This document shows positions 1-64,000 of a DNA stretch of 64,000 bases, piece after piece. The DNA is taken from contig NC_089444.1 of the NCBI RefSeq assembly GCF_026210795.1, positions 486,501 through 550,500 on the forward strand, given 5' to 3'. Position 1 is the first letter of the stretch, and each line of letters starts with the position of its first letter. The notes under the pieces were generated by a model that was given only the letters and a program-made list of their open reading frames with translations, was not told the DNA's origin and ran no database searches. The stretch comes from Rhizophagus irregularis. Lineage: Eukaryota > Glomeromycota > Glomeromycetes > Glomerales > Glomeraceae. A program made the position numbers and the translations under genes.

Positions 1-2803
1 TTTTATTTAACTGGAGTATTTAACTGAAAATACTTATTAAATAATAATAAAGTACTTGCCAGTATTTTAGATTGCAAAGTTTAACATTATTTTAAAGGTA
101 AACTAAGTTTATTATTATTATATTGGTAATATTAGCAAGTAATAATTACTGATTTTTATTTTTATTCATTTTATTATAGACCTTGTTGGATAAACAAGAT
201 ATTTTTATATACAGTTAGAGATAAATATTTATATCTATAGATAAATGTGGTGGGTACTTGAGTTAGGGCAATTTTTGGATTATGATTAGAAAAAGATTTG
301 TTTCTTTCAAAAATTAAAAAATCATTTAAATTACAAATTAACAGAACACTAAGATTTTGATTTTTTTTTTAAAAAAAAATCATTATAATTATATAAACTT
401 TAAATCTTTAAATAAAAAATTATTCAAATCAAATTACAGATAATCGAAATATTATAAAGTAGTAATTATTGTTTTTAAATGGTTGGTGAAATTTTCTAAT
501 TATTAAAGGCATAATGTTAAAATTTTTTCTTTTGAACGTTTGAACACAAAAAATAATTTTTTTATTCAGTAAATTATTATGTGTTTAAATTTCATTGGCT
601 GATCATTGTTGATCAACATGTGACGTAAGTGTTTTCGGTATTTTATTATTTTTATTTATAATTTAATCAGTTTCAACTAAATCGAAAATAGCGATAATAA
701 ATATCTCTTTTTTTTGAAAAAAAAAGAAAAAAAAGAAAAAAAAATCGTTTAAGAAAAATATTAGTAAATAAAATATCTATTCCTTACATAAAAATAAATA
801 AATACTATGCCAGCAAAACTCATTTTAATTTGTGTAATTTATTCAATTGTTTAATGAGAAAGTGATAAAAGAAACTATTAGAAAAAGATAATACTTCCTT
901 TTTTCCAAAAAATCCATCAGTTCCAAAATGGATTCCCGATTTTACATCTGGTGATATAGTTAGGTTTACAGGAAAATTTTTCTCAATAAGGAACCTCCTC
1001 ATGATGATATTTCGGAGGTAATTTTTAATTTATTAACCCAAAGAAAATATTATTAATTCTTTTTTTTAAAAATTAAAAAATAAAAAAATAAATCAGATGA
1101 CAGCTAATGCAGGTGATCATTTGATGATTAGTTCAATCTTTGTTTTTCTCATTGGTTACGTATAAGTATCAAACTTAATGTTACTAGATTTGTTGGAAAG
1201 GAAAATGTTGCTGACAAATTTAATATAAAATGTAGATACCTAAAAGCGGATGAGAAAATTGATAATAAAGCGAAAAAAATCCATAAACAGATTTTTTCTT
1301 AATATATTCTACATTATTACAAACAAAAACATAAATACACAACCCTCAATAAATAACAACTTGATTCCTGACACCACCCTAGTTATTATTTAAAAAAAAT
1401 ACATTTAAATTAAAGATACTATTTAATTATATTAATTAAACAAGTAAACATTAAGCAGCTTTAAATATTAATGAATAGTGAAATTTTATTATAATTAGAC
1501 CTATAAAAAAATTGGATAAGGTTTTTATACAATTTTTCCTTAGAAATAACATATCTATATAGGGATATATGAAAATGCACAATTCCGCATCATTTGCATG
1601 ATTTGATCATAGAACTTACACTGAATTTACATTGATTTGGTCACAAAATTTACATAATTTTAGCATAAAATTTATATAATTTGGTAATTTGGTCAATAAA
1701 TTTACTGCTTAAATTACAATTTATGAATTTTTATTAGCCCAAACAATAGACAATATTTTTTTGGTGAACAATTTTAAAGTTTTTAACGATAAATAATATT
1801 TTATTTTTATAGATAAAACATTTAAACATTAATATCATATTATAATAAATATAAATATCGCATTTTTCCATTTTTGTTTTTGTAAAATCTGATTAAATTG
1901 TTAAAATTAAAAGGCTATATAGTACTATAGATATGAAAAGTGGGAACAAACAATACTGGAATGCAAAAAATTGAAATTGAATTTTTTCCATTGAAGAACT
2001 TAAGCTTTTCGAATTACATGCTCAAGTGCTCAACGTTACATTTTTAAGTATTAATTTCAACCATAAATAGTAATTGATAAATGTCCATTATTTCATTATT
2101 TTATTAAAAAATAATTTCTTCTTCCAGGAAAGTACAAACATTAATTAGAACGTCCCTGTTGCTACATGTTTTCAAGTTATTAGGCTTCTGGAACTTGTTC
2201 TTCTTTCTTTTGACTATAATTTTCAATACTCTGTCCGAAGAGTATTTAGCATCCTTCTTCTTTTTAAATGACTCAGAAGGAGTGTTACGAATCAATCTAT
2301 ATATGGTCTTTCGATGGCAAAAATGATTTCTAACGCTGTTTTCATATTGATCATTTTACCACCTAGAGAACCATAAAAAAATATTGTTTTGTTACTTTAT
2401 TCTCAAAAAAACAAGAGTACAACTTCCCAAGACAACTGCGCCTTCTACCTACAAGTTGAAACTTTACATTAAAGCATTATTCCATACAGATTTATTATAC
2501 TATGGGAAAGTTATTTTACTCCAAATATTCGAATATAAAACTACAAGACTGGTTTTCTGCTGTCTTTAAAAATCACTTTTCAATCCTTTAAGCTTTATGA
2601 ACATTAGATTGAACTGTCACCCTTCCAAACTATACTTCGAATAAAAATCCAGAAAAAAAATGTTATTTTACTAAAAATAACCTCCCTAAAATCAAAGGTA
2701 CAAAACCTCAATTTTGACAAAGAGCTGATCACCACGAAAACCCGTTCCTACAAAAAAGAAAAGGTTTTTTTTTTAAAAAAAAAAAAAACTAAAAAACAAA
2801 ATA
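1..2803. other. AT-rich intergenic DNA, no supported gene
   Basis: No open frame here has convincing codon use or a recognisable domain. Two short minus-strand frames (820-1002 and 2104-2295) encode about 60 residues each with mixed hydrophilic composition and could be worn gene fragments, but I do not recognise them. A/T homopolymers dominate, including a T-run followed by an A-run near 361-379. Confidence 0.6.
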
Positions 2804-2921
2804 AATATCCGAAATGAATTAGTAATAAGATCCGGATGAATCCATAATCCGATACATCCGGATGTATTCGGCGGATATCCAGATGGGTAACGGATGAATC
2901 CGCGAATCCATTTCGGATATT
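2804..2921. mobile_element. Short inverted-repeat element (MITE-like), 118 bp
   Basis: The left end AATATCCGAAATG is matched by its reverse complement CATTTCGGATATT at the right end. The interior repeats ATCCGGATG-type words on both strands, so the whole unit could fold on itself. It is more GC-rich than its surroundings. No clear target duplication was found, so the superfamily is open. Confidence 0.55.
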
Positions 2922-3191
2922 CAAATCATTTTGAATTGTCATCCTCTGATTAGTCCGATCATTTCTTTTTGTGAGTATAATTTCCCGTTATGATTTATGA
3001 TTTGATTATCTTCACATATAAAGCAATGATCAGAAGGCGTTCCAAGCTTGTTTTTAGGTTCGTTACCATTGAAGATAATTTTTGGAATTAATGGTAATGC
3101 ATATCAGTATATGCATATCAGTATTCTCACGCTATGATACAACAATCTTTATATGTATATATATATGAGCTACAATTTCTCTATAATATCT

Positions 3192-4021
3192 TAGAGGTTG
3201 CAACCGATTAACGTTAATCGATTAATTAATCGGTTAAGGCGGTTAATCAGTTAGAAGTATCAAAAAATCGGTTAATCGACTAATTAACCGACTAAATTAA
3301 CCGATTAATTAACCGACTAATTTAGTCGGTTAAAATAATATGCAGATCATTTTCTCAGATTAGATGATTTTTTATCCCGAAATTCCGATAAGAAGTTTTT
3401 TTTAATATACAGTATTGAATAACTTGTCAAAAAAATAAACCCATTTAAACTTTTTATAAAAACTTGAGAAATTTTAATTTATTATAAAAAAAATTATACA
3501 ATATGGGTGATAATGAAACAAATGACATTTTTTCAGAATATATTGATTATAGACCTATTGAAAATGAATCTCTATCTGGTCATTTATTATATATTTTTTT
3601 GTAACATATTTAAATGCTTTTATAAGTATTTGTTTTTATTTTAAGTTATTTATGGCGTAGCTAAATGTCATGTGATATATATTACGCAAAATATTCAAAT
3701 GGGCGGCGGAATAAAAACATTCCTAAAAACTTGCAATTCAATTCCACTATCATTAATATTGTTAATTTCCATTTAAGTAAACCTTGAATTAAAGTCAGTT
3801 CTCGTTTCCCATTAAAATTTGATATAACTTTTTGAAATAATACATGTATATTATCCATATAGGGTGCAAAATTTATATATTAACCGATTAATTAATCGGT
3901 TAACCTCATCACAAATTAACCGATTAATTAACCGATTAATTAACCGATTATTATTCGGTTATGGTAACTGATTAGTCGATTATTAATCGGTTAAGGTTTT
4001 TTTGGTCGGTTCCAACCTCTA
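3192..4021. mobile_element. Non-autonomous hAT-type transposon, 830 bp
   Basis: The termini are TAGAGGTTGCAACCG on the left and, read inward from the right, TAGAGGTTGGAACCG. An identical 8-bp duplication TAATATCT flanks the element at 3184-3191 and 4022-4029. TAG-type termini with 8-bp duplications are the hAT hallmark. The subterminal regions (about 3200-3330 and 3880-4005) are packed with copies of ACCGATTAATTAATCGGTT-like palindromes, as expected of transposase-binding arrays. A 33-codon open frame starting MGDNETNDIF at 3503-3604 may be a leftover transposase N-terminus. No other coding capacity is seen. Confidence 0.85.
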
Positions 4022-4063
4022 TAATATCTATGTACATTTCTGATAAAAAAATTTCGGTTTAAA

Positions 4064-5225
4064 ATGAAATTTATGTCAAGGAGAGTAGTCTTGTATTTTT
4101 TCTACCTCATTTGTGTCAACCACATTTCTTACCCGAGGGTAGAATCTACAGAAGTAAAATTAACAGAAAATAGTGATAACGAGCTCAGTAGTAATGTTAT
4201 GAAGGCTTTGATAATGCTGGAAATTGCCAGTTTGTCTCTCCGCAGCGCTTATATTAGAGCAGATTCATCTTTGTGGTCATTTGTCAATCTTCGTAGTTCT
4301 GTTACCAATGAAGCAAAGGTATACAGCATCCAGATTCTACCAATTGCAACCACGCTCATCCGACATCTCCAAGAGTTCAGTGAAACTTATGATGCCATAT
4401 CCTTTGATGAATTCAAGGAAGATGTTCATGTATTGGCTAAAAAAGCAGAAGAAAACTACAAACTTAGTAAATACGTATCAGAACTTCATAAAGCTGTTTA
4501 CGCTGAATTCAAGAAACTAGAGGATCAAGCAAACATCGTTTTAAATGATTTACAAATGGAAACCAGACGTTATGAGGCGGAACTACGTCGTAAAGCTATG
4601 GAAAAGGATGAATTGGCCCTTGTTTTAGCCTTTATTCCTATTGTTAACAGCTCCCCCAATTATCGCTAGTGAACAGAAAGCCATTATTGCACAAGAAATA
4701 GCCATTAATGAAGAGAAAAAACTTGCAGTTGCTGGAGCTAAGGCCATTAAGGTAACTTTAGTCGAGTCTATTAATGAATTTATTAATGCTATAGGTATTT
4801 TAGGTATTTTATTTCCGCTCGAATTTTTTGGTAGAAAAAGTTCAAATTTATCTCATTCATACTAACATGGGATTTTATATAGGTGTTGTTACTCAGTTCT
4901 TTGAAATTCTGCATCAAGAATTGCTAACATTTTCTAATAAATACGAAAAATTCAAAGAAGATCAAGCCAAAATTCATTTTATATTAATTAAAAAGAAGGC
5001 TGCAACTCTTGTTTCTGCTTGCCGTTTCTTTATGAACAGAATTCCAGAATTCATGGCAATTCCGGATAACCATGACTAAAATTACGTTCAGAAATGGCTT
5101 TCAAAAATGAAGGCCGAGATCAATGGAGAAAATTTATCATTTCTCGAATGGGGTAAAAAGTGGTTTAGATCAAACAAGGAGATTGCTAATCTGCTAGGAT
5201 TACCAAGTAATAATGATAGATAGAT
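4064..5225 (+). pseudogene. Secreted coiled-coil protein relic, possibly pore-forming-toxin-like
   Basis: The region starts with a hydrophobic secretion signal (residues about 5-25). A long, charged, alpha-helical region rich in Glu, Lys and Ala follows, then hydrophobic stretches and a second helical part. Signal, long helices and a central hydrophobic segment recall alpha-helical pore-forming proteins, but that likeness is only of layout. I see no diagnostic motif, and a plain secreted coiled-coil protein is equally possible. The coding signal does not run through in one frame; there appear to be about three breaks, unless some are introns. Treated here as a fossil. It lies immediately right of the hAT element. 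Confidence 0.4.
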
Positions 5226-7333
5226 TTTCGAAATTTGCAAAAGTATAACGCGGAATTAGATTTATTCAATGTATATTATTAGTCAAATATCAATCTCAGA
5301 TTACATTTGCGAAACTAGATGATACACTGTATACGGAATATTCAAAAAAAAAAAATCACGTGTTTTTGACGGCCGTCAGTGTCATGTGCGTTATGATGAT
5401 GATGACGTCAATCTTACCGTCAAATATTATCGTATCACAAATTACACAACAACTTTTTAAAATATGCGCAAATTTTTTTACGTTATTGGGGAAGCGCATC
5501 CTAACGTAAATACATCTATATAATTAATTGAATTATCCGCAGTTTGTTGCCGATAATCATGCAACCGCCGTAAGCATCGTCCAAATTTCCGTATGTTAAA
5601 AAATATTCATATAAAACTTGATAATTAGCTATTTTATTCATATAATGAGATAATACTGATTGGTAGATTATTGGGTAAATTTGAAAATCATTATTATTAA
5701 TATAAATATTTATTACTTTCGATTTGTAATTTTGACCTTTAACTTTTTATGATTTACGAAACCTGTAATATTTGGGTACTAACTACACTTGTTTTCCGTT
5801 CTCTATTAATCGTGTTGTTGTTTTGTCCTATTATTACTTATATTTCTCGTAATGTTCTAATAATTATTATCATGCATAAACTTTAAATTGATAATTTTAA
5901 TTCATTTATTTTTCTGTATTAAATTTATTATGAATGAATTTATTCTTTTTTTAAAAAAAATATTATATTAAATTATTAACATTTAAAATATGATCGAATT
6001 TTCATTCGATTATTAGAATCTTTTCAACATTTTTCTTTTGTTTTTTCGTTAAACATTTAATATTTTTTTATTTACATTGTTATTTTTTTATTTTTTTTTT
6101 AAATTAAAGATCTCACATAAGAAAATTCTTATTGAAATACAATTTTAGAAAGATTTCGGATACAATTGCATGACATGAACTTGATCAATTGCATAAATTT
6201 AATGCTTTAATTAATGTCACACTAAAAATGTTGTAATACCATATATATACTTCATTATTACATTATTATATTATTACTGAAAATACTGCAGTACGCAAAT
6301 GATTGATTGTTTTAATTTTAGATACTTTTTAAAAATAAACTTTATTTTTTTTTAAAAAAAAATTAAAAATAACCTTAACGTGATACTTTTTAATTTTTCT
6401 ATTAAGAAAAAAAAATGCGTTAAAAAAAATTGACATAGGATGATAATTATTCTACTAACATAAGTTTTATTAGTTTTTTCTTTTTAATAAAAAAAAAATA
6501 ATAAAAATAATAAAATAAATAAAATAAAATAAAAACAAAATAATATAAAAATAAAAAAAAAAATAATAATAAATAAAGTTAAAATAATAATAATAATAAT
6601 AATAAACGTTAAAATACATTTGGTTTTTTCATTATTTTACGAAAACGTCGATAATTTCTATTATTCGTCATACTTTTATCAACCATATATATTCTAATAT
6701 TGTTACACAAAATCTAATTTATCGTATAATTGTCCTTAATTTAATCTACATAATGAAAAAAATTTTTTCTCGTAATCAAATCCGGATGAACCGATATTGA
6801 ATGTAATATATATATATATTTATTATATGATCATAAATTCCCATTATTTAATAACAGTACTTTTCTTAAAATAAAAACTCGTATTGTTCTTATTTGCTGC
6901 GCCAAAGATTTTCTTAAAAACGGAGATGATCAGCAAATTAGATTAATTTAATTGCATACATTTGTTAATCGAATTAAGTTAACAATCAAAAAGAATAAAA
7001 TATAGTAATGTACAATAAAAGTAAATTCATTTTTATATTACACGTAACGAAAATATAATATATTAAAATTATGAAATTAATTTATATATAAAGAATTCCC
7101 AATTCGAATCTTCTTTTCAAAAAGTAAATCTTTATCGTTATTCCACCTTTATTTTTAATAAAAAAGTGGCGAAATAATTTATCAACTCTTTATTATCCAT
7201 TCATAATTTCTATAGGTTTTTAAACCTTTAGACCTTACCTTCTTTTAGATTAGAACCTTTCGTTTAATTACATGAAAAAACATTCATCATTCATTTTTTA
7301 TCATTATTTTGAATTATTTATTAATCAAACAAA
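5226..7333. other. AT-rich intergenic DNA
   Basis: No gene is supported. The stretch 6480-6605 is A-rich simple sequence ending in an (AAT)n microsatellite. An uninterrupted T-run followed by an A-run lies near 6345-6362. The last 150 bases before 7334 serve as the upstream region of the subtilisin gene; no firm TATA box could be chosen. Confidence 0.6.
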
Positions 7334-8614
7334 ATGATTATTCCACGCTTCATTAAAATCTTCTCTATTGCTGTGATAATTAGTTTCTTGGTTTCTTCAG
7401 TTGAATCAACAAAAAAAAATTTAAAATGTCCTGGACCTTTAGATAAAATTGATGATCACTTCAATGAAAAAGGTGAAAAATATATTATCACATTTAATAA
7501 ATCTGATAATGAAGCAATTGAAAATCATTTTGATACCATGCAAAATTGTTGGAAAAGACCCATAAAACATATAATTCCAAATAAGTTATTAAATGATAAA
7601 AATACTCTCATGGATTTTTCCGTTAAAGGTTATCTTCACGGATATTGTGGTTATTTTACAAAATCATTTATTGATAAACATCTTTCTAATATACCCGGTA
7701 TTAATATTGAAAAGGATGGTCTTTTTAAAATTAATCGTGTATTACCTCTTGATTTTACTAAACGTACTATAGCAAAGAATCCAACAAAGAATATTGATCG
7801 TATCGATCAATCTAGACGTCCATTAGATGGAAAATTCATTTATCCTGTTAGTGCCGGTGAAGGTACAAATATTTACATAATTGATACTGGTGTAAGAATT
7901 ACTCATAAAGAATTTGGAAATCGTGCAAGATTTGGTGCTTCTTTTTGTAAAGATTGTAATGATCAAGATGAAGATGGTCATGGAACTCAGGTTGCTAGTA
8001 TTGTTGCTGGAACTACTTTTGGTGTAGCAAGAAAAGCAAATATTATAGCTGTTAGAGTTTTTGACGTTACTGGTGATGCTTCAAAATCTGATATTATTAA
8101 TGCTATGTCCTTTGTACTTAATGAACATAATAAGAATCAAAATAAGAATACAATAATTAATATGTCACTTAATGGTGATTTTTCAAAATCTATGAATAAT
8201 ATTATAGAAAATCTTACCAATGCTGGTATTCATGTAGTAGTTGCTGCTGGTAATGATGATACAGATGCTTGTAAATCTTCTCCTTCTTCTGCTCCTACTG
8301 CTATCACTGTTGGTGCTACAGAAGAAGATAGTGATCAAGTTGTTGATTTTTCAAATTTTGGAAGATGTCTTGATATATTCGCTCCTGGTGTTAATATTAA
8401 AGGTGCTGGTAATCAATCTGATGATGATGTTTTAGAATTATCCGGTACTTCTCAAGCTTCTCCTCATGTTGCTGGTACAATAGCTCTTATAATTTCAGAA
8501 TTTGGTAATAGATCTCCTAATGAAATGTCTAATATACTTAATAGATTATCATCAAAGAATACTATTAAAGGTCTTAAAAATGGTTCCCCTGACTCTTTCT
8601 TACGTACTCCATAA
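7334..8614 (+). CDS. Secreted subtilisin-like serine protease (proteinase K-type, S8)
   Basis: A complete 426-residue endopeptidase in one exon. Residues 1-25 form a signal peptide, so it should be exported. Residues about 26-150 look like the inhibitor propeptide, and the mature enzyme begins near the NIDRIDQSRRPLDG segment. The catalytic triad is complete: Asp184 in IIDTGV, His216 in DGHGTQVAS and Ser373 in SGTSQASPHVAG; the oxyanion Asn307 sits in VVAAGND. The Ser motif has Gln where Met is commoner (GTSMASPH), a variant that some fungal enzymes share. Length and domain order fit secreted fungal proteinase K-like proteases used in nutrition or host interaction. The ATG at 7334 is the only start that preserves the signal peptide. 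No intron is needed, unlike most neighbouring genes. Confidence 0.95.
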   Translation: MIIPRFIKIFSIAVIISFLVSSVESTKKNLKCPGPLDKIDDHFNEKGEKYIITFNKSDNEAIENHFDTMQNCWKRPIKHIIPNKLLNDKNTLMDFSVKGYLHGYCGYFTKSFIDKHLSNIPGINIEKDGLFKINRVLPLDFTKRTIAKNPTKNIDRIDQSRRPLDGKFIYPVSAGEGTNIYIIDTGVRITHKEFGNRARFGASFCKDCNDQDEDGHGTQVASIVAGTTFGVARKANIIAVRVFDVTGDASKSDIINAMSFVLNEHNKNQNKNTIINMSLNGDFSKSMNNIIENLTNAGIHVVVAAGNDDTDACKSSPSSAPTAITVGATEEDSDQVVDFSNFGRCLDIFAPGVNIKGAGNQSDDDVLELSGTSQASPHVAGTIALIISEFGNRSPNEMSNILNRLSSKNTIKGLKNGSPDSFLRTP

Positions 8615-8747
8615 AATTAAATATATAAAAAAATTATTCAAAAGCTCTTTATATATTTAAAATTTTTTTAGAATTTATTTTATAATGAGAATTTAATTTA
8701 ATTTAATTTTTTTTTTTTTTTTTTTGATCGAATTTTATATTTTTTGT

Positions 8748-8781
<34 letters not shown>

Positions 8782-10495
8782 TGAAAAATATTAGATAATA
8801 GAACGATATCTTTAAATAGTCACAAAGTTCTTGAATTTATTAAAATTGAGAATAAAAAATTTTATTGAAAATTTGATATGATTTGTAACATTGTAAAAAA
8901 TGTAATGGTAAATTTGCTGATATAAAAGCAAGATAAATACCCGATCAAAACATTTATATTTAACTACTTTTTATAAATAATGTGCCTTATCATAGATTAA
9001 TCTTACAATTTTCCAATAGTTTTAGATAAAAGCTGCGATGGACGCAAAATATTCAAATTGTTCCCGTGACCGCTGCCGATCCCGAAATCCATCAGATAAA
9101 TTAACAATTTTTATCATTTCTCCAAAACGAGAGTTAGTTGCGTCACCTGCGGCTTACAGCGAAAGTTCAGGAATTATTTACTTGAAAAACGAAGTACCAA
9201 GCCTATAAACATCACACTCTAGAAACCATAAAAGCAGTCCAGTGCCGACGTTTAACTCTATCGTCGAAGTCCTCGCGATAATCATAGCCTCTGCCAGCCT
9301 TTTATTGGTTATTTATTCCGCCCGTTATAATTACATATTTATATATTTTTACATATAATTTAAACTAACTAAATTCAAATTATTTAATAACATACAGTAG
9401 CTCATAAGCATATCCGCTAAATTTGAATATTTTAGTTTAAAAGAAGTATTTGTGCCTTATGTAATACTTTGTGTAACAAAAGTACCATAAATTTAACTCT
9501 ATATTTATATAATATTTACGTACACATATATAATTAAACTAATTATTAATTAAATTCTTAATTTAAAAAATTATTTTAATAATATAGGGTAAGTTATTTA
9601 TTTAACTTTATTATTACAAATTTATATAATATTAAATTCTTTATTTAAAAAATTCGTAAATTATTTGTTTAATTTTATTATTGCATATTTAACAGTTAAT
9701 ATTTAAATAATATTTACAAACTAACTAAATTTTTTATTTCTGTCTTCAATTTCAAATTGTTCCTTATTCCCCTTACATTTTGCAGGAAAAATATCAATAT
9801 GAAAAATTTCTTATAATATGTGAAAATTTTATTAATCTTTTTTTTTTAAAAAAAAAGATTGCTGTTATAGTAAAATTAAATCAAACATTAAATTAATTTG
9901 AAAATCAAAAGAATTGGATTAAAATCTTTTGAATTTTTTAAAATGTATACAATTAAATATTAATTCATTATAAGAACAATATAAAATTACTCTTTGTTTT
10001 GACATTTTTCTTCTTCATTTCAAAATTCTTAGTAGATTTACAATCGCATTGAATCCGCTGCTGAAACTTAAGGGTAGAGTATTTTCACCGGGATTTGGGT
10101 CATAACAACTGGCTAAATAATTTACCGAAAGATGAGGTCACGAATGCCGAGAAAGATGAAATGATTAAAACAATATATTTATTTATTTCAATAGCATTTT
10201 AAATTTAAATTTCTATACTTTAAAGTGATTTACTTATTTTTCATTAAAAGAAAATGTATACAGTTAGATCATTATACAAAATACAAAATAACGAAATATT
10301 CTTGAATGATCTAAATTTTTTGACTTCATATATATTTATATTTATATCCTTATTATATTGTATGACTAGAAAAAAACAATACAATGGTTATATTTATAAC
10401 ATTGTAATTGTATAATATATCTAGAAGTCTTTGATGGAAGCTATAAATAAACTTCCATTAGATTATTATTTCATTTATTTTTTATTAAATATATA
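8615..10495. other. Intergenic DNA with T-tracts
   Basis: Long T-tracts lie at 8708-8725 and 8751-8780. A less AT-rich island at about 9030-9310 has no open frame worth calling. The stretch 10020-10150 holds short protein-like pieces (for example GHNNWLNNLPKDE) that may be a worn gene. Nothing else is supported. Confidence 0.5.
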
Positions 10496-10535
10496 CTAGG
10501 CGTAACCCGTCGCGTTGCGCCAGGGATGATACTTG
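10496..10535 (-). mobile_element. Helitron-like 3' terminus
   Basis: On the minus strand the sequence reads GGCGCAACGCGACGGGTTACG then CCTAG and T. The segment GGCGCAAC...GTTACGCC forms an 8-bp stem with one mismatch, directly followed by CTAG|T. A GC-rich hairpin before CTRR with a T after it is the classical Helitron 3' end. If this is right, the element body lies to the right on the minus strand. I could not find its 5' end or any Rep remnant there, so it may be a short non-autonomous copy. Confidence 0.4.
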
Positions 10536-11084
10536 CGCATCAAGTAAGAGAATAATAATAACACACTTATATTTTATTTGTCATGTAGTGTGAATAGGTC
10601 TAATTTTTTACTATTTATAATGGCATTAGTAGGAAATAAATGTAATAAATTCCACAATTTATATGATACAATGAATTGTGTGCAAGTGTTATACAGTATA
10701 TGAAATATTATTATTAAATGCAAATTTTATTTAACACGAAACAAATATTGCAGTACTGTTAAATTTATGATTTATTTATACATTTACAAAGATAATTTTG
10801 TATAAGTAGTTTATTGTTACATTGTTACAAAAAAATCTTTTTTTTTTATCTTAAAAAATTTCATTATAGCTTTAAAAAAAATTACATCCTCTAGAAAAAG
10901 AAAAAATTCCCCAGAAAAATTAATTATAACGATCTATTGTTAAAAGAATAAATAAATAAGTAATTATGTTAGTCTATTATTGAGTTTGATACAAAAAAAT
11001 ATTATTATTATTAATAAGAATTGGGAAAAAGGGCAATTGTTGTGTACCGCAACATTGATCTGATCACCGATCCAAACCTAAATG

Positions 11085-11575
11085 GTGAAAGAATGTATTC
11101 GGGAAAAAAAAATTTGGGGAAAAGAAAAAGGATAAAGAAAGAAAAAAAAAAATAAGTACCGAAAAAAATTCTGAAAAAAAAGGACAATAATTCGGTTCAA
11201 AATGACCGAAAAAAAAATTCAAAAAAAAATCAATAATATGGTCTAAAAAAAAAGACCGAAAAAACATAATATAAATCCTAAAAAGAAAAATAATAACTTT
11301 TCGGTTTTGGAAAAAAAACCAAATCTAAATGGTGAAAAGAATGAAAAAAAAAAACAAAAAAAAAAAAGAAAGAGGAAAAAAAACGAAAAATTTTTAAGTA
11401 AAAGAAAAAAGGTGTTTCGAAAGAGAAAAGAGGAAATTTGAAAAAAAGAAAGAACCATAGCATTTGTAAAAGATCGGTTCAAGAAAAAAAAATGAAAATT
11501 AAAAAAAAAGGGGGAAGAAAAAGATCGAAAAAAAAATAAATATTTGTAAAAAAAAAAATTCCGATTAAAAATTCA
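11085..11575. repeat. Purine-rich, strand-asymmetric degenerate repeat
   Basis: For about 490 bases the plus strand is almost only A and G. It is broken by short recurring words: CTAAATGGTGAAAGAATG near 11086 recurs as CTAAATGGTGAAAAGAATG near 11323, and CGGTTCAA recurs near 11192 and 11475. This points to an old duplication of roughly 240 bases. Phe-rich open frames on the minus strand are by-products of the composition. Confidence 0.6.
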
Positions 11576-12097
11576 CTAGTAGTCAATTTATTGTTGGCAA
11601 TTAATTGCAATTATTATCTAAAATTATTGAATTTTCACATTTGTCAATAATTATTTCTAAACATTTATTATTATTATAAGTTTTTTGCTAGGCGTGTGTG
11701 CGTGAAGAGGATTTTTAAACATTTAATACAGATTTTTTTTATTTTTATCTCTTCCCATTGATTTAGTCTCTATCTGACTGATTTATATCATAATTCTGAA
11801 CCTTTTTAATATGCCTTATTCAGCTAATAATAATAGGCTTTTTATTCTGAAACTTTTACCCAATATTGATGGAATTTTTATCCATCTTTTTAAACGGACA
11901 TCCTCCGTGATGATAATATTACGCATATGTATGAGATGATTTATAGCACTATTCATTTCATATAATTTCTTGGATTCACAGGTGGTTAATAACTTTTAAA
12001 CTTTTCTTCATATTTTTCTATAAATTTCAATTCATTCCCTTTGATAGAAAAGCTCTATTATGACATCCACTATATTGTTAATAACTACTTAGAATGG

Positions 12098-12277
12098 TTA
12101 TTGTCTTTTGACTCTTTTCTCAGTATTAAGAGTATCTGATCCTTTATATACTTTATAAATAATCCTCTTACTAATAGCATCCAATAATTTACCACTATAT
12201 AATTGTTTTGATACAATAAACGAACATTTTCCCAATAATACCATAAACCATTTTCCGTTGCGTAACAAACACGACAT
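12098..12277 (-). pseudogene. Fragment of a dispersed unknown protein family
   Basis: A 59-codon frame from ATG 12277 to a stop at 12098 contains GKWFMVLLG, KLLDAISK and YKGSDTLNTEK. The segment is similar at both DNA and protein level to 19034-19195 on the other strand (KWLMKVV, KPLDVLAKELL, then ATATAAAGGATCGGATAC). Both look like leftovers of one larger sequence; the family is not recognised. Confidence 0.4.
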
Positions 12278-12494
12278 ATTACCGAATATAATGATTTGCT
12301 CAATTGCAAACTGATTTTTATTTATAAAAAAAAAATTTTATTACATATACTTTATAATCAAAAACCATATAATATCCTAAAAAAATAATAAAATACAATT
12401 AAAATAATAAAATTGTTTCTTCCTACTATATAATTTGAATAATGCCTAGATACTAAATTAGAAGGGAATGTGGATAAATTTAAATAAATATAAT

Positions 12495-15400
12495 CTATAA
12501 CTTGGTAATTGCGCAGTCTAAGCATTCAGAATGATCATCATTCTTATCGCATTTTGGAAGGTCCTTTGTAAAAGGGTTTAATAATCGAGATATATTAATA
12601 GCTTGTGGATGTGTTGATGATCGGTTAATTCCGATAGATAAAATATTTTCTTTCCTGTATTCTTCTGCTTCTTTAAATTGCTCTTTAATTTCACCATTTA
12701 AACTAAAGTTATATGAATGAACAATACTTTCTATTTCAATAGCATTTGGTCTATTGTTTGGATCCAAATCCCAACACCTTTTCATTAATTCAACATAACA
12801 TTTTGGTGCTTCTAATTCTTTGATTTTAGGACTAATTCCATCACATATATCCAACGCCAAAAATTCATCATGCGCACGATCAGAAAAAGGTTGTCTTCCA
12901 GTTGCTACAAAATACATGATCATACCAAAGCTATATATATCTGCTGCTTTAGTGTAGGGTTTTCCTCTTAATACTTCTGGAGCTACATAAGACATAACCC
13001 CGTAAATTTTGGATTTATCTACATTGCCAATTTCTCCACATAATCCCATATCTGAAATATATGTATCATTATATTGATTAACATAACCAAATTCAAATAA
13101 TATATTTCCTGTGTGAAAATCACGATGAACCATCTCTTTTTGATGAATTTCATTTAAACCAAAAATAATATTATATAATGTTCGTAATTTATTGTTCCAA
13201 TCAAAATCTTTATAACATTTATTTATCCAATCATTAAAATTTCCACCTTCTGCATATTGAAGAACTATTATATAATTTTTTGTTTTTGGATCTCGAGATA
13301 TTCCATATATTTTAATAATATTACTACCACACTTATTCATCGAATATGCCCTAATCTGTTAAGTATAATAGTTTGTTAATATATTAAAGAATGTATATTA
13401 ATTAGTAATTATAATTGTTATAAATTTTCATGAATCACACACCTCATTTATAAATTCATTAATCTTATTTCGTGATTTATATAAATACTTTAAAGCAACT
13501 TTTTTACATGGTCTTCTCTTCCATTCATTATCATAATGCAATGGACCATTTTTCCATTTTGCTAAATACACTATAGCAAATCCACCTTTACCTATTATTT
13601 TAATAATCTTAAATTGATTATATGGTATCCATTCAAATACCATATCATTTGGATTATTAACTTTTAGTTGCATCTCTTTAATAAATTCATCAATTTTTTC
13701 ATTTCCACTCCAGTTTGTAAAATTTTTTCTTAAATAGTCTATCTGACATGGTTTACACCATCTAAAAATTGTATCTGTATATTCTTCAATACATGTCTCA
13801 CAATAACTTTTAACATATCTTTTATGATAATTCTCAAGAACCATAACATAATCTTTTGAATCTGGATTTTGGGTTATTCCATATATTTTGAAAATATTAT
13901 TGTATATCTTCGCCTAAAAATTTAATTACATCAAGAAATAATATTTATATTAGATTTGTAGAAATTGGAAATTTCGTATAATCAATCATACCTTATCCAG
14001 AAAATCATTATTCATATATTGTGAGTTATATAGTTTCAAAATAACTTCTTTAGCTTGCACTTTTACCCATTTCTTTTTGTTCGAATCAAATTTTAATGGG
14101 CCATCTTTCCATAATGCTGAATATACAGTTTCATCTATTTCTTTAATATCATTAAATTGATCGTATGATATCCATTCAAATATTGTATCTTCTGGGTTAT
14201 TGATTTTTAATTGCATTTCTTGAATAAAATTATCAATTTTTTCATTCCCACTGGTCCAATAAGTGAATACTTTTTTCAAACGATCCATTTGGCATGGTTT
14301 ACACCATTTATACTTGATATCTGTATACTTTTCAATACATTTTTCACAATAGTTTTCATCATATTTCTTTTGAAGAACCATAATATAATCTTTTGTAATA
14401 GGTTCTTGAGATATTCCATACAATTTAAAAATTTCATCATATACTTTAACCTATTATGAAATATTAACAAATTAACACTATAAGATAGTATTGAAATTAA
14501 ACTAAAACTCCTCATACCTTGTTCAAAAATTCATCAACCACATTTTGTGAGTTGCATACATACTTCAAAGTAATCTCCTTAGCCTGTTCTTTCGCCCATT
14601 TCTTTTTATTTAAATCATATATTAATGGACCATCTTCCCATAACGCTGAATAAACTTTATTTCCTATATTTTTTATATCATTAAATTGATTGTAAGGTAT
14701 CCATTCAAATACTATATCTTTTGAGTTATTGATTTTTAATTGCATATCTTTAATAAAATTATCAATTTCCTCATTTTCACTGGTCATATTTGCGAATATT
14801 TTTTCCAAATAATTTATTTGGCATGGTTTACACCATTTATATTCTATCTCTGTGTACTTTTCTCCACATTCTTCACAATATCCATTTTGAAGAACTAAAA
14901 AAAAATCTTTTGTGTCAGAATTTTGAGATATTCCATATGCTTTAAGTAACTTCTTGTTTTCTTTAAATGACAGTGTATACTGTTTAACCTAAAAAATTGT
15001 TGTTTACTAAGAAAATATTTAAAAATTAAAAATTATTTATAAAGAAATTTCGTACCTCGTTATTTAGAAATTCATTGGTAATATTTTGAGAGTTACGTAA
15101 AAGTTTTAAATTAACCGTCCTATCCAATCTATCAGTATCTCTCTTATATATGTTTTTATTCCAACACAACGGTCCATTTGTCCATTCTGCTGAATATATT
15201 AAACTATTACTATTTATTTCTTTAAAATGACTAAACCGAAAGTATGGTATCCGTTCAAAAATTATATTATCTTTATCATTAATTTCTAATTGCTTTTCTT
15301 GAATGAATTTATTAACTTCATTATTTTCACTGGGATTCTTAAAATTTTCCTTTAAATGCTTTATTTGACATGGTTTACACCACCTAAAAATCATATCCGT

Positions 15401-16965
15401 ATATTCTTCACCACATTCTTCACAATACTTTATATCTTGAATAACCAATATATAATGACCTGTGTCGGGATTTTGAGAAAACCCATATATCTTAGACTCT
15501 TCATTAAGTGAATTTAAGTAATGCTTTATCTATTAAAATAAAAAAATATTATTACATTAAGAAAAGCATTTTAAAAAAAATCAAATTTGTAGAGAAATTT
15601 CATACCCTATTTTTTTGAACTTCATGTGAATCGTACAAATATTTTAAAGAAACTATTCTATCCGAATTTCTCGTATATTTCATTTCACTTAAATTATAAT
15701 ATAATGGTCCATTCTTCCATGTTCCTATTGGATAATTAATTCCGATATTTTTAACGTTACTTAGTTGATTATATGGTATCCATTCAAATATTGTATTTTC
15801 TGAGCTATCGATTTTTAATTGCATTTCTTGAATTAATTCATCAATTGTTTCATTACCACTAGCCCAATTTCTAAAATTTTCCTTTAGATTTTTTATTAGA
15901 CATAGTCTACACCATTTATGTTCTGTATACTTTTCAAGACATTTGTTACAATATTCATCATGCATTGCATTATATTCTCCAAGAACTATTAAATAGTCTT
16001 TTGTATCTGGATTTTGAGATATTCCATAGATCATATAACTTTCATATACTTTAACCTATTTTATTCGAAATGATAGAAAACTAAGTGACGAGGCTTTGAT
16101 TTCTAAAAAAAATATAAATATGCTTAAACTTTCATACCTTATTAAGAAAGTCATCAATTGTATTTTGTGAGTTATATTGTTTCAAAGTAACCTTTCTATC
16201 TTGTATTCTTGTCCATTCTTTTTCATTCATATCATATTCCAATGGACCATTATTCCATAATGCTGCATATAATGTATTGCCTATTTCTTCAATATTACTA
16301 AATTGATCATATGATATCCATTCAAATACTATATCATATGGACTATTTATTTTTAATTGCATTTCTTGAATAAATTCATCAATTTTTTCATTTCCACTAG
16401 TCCAATTTTTAAAATTTTCCTTTAAATTTTTTATTTGGCATGGTTTGCACCATTTAAAGTATGTAATTTTATATTTTTCCCCACAATGTTTACAATATCC
16501 ATCTTCAATAACTAAAATATAATCTTTCGTATCAGGATTTTGAGATATTCCATATATTTTTAGACCATAGTCTTTATAACTAATTAAGTATTGTCTAACC
16601 TATTTAAATAATTAAATTATTATCAGTTATATTATAGTATTAAAAAAAAAGCATATATGTATATTTTTTAAAACTAAAATAACATAAAATTTTCGTACCT
16701 CATAGGGAGTGATATCTTGTGAGTTATATAAATATTTTAAATTAACAACTTTCGTACTTGTGTTTCCCCGAAGACGATGTGGGACATTCTTCCATGTTGT
16801 TACTGCAATATCATCACTATTATTAATTTTTTCAATATTACTAAACTGATCATATGGTATCCGTTCAAATGATGCATCGGCTTTTAATCGAATTTCAATA
16901 ATAAGCTCTTCAATTTTTTCGTTTCTACCAGTCAAATTTATAAAATTCTCTTCTGAATTTTCCAT
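12495..16965 (-). CDS. TKL-like protein kinase with seven tandem N-lobe modules
   Basis: Eight exons: 16699-16965, 16138-16599, 15606-16055, 15056-15529, 14518-14988, 13992-14450, 13443-13913, 12495-13355. All introns (67-99 bases) are GT-AG and all joints are phase 0, giving 1304 residues. Each middle exon repeats one module: hinge-like YGISQNPDTKDY, then a C-x2-C...WCKPC pair that could bind zinc, then FEWIPYNQF, a glycine-loop region, GPL and an ALKYL-like lysine strand. Only exon 7 keeps a full glycine loop (IGKGGFAIVY). Exon 8 completes one kinase, with HRDFHTGN, SDMGLC in the DFG place, YVAPEVL and DIYSFGM, so the terminal domain may be active. The first exon lacks the Cys pair and starts at ATG 16965. 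The earlier lobes look non-catalytic. Alternative: a decaying array, but seven intact splice junctions argue against that. Confidence 0.8.
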
Positions 16966-17219
16966 TTTGTATTGTTTATTCCTTGAAATGATATCATATT
17001 ATTTCAAAGTTTTTTTTAATTTGAAGAAAAAAGAAATTAATTTATGCTTAATAATACGAAACGGAAAAATTATGACCCGAAAAAGTCTCATGACTAGTCG
17101 ATCCTAGGGATTTTGTGTAATTAATTATTTTGTAAGACCCGAAGTATTTCGCAAAATTTTGTGGTCTTTTTATATATTTTTTTGTTGTACAGAACCCCTT
17201 TTATTAATTATGTAATATA
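16966..17219. promoter_or_regulatory. Upstream region of the multi-lobe kinase gene
   Basis: This AT-rich stretch precedes the ATG at 16965. No unambiguous TATA box or known factor site can be assigned; nothing else is visible. Confidence 0.3.
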
Positions 17220-17304
17220 GTTATTTCACGGGGAGTCATGAATATCAACGATTTTCACGGCGCAGCCGTGAAAATCATGATATTTATGCGACACGTGAAA
17301 TAAC
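17220..17304. repeat. 85-bp palindrome (hairpin or fold-back element)
   Basis: The arms GTTATTTCACG...GATTTTCACGGC meet at the centre CACGGC-GCA-GCCGTG. The two arms of about 41 bases match closely apart from a small divergent patch (GGGAGTCATGAA against TGTCGCATAA). It could form a long cruciform. It may be a tiny fold-back transposon copy. Confidence 0.75.
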
Positions 17305-17467
17305 TCTTTTATCTCATGGAGACTAACGTCCAGTGATGGGAAAGAGTGGGAAAGGTATAAATAAACTATAAAAACACATAAGCATGAAAAATATCATCAG
17401 AAAAATTAAACATGAGATAAATAATAATATTTAATATGTAATAGTACAGAGACTTGATTAATGTATA

Positions 17468-17960
17468 TATGTTGTGCCTCAGATCGATTCTTGCCTCAGA
17501 TTCACCTCACATTGAGATTGTCACCTGACGCACCTCATTTGAATCATTCAATAAAGTCTGTTATAAGTAAACTTTTTTTCTCATTAATTAAACCACTTTT
17601 TGTAACATAAACAAACTTGTGCACCATAATGAGTTACATGTTTCCTGAAATTTTTATGTAAATCCGATTTATATTGAAGTTTATATTTGTGTTTTATCTA
17701 AAAAATCATTAAATTTTAAGTCATTTTTCAAATGAAAAAATTTAATAAGTATGATTCCAATTAATCTGAAATTATAGGATTGTATACTTAAAATAATGAT
17801 AAATAAGTTTACTTAGTACTTAAAAATACATTAAAATTGGAAATTTTGATGTTTAATTATAGCTCATTTTTATTAGCAATTAAGGTGCGTCAGATGACAA
17901 TCTCAATCTGAGGTGCGTGAGCTTCAATCTGAGGCAAGAATCGATCTGAGGCACAACATA
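17468..17960. mobile_element. Tc1/mariner-type MITE, 493 bp
   Basis: The ends TATGTTGTGCCTCAG and CTGAGGCACAACATA are exact inverted copies. Similarity continues inward for about 75 bases (GATCGATTCTTGCCTCAGAT, GAGATTGTCA, CTGACGCACCT). A TA dinucleotide flanks both sides (17466-17467 and 17961-17962). The interior has no coding capacity. Long inverted repeats with a TA target point to the Tc1/mariner superfamily. Confidence 0.75.
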
Positions 17961-19033
17961 TACATTAAAATTTAATTTTTAAAGCCACAGGTTCTGAAGA
18001 ATAAATATTAAAAAATATAAAATTCTCGATAATCGTCAAATTAAAGAAAATGAAAATTTTTGAATGGTTTTTATTTTCTTAGATACTAATTATTAATTTG
18101 AAAGATAAAAATATAATATTTATATACTAAGTACAGCTGTGCGAAGGTTAGAAGCGTGAAATTTGATTCTATAATATTCTTTAGAGTCTATATCATTACA
18201 TATCAAAATTTTAAGCATTGTTATTATATGTAATTTTTAAGTAATTAACAAAATAGAGGGTCCACTATTTTTGTCCAAGTAATGTATATCAATAATTATT
18301 GATGCGTCGCAAAATAATTTTACCTTTACGCATAACTTGACACGGTCAAATTTAAGGAATTTCATGTGCACTATGTGTTCTCATTTTACTCATTTTGTAA
18401 TTATTTAATTAAGCATTTAAATTTTAAATGGACCACTATTTTTTTATATTGCAGTCGCTTCTGTTGAACTATAATTTATATTTCTAAATTACTAAATATC
18501 GGCCAGTAATTTATTATATTTTTAATTCTGACCAAAAGTACATCATAATGTGACTATTACCATTGGTGGGCTTTCGTAATACCCCTATTGAAAACCAATC
18601 AACAACCCATCCACAAGCTATTTATATATCCCGATCACCAAATCCTTTTACAATAAAGATGAATGTTTAGACTGCAATTACTAATTTAATCCTCCAAGTT
18701 TGATTACAATTAACAATTGTGTTTTCTCCCAATTTCCTATGTATAGTCCAAAGGCAATGTTCACATCCTTTCTCTCTCTCTCTTTTTTTTATAAAAAAAT
18801 AATAATAATTAGTTTTATAACGTTTTTACTTCCTATATTATTTTATTATTCAGTTGACTAGTATTATAACTGATATTCAAAATGAAAAATTTATATGGGA
18901 AGAAAATTAATACACTTTTTTATTTTATTATTTTTTAGGTTATTAATTGGTTTATATTTAGAGTATGTATAAAAAAATTTTTCTTATATATCAATAAAAA
19001 CCAGTTTATAAAATCCACATTTAGTGTCAGGAT
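17961..19033. other. Intergenic DNA
   Basis: No gene is supported. A CT microsatellite lies at 18772-18783. Two direct copies of a CCACTATTTTT word (18261 and 18433) are too short to define an element. Confidence 0.5.
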
Positions 19034-19195
19034 ATGTCAGTAAAATGGTTGATGAAAGTTGTATACCACTATATGATTGATGACAAGCCATTGGATGTAT
19101 TAGCAAAAGAATTATTAGTGAGAGTAACTGAGTAAGTATATAAAGGATCGGATACTTTAATACTGGGAAAGAAATTAACCATTTCAGCTAAAAGG
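19034..19195 (+). pseudogene. Second fragment of the dispersed unknown family
   Basis: The frame starts ATG at 19034 and stops at 19132 (33 codons: KWLMKVV, DDKPLDVLAKELL). Similarity to the minus-strand fragment at 12098-12277 continues beyond the stop to about 19180, so the copy is truncated by a stop. The family is not recognised. Confidence 0.4.
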
Positions 19196-20339
19196 AACGA
19201 AATTGAAATTAAAAAATGCAAAATTTAAAATTATTAAATTAATATAGCCGTTAGTGTGGGTTTATTATATATTACATCTTTACTGATGGAAACTAAATCA
19301 ATGAAAGCGTTTTAAAGGCTTCCTTAAGGAAAATTTATTACATCGATTCACACAGTTGAATATAGATTTTGACAAAAATTTCCTAAAAAAGTGTAACTAT
19401 TATGCTCGCTTTTATTATTAAAAGAAATATTTTTTTTTTTTTTGGTAATAAATAAAGGGCAAAATAAAAAATTGTTTATAAAATCTTCGATTCTATCGAT
19501 TTTCAATCATATTAATAAAACAATATATTTATTTCTCTTGCATATTTAATTTATTTTCATAATTACACAATAAATGGATAACTAATATAAAAAATAAATG
19601 GAATTTTTAAAAATGAACATAACTGAAACTAAAAAGAAGCAAGCTTTCTTATTAATTTCGCGCCTACATATAATTTTATTTAATTCGTTATAGTTTTAAA
19701 AGAATTCAATTCACGATCCCAAAGATTTTTTTTTTATACACACCATAATTGACCTCTTTTTTTAAATTTTTTTTTTTAAAAAAAACAAACGCAAAATATT
19801 TTTTACAAAGTTTATTTATGTTTTTTTTTGTTCTCGTTTTCCAGTATTCTTTAAGGCACGAGATACAGTAAATGTTACACAGCGATAAAAATAGTAAATA
19901 ATTGTACAACTGATGTACCGTATCATATCTGCTTACCTCACTTAAGAAATCCCATTAATATTTGATAAATTATTTAAACTTTAAAGTAATACTAGAAATC
20001 TATACTTTTCATTTCTTTTGAGGTGATTTTTAGTTTGGGATTTTATTTGCATTTTTATAATCTAGTTCAATATGTTCACTTTTCGTAAATTGAGTTCCAT
20101 TATAAAATTGAACCTAACTAAAATTAAAGTTTTGTGTATGGTAACTATTATAATATTTCGGAGTTTATCTTCCGGGAATTCAAGATGCAAATTTCAGAAT
20201 GACAAAATTCATTTATAAGTATTTCAGGCTGTAATTTTTCCGTCCTTTTTTTATATTTATTGGCGTAAAATTTACTATCCTAATTTTTTTTTAAATTAAA
20301 AATTTCAAGGGCTTAAATCATACAGAATGGAAATTTTAG
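19196..20339. other. Intergenic DNA, nothing recognised
   Basis: AT-rich sequence with a T-run followed by an A-run near 19764-19787. A minus-strand frame at 19706-19909 is Lys/Phe-rich and reads through those tracts, so it is not credible. Confidence 0.5.
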
Positions 20340-21220
20340 AGGAAATCGAACCAGTGGGAACGAAATAATTGATAAATTTATTCAAGTAATACAATTAAGA
20401 ATTAACAGCCAGAGAGATACTAAATTTAAATGCCATCAATCACGTGACCTCGAGATGTCTGAAATATCAGATGATGATGAGGATGAGATAAGTAACAGAC
20501 CGATTATTAGACTTCCTCGATAAAAGGGACTCCTTGGGTTCTCTAACAGAGGATGATATGGTTGATTATATGAACTAATACTGAAGCGATTTGTTTAAGA
20601 AAATGGAATATTCGAGACAATACGACAGAAATTTTTAGAATTTGTTAACGAAGCAATTAAAGTAGGATTGTGAAGTGGATAAAAAATTTATTCCCACTTT
20701 TTAACCTTATAATTTGGACATAATTCCGATAAAAGAAGTGGTAGAGGAATTTGACGCTAACAATAGGAAGATGGCGACACGTTTTGCTAAAGATGACAAG
20801 ACAAAAAGAGTAAGTATAGAGAAACCGGGGGAGATCACAAAAGGTTAATAAGATTTCATTAGAGAAGTAATAGTATTATCGGCTAAAACAAGGGTAAATA
20901 TTTAGAATAGTTTTTAGGATAGTTTTCTAGTATGTGGTTTTTGCTGTAGTCGTAAGTTGTACCACGACATTACAATTTTACAATTTTTATTTTTATTTTT
21001 TTGCGATGTTAACTTATTTTAGGTTCAGTTAGTTTAACAAGTATTGATTAAAGGAGAGGGTCGATTAACTTTGTTCAGGGATAGGGAGAATAACAAAGGT
21101 GTGGTATTACAGGAGACGCATTTTTAAATTTAGAATTTTGATGTGGTTGAATGTTATGTAAACATTTTATATAAGTTCTCTTCACCTTATTCAAATAAAA
21201 TCTTAAATAAATAAATAAAT
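20340..21220 (+). pseudogene. Decayed coding remnant, family unknown
   Basis: Base composition and short protein-like pieces (SEISDDDEDEISNRP, IPIKEVVEEFDANN, MATRFAKDDKTKR) show that this was once coding. It is now broken many times over. The right edge (about 21095-21200) has a composition like the end of a retroelement, but no terminal repeat pair was found, so an LTR origin is only a guess. Treated as a fossil. Confidence 0.3.
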
Positions 21221-21463
21221 AAACTAAACTAATAATGATATTTCTCAGGTTAGATCACCAAATACAAGCGTAAGACAAAGTCAATTATTTTCATTAATAA
21301 TTAATAGATTATACAAATTCCTGCTATGGAGATTTATAAATCATAATATTCAAATTTGTATTTAGAAGTATCAAAACATCTTATAATGGTTATATATCAG
21401 TTATGTATTTATTTCTACTAAAATTAAATTAATTAAATAATCCAGTTAATGTGACTGTACCTG

Positions 21464-21646
21464 CCCTATAAAAAATTTTATCCGTTATTCTGTAAAAACT
21501 TTGTAAAAATGAGCCTTTCGCGGATTCATTCATGGAAAATGTAAATAATTCGATAAATTCCGTAAATAAGGTTATTAATTCCGGAAATATGAGCCTTTTA
21601 CGAAAAAATATGGAATATAAAAAATGGATTGACTTTTTTTACAGGG
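21464..21646. mobile_element. 183-bp MITE, family A
   Basis: The ends CCCTATAAAAAAT and, inverted, CCCTGTAAAAAAA are flanked by a 3-bp duplication CTG (21461-21463 and 21647-21649). The interior matches the inverted copy at 26025-26193 over nearly its whole length (for example AAGGTTATTAATTCCGGAAATAT). It has no coding capacity. A 3-bp duplication would suit PIF/Harbinger, though the target is not the usual TWA here. Confidence 0.7.
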
Positions 21647-21649
21647 CTG

Positions 21650-22156
21650 TATATGTAGAATAAATTAATTCTTTCGTCATGCTAAAAAGTTCATTATAAA
21701 AAAGTAATAGTTTATAATCAATAACTATTTTATTACTAAAATTACTAGTACTCCTTAGTGTAAATCATATCTCTTATCAGATAATTAGTTTCATTTTAAC
21801 AGGTAATTAATTTTGACTGAGCTGTTATTTTCCAGTTACTTTAATAATTCATTCAGGAACTTTATAAATTAAAAGGAATAAGGAATTTATTTGTTTTAGA
21901 AATCTTGCAGAATGCATAGATTACAAATTTCAATAAAAATATTTTCTTATGCAGTAAAATTAGAATGCTAATTATTTTAAACCTATTAATTACATTTTAT
22001 TTAACATAATATTACAAATAAAGTTTTAAATCATATATTTAATGTATATGCCATTATTTCTTCAATGAATCTGCTAAATTAATAATTGGTAAGGTTATAT
22101 ATTATCTGAATATTCTACATTTATAGAAAATATATAATACACAATGTAAATTTTTA
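21650..22156. other. Intergenic DNA
   Basis: AT-rich sequence between the MITE and the 3' end of the Sel1 kinase. No gene or repeat is recognised. Confidence 0.5.
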
Positions 22157-25142
22157 TTATAATAAATCCTTTTTATTGATTAATTTATTTAATTGATTTT
22201 GAGCTTTTTGATATCCTTGTTCAGCAGATTTTGTATACCAATAAATTGCTTGATTTATGTCCTTTTTAATTCCATCTTCATATTCATACATAATAGCAAG
22301 ATTATATTGAGCTACACGATTTCCTAAATTTGCAGCCTTTTTATATAGTTCAAATGCCTTTTGTTTATCAATATTGGTTCCAATTCCATGATAATAACAA
22401 GTTCCCAAATTAATTATTCCACGTATATTTTCTAAATTTGCAGCTTTTTGATATAATTCAAATGCTTTTCGTTTATCAATATTGGTCCCTATTCCATATT
22501 CATAACAAGTTCCTAAATTAGTTATTCCACGTGCATTTTCTAAATTTGCAGCTTTTTGATATAATTCAAATGCTTTTTGTTTATCAATATTGGTCCCTAT
22601 TCCAATCTCATAACAATATCCTAAATTAGTTATTCCAAGTGCATTTTCTAAATTTGCAGATTTTTGATATAATTCAAATGCTTTTTGTTTATCAATATTG
22701 GTCCCTATTCCATCTTCATAACAATATCCTAAATTAGCTATTCCTTGTGCATTTTCTAAATTTGCAGCTTTTTGACATAATTCAAATGCTTTTTGTTTAT
22801 CAATGTTGGTCCCTATTCCACTTATATAACAATATCCTAAATTAGCTATTCCTTGTGCATTTTCTAAATTTGCAGCTTTTTGACATAATTCAAATGCTTT
22901 TTGTTTATCAATGTTGGTCCCTATTCCACTTATATAACAATATCCTAAATTAGCTATTCCAAGTGCATTTTCTAAATTTGCAGCTTTTTGATATAATTCA
23001 AATGCTTTTTGTTTATCAATGTTGGTCCCTATTCCATTTTCATAACAAACTCCTAAATTAGCTATTCCAAGTGCATTTTCTAAATTTGCAGCTTTTTGAT
23101 ATAATTCAAATGCTTTTTGTTCATCAATATTGGTCCCTATTCCATTTTTATAACAATATCCTAAATTAATTATTCCACGTGCATTTTCTAAATTTGCAGC
23201 TTTTTGATATAATTCAAATGCTTTTTGTTTATCAATGTTGGTCCCTATTCCATTTTCATAACAATATCCTAAATTAGTTATTCCACGTGTATTTTCTAAA
23301 TTTGCAGCTTTTTGAAATAATTCAAATGCTTTTTGTTTATCAATGTTGGTCCCTATTCCATTTTCATAACAATATCCTAAATTAGTTATTCCACGTGTAT
23401 TTTCTAAATTTGCAGCTTTTTGATATAATTCAAATGCTTTTTGTTTATCAATATTGGTCCCTATTCCATTTTCATAACAATATCCTAAACTAACTATTCC
23501 AGGTGCATTTTCTGAATTTGCTGCTATTTGATATAATTTAAATGCTTTTTGTTCATCAACATTAATTTCAATTCCAAGATGATTAAATATTCCAAGTAAA
23601 AAAACAGAATTTGAATTATTCTGATTATTCAATAACCAATTATAAATTTCTTGTGAAGTTATATTATAATTATTAAGATAATTAACAATTTCATGTTTTC
23701 TCCTTTCCATATCTGTATTTTCAAAAAGAAGAACTATTTCATTAACCATAATATCAAAATTATTCTCTGATGATATTGTAGTATCTATTTCTTCTGTATT
23801 CATATTATTAAAATTTTGAATAAGTTGAGACATGTCTCCGTGCAGTGAATTATTAATAATATTTCTAGGAGCTTCAACAATATTCTGCTGTTCACTTGAT
23901 AATTGGTTACTTTCTTTTAAAATAATGGCATTTAATTTTGCAACAACTTGGTTTATAGTTAGACGATTATCTGGTTCATTATTCCAGCAATCTAAGTATA
24001 AAATAGAACTTGTAATTAATAAATGCAATTATTATTGAACATAATTAAAATTTATTTTTATTTACCAGTATATATTTTTATATAATCATCGGGTGTATTG
24101 GGAATAGGTTTCTCTCTAAGACCATGTAATATTTCCATAGCCAAACCAACATCATATGGTTCATTACAAAAAGGTGGCCGCCCACTAGATATTTCCCACA
24201 AGAGTATGCCAATACTGTAAACATCACTCTTTTTATTCAACGAATATAATTGTATTTGGTTGTTGCTATCTCTTTTTCTATTAAATATTTGTGGATCAAC
24301 ATAAGTAACCATTCCAAATAATTTTGATTGAATATTAGATGATTCTTCAATCCTTTTTGATAATCCAAAATCAGCTAATTTAACGGTATCCTTGTGAACT
24401 AATACGTTATTGGAGTGCTATTATTAATTAAAATGATAACAACAATATTAGGTACATAATTTTACAAACTCTATAATTTAATAAAATATCAAAAGTAAAT
24501 AACCTACCAAATCACGATGCACAATCCCTTCATCATGCAAGAATAATATAGCATTAGCTAACTGAAATGCTAGATTTAATTTGTCATTCCAAGTAAGATT
24601 TTTAAAACATCCATTTAAATAGTTTCGAAGGGTACCATTATTGGCATATTCCATCACTAAAAAATATTTTTTTGAATTGTTGCTCCGGTTTTCTTTTGAA
24701 AAAAAATAAAAATTTTAGATTTTTTCATTTTATTAAAATAATGATTAAAATATTTATAATACCTGTTGTAATGCCATAAAAGCGAATTATATTTTCATGA
24801 AAATCAATTTCACGCTGAAGTTTAAGCTAAACCAAATTAATAAATTAGGAACATAATTTACGTCAACATATCATAAAGACAATATATAATAATTACTTCG
24901 TTAACAATTTCTTTAGCCATGACATTGAAATTAAAAAAAGATTTCAATGCTAAATAATTACTATGAGAACTTTTCCAATTTGCACGATAAACTTTTCCAA
25001 ACCCACCAAAACCAACTTCTTGTATATTATTAAAATGATTATAGTCATAATATTTAATTTGTTTTTTCGCAATAGATTCTTCGATCCAATTAATCCACTC
25101 ATTTGAATTGTCGATCATATTAAGTTCAGTGGTATTAGACAT
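22157..25142 (-). CDS. Protein kinase fused to thirteen Sel1 repeats
   Basis: Five exons: 24897-25142, 24763-24826, 24508-24692, 24066-24417, 22157-23991, with GT-AG introns and compatible phases, giving 893 residues. The N-terminal half is a TKL-like kinase: glycine loop VGFGGFGKVY (about residues 43-52), Lys67, HRD 162-164 followed by LHSNN, DFG 181-183, TYVDPQ in place of APE, and DVYSIGILLWEISSG. After a linker, residues about 415-883 hold thirteen 36-residue Sel1 units of the form LGYCYENGIGTNIDKQKAFE. Sel1 solenoids bind proteins, so this is likely a signalling kinase with its own scaffold, a pairing much expanded in Glomeromycotina. A large open frame begins at 24028 inside the last intron; it is not the real start, because the kinase reads on upstream. 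The catalytic residues look intact. Confidence 0.9.
22196..23599 (-). repeat. 108-bp coding tandem array (Sel1 units)
   Basis: Thirteen in-frame copies of a 108-base unit. The central copies are almost identical at base level, and the two neighbours spanning about 22741-22956 are identical, showing very recent duplication or gene conversion. The outermost units are clearly diverged. Confidence 0.9.
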
Positions 25143-26024
25143 TGTTATTACTGCGGTAGTTAGTTTTTACTGTGGAAGTTAATTTACGTTGAAAATTTTA
25201 AAAAAGAGAAAGAAAAAAAATTTTTGTACTATTTATAGAAATTTGGTGTTACGAAATAAGATACAAAAATTTGTGTAATTTGCAGCAAAAAATAATTTTG
25301 TAACTCTGCCGTCCCACGTTAGACTGTTCGTCAAAATCAATAAATAATTTTAACGTGACATGACGTCGGCAAACATTAACACATGTAATTTGAAACTTTA
25401 TCACATTTATGAGATTCTATTTTTTATTTAAATATTTGCAAGTCTACATACAATACTAATAAGTCTACGCAAGATTTTATGTGTCGATCGTAAACAAATT
25501 CTTTAAAAGCTTCAATGCACAATAGATTTTTGAAATCATATTTAAAATTAATTTTTAACAGATTTATCATCAATTAAAAAAAAAACGATACTAAGATATA
25601 TCCCAAATTTTAAAAAATAAAAAAATGCACTCTCTGATAATTTATTTATGAAAAACATTACCAAAAAATTTATAATTAAATTTATATTTGAGAATAGGCA
25701 AATAAGTAAAAATGTATGGTAATATCTATATTGTACTCATTTTAAATGTTTTTTTTTTGTAACTTATGATTTAAATCAAGTAAAATTATACCAAAATAAA
25801 GTTTTAATTAAGATAATTCTAATGATATTAAAAATAAAATATTATTGAAAAGGAGTTAAAAAAAATAATAAAATTTACCTAACTTTAAAATAATAATGAT
25901 AAAATTTTAAATTCTTTAAATTATGATATAAAAAAAATAAACATTAATAAACAAAATCAAATTTTGCAGCTTTTAAGATTTTTCAAAACATTAACTACAT
26001 ACATGTATACATGTATAACTTTTA
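25143..26024. other. Intergenic and upstream DNA of the Sel1 kinase
   Basis: No gene is supported. The region is AT-rich with no recognised element or regulatory motif. Confidence 0.5.
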
Positions 26025-26193
26025 CCTGTAAAAAGGTTGATCCGTTTTTATTCCGTCTTTTTCCGTAAAAGCTTATATTTCCGGAATTAATAACCTTATA
26101 TCACGGAATTTATCAAATTATTTACATTTTCCGTAAATGGATGCTCATTTTTACAGAGTTTTTTACAGAAATAACGAATAAATTTTTTATAGG
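26025..26193. mobile_element. 169-bp MITE, family A (inverted copy)
   Basis: Its reverse complement aligns with 21464-21646 from CCTATAAAAAATTTATTCG to TTTTTACAGG. Target duplication flanks are not clear, so this copy is probably older. Confidence 0.7.
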
Positions 26194-27143
26194 ATTAAAA
26201 ACAAATAAAAAATAGTTACTTACGTACCATAAACCCATCAGAACGCTACGCAAATACGCAATTTGAAATTAGGGGTTGTGAAACAAATCACGTTTTTCAA
26301 AGTTAAATCCTAAAAAATTCATATAAAGACAGAATTAGGATATGTAAAACTAAAATTGGTTGAACTTTTGATATATTTTTCCTCGAAAAAAAATCATAAA
26401 TTTGTTGTGTAAATAAATAAACCTTGAAATTTGAAGCGATAAAGCACGTGATAAATGATCCATGTGATCCATTAAATTATTGTTTTACCATCTCCCTCAA
26501 ACCTCAATGTGATTGAAGATGCTGCTCAAGTATTACAATTAAATTTAAAGTAAAAATGCGATGGTAGGTTCGTAGCAGTTGATTGAAAATTTGAAATGAT
26601 AAACTCATTTGATCAATTACTAATAAGAATCTTCTTCCGATCCATTAAGTACTTGAGAAAGCCTTTAATCTCGGATAAAAGTATACTAACCAAATTCAGA
26701 TAGATCAAATGTTAATTTTCTTATGTAGTATTAGACAAAAGAAGAGCGTTCGAAGAGATCAACTTTATAATGTATCAAATCAATATTGCATGCATGATAT
26801 GAGGTTAAACGTCATAATCACATAATCACATGATTACCAATAAAACCAAAAAAAAAATAAATCATGCAATATCATTAATTATATAAATAGTTTGTATTCA
26901 TTGCAAATTTTTGATTTATTTCTAATAGTGTTTAGTAATTTATACAATAAAAGATTATTTGAATGGCGATTGTTTAAAAGTGGAAAAATTTGAATTAAAA
27001 AAGTATTAAATTGGGATAGAGGTATGCCGAAAAAGGAAACCATTGTTAACGTTAACGTTAACATTTCATATCAATCTTAACGTAAACATAACGTAAAAGA
27101 ATAAGCAACTTTAATTATTCAGTTGTCAAAAATTATATAATAA
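26194..27143. other. Intergenic DNA
   Basis: No gene is supported. A perfect GTTAACGTTAACGTTAAC run lies near 27045-27062. The frame at 26879-27064 on the minus strand has no recognisable content. Confidence 0.45.
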
Positions 27144-28679
27144 TTAATCAACTTTCTTTAATAAATTATAAATATCACCAGCAAAAGATAATTCATGCCA
27201 ACTTCGAACTCTAACATTATATAGTTTAAATTCCTCCACTTCATCTTTCAAATCATACAAATCTATTTGATCTCTAAAATAGTACCTAATAGACAAATAC
27301 TTGACTCTTTTTTTCTCCATAATATATTCCTTTATATCATGTAAAATATCGTAACTACCTCTTTGCTTAATTAACAATTTATTAATAAGAATATCTTGAG
27401 AATTTTCTAAGAATGTTCTAAAATCATTTTCTTTAATAGAAAGAGTCAAACTTAAGTATTCTAATTTAGAAGGTAGAACTTGTCCTAAATTTTGCAATAT
27501 ATTTGAACCATATCCAATATTACCATTTGAAGAATAATAAGTATCATCCGATATACGAATTGTAAGATGATTAAGTTTTTGTTTAATATTTTCAATTAAA
27601 TTGATTATTGGATAAATAATCGGATTATCAATTCTATACAAATCAAGGAATTTGATATTCTTACAATATTTTGTAATTAATTCTAATAACTGTTGTTTTA
27701 ATAATAGACTAAAATCAAATTCAAATCCAAACCCAAAATTTTCTAAATAACCACCACATTTTTGTAATAATAATCGTAATGATTCGATTTGTAATATCTC
27801 GTTTATAAATAAAGATCTTAATTTAAATGGTTTAGTTAAAGTAATAATTTGTTGAATAAAACTATTATTTAAAGAAGAACAATAAACAATATGAACAAAT
27901 TCTAAAACATTAAATTGTTCAAATACTTTATCTTTATTTATTATTACTTTAAGATCGACGTAATAGAAAATGATTGTATTTAAAGTATTTGAAAAATTAT
28001 AATCTTTTGATAATAATAATGATTGATATAAAGGTAAATCATAACCAAGTAAAATTTTTTTTAGATTTTGATGTGATTTAATTATTTGTGATACCCGATT
28101 TTGGATTGTAACATCATAAAATATACTATAAAATTTTAAATTTCTAATATTATAAATGAAATTTGGATTTTGTAAAATTAACTCAAGAATATCATGATCA
28201 AGATATCTAGAATCTTTAATAATACGTGGAATCTCTATTTCAAATGTATGTAAATTTACTTCATTTTCAATAAATATTTTAATTAGTAATAAACATATTT
28301 CAATTATTGAACTTTTTAAAAGTTTATTTTTGAAGGTTGACATTTTCCATTTCTTAACAAAAGTAATAAATTTATATGTATTCAAATATTTTAAAAAATT
28401 AAGATAATTGAATAAAGTATTTGAAGGTAATAAATTATTAATAATTTTATATTCATTTAATTCTGTTTTAGAATTATGTAAGTAAATATCAATAATAAAA
28501 TTACAGTTTCTTGTAGAAATAGAAAATGGATTTTCCCATAATAATGGAATCGTTAAACGACACCATAATCTATTAACTAAAATACATGAATGTAAAGTTG
28601 AATGATCATTTTGTAAATATTTTATAACTTCATAAGTTAATTCGGGTAAATCTCCCGAAAATAATTTTGAACATGACAT
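27144..28679 (-). CDS. F-box protein, paralogue 1
   Basis: A single exon of 511 residues. Residues about 9-55 form an F-box-like helix bundle (DLPELTYEVIKYL, CILVNRLWCRLTIP, LLWENPFSI). F-box proteins usually link substrates to the Skp1-Cul1 ubiquitin ligase. The rest is Leu/Ile/Asn-rich with irregular LRR-like strands (LKFLDLYRI, LEYLSLTLSI). The C-terminus has the family's EEFKLYNVRVRS segment. The start MSCSKLF is shared with three paralogues at 38-46 kb, which supports the ATG at 28679. This is the most diverged copy and lies about 10 kb from the others. The frame is intact. Confidence 0.85.
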   Translation of the reverse strand: MSCSKLFSGDLPELTYEVIKYLQNDHSTLHSCILVNRLWCRLTIPLLWENPFSISTRNCNFIIDIYLHNSKTELNEYKIINNLLPSNTLFNYLNFLKYLNTYKFITFVKKWKMSTFKNKLLKSSIIEICLLLIKIFIENEVNLHTFEIEIPRIIKDSRYLDHDILELILQNPNFIYNIRNLKFYSIFYDVTIQNRVSQIIKSHQNLKKILLGYDLPLYQSLLLSKDYNFSNTLNTIIFYYVDLKVIINKDKVFEQFNVLEFVHIVYCSSLNNSFIQQIITLTKPFKLRSLFINEILQIESLRLLLQKCGGYLENFGFGFEFDFSLLLKQQLLELITKYCKNIKFLDLYRIDNPIIYPIINLIENIKQKLNHLTIRISDDTYYSSNGNIGYGSNILQNLGQVLPSKLEYLSLTLSIKENDFRTFLENSQDILINKLLIKQRGSYDILHDIKEYIMEKKRVKYLSIRYYFRDQIDLYDLKDEVEEFKLYNVRVRSWHELSFAGDIYNLLKKVD

Positions 28680-28760
28680 ATTGTAAGTTAAAAAAGAGAA
28701 AGAGAGAAAAAAGGGAGGTATTTGCGTATCACATTTTACTATTGTGTCTATTTATATTAA

Positions 28761-28800
28761 TTTTCGGACGATACTGTCGCACAATTAGTGATCAATTGTG
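28761..28800 (-). promoter_or_regulatory. Shared F-box upstream element, copy 1
   Basis: About 82-121 bases upstream of the F-box ATG. It keeps TTCGGAcgATACTGTCGC and the dyad CACAATT...AATTGTG, but has lost the right half of the TCGGAAT/ATTCCGA dyad seen in the other copies. Confidence 0.5.
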
Positions 28801-30051
28801 TGCAACATCATTAACGTCTTAAATCATGATCACAGGGACGATGATTTTCTTCTGCGGTGATTAAGGATGAATTCTGCGTGTGATAAAAGTAATTCTGTGA
28901 TTTGGCCAGAATTATGCAAGGTCGGCCAACATTCCGATTCACAAAATTCTAGCCAAACTTAATGTCAACAAGTACACCACTTTGACTCCCGATCGTATTA
29001 CAGCCAGAATTATTAAATCAGGCGAAATTTTTCATCATTTTATAACCCTATTCCGTGATTTTGTGAAATTCTGTGAAACACAGAAAATCTGCATCCCAAT
29101 TAACTGAGATGCATTAAAAGTGATACATATGAGTCTAAATTACTAACGATATCCATTCTAAAAATATATTTTATATATACATATATATTTGGGTAAAATT
29201 TATATAATATTAGCGTATATAATATTGGCATGATTTTATATACTGTATACAGTATATTATTATATACATATATAACAAGAAAAAGTGAACATTTTTTTTT
29301 TTTGGCATTAAATTATTTTAAATAAATTAGATATTTAAACAAAATCACCATGAATTTCTTTAAAAAGTTTATTATATAAAATTATAAATCTAGCACACTT
29401 TATAAAATCCTATGCGCCTTTATGAATTTATACTTAAATTTTATACACGAAACAACTTTCGAAAGTTTGTCAATCGGCGCAAGTTATGATTTAATTATCC
29501 TGCCCAGTCCTTTTAACCGTTAAGAATTTTATCTATTTATGATTTTAAGTTTTAACTGCGCCTTATGGATTCAAATTTAAGCTACTTCGACTTTGCGAAA
29601 ATGAGCCATTTCACCAAAGCTAATTGAATAATATTGCATAATAATAATAATAAAAAAAGGAATATACATAAATAAAATATTAGAAATAAAAATATATTAT
29701 TATATTTATACGAAAAATTTTTCCCCATTTCTTATTTCTTGATTATTATTGTTTCTTTGAGAAATTCTCAAATAGCCGGAACTAATTTTTAATGCGTTTT
29801 CCTATTTTAAATTAGAAAAATAAAATAATAAAGATATAAATATTTTTTGATAACATTTAATCAAATAAAATATTTACCATTATTTTCACAAGAATTAATA
29901 TTTAATTCTTCAATATTTCGCTTAGTTCCAAGTGAGTCAAGTCTGCTACTAATATAAAATTGTATTTTATTGATGAAGATTTCGTTGTTGGATTTAAATT
30001 ATAAATTACTTATCAAATATTTTTAATTTTAAATACCTTTTAATGTCTATG
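28801..30051. other. Intergenic DNA
   Basis: Between about 28862 and 29098 loosely inverted words (GGATGAATTCTGCGTGTG against GGATGCAGATTTTCTGTG) hint at an old MITE. A possible lost 3' coding extension of the next kinase lies at about 29880-29960. No gene is supported. Confidence 0.35.
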
Positions 30052-32268
30052 TCAAAATTCTAACTCGTTTGAAATGTAATCTATAAAATAGAAATTTAAT
30101 TTATCTATCAAAGATGACTTTTATTAAAATAGCATAGTAAATACCTTTTGATGAAGAATTGATAGATGAACATTTAGAAAATATAGATGAGCATTTAGAA
30201 ATGTAAGAACTTAATAATTTACTTGTATAAATAGCATTTGGATGAGACTTTTCACTAAACTCAGGACCAAGCTTTTTTGAATCTATCAACTTTTTCCTTT
30301 TTAAGTCAGCTTGATCAACTTGATCAACTTGACCATCATATTCTCGTTTGTCCCATTTTTTACAAATATCTTTAATGATATCTATAGAAGGTCTTTTTTT
30401 GGGATCAGGGTCCCAACAACTTTTCATTAAATTAGCATACCATTCTATTGTATCTTCTGTAATTTCAGGTCGTGCACCATCAATAATTTTGATAATTAGA
30501 TCAATACCATGTTCAACATTAGCAAAAGGCTTACAACCTGTTGTAAGTTCCCACATAATCATACCCAGACTATAAATATCAGATTCTTTAGAAAATGCTG
30601 ACCCCATAAATATTTCTGGTGCAATATAAGGTATCACTCCATAAATTTCATTATCCAATAAGGTATCATTTGCAGATTGTGATAATCCTAGATCTCCGAT
30701 TTTACAATCATAGCCAGTTATCAACATATTTCCACTGTGTAAATCTCGATGTATGAGATTTGTATCATGAATACTCAGAAGTCTAAAATAGTAATAATTA
30801 ATAAATTTGTATTATAAATTAATCATTTACCAATATGCCTAAAATTTAAATACCCAATTGTAAGATTATATAGAATAAAAATTTTTTCTCTCCAATCAAT
30901 TATTGTAAAGTTCATTTGTAGATAATTATGTAAATCTCCAATTGGAGCATATTCCATAACTAATATATAACTATCTAATCCATCCACTCGAGGGTCTTTT
31001 GTAAAACCAAAAGTTTCAATCAACATAGGATTTCCGCTATCTGTTCTATCTGTTGTAAAACTGTAATAATTCGATTTTAACTATAAATATTAAGATTAAA
31101 ATTTAAAATTTTTATAAAATAAATACCAATCTTTTAATCTTTAAAATATTTACCTCTCTCAAAAATATTTTTTAGCATATTGAGAATTTTTAAATCTTTT
31201 TAAAATGAAAATATTTTTATGTCCATTTTTAGTCCAAAAATAATATTCCATACCATCTAACAAAGTTGCTTGATATACGATACTAAATCCTCCTTCTGCT
31301 ATTTTTTTTACATTCATAAATTGAGAATATGGTATATATTTCATGAATTTTCTTGGTTTTTTGTAAAAGCGGCTTAAATTACAACATATTTCGTATGGAA
31401 CGAAATATTTATCAACATTTTTTATAACGTCAGTAAATTTATCTATTTCTAATTGATAAGATCTTATACTAACAAGGAAATCATCTAAAATACTTTTCCC
31501 ACTGTTAATACTAATAATCTTTTTGCTATCTAGTATAATGGTTGATACTCTCTTGCATTTTTTGCAAAGTGATTGATTTGTAATTCCAAAAATAATATTT
31601 GTTGTTAAACAATATCTACATCCAATAAAAAATATGAAACAATTCTCACAATACTTTTGACAATTTGAGGTAAATACTAGAATTTTACAACAATAACAAA
31701 TAATTGTAGCGTCCCACCATGGTAAATATATAATTGAAATAGGCTTTTTAGTTAAAGTTGATTCTATACATCCAGAAGAAATTAGATAACAATCTGAACA
31801 CCATTTATATTCCTTCATATGGTAAGCTGTTCCTTTATATAATAATTTTCCACATAGTTTACAATATTTTTCACTTTCAATCATTTTAGTATTAAAATCT
31901 AAAGAATAATAAGAATTAAAGTACATTATTTGTTTAAAAAATAATATTTTCAAACAATTTCTACAGCATTCTTGAATATTTCGGTGTACTTTTGTTCTGC
32001 TTATTTCATGTTCATTACATTTCAAATCCTCTGTGAAAAAATATACGTCCAAGTATATGTCATTATCAGTTATATTGGTTAAATAACGCGATAAACAATT
32101 TTTACAATACTTTTGTTTCTCAATATTCGTTTGTGTGTATTCTTCTCCACAATGAATACAATTATCATCTCTCCAATCAAATGAAACAAAAAAAATTGGT
32201 ACGGGGCTAGATTTTAATTTTGGTGTTGGATCAAAAGAATTTTTTTCATTTAATTTTACTAGTTCCAT
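30052..32268 (-). CDS. Cys-rich TKL-like protein kinase, apparently frameshifted
   Basis: Exons 31154-32268, 30854-31080, 30145-30782 and 30052-30080. The first encodes an unusual N-terminus with at least six Cys pairs (CIHCGEEY, YCKNC, CCRNC, YCKLCGK, CYCCK, YCENC), probably zinc-binding, then the N-lobe with AEGGFSIVYQA and an ILKRF lysine. Later exons give ETFGFTKDP, VMEYAPIGDLHNYL, LIHRDLHSGN, GDLGLS in the DFG place, YIAPEIF and DIYSLGMIMWELTTG. The first exon reads into a stop at 31160-31162 and reaches its donor one base out of phase. The last exon stops in ISNELEF, whereas a one-base-shorter T run would continue as EFDIDIK into a further plausible exon near 29955. Both faults sit in T runs: assembly error or early pseudogene. 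Confidence 0.7.
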
Positions 32269-34102
32269 TTTATAATATTACGATATAAGCAAGTATAGAA
32301 AATTCAATAAATTTATAGTTTTTCAAATTTTTATATAATGAACCTCTGAATAGAATATAGAATTTTCTTTTTCTGTCGACGAATTCGTCTTAGTATTACG
32401 GAAAATTCGATTGAAGTGTAAAAATGCATTAATTGTATTATGCATGTTTACCTCTATTTGGTTTTTTTTTGTACTTTATTAATTCAAAATACACAGGTAC
32501 AAAGAACGCCCTGGTGACTAGTGCATTCCACATAATGAATAGAATAAAAACCTATCTAATGCAGACACCAAACAACATGATAAACGGAAAAACAAACACA
32601 AAAAAAAAAGAAAAAGAAATTCGATTATGCAGGAAAAGCACGATCAGCATAAGAAAACTCCAAAACCCTGTACCCCTTGTTTCGGTTGATCCCCTTGTTT
32701 CGGCAAAAAAGGTATAAACTATAAAGCTTTTATTTTAATAATTTCATTATTCGTTATTATATTTATATATTCATTTTTTTTTTATCTCATCAATAAATCA
32801 TATTTATATAAAAATTGAGAAAAAGAAAATTAAAAATAAATTAAATGTAATAAAAATAGAATCTATTTATTAATTACTGAAATCTTCAAATTTTTTTGGA
32901 ACTTCAATGTTTTTTTTTTTTTTTTGTTATGAACTTACGTCAGTGAACATTTTTTTTAAAAAAATATTTTTAATTAGTCAAACTTAAATTCAAGTGGTTT
33001 AATTTTTAGTAGTCGTTCTGCTGACACCAATTATAGGAGGTAATACAAGGTTTTTGTTGAACCCAATTTAAAGCAACCTATTTATATATTTTTTAATATA
33101 ATATTACCGTAATAAATTTCTTTATTCTAAAAAAAAAAAATAGAATGACTTACCGGTTTTCCACAGTCGATGTATCTATCTGGATGTTTCGAACTTGAAT
33201 CCAGGAATAAAAGTGAGAAAAACTTTATTTTTTTCGGTTTTAAAGGTTTTAAAAAAAAAATTTTTTTGACAAAAAAAAAATTAAATTAAAAAGTTATTAA
33301 ATTTTCGAAAAATAAATAAATAAATGGGCTTAAAAAAATATTTCGGTTTAAAAACTGAACAGATCAGTCCAGTCATAAAATTATTTTAGCATTCAGCATT
33401 TCAACGTCTATAATAATACAATTATGTCAAAATAACGATCGTAATGCTAAATTCGTAATTTATTTACGATGAAATCCTAAAATAGATTTAGTCAATTAAA
33501 AAAATTGCAGTAAATAATATAATTTTTGCCGAACCAGCCCATTAGTCAACAGGGATCTGCTAAGCAAACCATATTTAAACACCTCGATTCGTAAAAAAAA
33601 CCTAACAATCAGATACGGACTTCGATACTGACATACTTCACCGATCTTTTTTGAGAGCAAAAAAAATTAATATTATTTTTATTATTCCAACCTATATAAA
33701 CCAAAAAAAGATATAAATTCTCTTTTTTTAAAAAAAAAATAGTAATCCAAAATGGAAATAATCGTTACGATATCCTATACATAAATAAATAAAATAATAG
33801 CTAAAAAAAAATGATAGATCATGTGTTATACGATCAAATTTTTATCAAAAAAAAAAAAATTATATCATAAAAAATAAAAAATAGAATTTTTTTTTTTAAA
33901 AAAAAAGCACCAAAATCTCTTATTATAATTATTTAGAAAGTAAATGATTTTTTTTCTTATAACGTTGTATATATAATAATCAAATTTTTATTTTGTTTAA
34001 AAAAATGTTTATTGTTTAAAGTTTTCTTGCTATATAAATTTAATTTAATTAAAAAAGATAATATAATTTTTACATTGATAATTAGCTGATAATCATTCAT
34101 AT
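32269..34102. other. AT-rich intergenic DNA
   Basis: T-run/A-run palindromes occur near 32948, 33723 and 33890. A 94-codon plus-strand frame (32433-32717) has no protein-like composition. A short direct repeat CCCTTGTTTCGG lies at 32675-32703. No gene is supported. Confidence 0.5.
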
Positions 34103-34436
34103 AGCTCGAGCCAACTCGTGAGCGAGCCAAGCCGAGCCATAGCTCGCAATCAATTGAGCTAAGCTCATTCGAGCTGAGCTACAATGCAGTCCGTTCGAGC
34201 TGGCTCAGCTGACTCGCGAGCTCTGAACTAAGCAAAAATGATATTTGTGCAGGTGATCATGAACAACTGATCATTTCGCAAATTCTATATTTAAAAATCT
34301 AAAAATCGTGTAGCTCGAACCGGCTTGAGCCAAGCTACCTTAAGGATTGCCTCGACTCAGCTTCGGCCATTCTAGTCGAGACAAGCTGGTTCGAATTTTA
34401 GTTGGCTCGGCTTGAACCAGCTCATGCGGAGCTTTA
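34103..34436. mobile_element. GAGCT-rich self-complementary element (MITE-like)
   Basis: The GC content jumps, and variants of GAGCTNNGCTCG and GAGCCAAGCC recur on both strands. The left part AGCTCGAGCCAACTCG and the inverted right part AGCTCCGCATGAGCTGG, followed on both sides by AAGCCGAGCC, act as imperfect terminal repeats. No target duplication is clear. Confidence 0.5.
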
Positions 34437-36703
34437 CATTGTTACATTTACGAAAATGGAATAACAAGGTAATAAAAGAAAAAGTGAATTGATGGATTTA
34501 TTAATTCAACATTTAAGGAAACCAAGAAGGCAAAAAATCTTGATAAAAATGATTAAAGAATTTGTTGGTGAAGAACTGATTACCTAGTCTAGTAAAAAAA
34601 AGATTGATCTTCAAATAAAACTACTAAACCACATTATCACAAAAACATATTTATTGGGCGATAATCCAAGTTTTTTTAGTATTTTATGTTTACCTTAGTA
34701 TTTAGTTAATTAATACCGTATTTGCTTGCTAGTAATTATTATTGTATAAATACATTTTCTGAAGTAAACTGAATTTACAATTTATAATATTAAATAATAC
34801 TTTATTTAAAACTATATGAAATATGTTTGAATTTTAATTAAAAAATCTACATAGACATATTTTACATATTTACAAAAAATTCATGTTTGGTCCTTAAAAT
34901 TATATAAAATAGTGTATGTAAAATTTTATATAGAACTTTTCATATTAAAACATCTCCTTTCACTGCTGCACAAAAAATAATAATTCCGTTCTGAAGGTAT
35001 GATAAAAGTAAGATACTAAAAAATTTGCCAATTATGATTAAAAGATATTTATTATAAACGAATGTCATGTATGAACAAGTTCAAAATAAATCACATTTCA
35101 TATATTTTACATTTTATAGTCTTAACTCCCCTTTAAACATGAACTCTTGTTTTTTAATTAAATTTTTTGGATTTTGATTAGAAATCATAATTATCATCAA
35201 TATATATAGCTACTCCTTTCTTTTTTTATCTAGATTTGATAAATTGTAATACCTCTGAGATCCTTTACCGATACCTTTTTAGTCCATAAACAAATCAATT
35301 AGAAAATATTAATCATAAATCGGAGAGGAGCTAAATAAATTGCGAAATATTTTTTAACTTATTACTAATAGCTAGACGACTAGACGTCCCTAAAAGTCCC
35401 AAACTCGGATCTAAATAAAATAACTAGTAACTAATAGTACTAATTATTAAGGTAAATTTTTAGATGTGACTGATTAATTTTGATAATACTTTATTGGATT
35501 AGGATGGGAGTGACGAATATCCAATGTCAAATCTTCATCGATATAGCTCATAACAATCCTCGGTATCCCACATCATTCAGGTGAATAGAACAATTATAGA
35601 AATCATTAATCAGATTTGGTTTAACATTGTGGCAGTTGTCTAGTCTAATTTATCATGATTATGTAAGATTACTTGCGATATAACTGTTATTAGGCACTTC
35701 GATATTATATTACGGTCAATATTGAATGAATGTTGTCATGACAATGACAGCCAATTATTCAACAACGACCTCCAATAATTAAATAAGACTGTATCATGGG
35801 TAATTTTTTAGCTCGAGGTGTAACGAAGGACTATATAATTCTCAAAGGTGATACATCTCTGGATGATGACCATCTTGTACAACTTCGGACTTAATACCGG
35901 TTTCCATTTCAATAAATTCAAGTTAATACGAAAATTGCAAAACAATTTTCTGATATTTTTTAGTTCATAAATCGAGGGAAATTCCATTGAAGAATGGTTG
36001 ATTACTTGCAAGTCATTCAAAAAAAAAGTGAATGAAAGTGAATAGCCGATCGATTAATACTTTTTGAAAGTGAATGAAAGTTGTTTACAGTAAATTTATA
36101 AGTTGCGTAACATCCGCCATTTTTCTCCTCGTCGAGAGAAACTCAGAATCATTGGACCGACTTTATTATGAGCTTTACCGAGTTTTACCGAATGTGCTGA
36201 GTGTCTCTCGAACGTCCCGCAGCTTATGAAATGGTTGTAAATTACGAATGTTTAAATCTTTTTATAAAAGATCCAAAAAATCTTAAACTCAGATAACGGA
36301 TGTGATGAATCTAGAACTTTTTATAAATATCATCAAATCTTGTTTCTCGAACATTTAAAACGTGAGCATTAATCACATTGTCAAGTTGAAAAAACTACAT
36401 ATATTTACGTCTTACGATCAAAATTACATATCAACTGTCCGTATAGGAATAATTATTCGTCGGTTAGATAGTTATTTATTAATTATAATTATAAACTTTA
36501 AGCGTGGCTAATTTTGATAATATTGAATGTTAATCGATATAATAACATAAAGTATATAAAAATCGCGATATGGAATTTTTTAAAATCAGCCAAAAATTGA
36601 CATTTATTTGAAATAAACTAAATATGCTGCTGTTTACAGTAGTATGTTATACATAAATGAAAAGCATACTATTTATCACAACGTAAAAAAAATACATTGT
36701 ATA
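34437..36703. other. Intergenic DNA with possible gene debris
   Basis: About 34456-34586 contains a short broken protein-like piece (KRKSELMDLLIQHLRK). The stretch 35460-36020, read on the minus strand, also has protein-like segments such as FNYWRSLLNNWLSL interrupted by stops. Neither is recognised. The rest is unremarkable AT-rich sequence. Confidence 0.35.
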
Positions 36704-37446
36704 TTATGCTAATGTATATTCATTGAGAATATTTTTCCAACATTCACGTTCGCTAATGTTTTTCCACCATCTAGAAACATTAGGACGTTTATTCCATAAA
36801 TCATTTTCACCAGCTTTAATAGCATAATTAGTTAAAGGAATATGAAGAAGATCGGCTAGAGAGAATTCTCCAGTTAAATAATCTTTATCCTCTAATAATT
36901 TTTCATAAACATCTAAAACTTTTTCGAGTTCTTCGCGAGCTTCGTTAATAATTTTAAGATCAGGTTCATTACCTCGGCGTTTCGCGAATACTAATTGCCC
37001 AACCAATTTACCTAAAGGTTGAGTATAATAAGAGATTTCTACTGAAATAAATTGTTCAACCAAAGCGGCTTTTTGTACATCGGAAGGAATAAGAACGGTG
37101 GAAGATTTGGTTCCTTGATATTTTTTTACCAAATAACGAGCGATTGCACGAGTTTCGTAAATTTGGAATCCATCATCATTGAGAGAAGGAATTTTTCCAC
37201 TATTTAAAAAAAAAAAAAGGAAAGTTCAAATCAGTAACTCGTGATGTTTCTGTGGCGTATATACTTTAAAGAAAAAAAAGGTTTTTTCACTTACAAAGGA
37301 TGTTTCGTAGCCAAATACTCTGGAGTTTTAATTTCTTCGAAACTATTTGGTTGAGTGAATTCATAAGATAATCCTAATTCTTTAAGAACGTGGAGTAGCA
37401 CAAGACAATAAGCAGAGATAGAGTATCCAGTAAGTTGAATGGTCAT
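36704..37446 (-). CDS. Glutathione S-transferase (phi/theta-like)
   Basis: Two exons, 37295-37446 and 36704-37199, joined in phase 2 to give 215 residues, the usual cytosolic GST length. The N-terminal thioredoxin-like fold begins MTIQLTGYSISAYC, with a candidate activating Ser near residues 10-12. It runs through HPFGKIPSL, where the Pro is the conserved cis-Pro that holds glutathione, and ETRAIARYL. The C-terminal helical domain ends with SLADLLHIPLTNY and NVSRWWKNISER, typical of phi-class-like fungal GSTs. The enzyme would conjugate glutathione to electrophiles or reduce peroxides in the cytosol. A frame from 37132 is only the tail of exon 2; the ATG at 37446 restores the glutathione site. 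Confidence 0.92.
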
Positions 37447-38397
37447 TTTTTTACGAGTTTTTTTAAAAGGGAGAAGAAAATTTATATTTATTTGTTGTCT
37501 TTTTTTTTTAATTTGAAAAAAAAAAAATATCTTGATTGAATTTAGAGATCGTATTTATAAAGAATTTTCATTCTTTAATTAAATTGCCGATCAAAAAATT
37601 CTCACACTAAGTAGTTTAAGTAGTTCATATGTAATAAATTAATCTGTGCAGACAATCCAAGTATGAAAGTATGAAAGTGAAGTTTATTACTAATCAACTA
37701 ATACATATGTTTACATCTTGTGACTAAAATTACACAAGATATTCGGCAATAAAATTCTCCGGTTAACGACCGACGTCGGCGGTGGTGTAATGCCAGAATC
37801 ATTTAATGAATTTATTAAGTATAAGGCGCAGTCTTATATTTAGTTTAAGTGTATAAATTTTATTTGTTATTTTTAGAAGTGATCAACTCCTGTCACATGA
37901 GTATACTTCAATGTTTATTAAATGAGGCTTATGAATTATTTGGGGCTTAGAAAATATCAATATACGAAAAAAGTTGAAATGGAAAATCTAAAATAGGAGA
38001 AATGATAAAATAATATATTGGGAATATTAGTAGAAATGATATCTCAGGAAATTATATAGATTTATAATTTATTATAAATAGGAGATAGATTCAATGTGAG
38101 CGCAGCAGAATTCTTTTGAAAATTTTAATATAGTTGCTGTAATTATTTTATCATTAGTATAATTTATTATTTAAATAAAGGAATAGTTAACGTCTCAACG
38201 TGGTAAGGACTTTGCGTTACAGTGGTAAATTACATCAGATCGGCAGACGTAAATTATGTCATTTCAAATAATTGTATCACCAAATGAATTAAATAATAAA
38301 ATTTTCTTGATAAACTTAATAATAATTTATTTAAAATAAGTAAATTTATAAGTAAAATGAATATTAATATTTGATATTTTAAATTGTTACTAAATAA
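37447..38397. other. Intergenic DNA
   Basis: No gene is supported. The stretch 38320-38395, just 3' of the F-box gene, is the empty-site counterpart of the MITE insertion at 41732-41866. Confidence 0.55.
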
Positions 38398-39996
38398 TCA
38401 TTCAATTTCCTTTACAAAATTAAATACGTTAATCACTGAACTATAGTAACTTTGCACTTTAATATTATACAACTCAAATTCCCTCACTTCATCTTCTAAT
38501 GAAATTAATTCCTTACCATAAAGATTAAAATTATAAAATGAAGTCTCAAAGGAAGGCTCACTAATAGCCAAATACCTAACCCTTTTCTTTTTCATAATAT
38601 ATTCTTTTATGGAGGGTAAAATATCTTGACTTTCCTTGTAATGAATTACTAATTTCTTAATAAAAGTATCTTGAGAATTTTCTAGAAATATTTCAAAATC
38701 GCTCACTTTAATGTGGTGAAGACTCAGATATAAATATTCTAATTCAGATGGAAGGGTTTGCCCTAAATTTTGTAATATGATTGAGCTACATTCAGCATTA
38801 CCATATGATGATGAATAATAATCATCCCAGATTAAACCACATGTACTAATTGAAAGATAATTAAGGTTTCGTTTAATATTTCCAATTAAATTGAGTATTG
38901 AATAAACAATCTGATCATCATTTCCACACATATCAAGAAATTTGATATTCTTACAATATTTTGTAATTAATTCTAATAATAAATGTTTCTTTTCTAATGA
39001 TACAAATTCAAATCCGTACCCAAAATTTTCCAAATATTCACCCGATTTTTGTAACAACATTTGTAATGACTCAATTTGTGACATCTCATTTATAAAAAAA
39101 GATCTTAATTTAAATGGTTTAGGTAAGGTAATAATTTGTTGAATAAATTCAGCATTTAAAGAAGAACAATAAACGATATGAACAGATTCTAAAACATATA
39201 ATTGTTCAAATATGTTTCTTAAATTGATTAAATCTTTAAAATTGACACGATATAATATGATAGTGTTTAAAGAATTTGAACAATTATAATCTTCTGATAA
39301 TAATAATGATTGATATATAGGTAAATTATTATAACCTAAGAAAACTTTTTTTAGATTTTGATGTGAGTTGATTATTTGTGATATACGATCTTTAATTAGA
39401 CTAATATTAATATTATATACAACATAAAGCTTTAAATTCCTAATATTGCGAACAAAATCAGGATTTTGTATAATTAATTCAAGTATATTATTAAGATGTG
39501 TAGATTCTTCAATAACATGTGAGACCTCAATTTCAAGAGTATGTAAATTTACTTCATTTTCAATAAATATTTTAAATAATGATACACAAATATCAATCAA
39601 TCCTATAATATCTAATTCATTGGGGTTTGAAATTCCTATAACAGTACAAAACCATTTCTTAATAGAAGTAATAAATTTACATGTATTCAAATATTTTAAA
39701 TAACTAAGATAATTGAACAGTGTATTTGAAGGTAATAAATTATTAATAATTCTATATTCTTTTAATTTTGTTCTAAACTTATATGAATTATGTGAGTAAA
39801 TTTCAATAAAATTATAATTATAATTTTCAGTAGGAATAGAAAATGGATTTTCCCATAATAATGGTATCGTTAAACGACACCATAATCTGTTAACTAAAAT
39901 GCATGAATATAAGGTTGAATAATCATTCTGAAAATATTTTATAATTTCATAAATTAATTCGGGAAAATCTCCTGAAAATATTTTTGAGCAAGACAT
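38398..39996 (-). CDS. F-box protein, paralogue 2
   Basis: A single exon of 532 residues starting MSCSKIFSGDFPELIYEI. The F-box-like region covers about residues 9-55 and includes CILVNRLWCRLTIP and LLWENPFSI. The central region keeps family blocks such as LHTLEIEV, NLKKVFLGY, LRSFFINEMSQIESL, YLENFGYGFEF and NIKFLDM, which read like irregular leucine-rich repeats for substrate binding. The C-terminus is full length (EFELYNIKVQSYYSS). It is closest to paralogue 3 in the ILQNLGQTLPSELEYL region. The frame is intact and no intron is needed. Confidence 0.87.
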   Translation of the reverse strand: MSCSKIFSGDFPELIYEIIKYFQNDYSTLYSCILVNRLWCRLTIPLLWENPFSIPTENYNYNFIEIYSHNSYKFRTKLKEYRIINNLLPSNTLFNYLSYLKYLNTCKFITSIKKWFCTVIGISNPNELDIIGLIDICVSLFKIFIENEVNLHTLEIEVSHVIEESTHLNNILELIIQNPDFVRNIRNLKLYVVYNINISLIKDRISQIINSHQNLKKVFLGYNNLPIYQSLLLSEDYNCSNSLNTIILYRVNFKDLINLRNIFEQLYVLESVHIVYCSSLNAEFIQQIITLPKPFKLRSFFINEMSQIESLQMLLQKSGEYLENFGYGFEFVSLEKKHLLLELITKYCKNIKFLDMCGNDDQIVYSILNLIGNIKRNLNYLSISTCGLIWDDYYSSSYGNAECSSIILQNLGQTLPSELEYLYLSLHHIKVSDFEIFLENSQDTFIKKLVIHYKESQDILPSIKEYIMKKKRVRYLAISEPSFETSFYNFNLYGKELISLEDEVREFELYNIKVQSYYSSVINVFNFVKEIE

Positions 39997-40068
39997 TGCG
40001 AGCGAAGAGAGAAAAAGAGAGGTATTTGTGTAACAAAATTTTTACTATTGTGTCAATTTATATATAAT

Positions 40069-40130
40069 ATTCGGAATTATGATTCCGAACCTTCCGATAT
40101 TGTCGCACAATTATGTCAATCAATTGTGTT
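40069..40130 (-). promoter_or_regulatory. Shared F-box upstream element, copy 2
   Basis: Contains the perfect dyad TTCGGAAT-TATG-ATTCCGAA, then CCGATATTGTCGCACAATT and the second dyad CACAATT...AATTGTG. It lies about 73-134 bases upstream of the ATG at 39996. Confidence 0.6.
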
Positions 40131-40821
40131 CACGTAAAGGCGCAATAACAAGGATGATCATTATCTCTGGTAATGATTACCAAACTAACCTCGGTCAAAA
40201 TTTAAAAAACACATCCAATAAATTTATAAATCTGAAAAATTTTTGTAAATATAGCTTTTTTGTTATAAAGAAAAAATTAATTATTGATTCCCATAATTAG
40301 AATCGATTTTAGAATCGATTAATCGCGATTTCGATTAATCATTTCTAATCAATAGTTCACCATTAAATTTATAGCAGAGCAATTCCAATGATCACAAATT
40401 CAACATCATTTATTTCGTTTTTACATATGTTTTTTGCATTAAAATAAATGTAATCAGTGATCGGCGGTAACTCTGCCCAAGTTTATAATTCCGGCCGGAA
40501 TTAAAACTTTTGTGTAACGCCATTCATAATTTTCTTTACCCGATGGCTAAACTGTTTATATGAAGTCACGTGATATAGAATTACATAATTCGGGCCGGCT
40601 AAAATCGATTCTTCGATTTTGGCAGAATCGATTCCAACCCATAATTGAATCAAGCCTTTAAATTTTTCTCAAAAATCATTTATACAACAACGTTTTGACT
40701 TTAGAAATTTTAAATTAGATCAAGTTTCTCTTTACTGGCGGCAATATTAATCAACTTATATTTTATTAAACTCTCTTTATTAAATGAATTAGAAATTCAA
40801 TATCATGTTGAATTTAACTCA
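40131..40821. other. Intergenic DNA
   Basis: No gene is supported. Words such as AATTCCGGCCGGAATT (40480-40495) resemble sequence upstream of the neighbouring F-box genes and may be duplicated flank. Confidence 0.4.
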
Positions 40822-41089
40822 CAGTAAATAGTTTTTGTATAAATTTATACCAAACGGGCTCATTGGCTCGAAATTAGCTCAAATTTACCCTATAAAAAAA
40901 AATTCTGGAAAAACTCCGATAAATGATCATTTTTCTAGTTTTTACTCCGAAGAAACTCAGACACGTGATCATTTTCTGAAAAATTTTTTATAGGGTTATG
41001 CAAAAAATAATCCAAATTTAAGCCAATCTAGAGCCAATTATATATAGATGAGCCCATTTGGTACAAATTTATACAAAAACTATTTACTG
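40822..41089. mobile_element. Inverted-repeat element (MITE) interrupted by a second MITE
   Basis: The left arm CAGTAAATAGTTTTTGTAT... and the right arm ...ATACAAAAACTATTTACTG are inverted copies extending about 60 bases inward (through ACCAAACGGGCTCA and ACCAAATGGGCTCA). The centre is occupied by a separate 108-bp element. The outer target duplication is unclear. Confidence 0.7.
40888..40995. mobile_element. 108-bp MITE, family A relative, nested
   Basis: The ends CCCTATAAAAAA and TTTTTTATAGGG are perfect inverted copies, flanked by a TTA duplication (40885-40887 and 40996-40998). It interrupts the outer element, so it is younger. TTA with short inverted repeats fits PIF/Harbinger. Confidence 0.75.
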
Positions 41090-41731
41090 GGACTGTTTTA
41101 AAAACAATACAATTATGTAGTACCAATAAAACTTGCTAGTGGAATAATTACTTTGCTTGGAAGTTTAACTTTTCTAAAAACTTATGATTAATAAATTCTC
41201 AACTTTTTAGTAAAATCTTATTTGGATGCAATCATTACATCAATTAGTAATGCTGGACGTACAGATTAGTAGATTACAATATCATTAAGATTATAATTTA
41301 TTGATGGAATTATTAATGAATACTACAATGCTTAGGCGATTTCTTTTTGTCTTTCTTGCCTACATCTTCTTTCAAAATTTTTTCTTCTCCTTTTAAACTC
41401 AATCTGACTTTTAAGATCTGTTACTTATTGGTTTTTCAGTAAATAAAATAGAAATCCAGTATGCTTAGAGAGAATTTTAACAGACTGAGGATCAAAATAT
41501 TTATGTGGTAAATCACAAATATAGTATGAGAAACTAGACACATGATTAATAAGCATAATATTGTAATTTGTAAATTATGACATTTTAAATTACTGTATCG
41601 CCAAGTTTTAGGATAAAGAATTCACTTGATAAAAGTAATGATAATCTCATTAACAAACTAATAAATAAATAGTATTTTATTTAGAATAAGTAAATTTATA
41701 AGCAACATTATATATAAGAATCTATTTGATA

Positions 41732-41866
41732 CCGTACCATTCCGAAATTAAACAACCATTTTTTGAACTTAATTCCGGCCAACGTAGTCATAATTCTGGT
41801 CAAAATCGCGATAATGCAGGCCAGGGTTGCTTATTTTCGGGGTTGTTTAATTTCGGAATGGCACGG
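41732..41866. mobile_element. 135-bp Tc1/mariner-type MITE
   Basis: The arms CCGTACCATTCCGAAATTAA and, inverted, CCGTGCCATTCCGAAATTAA are flanked by TA on both sides (41730-41731 and 41867-41868). The paralogous flank at 38370-38395 reads TTTGATATTTTAAATTG without the insert, which shows the pre-insertion state with a single TA. Confidence 0.85.
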
Positions 41867-42036
41867 TATTTTTAAATTGCTACTAAATAAATTCCCTCAT
41901 AAAATAATACACGTAGTAAATCAATAAACTATTAAAGCTTTGCACTTTAATATTATACAACTCAAATTCCTTCACTTCATCTTCCCATAAAATCAATTCA
42001 TTACAATAAATAATAGTAGATGCATCAAAGAAAGGT

Positions 42037-43524
42037 TCACCAATATATAGCTAAATATTTAACCCTTTCCTTTTTCATAATATATTCTTTTACAGTGGGT
42101 AAAATATCTTGACTTTCCCTATGATAAATTAATAATTTCTTAATAAAAGTATCTTGAGAATTTTTTAGAAATATTTCAAAATCACTTGTTTTAATGTGAT
42201 GAAGACTCAAATGTAAATACTCTAATTTAGAAGGAAGAGTTTGTCCTAAATTTTGTAATATGATTGAACTACATTCAGTATCACCATATGATGAATAAAA
42301 ATAATCCTCCCAGGTTAAAGGATTATTATTACATGTACTGATAGAAAGATAACTAAGATTTTGTTTAACATTTTCAATTAAATTGATTATTGGATAAATA
42401 ATCAGATTATCAATTCCATACAAATCAAGGAATTTGATATTCTTACAATATTTTGTAATTAATTCTAATAATTGTTGTTTTTTTAATGATAGATTATAAT
42501 CAAGATCAAATCTGTACCCAAAATTTTCTAAATAATCACCAGATTTTTGTAATAATAATTGTATTGATGATTCAATTTGTAATATCTCATTTATAAATAA
42601 AGATTTTAATTTAAATGGTTTAGTTAAAGTAATAATTTGTTGAATAAAATCACTTAAAGAAGAACAATGAACGACGTGAACGGATTCTAAAACATTTAAT
42701 TGTTCAAATATCTTTTTAAAATTATTCATATTATTAAAATCGACGGAACATAATATGATATTATTTAAAGAATTTGAACAATTGCAATCTTTTGATAATA
42801 ATAATGGACGATAGAAAAGTAAATTTCCATTACCTAATAAAATTGTTTTTAGATTTTGATGTAAATTAATTATTTGAATTATACGATCTTCAATTAGAAT
42901 GTTTTTAATATTATTAGATATAGCATAAAATTTTAAATTTCTAATATTATGGATAAAATTTGGATTTTGTAAAATTAACCCGAGAATATTATAAAAACAT
43001 GTATGAAAATAAGGATCTGTAACCTTAATTTCAAGAGTATGTAAATTTACTTCATTTTCAATAAATAATTTGAATAATGACATAATAATCAATTCTTTAA
43101 AATCCGTTACTGAATGAAAATTTAGACCTTTTAAAAAATATCTATTTTCGGGTTTTGATGTCCGGATAAAACCTTCAACCCACCCATCAACAGAATCAAA
43201 AATATCATATGTATTCAAATATTTTAAAAATTTAGGATAATTGAACAGTGTATTCAAAGGTAATGGATTATCATTGATTTTATATTCATTTAACTTATCA
43301 TCATTTAAATTATGTAAATAAATTTCAATAAAATTAAAATTATAATTTCCATTAGGATTTGAAATTGAAATTGGATTTTCCCATAATAATGGAATCGCTA
43401 AAAGACACCATAATCTGTTAACTAAAACGCATGAATATAAAGTTGAATAATCATTCTGTAAATATTTTATAACTTCACAAGTTAATTCAGGAAAGTCTCC
43501 AGGAAATATTTTTGAACAAGACAT
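42037..43524 (-). CDS. F-box protein, paralogue 3, C-terminus cut by a frameshift
   Basis: A single exon of 495 residues. The F-box-like region covers about residues 9-55 (DFPELTCEVIKYL, CVLVNRLWCLLAIP, LLWENPISI), followed by the family's LRR-like blocks (LHTLEIKV, LKSLFINEILQIESS, NIKFLDLYGID). It ends YLAIYW, about 50 residues short of its paralogues. In the shifted frame the missing family tail is still readable downstream to a stop at 41883-41885 (IGEPFFDAS, EVKEFELYNIKVQSF). One extra base in the ATATAT stretch near 42043 explains the truncation, which is recent because the tail has no other damage. The shortened protein may still work, since the F-box is complete. Confidence 0.83.
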   Translation of the reverse strand: MSCSKIFPGDFPELTCEVIKYLQNDYSTLYSCVLVNRLWCLLAIPLLWENPISISNPNGNYNFNFIEIYLHNLNDDKLNEYKINDNPLPLNTLFNYPKFLKYLNTYDIFDSVDGWVEGFIRTSKPENRYFLKGLNFHSVTDFKELIIMSLFKLFIENEVNLHTLEIKVTDPYFHTCFYNILGLILQNPNFIHNIRNLKFYAISNNIKNILIEDRIIQIINLHQNLKTILLGNGNLLFYRPLLLSKDCNCSNSLNNIILCSVDFNNMNNFKKIFEQLNVLESVHVVHCSSLSDFIQQIITLTKPFKLKSLFINEILQIESSIQLLLQKSGDYLENFGYRFDLDYNLSLKKQQLLELITKYCKNIKFLDLYGIDNLIIYPIINLIENVKQNLSYLSISTCNNNPLTWEDYFYSSYGDTECSSIILQNLGQTLPSKLEYLHLSLHHIKTSDFEIFLKNSQDTFIKKLLIYHRESQDILPTVKEYIMKKERVKYLAIYW

Positions 43525-43596
43525 GTTGTAAGCGAAAAGAGAAAAAGAGAGGTATCAAATTCTTATTATTATGCAAAACTGGGTAAATTATATTAA

Positions 43597-43632
43597 TTTT
43601 CGGAGTGATGATTCCGATATTGTCGCACAATT
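43597..43632 (-). promoter_or_regulatory. Shared F-box upstream element, copy 3
   Basis: TTTTCGGAGTGATGATTCCGATATTGTCGCACAATT in two adjoining parts, 73-108 bases upstream of ATG 43524. The first dyad has one mismatch and the right half of the second dyad is missing. Confidence 0.6.
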
Positions 43633-44691
43633 AATGCCTTTCATACGCAGCCTGATCGTAATTCTGGTAAACTCATAATACCGGCCAGAAATAACACTAA
43701 ACACACGGAATGTCGATCATTTATTTTTGGTAACGGCGTTTAGTAACATTATTTCCTAAATGGCAACCGAAATTCTGTCCAGAATTGGCCCGTATGAAGC
43801 TTGAATTGATTCATCATTGTAATCAAGTTCAATATTCTGGATGATGATGCATATAACTTTAATCGATCAAGATTGACTTGCATCAATTTACTTCTACACT
43901 TAGAGTTATTTGAAACCTTACACAGTTTATCTTTCTTTCCTTGGAAATCGAATTGTTTATAATTTATATGGTAGGGTACATCCCAAATTATAATGGGAAA
44001 TTAGACATTATTAACTTTCTGACTAGTAAGTTAATTTGCGTTTGATATGTCAAATTATTATCACTCAATTATTAGAATGGATTATTAAATTGATAAATCG
44101 TCATGGATAATTAATATTTTCAATAAATATTTTATTATTTTATTTTAGAATAATAGTAACTTTATTTATATAAAGGAATGTTTAAATTATTAGTACTAGA
44201 TAATTTTCTTTATAAAATTATAAACTTCAATGGTTAGTAAACAAAGTTTTCTGCTAGTAGATCACAACCAAAAAAAGAGTATCTATTTTTTTTTTTATAG
44301 ATTCTATTATTGAGGGGAAAAATAACAATCAAATTAATTTTATTCTTGATTTTGTATGGGATTCGAGTTGCATCAACTTTATTATCAAAGTTCTTAGCAT
44401 GTCATTACTAATTGTTATGTAGGTATTAATTTACATATTATATATTGAATTTTGCATTACTTTAGAGAATAACTAGCGTGAAAAATTAGTCCTAAGTAGA
44501 AACAAAGTTTATGTTGGCAAATCCCATGATTGAATATTATAAAAAATTGATGTTAGAATAAGTAGTTCACATTTATCATTAAATTAGCGATTTCAAGATT
44601 TTAAAATTATCTGCCATGAATCCATGGTTATTTATTTTTGAAAAAAAAAAACTTTATTTAAAAAGATGAAATGTTCAATCAATTTGAGTAA
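43633..44691. other. Intergenic DNA
   Basis: AT-rich sequence with a CCGGCCAGAAAT word near 43682 that resembles other F-box flanks. No gene is supported. Confidence 0.45.
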
Positions 44692-46311
44692 TTAATCAAT
44701 ATTCTTTACAAAATAATAAATGCTAACAATAGACAATAGATCATAATAATTTTGAACTTTAATATCATATAATTTAAATTCCTCCACAAAATCTTTTAAA
44801 TTAGATAAATCACCACATTCAACAGCATATCTTGGATCTTTTTCAAGGAAAATATCTTTAATAGCCAAATATTCAACCCTTTTTTCTTTCATAATATATT
44901 CTTTTATATAAGGTAAAATAATATTATCATCATCATTATTTTCTTGCATATTATTACTAATTAATAATTTCTTAATAAAAGTATTTTGAGAATTTTTTAA
45001 GAAAATTTCTAAATCAATTACTTTAATAAAAAGAATCAAACATAAATATTCTAATTTTGTAGGTAAAGCTTGTCCTAAATTTTGTAAAATAATTGAACTA
45101 CGTTCAATATTATTATTTAATTGAGAATCTTCAGATACATTGATAACCAAATAATTAAGATTTTGTTTGATATTTACAATTAAGTTGAGTGCCAAATGAA
45201 CAATCTGATTTTCAAATCCATAAAAATTAAGGAATTTTATACCCTTACAATATTTTATAATTAATCCTAAAGATTGATGTTTTAATGATAAATTATAATT
45301 AAATTCAAATCCAAAACCAAAATTTTCTAAATAACTACCAGATTTTTGTAATAATAATTGTAATGATTCAATTTGTGATATTTCATTTATAAATAAAGAT
45401 TTTAATTTAAATGGTTTAGATGAATTAATAATTTGTTGAGTAAAACCATTATTTAAAGAGGAACAATAAATCATATGAACAGATTCTAAAACATTTAATT
45501 GTTCAAGTACTTTATCAAGATTGATTAAAACTCTAAGATCGACGTAAAAGAAAATGATTGTATTTAAAGTATTTGAACAATTAGAAACTTTCAATAATAA
45601 TGATTGATATAAGGGTAAACCATGATAACCTAATAAAATTTTTTTAAGATTTTGATGTGAATGAATTATTTGTGATCCACGATTTCCAATTACTGGACTT
45701 CCATGATTATGAATATAAAGTTTCAAATTTCTAATATTATGAAAGAAATTCTTATTTTGTAAAATTAATTCAAGAATATTATTAAGACATGTATTAAAAT
45801 AAGTATTTGAATCCTCAATTTCAAGAGTATGTAAATCTATTTCATTATCAATAAATATTTTAAATAATGACATACTAATCAATCCTTTAAAATAAGTTAC
45901 TGAATTAAAACTTAAATCTGTCAAAAAATATCTATTTCCGGGTTTTGGATCACCGACAGCAACGTCAAACCACTCTTCAACAGAAAAAAGAACATCATAT
46001 GTATTTAAATATTTTAAAAACTTAATATAATTGAACAATGTATTCAAAGTTAATGAATTATCATTAACTTTATATGAATCTAATTTTTTTTTAAAATCAC
46101 CATTTAAATTACGTAAGTAAATTTCAATAAAATTATAATTTCCAGTATGAATTGAAAAAGGATTTTCCCATAATAATGATATCGCTAAACGACACCATAA
46201 TCTATTAACTAAAATACATGAATGTAAAGTTAAATGATCATTCTGTAAATATTTTATAACTTCATGAGTTACTTCGGGCAAGTCTCCTGAAAATATTTTT
46301 GAACAAGACAT
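44692..46311 (-). CDS. F-box protein, paralogue 4
   Basis: A single exon of 539 residues, the longest of the four. It starts MSCSKIFSGDLPEVTHEV; the F-box-like part (CILVNRLWCRLAIS, LLWENPFSI) ends near residue 55. Middle blocks such as LHTLEIEDSN, NLKKILLGYHGLP, LKSLFINEISQIESL and YLENFGFGFEF match the paralogues. A KLLISNNMQENNDDDN insertion near the C-terminus is peculiar to this copy. It ends with the full family tail (EEFKLYDIKVQNYYD). It shares a long N-terminal block with paralogue 3 (NRYFL, FNSVTYFKGLI), so those two are probably sister duplicates. The frame is intact. Confidence 0.87.
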   Translation of the reverse strand: MSCSKIFSGDLPEVTHEVIKYLQNDHLTLHSCILVNRLWCRLAISLLWENPFSIHTGNYNFIEIYLRNLNGDFKKKLDSYKVNDNSLTLNTLFNYIKFLKYLNTYDVLFSVEEWFDVAVGDPKPGNRYFLTDLSFNSVTYFKGLISMSLFKIFIDNEIDLHTLEIEDSNTYFNTCLNNILELILQNKNFFHNIRNLKLYIHNHGSPVIGNRGSQIIHSHQNLKKILLGYHGLPLYQSLLLKVSNCSNTLNTIIFFYVDLRVLINLDKVLEQLNVLESVHMIYCSSLNNGFTQQIINSSKPFKLKSLFINEISQIESLQLLLQKSGSYLENFGFGFEFNYNLSLKHQSLGLIIKYCKGIKFLNFYGFENQIVHLALNLIVNIKQNLNYLVINVSEDSQLNNNIERSSIILQNLGQALPTKLEYLCLILFIKVIDLEIFLKNSQNTFIKKLLISNNMQENNDDDNIILPYIKEYIMKEKRVEYLAIKDIFLEKDPRYAVECGDLSNLKDFVEEFKLYDIKVQNYYDLLSIVSIYYFVKNID

Positions 46312-46373
46312 ATTGAAAGAGAAAAATGGAGGTACAGTAAGTATTATTATGCAAAACTGGGTAAATTATATCA

Positions 46374-46430
46374 TTTTTCGGAATGATGATTCCGATATTG
46401 TCGCACAATTCGTGCCGATTAATTATGTGT
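46374..46430 (-). promoter_or_regulatory. Shared F-box upstream element, copy 4
   Basis: A perfect TCGGAAT-GATG-ATTCCGA dyad, then TATTGTCGCACAATT and a weakened second dyad (AATTATGTG), 63-119 bases upstream of ATG 46311. The flanking GCAAAACTGGGTAAATTATA is also shared with copy 3. Confidence 0.6.
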
Positions 46431-47651
46431 AACATGTTTCAATAATTAGTATGAATATAAATTTGATCAACTGATCTAGAACCAATCAATCAAAAGCCGA
46501 ATCAGGTGATACGCATGTGTTTTTTTTGACGTTCCAGTTAGTACAAGTATTACATGTGAATATCAGGATTCAGGAGTTTGGTTAATGTTATGTACATATA
46601 CGATGACATATTTCAAATTTAATTTTTATAATTCATAAAAATTTTTTTTAATGTTTCAAGGTCCAAATGATCGTTATAATATTTAATAATCATCGTTAAA
46701 GAAAAGGAAGATATTGTTGATTTTTGCTTAGTAATAATTTCTATCAAAGTTGTTTCATTCATGAAGAGGTGGCCTTTATGAGTGCAATACCATGGGCTGT
46801 TAATTATCCAGAAAATGATAATTAATATATAAAATATTTTATGTATTAAATGAAAATAATTTCAGTCAGACATAGAATAATTTTTTTTTGGATTTGTGAT
46901 ATTGATCAATCTTTTTAATCATCAGATTAATCAACTATGACTAATAATTCGTCTGATTTGTATAATAGATGAAGGTTGTATAATTCTTCACAGATTAAAT
47001 TAGTTTATACGAGGTATGAACTTCAGAAATGAAATATATAATTGCATCTACAATATTCATGAAATTATTCAAGAATCAAGGTGATATTTTCTCCTCAGAC
47101 TTATAATCATATTCTGAATGTTTAGATTGTCCCGTACAAATTAATTTGAATTTTGTAACGTGTAGCAAAATTTTTCATAGAATTTATATGACATATTACG
47201 ATTTTTCCCTAAAATGATTTAATCATTAAGTTCATTTTTATTCGTTTATTATACCATTATAAGCAACAGGTGACTGCTAGTAAATAATTTTTTTTCAATG
47301 CATACAAGTTGATCTCTCTTTTTATAAAAATGTCCGTGTGTCTAAATATTCTTTGTTGTTTAGCTTATTTATTTATTATCTCAAAAAAAAAATTCAAAAA
47401 AGATAAATGATTTATTAGACAAAATTTGATATTATTTAAAAACTTAAATAAACTACCGAGTTAAATTATTTAAAAGTAGCTATTAATATTTCTATTCTAT
47501 AATTCGTAATGAATTCAATGATCTTAACCTATAAATAATAAACATAATATATTTTATTTAGGAATCAAAACTTATTAACGATTCGATAAGGTAATAAACT
47601 TAACTTAATGTTTGGCTAAAGTAATCATAATAAATAATTTAATTTTAAAAT
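46431..47651. other. Intergenic DNA
   Basis: No gene or recognised repeat is seen. Confidence 0.5.
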
Positions 47652-48211
47652 TTAATTCAATAAAAAACGATTTAAATATTGTATTAAACAAAATTTGAGA
47701 TTTTCCTTTTGATCAAATTTGAAGATCAATTCTTCGCCAATATTTTGCTCAATTTCAATTCCATAAATAGGTTTATTTAAAAAATTAATAATAAAAGAGG
47801 GAGAAACTATTTCACAAACCACTTGATAAATTCGATTATCATTTTGTTGTTGATAAAAGAAGAAATATTCATTTTGATTGAAGTTAATGTTAGATACGTT
47901 ACTACTAATTTCGTTTAATAATTGAATTGAGATTTCTTCACATTTGATATGATAGATATCTATATCATTTGGTGGCTGATAAATAAATTTAATAGGACGA
48001 ACGAGTTGGTTAATCACAAAATTGTCTTGTACGATAGAAGAATTTACAGAGATTTGTCCTGGATTGTCGTAATATTGGTTTGATGAATTGATGCTAGTAT
48101 TCTGCGCATCCATATTCATACGTGAATCAGCTGCCGCTTGCTCAGGATTAATTTGTAATGAGAGGTTGTTATCAGAACCAAAAATTGGTTATTTGAATAA
48201 TTTGGGTTCAT
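47652..48211 (-). CDS. Hypothetical protein, N-terminus probably frameshifted
   Basis: The uninterrupted frame from ATG 48119 gives 155 residues, starting MNMDAQNTSINSS and ending YLNRFLLN, Asn/Gln/Ile-rich, with no domain I recognise. Upstream, protein-like sequence continues in frame (GSDNNLSLQINPEQAAADSR). A better start, MNPNYSNNQF at 48211, lies one base out of frame, with the shift in a T run near 48180. The natural protein was probably about 185 residues. No signal peptide or membrane segment is seen. An intron cannot be excluded, but no GT-AG pair fits well. Confidence 0.6.
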
Positions 48212-50177
48212 ATTTAAAACTTAAATATATAATGGCGAGTTTATATACGGTTTCGTAATGCAATTTAACGAAAAAGTTGCTCGAAATGTTTAACGTGAAG
48301 TTTAATACAGTGTACTTAATTTTCAAGAAAACTTAATAATTTGAAATTTCTATCAAATTTTTTATTAAAAAAAAAATGGATTGAGGGCTATTTTTATGAA
48401 TAATGCACTAATAAAACTAGTCCAGTCGCACCAACAAAAATTTAGCGATCACGTGACAGATTTTAATTTATCATACCTCGTCCGAGTTTCACTTTATCTG
48501 AGGCCAGTTTTCGTGTAGGTAATTACTGCGTATGTATCTTAAAATATTTCGTGAAACAAATAAAAATAGGCGTAAAATTTTACACCCTATTAAATCGTTA
48601 CGAATGATACAATTATATCCATAGTATTATCACCCTTTTTTGTTATAAAGTTAACGCCTAATATTGTCTATATTATTTATTTGTCCATTTAATCCATCGA
48701 TGGACAATTAATGACTAAATTAAAAAGAAAAAAAAATTCTCGTATCCTGAATTCAGGACAACATTCACATCTAAAATAGCAGTTTTTTTGGCGTTTCAGA
48801 ATACTCTTTCATTCATTTGAAAATTTCCTTTTTGATACATTTGCATATTATTGGTCGGTTGTTGCTATAACAGCAGACTTGAATTACCAACTAAATTTCT
48901 TTGATTATTTGAATATACATACCAGTTTGGTATTTCTTTTAATTTTTTTTTATTCTTATTCTTTTTTCTTATTCTTTTATTTTATTGAATATGTCAGTTT
49001 GATAGAACTGTACAATTATAGAAATAAAGAAAAGGAATTATTGTTTCATAAAAGATTTCTTTTGATATTAGTGGACAAATGGGTTTGTAAGATATTACAC
49101 AAAAATCATAACGATTGTTCAAATAATGGTATAAAATGATCTGATCAATGCCGAATAGTTATACTTAAAACGGCAAAATGACAAAGATCTTTCATTCAAC
49201 CAACAGAAATAAAGAGATTATTCAGAAAAGTACGATAAAATAAATAGTACGACACAGATCCTCATTCAACCAACAGAAATAAAAAGATTATTCAGAAAAG
49301 TACAATAAAATAAATAATACGAAATCAAAATAGAATCAAAGTTTGCCCTAGTGTTTGTTAAAATATATCTGTGTGACTTCAAAATAGTAAAATCTTTTTA
49401 TAGTCAGTCATTTTGTCATTTAAACATTTCAACGCATTTGTTTAATCACTATACAACTTAACTAATCCAAATAAAGTTAGAAATCTTTATTTACGCAAAA
49501 TCTCTGAGTAATGCTTATTAAATTCTGATAAAGGCTTCGTAACTTTCATTAAAATGTCTTAATTAGCTTAATGACTTCCTTTTTTCGTATCTCCCTTTAA
49601 ATTGAAGGACAAAATGAATGCTTAAAGCCGTATACGCCGACTTTGCATAATAGGTCCATCCGGCGAGAAAAACAATACTAATCAAATACTTTCATTGTTC
49701 TGAATTATTAAGTAAATAAAAAAAAAGTTATAGTTGCGTTGTTTTGGAAATTTCAATAAGTAAAAAGAATTCTCCCGCGGTGTCGGATAAAATTTCCCAT
49801 CAATGGTTACTTACTTTGTAAATTATGAAAGCTTTAACGCTGAAATTTTAATCAACATAAACTTCAATAGCGCATATAATATGCGTTCAAAAATCTTGTT
49901 AAATGGGAATTAATTAGGCTAAAAAGAAGCTCCAATATTCTCCATAGTCTACAAAACTACAGCCCAAATGTAAATAAATATTCAAAAATTGGCGTTAAAT
50001 TGTAATTTTATCATAATTTTGGAAAATGAAAAAGGTTTGGACATCTGATAAACATTACCAATTAAAATTTTAATATATCAGATTTTGGTAAAAAAAAATA
50101 AAGTCGCATGGTGATAAATGATTATTTTGACCTTGTTGTTTTTTTGATACTCTTGAAATTTTCGCGAGGACTGCTTG
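48212..50177. other. Intergenic DNA
   Basis: No supported gene. It holds a 70-base tandem duplication, listed separately. A hydrophobic plus-strand frame at 48879-49139 starts on TTG and lacks family features. Confidence 0.5.
49193..49325. repeat. Tandem duplication, period 70 bp, two copies
   Basis: CATTCAACCAACAGAAATAA begins at 49193 and again at 49263. The copies differ at a few positions only, so the duplication is fairly recent. Confidence 0.8.
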
Positions 50178-50193
50178 TATATATATATAAAGA
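50178..50193 (+). promoter_or_regulatory. TATA-like box of the HMG gene
   Basis: TATATATATATAAAG lies about 95-110 bases upstream of the ATG at 50288, and a pyrimidine-rich stretch follows. Position and sequence fit a core promoter, though AT-rich DNA makes chance matches common. Confidence 0.4.
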
Positions 50194-50287
50194 TCTCGAC
50201 TTTTCATTTTCTATTATATATTATATTTCTCATAATTCATTTTCCTACAATCGAACCTTATTTAATTATTTTTGAAAAATCACAAAT

Positions 50288-50646
50288 ATGGCGGAATTAC
50301 GCGTATTTCAGTATTCTTTTCAGTCGGAAACATTAAAAGTATTGAAAAAAAGAAAACGAGAATCAAACCCTTTCTTTTTATTTCGTAATGATATGAGGGA
50401 AAAGGCACAGAAAAAATTAAAAATGACTGAATTAAGCAAAATGGCTTCTGATTCATGGAAACTCTTGTCAGAAGAAGATAAAGCTAAATGGAAGAGATTA
50501 ATCGAGATCTACAACAAAGGAAGGAAGACAAGGAAAACAAGGAAATTGTTGATGAGTGTGATCTTGTTGACAAAAAAGATCCTGTTGAAGAAACCACAAC
50601 CTATAGCGATGATCCTGTCGTAGTAAAAATCGAAAATATCCAATAA
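50288..50646 (+). CDS. HMG-box protein (MATA-HMG type)
   Basis: The open frame runs 50288-50623 (111 residues). An HMG box covers about residues 23-80: RKRESNPFFLFRND, MTELSKMASDSWKLL, SEEDKAKWKRLIEIYNK. This DNA-bending domain is the one found in fungal mating-type-like MATA-HMG proteins, which form a large family in Rhizophagus. After EIYNK the frame turns into repetitive Arg/Lys. One base later the sequence reads a convincing acidic tail (RKEDKENKEIVDECDLVDKK, ending VVVKIENIQ) to a stop at 50644-50646. A missing A in the run near 50516-50518 explains this. The box itself is intact, so DNA binding may be unaffected. A role in sex is not implied by the family alone. Confidence 0.85.
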
Positions 50647-50975
50647 TTATATTGAATATCCAATTTATCGTTAAATTTCGACTATAACAACTATAAGTAA
50701 GGCTTTTACGTGACAAATATGATAATTTAAGAACTAGAAATATTCATTTATTTAAAAATTTGTACGATCGAAATTTCAATCCATAAATTAATGCACGAAA
50801 TATTTAAAGAATTCACATGCATCTGAGTGATACAGATTATCTATATTAGGTAAAGAAACTCCGAAGTATCCGGTAAAATCACGAGTTTCGCTGAGTAAAA
50901 TTTTCCCGAGTTAATGTGTAAATGTGATGATGTGATGAAAGCAATTTATCACAATTTGTTTATAAATTAATTAGA

Positions 50976-52020
50976 ATGGTATTTAATTCACAAGGAAAAA
51001 AATTTTTTATTGCATAGCTTCTCTTAAATAATAAAAGGCGAGCCGCATATCTTTCTAAGTCTGTAGATGCCGCAGCCAAATAATAATAAAAAATTCGATA
51101 TTTAGCTCGTAGAGTGGCTGCATAGTTTTTATACCTTACTAGGGATGGCAACGGTCACGGTCATTAACCGGTTATGACCGGTCATGACCGTGACCGATAT
51201 CGGTCGGTCGGTCGGTCAAAGGTTCTTGACCGGTTATGACCGACCGATGACCGACCATGACCGACCGTTGCCATCCCTATACCTTACACAAGAGATGATA
51301 TCACTTTTTTTAGGGTACAGTGTTCTTAAGTTTGTGCACACTCCTTTACCAATATACTATATCAAAACACACTCACGTGCTGAGTGGCTTATCAATGAAT
51401 ACGGCCGTGCACACGCACTTTTCCATGCGGTGAGACTCGGAAATAGCTTCATAACGCCAAAAGTAATTCAAGCATTACTCCCAAGAAAAGCATTTTATCT
51501 CGTTATTTCGTTCAACGCCTATTGATGCACTTCGGAAACTATGATAGGAAAATATCGAACTTAAAATAGAACATAACGTGAATAAGTTGACTTCGATAGA
51601 ATTCGAGCTTTTCAAAAAAAATTACAATCACCATGGGCTAGTAATCTACCTTTACCAATTTTTACTAAGCTAATTACTGAAGGTTATAGTATATTAAATG
51701 ATCAAGAACTTGCAACTAAAGGAAACGACATGGAATTATTTCACTTCTTATCCGCAGGCCCTCTCGTTATTAATTTCGCTCCTCAAAAATTATTTCAAAA
51801 TATAAAAGATTTAATTATCTATAAAATGGTTTCTCCTCGTCCAAAACCTACTTATGAAGATACAGTACATTTTCAATTAATGCAAGCAAGAGCATATGAA
51901 GAGTATTCGCCAAAAGATGGATACGAAAACAGTCGTCAATTAAACGTTGTAGCCAGAGCAATATTTATTCATCCGGATTTAGTACTTATGTAGAAAGAAA
52001 TCGGCTATCATGAATTTGTA
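50976..52020 (+). pseudogene. Unknown protein pseudogene carrying a MITE
   Basis: From ATG 50976 the plus strand reads AAYLSKSVDAAAK, KIRYLARRVAA, then after the MITE FLYLTQEMISLFLGY, SRAEWLINEYGRAHALFHAV, ITPKVIQALLPRK, and further on LPLPIFTKLITEGYSILND and MELFHFLSAGPLVINFAPQK up to a stop at 51991. Stops interrupt it at several points (for example in the first 60 codons and around 51526-51586), so it is not functional. Codon use is protein-like throughout. I do not recognise the family. It lies 330 bases downstream of the HMG gene. Confidence 0.6.
51140..51279. mobile_element. 140-bp hAT MITE
   Basis: The ends TAGGGATGGCAACGG and CCGTTGCCATCCCTA are perfect inverted copies, flanked by an exact 8-bp duplication TACCTTAC (51132-51139 and 51280-51287). 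The interior is built of GACCGGTCATGACC-like palindromes and is far more GC-rich than the surroundings. It splits the pseudogene described above. Confidence 0.92.
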
Positions 52021-52649
52021 ACGATGTTAATATGCAAGTTGCTTTTTTAATATTATTCTCTCCAATAACACCTGCCCTAGTGTACTTGCTATCGTTACTG
52101 ATCTTGGATTTAAATTGTCTGATATTTTCACGGAAGAGGCATTTTTTTATTTAAATATAGATTAAATGAAATCAGCGATACCTTAGTGAAACTTGAAAAT
52201 ATCTTGAATCAACCAAAATTAAATTGTTCCCTCAAATCGATTTCTGTAATAGAAATATATAAATTGTTTAAAATATTTACGAGAATTTAATTACTTAATA
52301 GACTTGGTATCTACGTTAATTACAGTATATTATTTTATAATTATTCTATTTTGAAGAAATTTTTAATAGGAAGACTAGTAGATAAAAAATGAAATAATTC
52401 CATATCGTTTCCTTTAGTTGCAAAGTTCTTGATCATTTAATATAAAATAATTTAGTAAGAATTACAACAATTTCTTTTACTAGTTAGCTTTACAAATATT
52501 AGTAAAGTTTTTACCGCAAGGTAATTAATTCTACGTAATGATTAAAAATTAAATAAAATAAATTTTTTGAGATCGTTTGTTCAAATATTTACTTTTAACC
52601 AATACTAATTAATAAGGGATGTACAAATAATTAAGTAATTAATAAGCAA
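52021..52649. other. Intergenic DNA between pseudogene and Helitron relic
   Basis: The first 250 bases may still hold worn tail sequence of the upstream pseudogene. Nothing else is recognised. Confidence 0.4.
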
Positions 52650-54912
52650 TGTTTTTATTGTTTAAAATATCACTTTTCTTTAATTCAGTATACTGAAATA
52701 ATTCGACATAATCCTGTAAGTACTGCAGCTCTTCGGAACTTGGATGGCGTTCGGGAATGGCACGTTAAGACCAGGATTAATCGTAATGACCAACGAATCC
52801 AGGTATTGTATTACATTATTCATCAATTCTTCATCTTCTTTCATTTTACTCCAATCAATAACAGGAGCGTCTTTTCTTTTAGCAATACCGTGTAGAGTGC
52901 TTCCGCGATGCTGCCACTCGAAACGGAACTACCAATCCTTGAGGTTCCATTTTGGGACCAACACTTTTTCAAATAATAATTTAAAGCGTTTCTCAAAATA
53001 CCAAGCAGCAATATGAGGATTGTCGATTAAGTCTTTCTGCTTATATTTGTTCGTATCCTGTACAGTTAACATATCCATGTCCAGAGAGTGACCATGCGGC
53101 ATCAAGGCGTGTAGATCAGGCCAATGAAAATCGGCGGCGCTAAAGTAAAAAATAGCATCCCTTAACTGCTTAATCATGTCCGACAATTCAAATTGACGTC
53201 TGAACCAAAACTGACGAGATGTACGATACGGTCTGCCATATGACTATCATGTTCAAGCATTTTCTGTAAATCTTCAACGATACACTGCTGGACATTCAAA
53301 TTTTGTTTAGGCTGTTGCAACTTAATTGTTTGTTTAACGTCCAGGCCTTTTGAAAAAATTAAGGGGGGAGGGGGGCTTAAGTTAAACAAACTAAATAAAT
53401 AAACATAGGAAAATTTGAAAATTTCAGAAGGGATTATTTATCATTATATGTTTATTAGCTTTTAAATTTTTTCAAAAATAGAGGGGGTATTTAATAATAT
53501 GTGTTTATTAGATCTCAAATTTTTAAAAAAATAGAGGGGTGGACGTTAAACAAATAATCAAGTTGGAACGGCCTTAATGTACACTCTACCTTCTTGTAGT
53601 GCTCTCCACCGCATTTGCGAGTTCAAAGCAAAGTGACGCCAGCGAGCATGATGCGCAAATCGGCCATCTTTATACTTGAGCAAGTGTAAAAAATACTCAG
53701 CCAGCTTTACATCTCTTATACGTTCAGAGCGAAGATCAGCAGCACCAGTAGGATATAAAGTTGGAAAGTCACGAGCAATGTAGCCAGGTGTTTGAAATTC
53801 ATTTACAGGAACACCATCTATACGCGGCCACATGACAGGATCTGTATCTGATTGCAATCGAACAAGAGTATCGGCAACAGCTCTCTCTTCGTTAGGAATA
53901 GGAATGGGAACAGGTACAAAATTACTAAGTACGGAGTCAGTCATTGACCTCATCAATTTCACCATCAATTTCACCACGCATTTCACCACGCATTTCACCA
54001 CACATTTCATCACCTATATCTTCAAGTCGGGGAATCTGATCATCGAGCGGTCCATTTTCAGGCAATGATCCCAAAATTTCTTCATCAATGTCAATATTCG
54101 GATAATAACGATTGTTGTTTTTCAACCAGTAAAGAGCACAAGATACCACGAAACGACGTACGTTGAAATCTTTAAATGTCTAACATCAGAAGAGCAACGA
54201 CGCACAACAAGAGCATCAAGTGACGAAGGACAGTGAGGTAGATGTGTAGCAAATTCCTGTACATCCTGGAGGAAATTTATCACATTACTACGATATGCGT
54301 ATTAACTACCACGAAGACAGTAAACGGAGATGATCATAAAAATTTGAGCGACATCTCTTCTATTTGGATAAGGCCTCGTAATTCTTAAGGCACTTTACCG
54401 GGATCCATGTTATTTTTTTTGCAGAGAACTTTTTTGACTTCATTCCTCCATGTGACAGTGGTGACATTCACCTTGCACAATCTCGATGGAAGGGAAACAT
54501 TCATTGCATACGGGACAGAGATTATTAGACAACTTATCAATCTTTGAACGAAAATTGTGTAAGAGTTTTCGGTCAGATTCGGGAAGACAATGGTCGCCGA
54601 CGACTTGCGAACGAGCAGCATCCTAGCGATTATTGCGATCAATAAGGCGTCTATTTTGTTTTCGTACACGATAAATACTTAGTCGCTTCTCACGTTGTTG
54701 AGCATTTTCACTCGCTCTTTTAATACGTTTAGACATTCTATCATGTTCCAGACGTGAAGAGAGACAGGGTAAAATAAGGAGAGAAAATAGATAGGTAAAA
54801 GGAAGGAGTAAAAGGAAGAAGGGAGAGAATTGTTGCCATTGATCAGGTGTTTCATTTTCTCTGTTTTTACGTTTTCGGAGGGTATCACGAAGGGGACGGA
54901 TCCATTTGTCAA
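52650..54912 (-). mobile_element. Decayed Helitron, Rep-helicase protein N-terminal half
   Basis: Read 54912 to 52650, fragments follow the order of fungal Helitron proteins: a basic region (RMSKRIKRASENAQQ), a Cys-rich block (LCPVCNECFPSIE, CHHCHMEE), a DUF6570-like part (NNMDPGKVP, FATHLPHCPSSLDALVV), then NEFQTPGYIARDFPTLYP, ALNSQMRWRALQEGRVYIK, DSHMADRIV, and the Helitron_like_N core (FSAADFHWPDLHALMPHG, NPHIAAWYFEKRF, PKWNLKDWWYRFEWQHRGS). The HUH region is degenerate (STLHG where HVHG is usual), and the helicase half is absent. Frames change many times between about 52.7 and 54.7 kb, so it is dead. Neither Helitron end could be fixed. Confidence 0.88.
53319..53565. mobile_element. Inverted-repeat insertion inside the Helitron relic
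   Basis: CAACTTAATTGTTTGTTTAA CGTCCA on the left and its near-copy, inverted on the right, CAACTTGATTATTTGTTTAA CGTCCA enclose about 245 bases of G- and A-rich non-coding sequence. The insertion separates RVYIKAVP from the NLNVQQ segment of the Helitron protein, so it came later. No clear target duplication is visible. Confidence 0.65.
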
Positions 54913-55185
54913 ATTAGTAAATACACGAATACAACAGTTACAAATATAAACTTTACACTAAATTTAAGCGACAAAAGAACAATTATTTATTTTGTTATTT
55001 GTTATACAATAGATATTATACTTATATTTCAAGAACAATTTTATTTGTAAAGCTTAATTTATAATATTAATCACGTGAGTCACCGAAAAAATCTGATCAC
55101 GTGATAATAATTCAATACATACATCTTATTGGTTAATCACGCGTGCGGACAGACATTCCTCAGCTACGCTTCGGACAAATAAATA
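54913..55185. other. Flank between Helitron relic and pogo-like MITE
   Basis: It contains repeated TCACGTGA words (55071 and 55099) and probably the upstream end of the Helitron, which I could not define. Confidence 0.35.
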
Positions 55186-55747
55186 CAGTATACTCTCGAT
55201 ATACCGAAGCCACGATATACCGAAGATCACCATATACCGAAGATTTTTGTATAACCATTTTCATTAATAATTAAAATCTTTTGATATACCGATTTTACTA
55301 TAAAATTTTATATAACATTATACCGAAGTATTCATTTTTACCGTTTATAATAGTATATAATAAAAAAAAGTTCGTTATACCGAAGATCAAAATCATATGA
55401 TCAAATGATGTTTAATTTGCGTAACTTTCGCAACTTTATTCTCTCATTTTTATTTTTCAGTATTAACGTTACTTTGAAGTTAAATATTTAGCTGCTTTAG
55501 CTGCTTTAAAAGATATGAACGTTAGATAATTGGATTAGCAACAAGTAATTTGTAAAATTTGTTAAACGTAAAATATGTAACGATTTTCATAGTATAATAA
55601 AGTCACATGATTTTAATCTTAATATAACGAAGTTTTCTAAAAAAATTATATAAACTTCGGTATATAAAAAAATTTGATATACCGAAGATCACTATATACC
55701 GAAGTTTTAGTCTTGAACGGCGACTTCGGTATATCGAGAGTTGACTG
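55186..55747. mobile_element. Pogo/Tc1-mariner-type non-autonomous element, 562 bp
   Basis: The ends CAGTATACTCTCGATATACC and, inverted, CAGTCAACTCTCGATATACC are flanked by TA (55184-55185 and 55748-55749). ATACCGAAG words repeat near both ends in the manner of subterminal binding sites. CAG-type ends with a TA target fit the pogo branch. The interior has no coding frame. Confidence 0.8.
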
Positions 55748-55862
55748 TATATCTTTTATCTTCTTTTTTTTCTTGTTTTTCGTCTTCTCTTTTAGGTCTT
55801 CTTTATCTAAAAAGTAAAAACGTTGTCATTATCGTTATTCTCAAAAATTCTCAAAAAAAAAA

Positions 55863-56573
55863 ATGCCTAAGATTAGAAAAAACAATAGACATAGTAAGAA
55901 TAGTAGAAAAATGAGACAAGAATCTCGGAGAATGAATCGAGGTAAACCTACATCCCTCTTTTTTTTCATCTCTAATTTTCTTCTTCGCTCGTCACTCTTC
56001 AAGTTGTTTATCATTTACGAGTTTGTTACACTCGTTTCCTTTTATCTTCTATTTTCTTCACGAGTTGTTTATCGCTCGTTTACAAGTTGTCGCGCTAATT
56101 TTTTTTTCTTTTTAACTTTTTTTATTTTTTAATTTAGTTAATAATTCATCAAGTCAAACCGAACAACCACCATCATCAACAAATCAACCACCGTTATCAA
56201 ATCGAACTGAACAACCGCCACCATTACCGTAAGTTATTACATGTATTTGGTGCTCTAGGAAAACCATGTTTTATTATTAACCCTATCCATTATGAAAATT
56301 CTCTGCCCGTTTAATATCAAATTCAAGTCAAACCGAACAACCACCATCATCAACAAATCAACCACCGTTATCAAATCGAACTGAACAATCACCACCATTA
56401 CCGTAAGTTATTACATGTATTTGGTGCTCTAGGAAAACCATGTTTTATTATTAACCCTATCCATTATGAAAATTCTCTGCCCGTTTAATATCAAATTCAA
56501 GTCAAACCGAACAACCACCATCATCAACAAATCAACCACCGTTATCAAATCGAACTGAACAATTGCCACCATT
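55863..56573 (+). CDS. Small Pro/Gln-rich protein with a tandemly copied exon (3' end unknown)
   Basis: Exon 1 (55863-55941) encodes a very basic start, MPKIRKNNRHSKNSRKM. Exons at 56138-56228, 56328-56402 and 56502-56573 each encode about 25 residues of the form QTEQPPSSTNQPPLSNRTEQ. Donors are GTAAGT (GTAAAC for exon 1). Acceptors are TTTAG for exon 2 and TCAAG for exons 3 and 4. The phases agree: each repeated exon starts and ends in phase 2, so copies can be added without breaking the frame. The end of the gene right of 56573 was not found. A basic head and disordered Pro-rich tail suggest no enzyme; I do not recognise the family. Part or all may be non-functional. Confidence 0.5.
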
Positions 56574-56640
56574 GTAAGTTATTACATATATTCAGTGCTC
56601 TAGGAAAACCATGTTTTATTATTAACCTCTATATGTGTTG
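56151..56640 (+). repeat. 174-bp tandem repeat holding an exon and its intron
   Basis: AAGTCAAACCGAACAACCAC begins at 56151, 56325 and 56499, exactly 174 bases apart. The first two copies are nearly identical, including the intron, and the third diverges after about 56630. Confidence 0.92.
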
Positions 56641-57141
56641 ACTTAATTGATCGCTTATCCAAGTGGATGCAATATCCTAATTATCTTACGGCTAGCATAG
56701 ACTACCATACCGCATAACCCGGGTACACCATTAATTCTAGAAGGATTTAATATGAAATTTTATTTTTGATTTATAATAACTATTAAAAATATGCAAATTT
56801 TTAGATCTACTTACTACATACTTGACATATTGACGACTTTACATGAAGGGGTATTCTCAAAAGTGCGGTACGATATTGAATTTCAAATAATTTGTACGAT
56901 GATTATTGATCGGTTTAGGGCCGTGCGATAGGTTAAAAAAATCTGGAATTTAGAACTCAATAACTTTGACATTTAAACGCTCAAACTATAAGAAAATTAA
57001 AATATGTTATAAAAAAGTGCTAAAATTCAAAATAATAAACTTGTCATCCACTAGATTTCTGATAGATAGATGTATGTGAGAGAGAATCAAAGGCATCTCG
57101 ATCCTCTGGTAAAGGGATTGTATCTATAGAAGCAAGTTGTA
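56641..57141. other. Intergenic DNA
   Basis: No gene is supported; any 3' exon of the repeated-exon gene was not recognised here. Confidence 0.4.
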
Positions 57142-57270
57142 CCCTATGAAAAATTTATTTCATGTTTTAATATTCCGTGTTTTTTCATTCCATGTTATTT
57201 CCGTAAATGTATCATATTCACGGAGTTTTTACAGAAATCACAGATAAAATGTTTTACAGTGATATTTGGT
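57142..57270. mobile_element. Degraded MITE, family A relative
   Basis: It begins CCCTATGAAAAATTTAT and keeps ATTCCGTG, TTTCCGTAAATG, CACGGAGTTTTTACAGAAATC and GTTTTACAG, the same words as the copies at 21464 and 26025. The ends are worn. Confidence 0.5.
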
Positions 57271-57737
57271 CAGCCTTGATTTTTTCCAGTGGTAAATATG
57301 ACTCGCTTCATTAATATACAGAAAAAATAAATGCATGTCGAGACGTCCATGATACGTTATAAAATTTCTTTACATAATTTTTTAGGTTTTATCGAATGAA
57401 AGGTATATAAGAATAAATAGAAAAAGAATAATAATTATTATTTTCATTAATGATTTTGTTATACAGAAAAATTGAATAATTTTAGCAAAAGATGATCTTA
57501 ACAATTATAGAAGTTACTGACTATGTACAATGCATATGCATCTTAAAAAACGTCACGGTCGTGATGATTGCATGATTAAATTACAAATTTTGTTATACTT
57601 TATCGATCTTTACTCTTTCAAAACAGATTATTATCAAAGTTTTTGTATTCTTAAAGGAATCTTTATCTGTTATATATATATATATATCGATAGTATAATA
57701 TAATTCGATATATTTCTCATTTTTTTCTATCATTAAT

Positions 57738-57887
57738 CAGGGTTATACGCACCCCCCGCAAAATGCGACGAATAGCAATTTTTTACGAGAAAAACATTGT
57801 TCCCAGAATAAGCCGACGTGATACATTGTACTAACTCTAAACTCTTCTACTAAGCATAATAATGCATTTTATGCAGGGTGCGTAAAA
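57738..57887. mobile_element. 150-bp inverted-repeat element (MITE-like)
   Basis: TATACGCACCCCCCGCAAAATGC near the left end pairs with GCATTTTATGCAGGGTGCGTAA at the right end. A CATTAAT heptamer flanks both sides (57731-57737 and 57888-57894), a likely target duplication; if so, hAT is possible. Confidence 0.6.
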
Positions 57888-58530
57888 CATTAATATTACA
57901 ATATTAAAAAATTCATTTATATTTAATAAAAAAAAAATATATATATATATATTCATTCTCATATATATATAATTCACTAAATTCATCGTCAAATACAAAT
58001 AACTAATCTAACTGCGTAATTAATACAATTAATTCTTGCATAAAAATTAAAAATTTCGGTTGAAAAGTTATATAAATTCTACTTCTACGCGTACTATTAA
58101 TGCTCTAAATTTTTTTATGAATATTTTGTTTTTCTTATTTTTTTTTTCAGATATCGGATATGTTCATTGTCCTGTGTTTTTCTCTTTTTTCTTCAACTAA
58201 ATTACTACAATTACAAATATATAAATCCAAATTACCACTTAATAACTAAAAAAAAATTAGACCTTCTAAAATATTATTCCTGTTAACACTATTTGTTATA
58301 TTATCAAAGTTCATTAATACTTTTGTTAAAAAATAAATATATAGTATATTACTTAATAGTCCTTGAGTTCACTTTAAAATATATATCTATAAAATAAAAA
58401 AAAAACACTTAATCCCATAATAATAACCATATTTTATAAACATTAAATGTGTTATAAAGGTGTGTATAAATATATGATGCGTGAGAAATCATGGCTGTTA
58501 CTAATTTTTATTGAAAAGAAACGAATTATT
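57888..58530. other. 3' flank of the Boi-type gene
   Basis: It contains TA microsatellites at 57936-57953 and AT-rich sequence. No gene is supported. Confidence 0.5.
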
Positions 58531-61502
58531 TTAAATGAATCCCATTGTTGACCTATTATTACTGAATGGTCTCATTAATGGTGATGTTGAATTATGAATT
58601 GTTTGAAATGCAGGTGATAAAGGTCTTGTTGGTATTGGAGATCCCGTTCTTTGTGACAATGGAGAAATTGGTCGAAGTATAGGTGATGTAACTTTATTTA
58701 TTGCAGCAGAGCTAACAGAAGGTCTTCTTGGATCTGGTGGACGTGGTGTCAATTTACGTGCCTCTGAAAGTGGGACTGTTGCTATATTACTTGAACTAAT
58801 AACTGGGGCTATAAATAAAATTAATTTATAAGAATTTAATATAAATTTATAAAATTAAGATAAACGAATTAATATCTTCCATTAAATACCTTTACTGTCC
58901 CTTTCTATTGTGGCTTTCATCATAGCCTTCATCCAACCTTTCAGTTTATCTACTTCTTCATGTGCAAAATTATGTGATTTTTCTACATCGTGAACTAACT
59001 TGAATCCATATTTTCCGTGTAATAAATTTTCGTCTGGAATTATACGATATCCAGTTAAATTAATATAACCTTTCACGTGTGATGATTCAATCTCCTAAAT
59101 AAAAAAAAAGGAAAAATAAAATCAAAAAAATATTCAATAACAGTTATACATACATATAATATCAAATTTACCTTGTCATTTTTAAAATAATAAAGATTAA
59201 CCCCTTTTAATATACAATAGCGTGACTTCCATGTCTTATATTTATCTCCCTGTTTTTTCAACCATCCACTATAATCTGGTGTTCCGATTGATTTAAACGT
59301 TTCTTCATTCAAATACCCATTATTATCAATATTCTCAAAAAAATAATTAGTATTTCTAGAACCAGATAAAGGAGAAGGATTAGGTTTTGAGTTTTGAAAT
59401 TTTTCCATACTAAAAAAAAAATAAAAATAAAAAAATAAAATTTAAATTCAAAAAATTAAAAAATTTTTATTAATAACATAAATCATTATGAATATGAATC
59501 TAGTACTTACTCTAAGGACCGTTTAGGAAGGCCTAATTGACTTCCGACCAAGCTACTTCGATCCTATTTACAAATATAAAATAAGGGAAACATTCCGATC
59601 AGAACAAAAGGATATTTTACTTCTAAATTTATTGTTACCATGATAGTAGGCCTTTTTTTTCTATTTTGTATAAAACTTAATGATCGACTTTTCTCTTGTT
59701 CCTCTAATGATAAATAAGCTTCATCCCCATCTGATCTATTTTTCACTCTTTTATTTTTCATTAATTCTACTTTTTCTTCATCCTAAAGTGTATATTTATT
59801 TACAATCATCTAAATAAATCTATAAAAGCTAAAATATTAAGCTTACGCTTACCTTATTAAAGTCCCATCCTCCCGTAGAACTTGTTCGTGGTTTATCTTT
59901 GATCTTTAAAGGCGGATTCGTGTTTCTTTTTCCAATATTTAATTTCGCAAATAATTTTTCCTTCTTATTGGATGATTTCGGGTTAACCGTCTTTTTTTAA
60001 AAAAAGATGATGACAGATTTTAATAAAAGATTATAGATAATAAGTGTCTTTATCTTTGAAAAAACATATTGATTCTAGATAAAAATAGAATACTATAATT
60101 TTCATACCTCAATGTTTGCGCCTTCTGCATCATCGACTCGCTGAGAATGAGTATAATATGTAGGTGGATAATTTTTTGTCAAATTGGTAGTAGAAGCCCT
60201 TGGAGAATCAGGAAAACCAAATGATTCATTAACCTGTGGTAACTGCGATAATGAAAGATTTGATGGGACACCATAATGATGATGTAAATTTACAGTCGAA
60301 TCCATAGATTGGTGAGAATATATATTATTCTGTTGATAGAATGATGAGGGTTGTGTATTATGATATTCTTCCAAATCTGATACGTCATCATTTTCACTAC
60401 CAAGAGAAAATTGACGTTTAAGTTCATTAATAGCGTTCATTATGTGAACACGTTTACCAAACGAACTTATATTCAACTCTTTTAATAATGTTGATATACT
60501 TAAATTGATAAGTATATCACCCGTAATATCATTCTCTATAATTTTTTTTTTTTAAAAAAAAATCAATAATTTATTAAGTTTTAATAAAACAAGAAAAAAA
60601 AAAGTAAATGATTTTTACTTACCAGCAAAATGATGTATTTCTGCTTCAAAACCCTTTTTCGATAACCACATACAAACTTGTTCTACATTCCAAGATACTG
60701 GATGCGGATACCCACCCGGTTGTCTTCCATTAACGGCAGTTGAAGGGGAAGGAGTTTCAACCTTCTTTGTAATATCAACCGATTCAAATTGTGAATGAGG
60801 AGAACTTTGTTGTTTTCCTGTAGAAGACATACGACTACTTGTAGAACTAGATCCTGAAGAGGAAACCATAAATAATTTACTATTAGAACGTCCATTCTTT
60901 GGTGACCAAATATGATTTTGTTGAACTAATTGATCTTGATATATTTGTTCTTCTTCAGTTTTCATCGCCATCCTTTGTAATTTATCTTGTATATCATCTA
61001 TCGTTTCGTCAATAGATGGACTTGGCATCCTAAAAGGTGGTAAAGGTAAATCCAAATCTGATTCATGCATATTCAAAGCAGATGTTGGAGTAGCAGGTAA
61101 ATCTTTAGAACTATCATTATTTGAAAATGAAGATAAATTTACAGGACTTATTGGAGTGGGTCTTTCATATGATATATAAGTCATAGGGAAAAGACCAATT
61201 TGTCCATGAATATTTTTTCCCTATTATAAAGTAAAATGTAAAATAAATTAATATATTATTTTTTTATCATAAAAAGACGGGTAAAATAAATTAAGAAATC
61301 ATAATAAACAAAATTAATTTTAATAAAAAGTCACGTGATAATAAATCAACAAAGAAAATAATTTTTTTCTCACCTTCCACCAACTATCCCCATATAAATC
61401 ATCTTTTTCTAATATTATAATAGGTTCTCCTACTTGGAAAGGTATTTCATCATCATTTTCAGCTTCAAATGAATGAATTGCATATACAGTTTCCAAAGTC
61501 AT
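58531..61502 (-). CDS. Boi1/Boi2-type polarity protein (SH3-SAM-PH)
   Basis: Nine exons: 61374-61502, 60623-61220, 60108-60535, 59853-59990, 59639-59782, 59511-59563, 59172-59409, 58890-59094, 58531-58808. All introns are GT-AG with matching phases, giving 736 residues. An SH3 domain opens the protein (YAIHSFEAENDDEIPFQVGE, WWK, GLFPMTYI). A SAM domain spans exons 2-3 (SWNVEQVCMWLSKKGFE, DITGDILINL). A PH domain spans exons 7-8 (YSGWLKKQGDKYKTWKSRY, YIIPDEN-like strands, LKGWMKAMMKAT). The tail is Pro-rich (TPRPPDPRRPS, SPIPTRPLSP). This order is that of yeast Boi1/Boi2, which bind Cdc42, Bem1, exocyst and membrane lipids at growth sites, so a role in hyphal tip growth is likely. Length is shorter than in yeast (about 980-1040). 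Confidence 0.93.
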
Positions 61503-63252
61503 TTTTCTTTTTTTTTTTCGTAGATTTCAAAAAAAAAAAATTTCCCTCACAAAATCCAAAAAATAATAATAATTAAAAACTAATTATCTACTTTTTCTAA
61601 AACTAAATTTTTTTAAAAAAAAAGAAAATAAATAAATAAAATAGTTAATATTATTTTACTACAAGCATTTCGTTGTTAAATTGAAGAGAAATAAATAAAA
61701 AAAAAAATTATTTAAAAAGAAAGAATATTGGATGAATTACTGTAATTTTTCCTTTTTTAGAAGTTATGTATGCAAGCTTTGAATATTATTGTTCGATAAG
61801 TAAAGGTTTATCGGATATCTAAGGAAAACGCACAGCGTAAGGTTGGGAAAATTTTTTTTTTTTTTGTTTTATTAAAAAGTTCAGAATGAAAGAGAATTGG
61901 ACCGGTTTGACTTAACAGATATGACAAACAATATAAAATGCAGAAGAGTTTCGAATTTGATCGTAATAGGCATATAAATCTGTACATCAAACAGATCTAT
62001 AATAAATTATGCAGAAACACTGCATATTACATATGTTATTATCACAGTGATTAATTCTATTTTTGGGTTGTCATCGGCCGGAAATTCAATTTTTTTAGAT
62101 AAATTGTTGAATAAAAAAAGTATGTTGATGTAATTATTTGCTCGGACTAACGCGATTACGGAATACTTCGTACTCATTTACACAGTACACACATTTTCTT
62201 TCTATTGTTATAATTAGAAAAGTACCGAATTTCAAATTCTTTATTTTGTGTACAAAATTATAATAATACACGAGTTATTACGTTATATTCACTTCACTCT
62301 GTGACTCTGTCAGTTCAACGAAGCCTGCCTTACCAGCCTGTTGGCCACATGTACGACTATTTGTTTTATTATAATTTAAGCATAAAAAATATATGAGAAA
62401 AAAAGTTGGCTCATTTTAAGGAATGTTTCTTATTACATATAATAATAAAGATTTACAGTGCAGACCAGGAGTAAAAAAGAAGGATTAAAAAAAATAATAG
62501 TAATAAGTATTAAATGTTAAAATAAATAAGGTTAATATTCTGAAAATTAAAAAGTTTTAACTTATTATATATTAATTTTTATTTATAGCTAATATTTCTT
62601 CTTGGCTAAAAGATGCTCTTTAGAAAATACCTAAATAGTGCTTCAAAGAATTTTTTTTATGGTCCAATAAGATTCTTTCTTCAACGTCTCATCAAGCGTT
62701 TGAATACAATTGAAAATGGTAAAATGATATACTATATATATTATTATTATTATAGGCATTTTACTTTTTAAACCCCAAATTGTCATTTTAACAAAAGAAG
62801 TTACTCTGAATAAGGGATGATCTCATATCACATGATATTACGATAAACAATCCCTAATCACTTTGAAAAAATTAACGAATAAGAAGCGATAAAGAAACAA
62901 TTAACAATAAGTAGTTATCTCTATAAAGATTTTCTAATAATAAATCAAATTTTTCTAATAATAAAACCAAACAAATAACAAATTCAATTATGTATTTCTC
63001 TTTCTGCAACAGGGTTTCGATCAAAGCCTAATAATTAATTTTTTTTTTCTATAAGAAAGCCCCTATATAATTTATCCTTATTTGGTTTGGGCATCTTTTT
63101 TTCTTGTAAGATTAAGGGAGATTTCAATGCTAATTACCAAATTTTATTATTAAAATATCGCGCAAATATTTCTCTTATAAAAATCTCATTTATAAATACC
63201 ATTTAGTTTAGTAAATTTTACTTTCAAATTTTTTTTACAACTTTAAATAAAT
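61503..63252. other. Intergenic DNA between two divergent genes
   Basis: About 1.75 kb separates the starts of the Boi-type gene (minus) and the GATA gene (plus), so it holds both promoters. A TATAAATACC box at 63191-63200 lies about 55-60 bases before the GATA ATG. No gene or repeat is recognised. Confidence 0.5.
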
Positions 63253-63834
63253 ATGTCGCAAATTATAAATATGTCTCAAATTAATGACGAACAAGAAGAA
63301 ATTGTATACGAAGAATGGATGTATGATCTAACAGTGGTAGATTTTGTTATCGCAGGTTTAATACCTATTGATAAAGCAGTTTCGTAAGTTACTTATTCCT
63401 GTAATAGAAATCTGCCTCTATATAATATTTTTCTTAAATATAATCATGACGCGTAAAATACCTTTATTTAAAAAGACTTATAAAACAATGGGAACTCGAA
63501 GATAAAATTGCTGCTGCAACCAATTATCATCCGAAAATTTTTGAAATTTTAACTAATCCAAATATATCGGCAAGAAATGCTTGTGTAAATTGTAATACCA
63601 CTAAATCTCCAGCATGGAGAAGAGATGATCATGGTAGATTACTCTGTAATGCTTGCGGATTATAGTAAGTAATCGTTTGTTTTACAAAATGAATATGCAT
63701 CTTATTCATATTACCTTTGTACTTACTCTTTGCATTTTTCTAGTTTGAAACAACATGGAAAGAAACGACCTGTTGAACATATACAACAAGGAAATAATAA
63801 ATGTAAAAGATCAAAAATTGATTCCAACATGTGA
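63253..63834 (+). CDS. GATA-type zinc-finger protein
   Basis: Three exons, 63253-63383, 63476-63664 and 63744-63834, with GT-AG introns, giving 136 residues. One GATA finger has Cys80, 83, 101 and 104 in the C-x2-C-x17-C-x2-C pattern ([26 protein letters not shown]), followed by the basic arm LKQHGKKRP that contacts DNA. The x17 loop and TKSPAWRR match fungal GATA regulators that recognise GATA sites. The N-terminal 75 residues are acidic and helical without a known domain. The protein is short for a GATA factor. The second donor falls inside the finger, so only splicing restores the Tyr-Leu junction. The ATG at 63253 is followed by a second in-frame ATG six codons later. Confidence 0.93.
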
Positions 63835-64000
63835 CGAAATATTTAATTAACTCCCGTAGTATAAATATATTTTTTTTCTCTTGATTTTCACGTGTGTATA
63901 CAAATGCTGCGCCATTATACATAACTAATGTAACGTTAAAAAACAACTATGAATATCCTAATAAATTCTAATAAATTGTTTCAATAAATTCATATGTAGT
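63835..64000. other. 3' flank of the GATA gene
   Basis: AT-rich sequence with AATAAA-like words near 63983; nothing else is seen before the window ends. Confidence 0.5.

Follow-up and report, generated by a model that had tools for sequence, protein, structure and literature searches.

The window, that is the whole stretch of 64,000 nucleotides of Rhizophagus irregularis DNA that was analysed, carries on its minus strand a kinase gene running from 16965 to 12495. The window is taken from contig 16 (486501-550500), and on this contig the gene spans 498995-503465. The gene has eight exons, and its spliced product of 1,304 amino acids contains seven N-lobes. All seven introns are GT-AG and 67-99 nt long, and they are in phase 0, as originally predicted. 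The start of exon 8 is set at 13355 because of a CAG acceptor (donor GTGTG), and intron 7 is therefore 87 nt. The features are as follows.

Exon 1, 16699..16965, minus strand: start codon, linker helix and degenerate N-lobe 1 (strands 1-3, helix C), without zinc ribbon and without glycine loop
Exon 2, 16138..16599, minus strand: strands 4-5 of lobe 1, CxxC...CxxC, linker, N-lobe 2 with the short loop IGNTLYAA, lysine retained
Exon 3, 15606..16055, minus strand: strands 4-5 of lobe 2, CxxC...CxxC, linker, N-lobe 3 with the loop lost (IGINYPIGTW)
Exon 4, 15056..15529, minus strand: strands 4-5 of lobe 3, CxxC...CxxC, linker, N-lobe 4 with the glycine loop lost (INSNSLIYSA)
Exon 5, 14518..14988, minus strand: strands 4-5 of lobe 4, CxxC...CxxC, linker, N-lobe 5 with the short loop IGNKVYSA
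Exon 6, 13992..14450, minus strand: strands 4-5 of lobe 5, CxxC...CxxC, linker, N-lobe 6 with the short loop IDETVYSA
Exon 7, 13443..13913, minus strand: strands 4-5 of lobe 6, CxxC...CxxC, linker, N-lobe 7 with the glycine loop GKGGFAIV (~13592-13569) and VALK
In-frame GT...AG stretch of 177 nt, 13464..13640, minus strand: inside exon 7, spanning strands 1-3 of the sole competent N-lobe
Exon 8, 12495..13355, minus strand: strands 4-5 of lobe 7 and a complete C-lobe (HRDFHTGN, DMG, VAPEV, DIYSFG), stop codon TAG at 12497-12495

The original prediction placed one N-lobe in each of exons 1-7. The seven lobes are present, but they do not coincide with the exons. Each lobe is split by an intron directly after the helix C glutamate (between NEFINE and IRAYS), i.e. 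between helix C and strand 4, and exon and lobe are therefore out of register. A middle exon opens with strands 4-5 of the preceding lobe, for example KIYGISQNPDTKDYILVI, and continues with CxxC...CxxC, a linker, and strands 1-3 and helix C of the next lobe. No C-lobe lies between the modules, and only the seventh of the N-lobes is followed by one.

The modules are 38-63% identical among themselves. The glycine loop is kept only in the module adjoining the C-lobe, where exon 7 has IGKGGFAIVY and the lobe reads IGKGGFAIVYLAKW...VALK; it is shortened in exons 2, 5 and 6 and lost in exons 1, 3 and 4, just as had been reported from the first reading of the DNA. The C-x2-C...C-x2-C pairs assigned to exons 2-7 are found in 6/6. 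Among the motifs said to persist, the lysine strand is present in all seven modules but GPL in six only, since exon 1 reads NVPH. Exons 7-8 together hold the elements of a two-lobed, TKL-like kinase (glycine loop, VAIK lysine, helix C glutamate, HRD, D[FM]G and APE).

A stop codon is expected at 0.10 per codon at the regional composition, and a frame of 150 codons would therefore remain open by chance with p = 1.3e-7. This probability, the dN/dS values given below, a relative in R. clarus and the near-identical R. irregularis protein P0001, which has seven modules in the same order, 93-99% identical to those of the window, rule out a pseudogene or chance frames. Separate tandem genes are unlikely in that the upstream exons have no C-lobes and their frames join across phase-0 introns. 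P0001 is annotated without the stretch 13464-13640, i.e. without 59 residues comprising strands 1-3 of lobe 7, which could be an optional intron giving a kinase-dead form or an annotation artefact.

Exon 8 matches the Pfam kinase profile PF00069 with E 6.8e-32 (profile positions 57-257 of 263), and exon 7 matches PF07714 with E 0.011, below the cut-off. Scanned alone, exon 2 gives no Pfam match at E up to 1 and exon 5 gives no kinase match; kinase surveys based on Pfam can thus miss such lobes. The zinc-ribbon profile PF08772 reaches 24.5 bits in P0001, with a cut-off of 24.9.

Several other genes were seen in the window. A second kinase gene (31159-32277 and 30101-30811, minus strand) has several CxxC pairs, an N-lobe with an AEGGF loop and a C-lobe with HRDLHSGN. 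At 22157-24028 (minus strand) a frame of 623 amino acids contains a tandem repeat array, with a 108-bp DNA repeat at 93%, which we take to be Sel1-like. Four paralogous frames of 505-557 amino acids (27144-28751, 38398-40041, 42037-43554 and 44692-46365, all minus strand) start with MSCSK[LI]F.GD.PE and, judged by eye, presumably resemble F-box/LRR-like proteins. The open frame at 7325-8614 (plus strand), with GHGTQVASI and GTSQASPHV, is by its motifs presumably a subtilisin-like protease.

Size and layout of the family

The gene was originally treated as a single odd gene. This view is rejected, because the gene belongs to a large lineage-specific family, and the architecture is family-wide. 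Three database searches found 456, 634 and 1,653 proteins. The best 120 of the 456 proteins from the full-length search are named R. irregularis, R. clarus or Glomus cerebriforme, and R. diaphanus proteins are among the matches listed in the later searches. The family counts are lower bounds because they draw on the best 120 proteins of each database search and on at most 150 scored candidates in the searches of the species' own genome.

The HMMs used to detect modules derive from those of the window itself and from the hits to these. With at least 60 HMM positions required, the 316 fetched proteins have 0-16 modules each and 14 of them have one; across the family, the number of modules per gene ranges from 1 to about 25. 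The DNA motif EWI[PS]Y[ND][QK]F occurs 1,155 times in the genome and its reversed control 0 times. Two giant arrays on contig 2 (C2:763000-782800, loci L029 and L030, and C2:1364500-1384300, loci L031 and L032) hold about 25 and 21 modules with a period of ~460 bp, each terminating in a GGF lobe and a C-lobe. Their loops are alike, such as GKNGLITVYSAIW, and no CxxC pairs were seen in the stretches inspected. Judged from its short frames, the larger array may contain some broken modules. The last zinc-ribbon cysteine is present in 56% of upstream and 60% of terminal modules, and zinc ribbons are missing from many arrays. At L009:4214-7264 (minus strand) an open frame of 1,016 amino acids leads from a repeat array in frame into a zinc-ribbon/pseudo-N-lobe module; the repeats are presumably Sel1-like, in which case a Sel1 array and an N-lobe array are joined here in one frame.

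Module junctions have a phase-0 intron in 110 of 143 cases by an unbiased scan, window included, and in 112 of 143 when phase 0 is favoured. No acceptable intron was found at the other 33 of the 143 junctions by the unbiased scan.

ATP-pocket residues and predicted folds

For the residues of the ATP pocket, 1,387 modules were compared, taken from the 202 proteins that the first two database searches supplied: 154 terminal lobes, defined by adjoining a C-lobe alone, and 1,233 upstream lobes, with modules not covering HMM positions 45 to 98 left out. The second loop glycine is found in 99% of terminal and 8% of upstream lobes. The corresponding figures are 87% and 46% for the first loop glycine, 88% and 38% for the loop valine, 95% and 36% for the alanine of VALK, 99% and 85% for its lysine, 93% and 52% for the helix C glutamate, and 99% and 98% for the tryptophan of EWI. 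The two classes differ most at the two loop glycines, the loop valine and the alanine of VALK, which we take to be G50, G52, V57 and A70 in PKA numbering, lining the ATP site; most core positions are common to both classes. All four pocket residues occur together in 119 of 154 terminal but only 22 of 1,233 upstream lobes, and some of these 22 are misassigned terminal lobes, since at least three (in P0034, P0039 and P0080) are followed by no further module.

A rough regex count gave glycine loops in 146 of 155 terminal and 78 of 1,203 upstream lobes, with 49 further lobes unparsed. A smaller count, in which 18 of 18 terminal lobes had the loop, is circular because "terminal" was there partly defined by the loop. 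At the fetched genome loci the glycine loop is present in 15 of 15 lobes directly before a detected C-lobe exon. In L009, L016 and L025 a glycine-loop lobe comes last, yet the motif scan detected no C-lobe frame. By motif, the upstream lobes qualify as pseudokinase lobes, i.e. a kinase fold that has lost nucleotide-binding motifs.

A predicted structure had been proposed as a check on the modules, and it gives an N-lobe fold: the model of the upstream module has a five-stranded sheet and helix C. The AlphaFold model of upstream lobes, examined mainly on module 1, matches the N-lobes of kinases and pseudokinases. In the models of P0107 and the R. clarus protein P0048, strands 1-3 are followed by what is mostly a helix, strands 4-5 and then a cysteine-rich stretch, an order that agrees with the exon register given above. 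Foldseek matches to P0048 run from residues 14-35 to 118-133 and span the intron site expected at about residue 86 by comparison with exon 1 of the window gene. They include JAK JH2 N-lobes; the pTM of this pseudo-lobe model is 0.47, and only three matches have E <= 0.001. The solved sequences closest to the catalytic part of P0107 are TKL kinases (RIPK, Roco4, CTR1, MLK and RAF; RIPK4 with E 1.8e-23).

Selection, age and turnover of the modules

Selection on modules 1-6 had been suggested from their intact frames and splicing. Pairwise ML comparison with the nearest paralogous module on contig 16 gives dN/dS of 0.47 for module 1 (2dlnL 1.9), 0.36 for module 2 (4.2), 0.17 for module 3 (15.4), 0.12 for module 4 (16.7), 0.10 for module 5 (27.3) and 0.31 for module 6 (7.6). 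The range of 0.10-0.47 is not near 1, in line with the suggestion, but module 1 taken alone does not differ significantly from 1. Module 7 has 0.10-0.15 against four paralogs, and the C-lobe 0.08-0.16 against three.

With IQ-TREE (MG+F3X4), 34 upstream modules from arrays on contig 16 have a dN/dS of 0.349 (2dlnL 138 vs 1), and 45 randomly drawn other upstream modules have 0.374 (198); the values are 0.289 for terminal lobes (18) and 0.351 for the C-lobe (15). Joint pairwise ML on independent pairs gives 0.35 upstream (57 pairs), 0.25 for terminal lobes (8 pairs) and 0.20 for C-lobes (6 pairs), so that upstream modules are less constrained by this measure. Of the 161 module hits in the genome, no more than 155 entered the dN/dS, region and tree analyses. 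Two window hits outside the gene were dropped, as were hits of at most 60 bits or with short coverage, including the glycine-loop lobe of L020 (59 bits); rows with more than 25% gaps were also dropped from the IQ-TREE sets. Crude NG86 ratios are higher for all classes (0.715 upstream, 0.64 for both terminal lobes and C-lobes), but the pairs were chosen for low synonymous difference, which biases the ratios upward, and the method ignores the AT-rich codon usage; codon ML is therefore preferred.

By region, constraint in upstream lobes is weakest at the glycine loop (0.62, which is still below 1, 2dlnL 26.7), and in terminal lobes it is strongest there (0.11). Upstream, strand 2 is looser as well (0.33 vs 0.14 in terminal lobes). 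No clear loosening is seen in strand 1 (0.22 upstream, 0.24 terminal), strand 3 (0.32, 0.28), helix C (0.33, 0.27), the loop between strands 2 and 3 (0.47, 0.50) or the linker (0.30, 0.43). These regional values, from 57 upstream and eight terminal pairs, are approximate because one divergence was used per pair and the terminal pairs are eight. Purifying selection shows that foldable modules are kept; of binding by the modules it says nothing.

The R. clarus protein P0048 has seven modules in the order of the window gene, with identities of 58, 72, 75, 68, 68, 73 and 84%, although for its module 6 an off-position match is marginally better (75%). Its annotation ends inside module 7, without a C-lobe. 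The seven-module array is probably older than the split between R. irregularis and R. clarus because the matched modules stand in the same order. Recent duplications are common in the family, as seen from near-identical modules within L011, L018, L020 and L022.

Variation in module copy number between isolates had been proposed as a check. Copy number does vary between paralogs, and in another array it may vary between isolates. P0002 (11 modules) and L012 (12 modules) correspond one-to-one at the array ends and differ in the middle: modules 1 and 7-11 of P0002 match modules 1 and 8-12 of L012 at 79-97% (79% and 88-97%). The orthology is unclean because module 1 (89%) and module 10 (96 vs 92%) of P0002 are closer to L010. 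In a tree built without the loop, 12 of 15 terminal lobes are nearest to a terminal lobe or a glycine-loop last lobe and three to upstream lobes, with at least seven changes of state; as far as this tree goes, the terminal lobe lineage is mostly, but not wholly, separate.

Possible roles of the array and comparison with known systems

At the level of sequence, the exon register, the intact frames, the strongest release at the glycine loop and the retention of the rest of the lobe are established. The gene product would be one long TKL-type protein kinase in which six folded ATP-incompetent pseudo-N-lobes, five of them preceded by a four-cysteine zinc-ribbon-like element, stand in tandem ahead of one competent N-lobe and C-lobe. 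We infer, with middling confidence, that the array offers a surface to which proteins bind, as a scaffold, a decoy or a set of ligand-sensing repeats, and that it positions or regulates the one kinase at the C-terminus. Since the repeats are all phase-0 exons, unequal crossing-over, and possibly exon skipping, can alter their number with the frame intact. Such arrays may have originated by fusion of a hinge-truncated copy of a zinc-ribbon/N-lobe/C-lobe kinase to the front of a complete one, after which the symmetric exon from the fusion would have been amplified. Counted against this explanation are the proteins P0256, P0263, P0275 and P0282, annotated as barely more than a C-lobe, the incomplete annotations of P0001 and P0048, the weaker constraint on upstream modules in the joint pairwise ML, the high NG86 ratios, the many arrays that lack zinc ribbons, the 33 junctions with no acceptable intron, the pTM and the few Foldseek matches of the pseudo-lobe model, and the loci L009, L016 and L025. 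A bolder and tentative reading is that the N-lobe now serves as a recognition domain of the tandem-repeat type. Lineage-specific receptor-like kinases of AM fungi would then bind ligands or rival kinases with varied and fast-changing strings of ATP-incompetent N-lobes and signal through one terminal catalytic lobe, by a logic that may be comparable to that of repeat-based innate recognition proteins.

The array could instead act within the molecule, the adjoining lobe or the whole array packing on the kinase as JAK JH2 does on JH1, with copy number tuning the threshold. In Foldseek, the three-lobe model P0107 has JAK tandem chains as its two best matches, and the conserved ends and variable middle in the comparison of P0002 and L012 would fit such packing. 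The JAK arrangement of lobes is not reproduced in P0107, however, because the rmsd is 20-31 Å over the whole chain in a model with pTM 0.62, and single-module relatives (14 of the 316 fetched proteins) indicate that control by an array is not obligatory. Regulation of this kind seems rather unlikely.

It is also improbable that the array has little function and is a by-product of symmetric exons duplicated by unequal crossing-over, kept in shape mainly because a copy that misfolds or leaves the frame would ruin the kinase. The frequent recent duplications and the range of copy number are what such a process would leave behind, but seven positionally matched modules persist in both R. irregularis and R. 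clarus though deletion is easy, and dN/dS outside the loop is 0.22-0.47. Least probable by far is a splice cassette, in which exon skipping yields isoforms that differ in the number or combination of lobes; these would include chimeric lobes because the intron bisects each lobe. Any subset of exons would keep the frame, given phase 0 at the seven window junctions and at the 110 found by the scan (window included), and the annotation of P0001 omits an in-frame part of exon 7, but symmetric exons are also explained by duplication alone.

The arrays are a natural experiment in which the constraint of folding on the N-lobe is separated from that of ATP binding: the lobe persists, but its glycine loop has largely been freed. 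Passages matching our search in two publications report an expanded kinase repertoire of 2,533 members in Rhizophagus (Manley et al. 2023, PMC10234402) and high-copy kinase genes near MULEs (PMC8647823), and do not describe serial N-lobes or a glycine loop confined to the terminal lobe. This repertoire concerns the same species and the same gene class as the window kinase, and the kinase expansion of these fungi gains a testable architecture. Among the open-licence papers listed on Rhizophagus or mycorrhizal kinases and on tandem kinases, no title or abstract opening dealt with arrays of N-lobes, in which half of a kinase fold is the repeating unit. To our knowledge, the TKL kinases RIPK, Roco4, CTR1, MLK and RAF have no N-lobe array.

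JAK (JH2 and JH1) is alike in that a degenerate kinase-like region lies N-terminal to an active kinase in one chain. In JAK this region is one complete two-lobed pseudokinase, whereas the window gene has no C-lobe between its modules and in its family only N-lobes repeat, up to about 25 times. In plant tandem kinase proteins, for which decoy roles have been proposed, the units are whole kinase domains, usually two. Examples are Yr15 (PMC6170490) and Pm57 (PMC11153570), which are kinase-pseudokinase fusions. Such proteins have at least two complete kinase or pseudokinase domains, whereas the window gene repeats N-lobes only, and many of them, and these repeats, unlike those of plants, often carry zinc ribbons.
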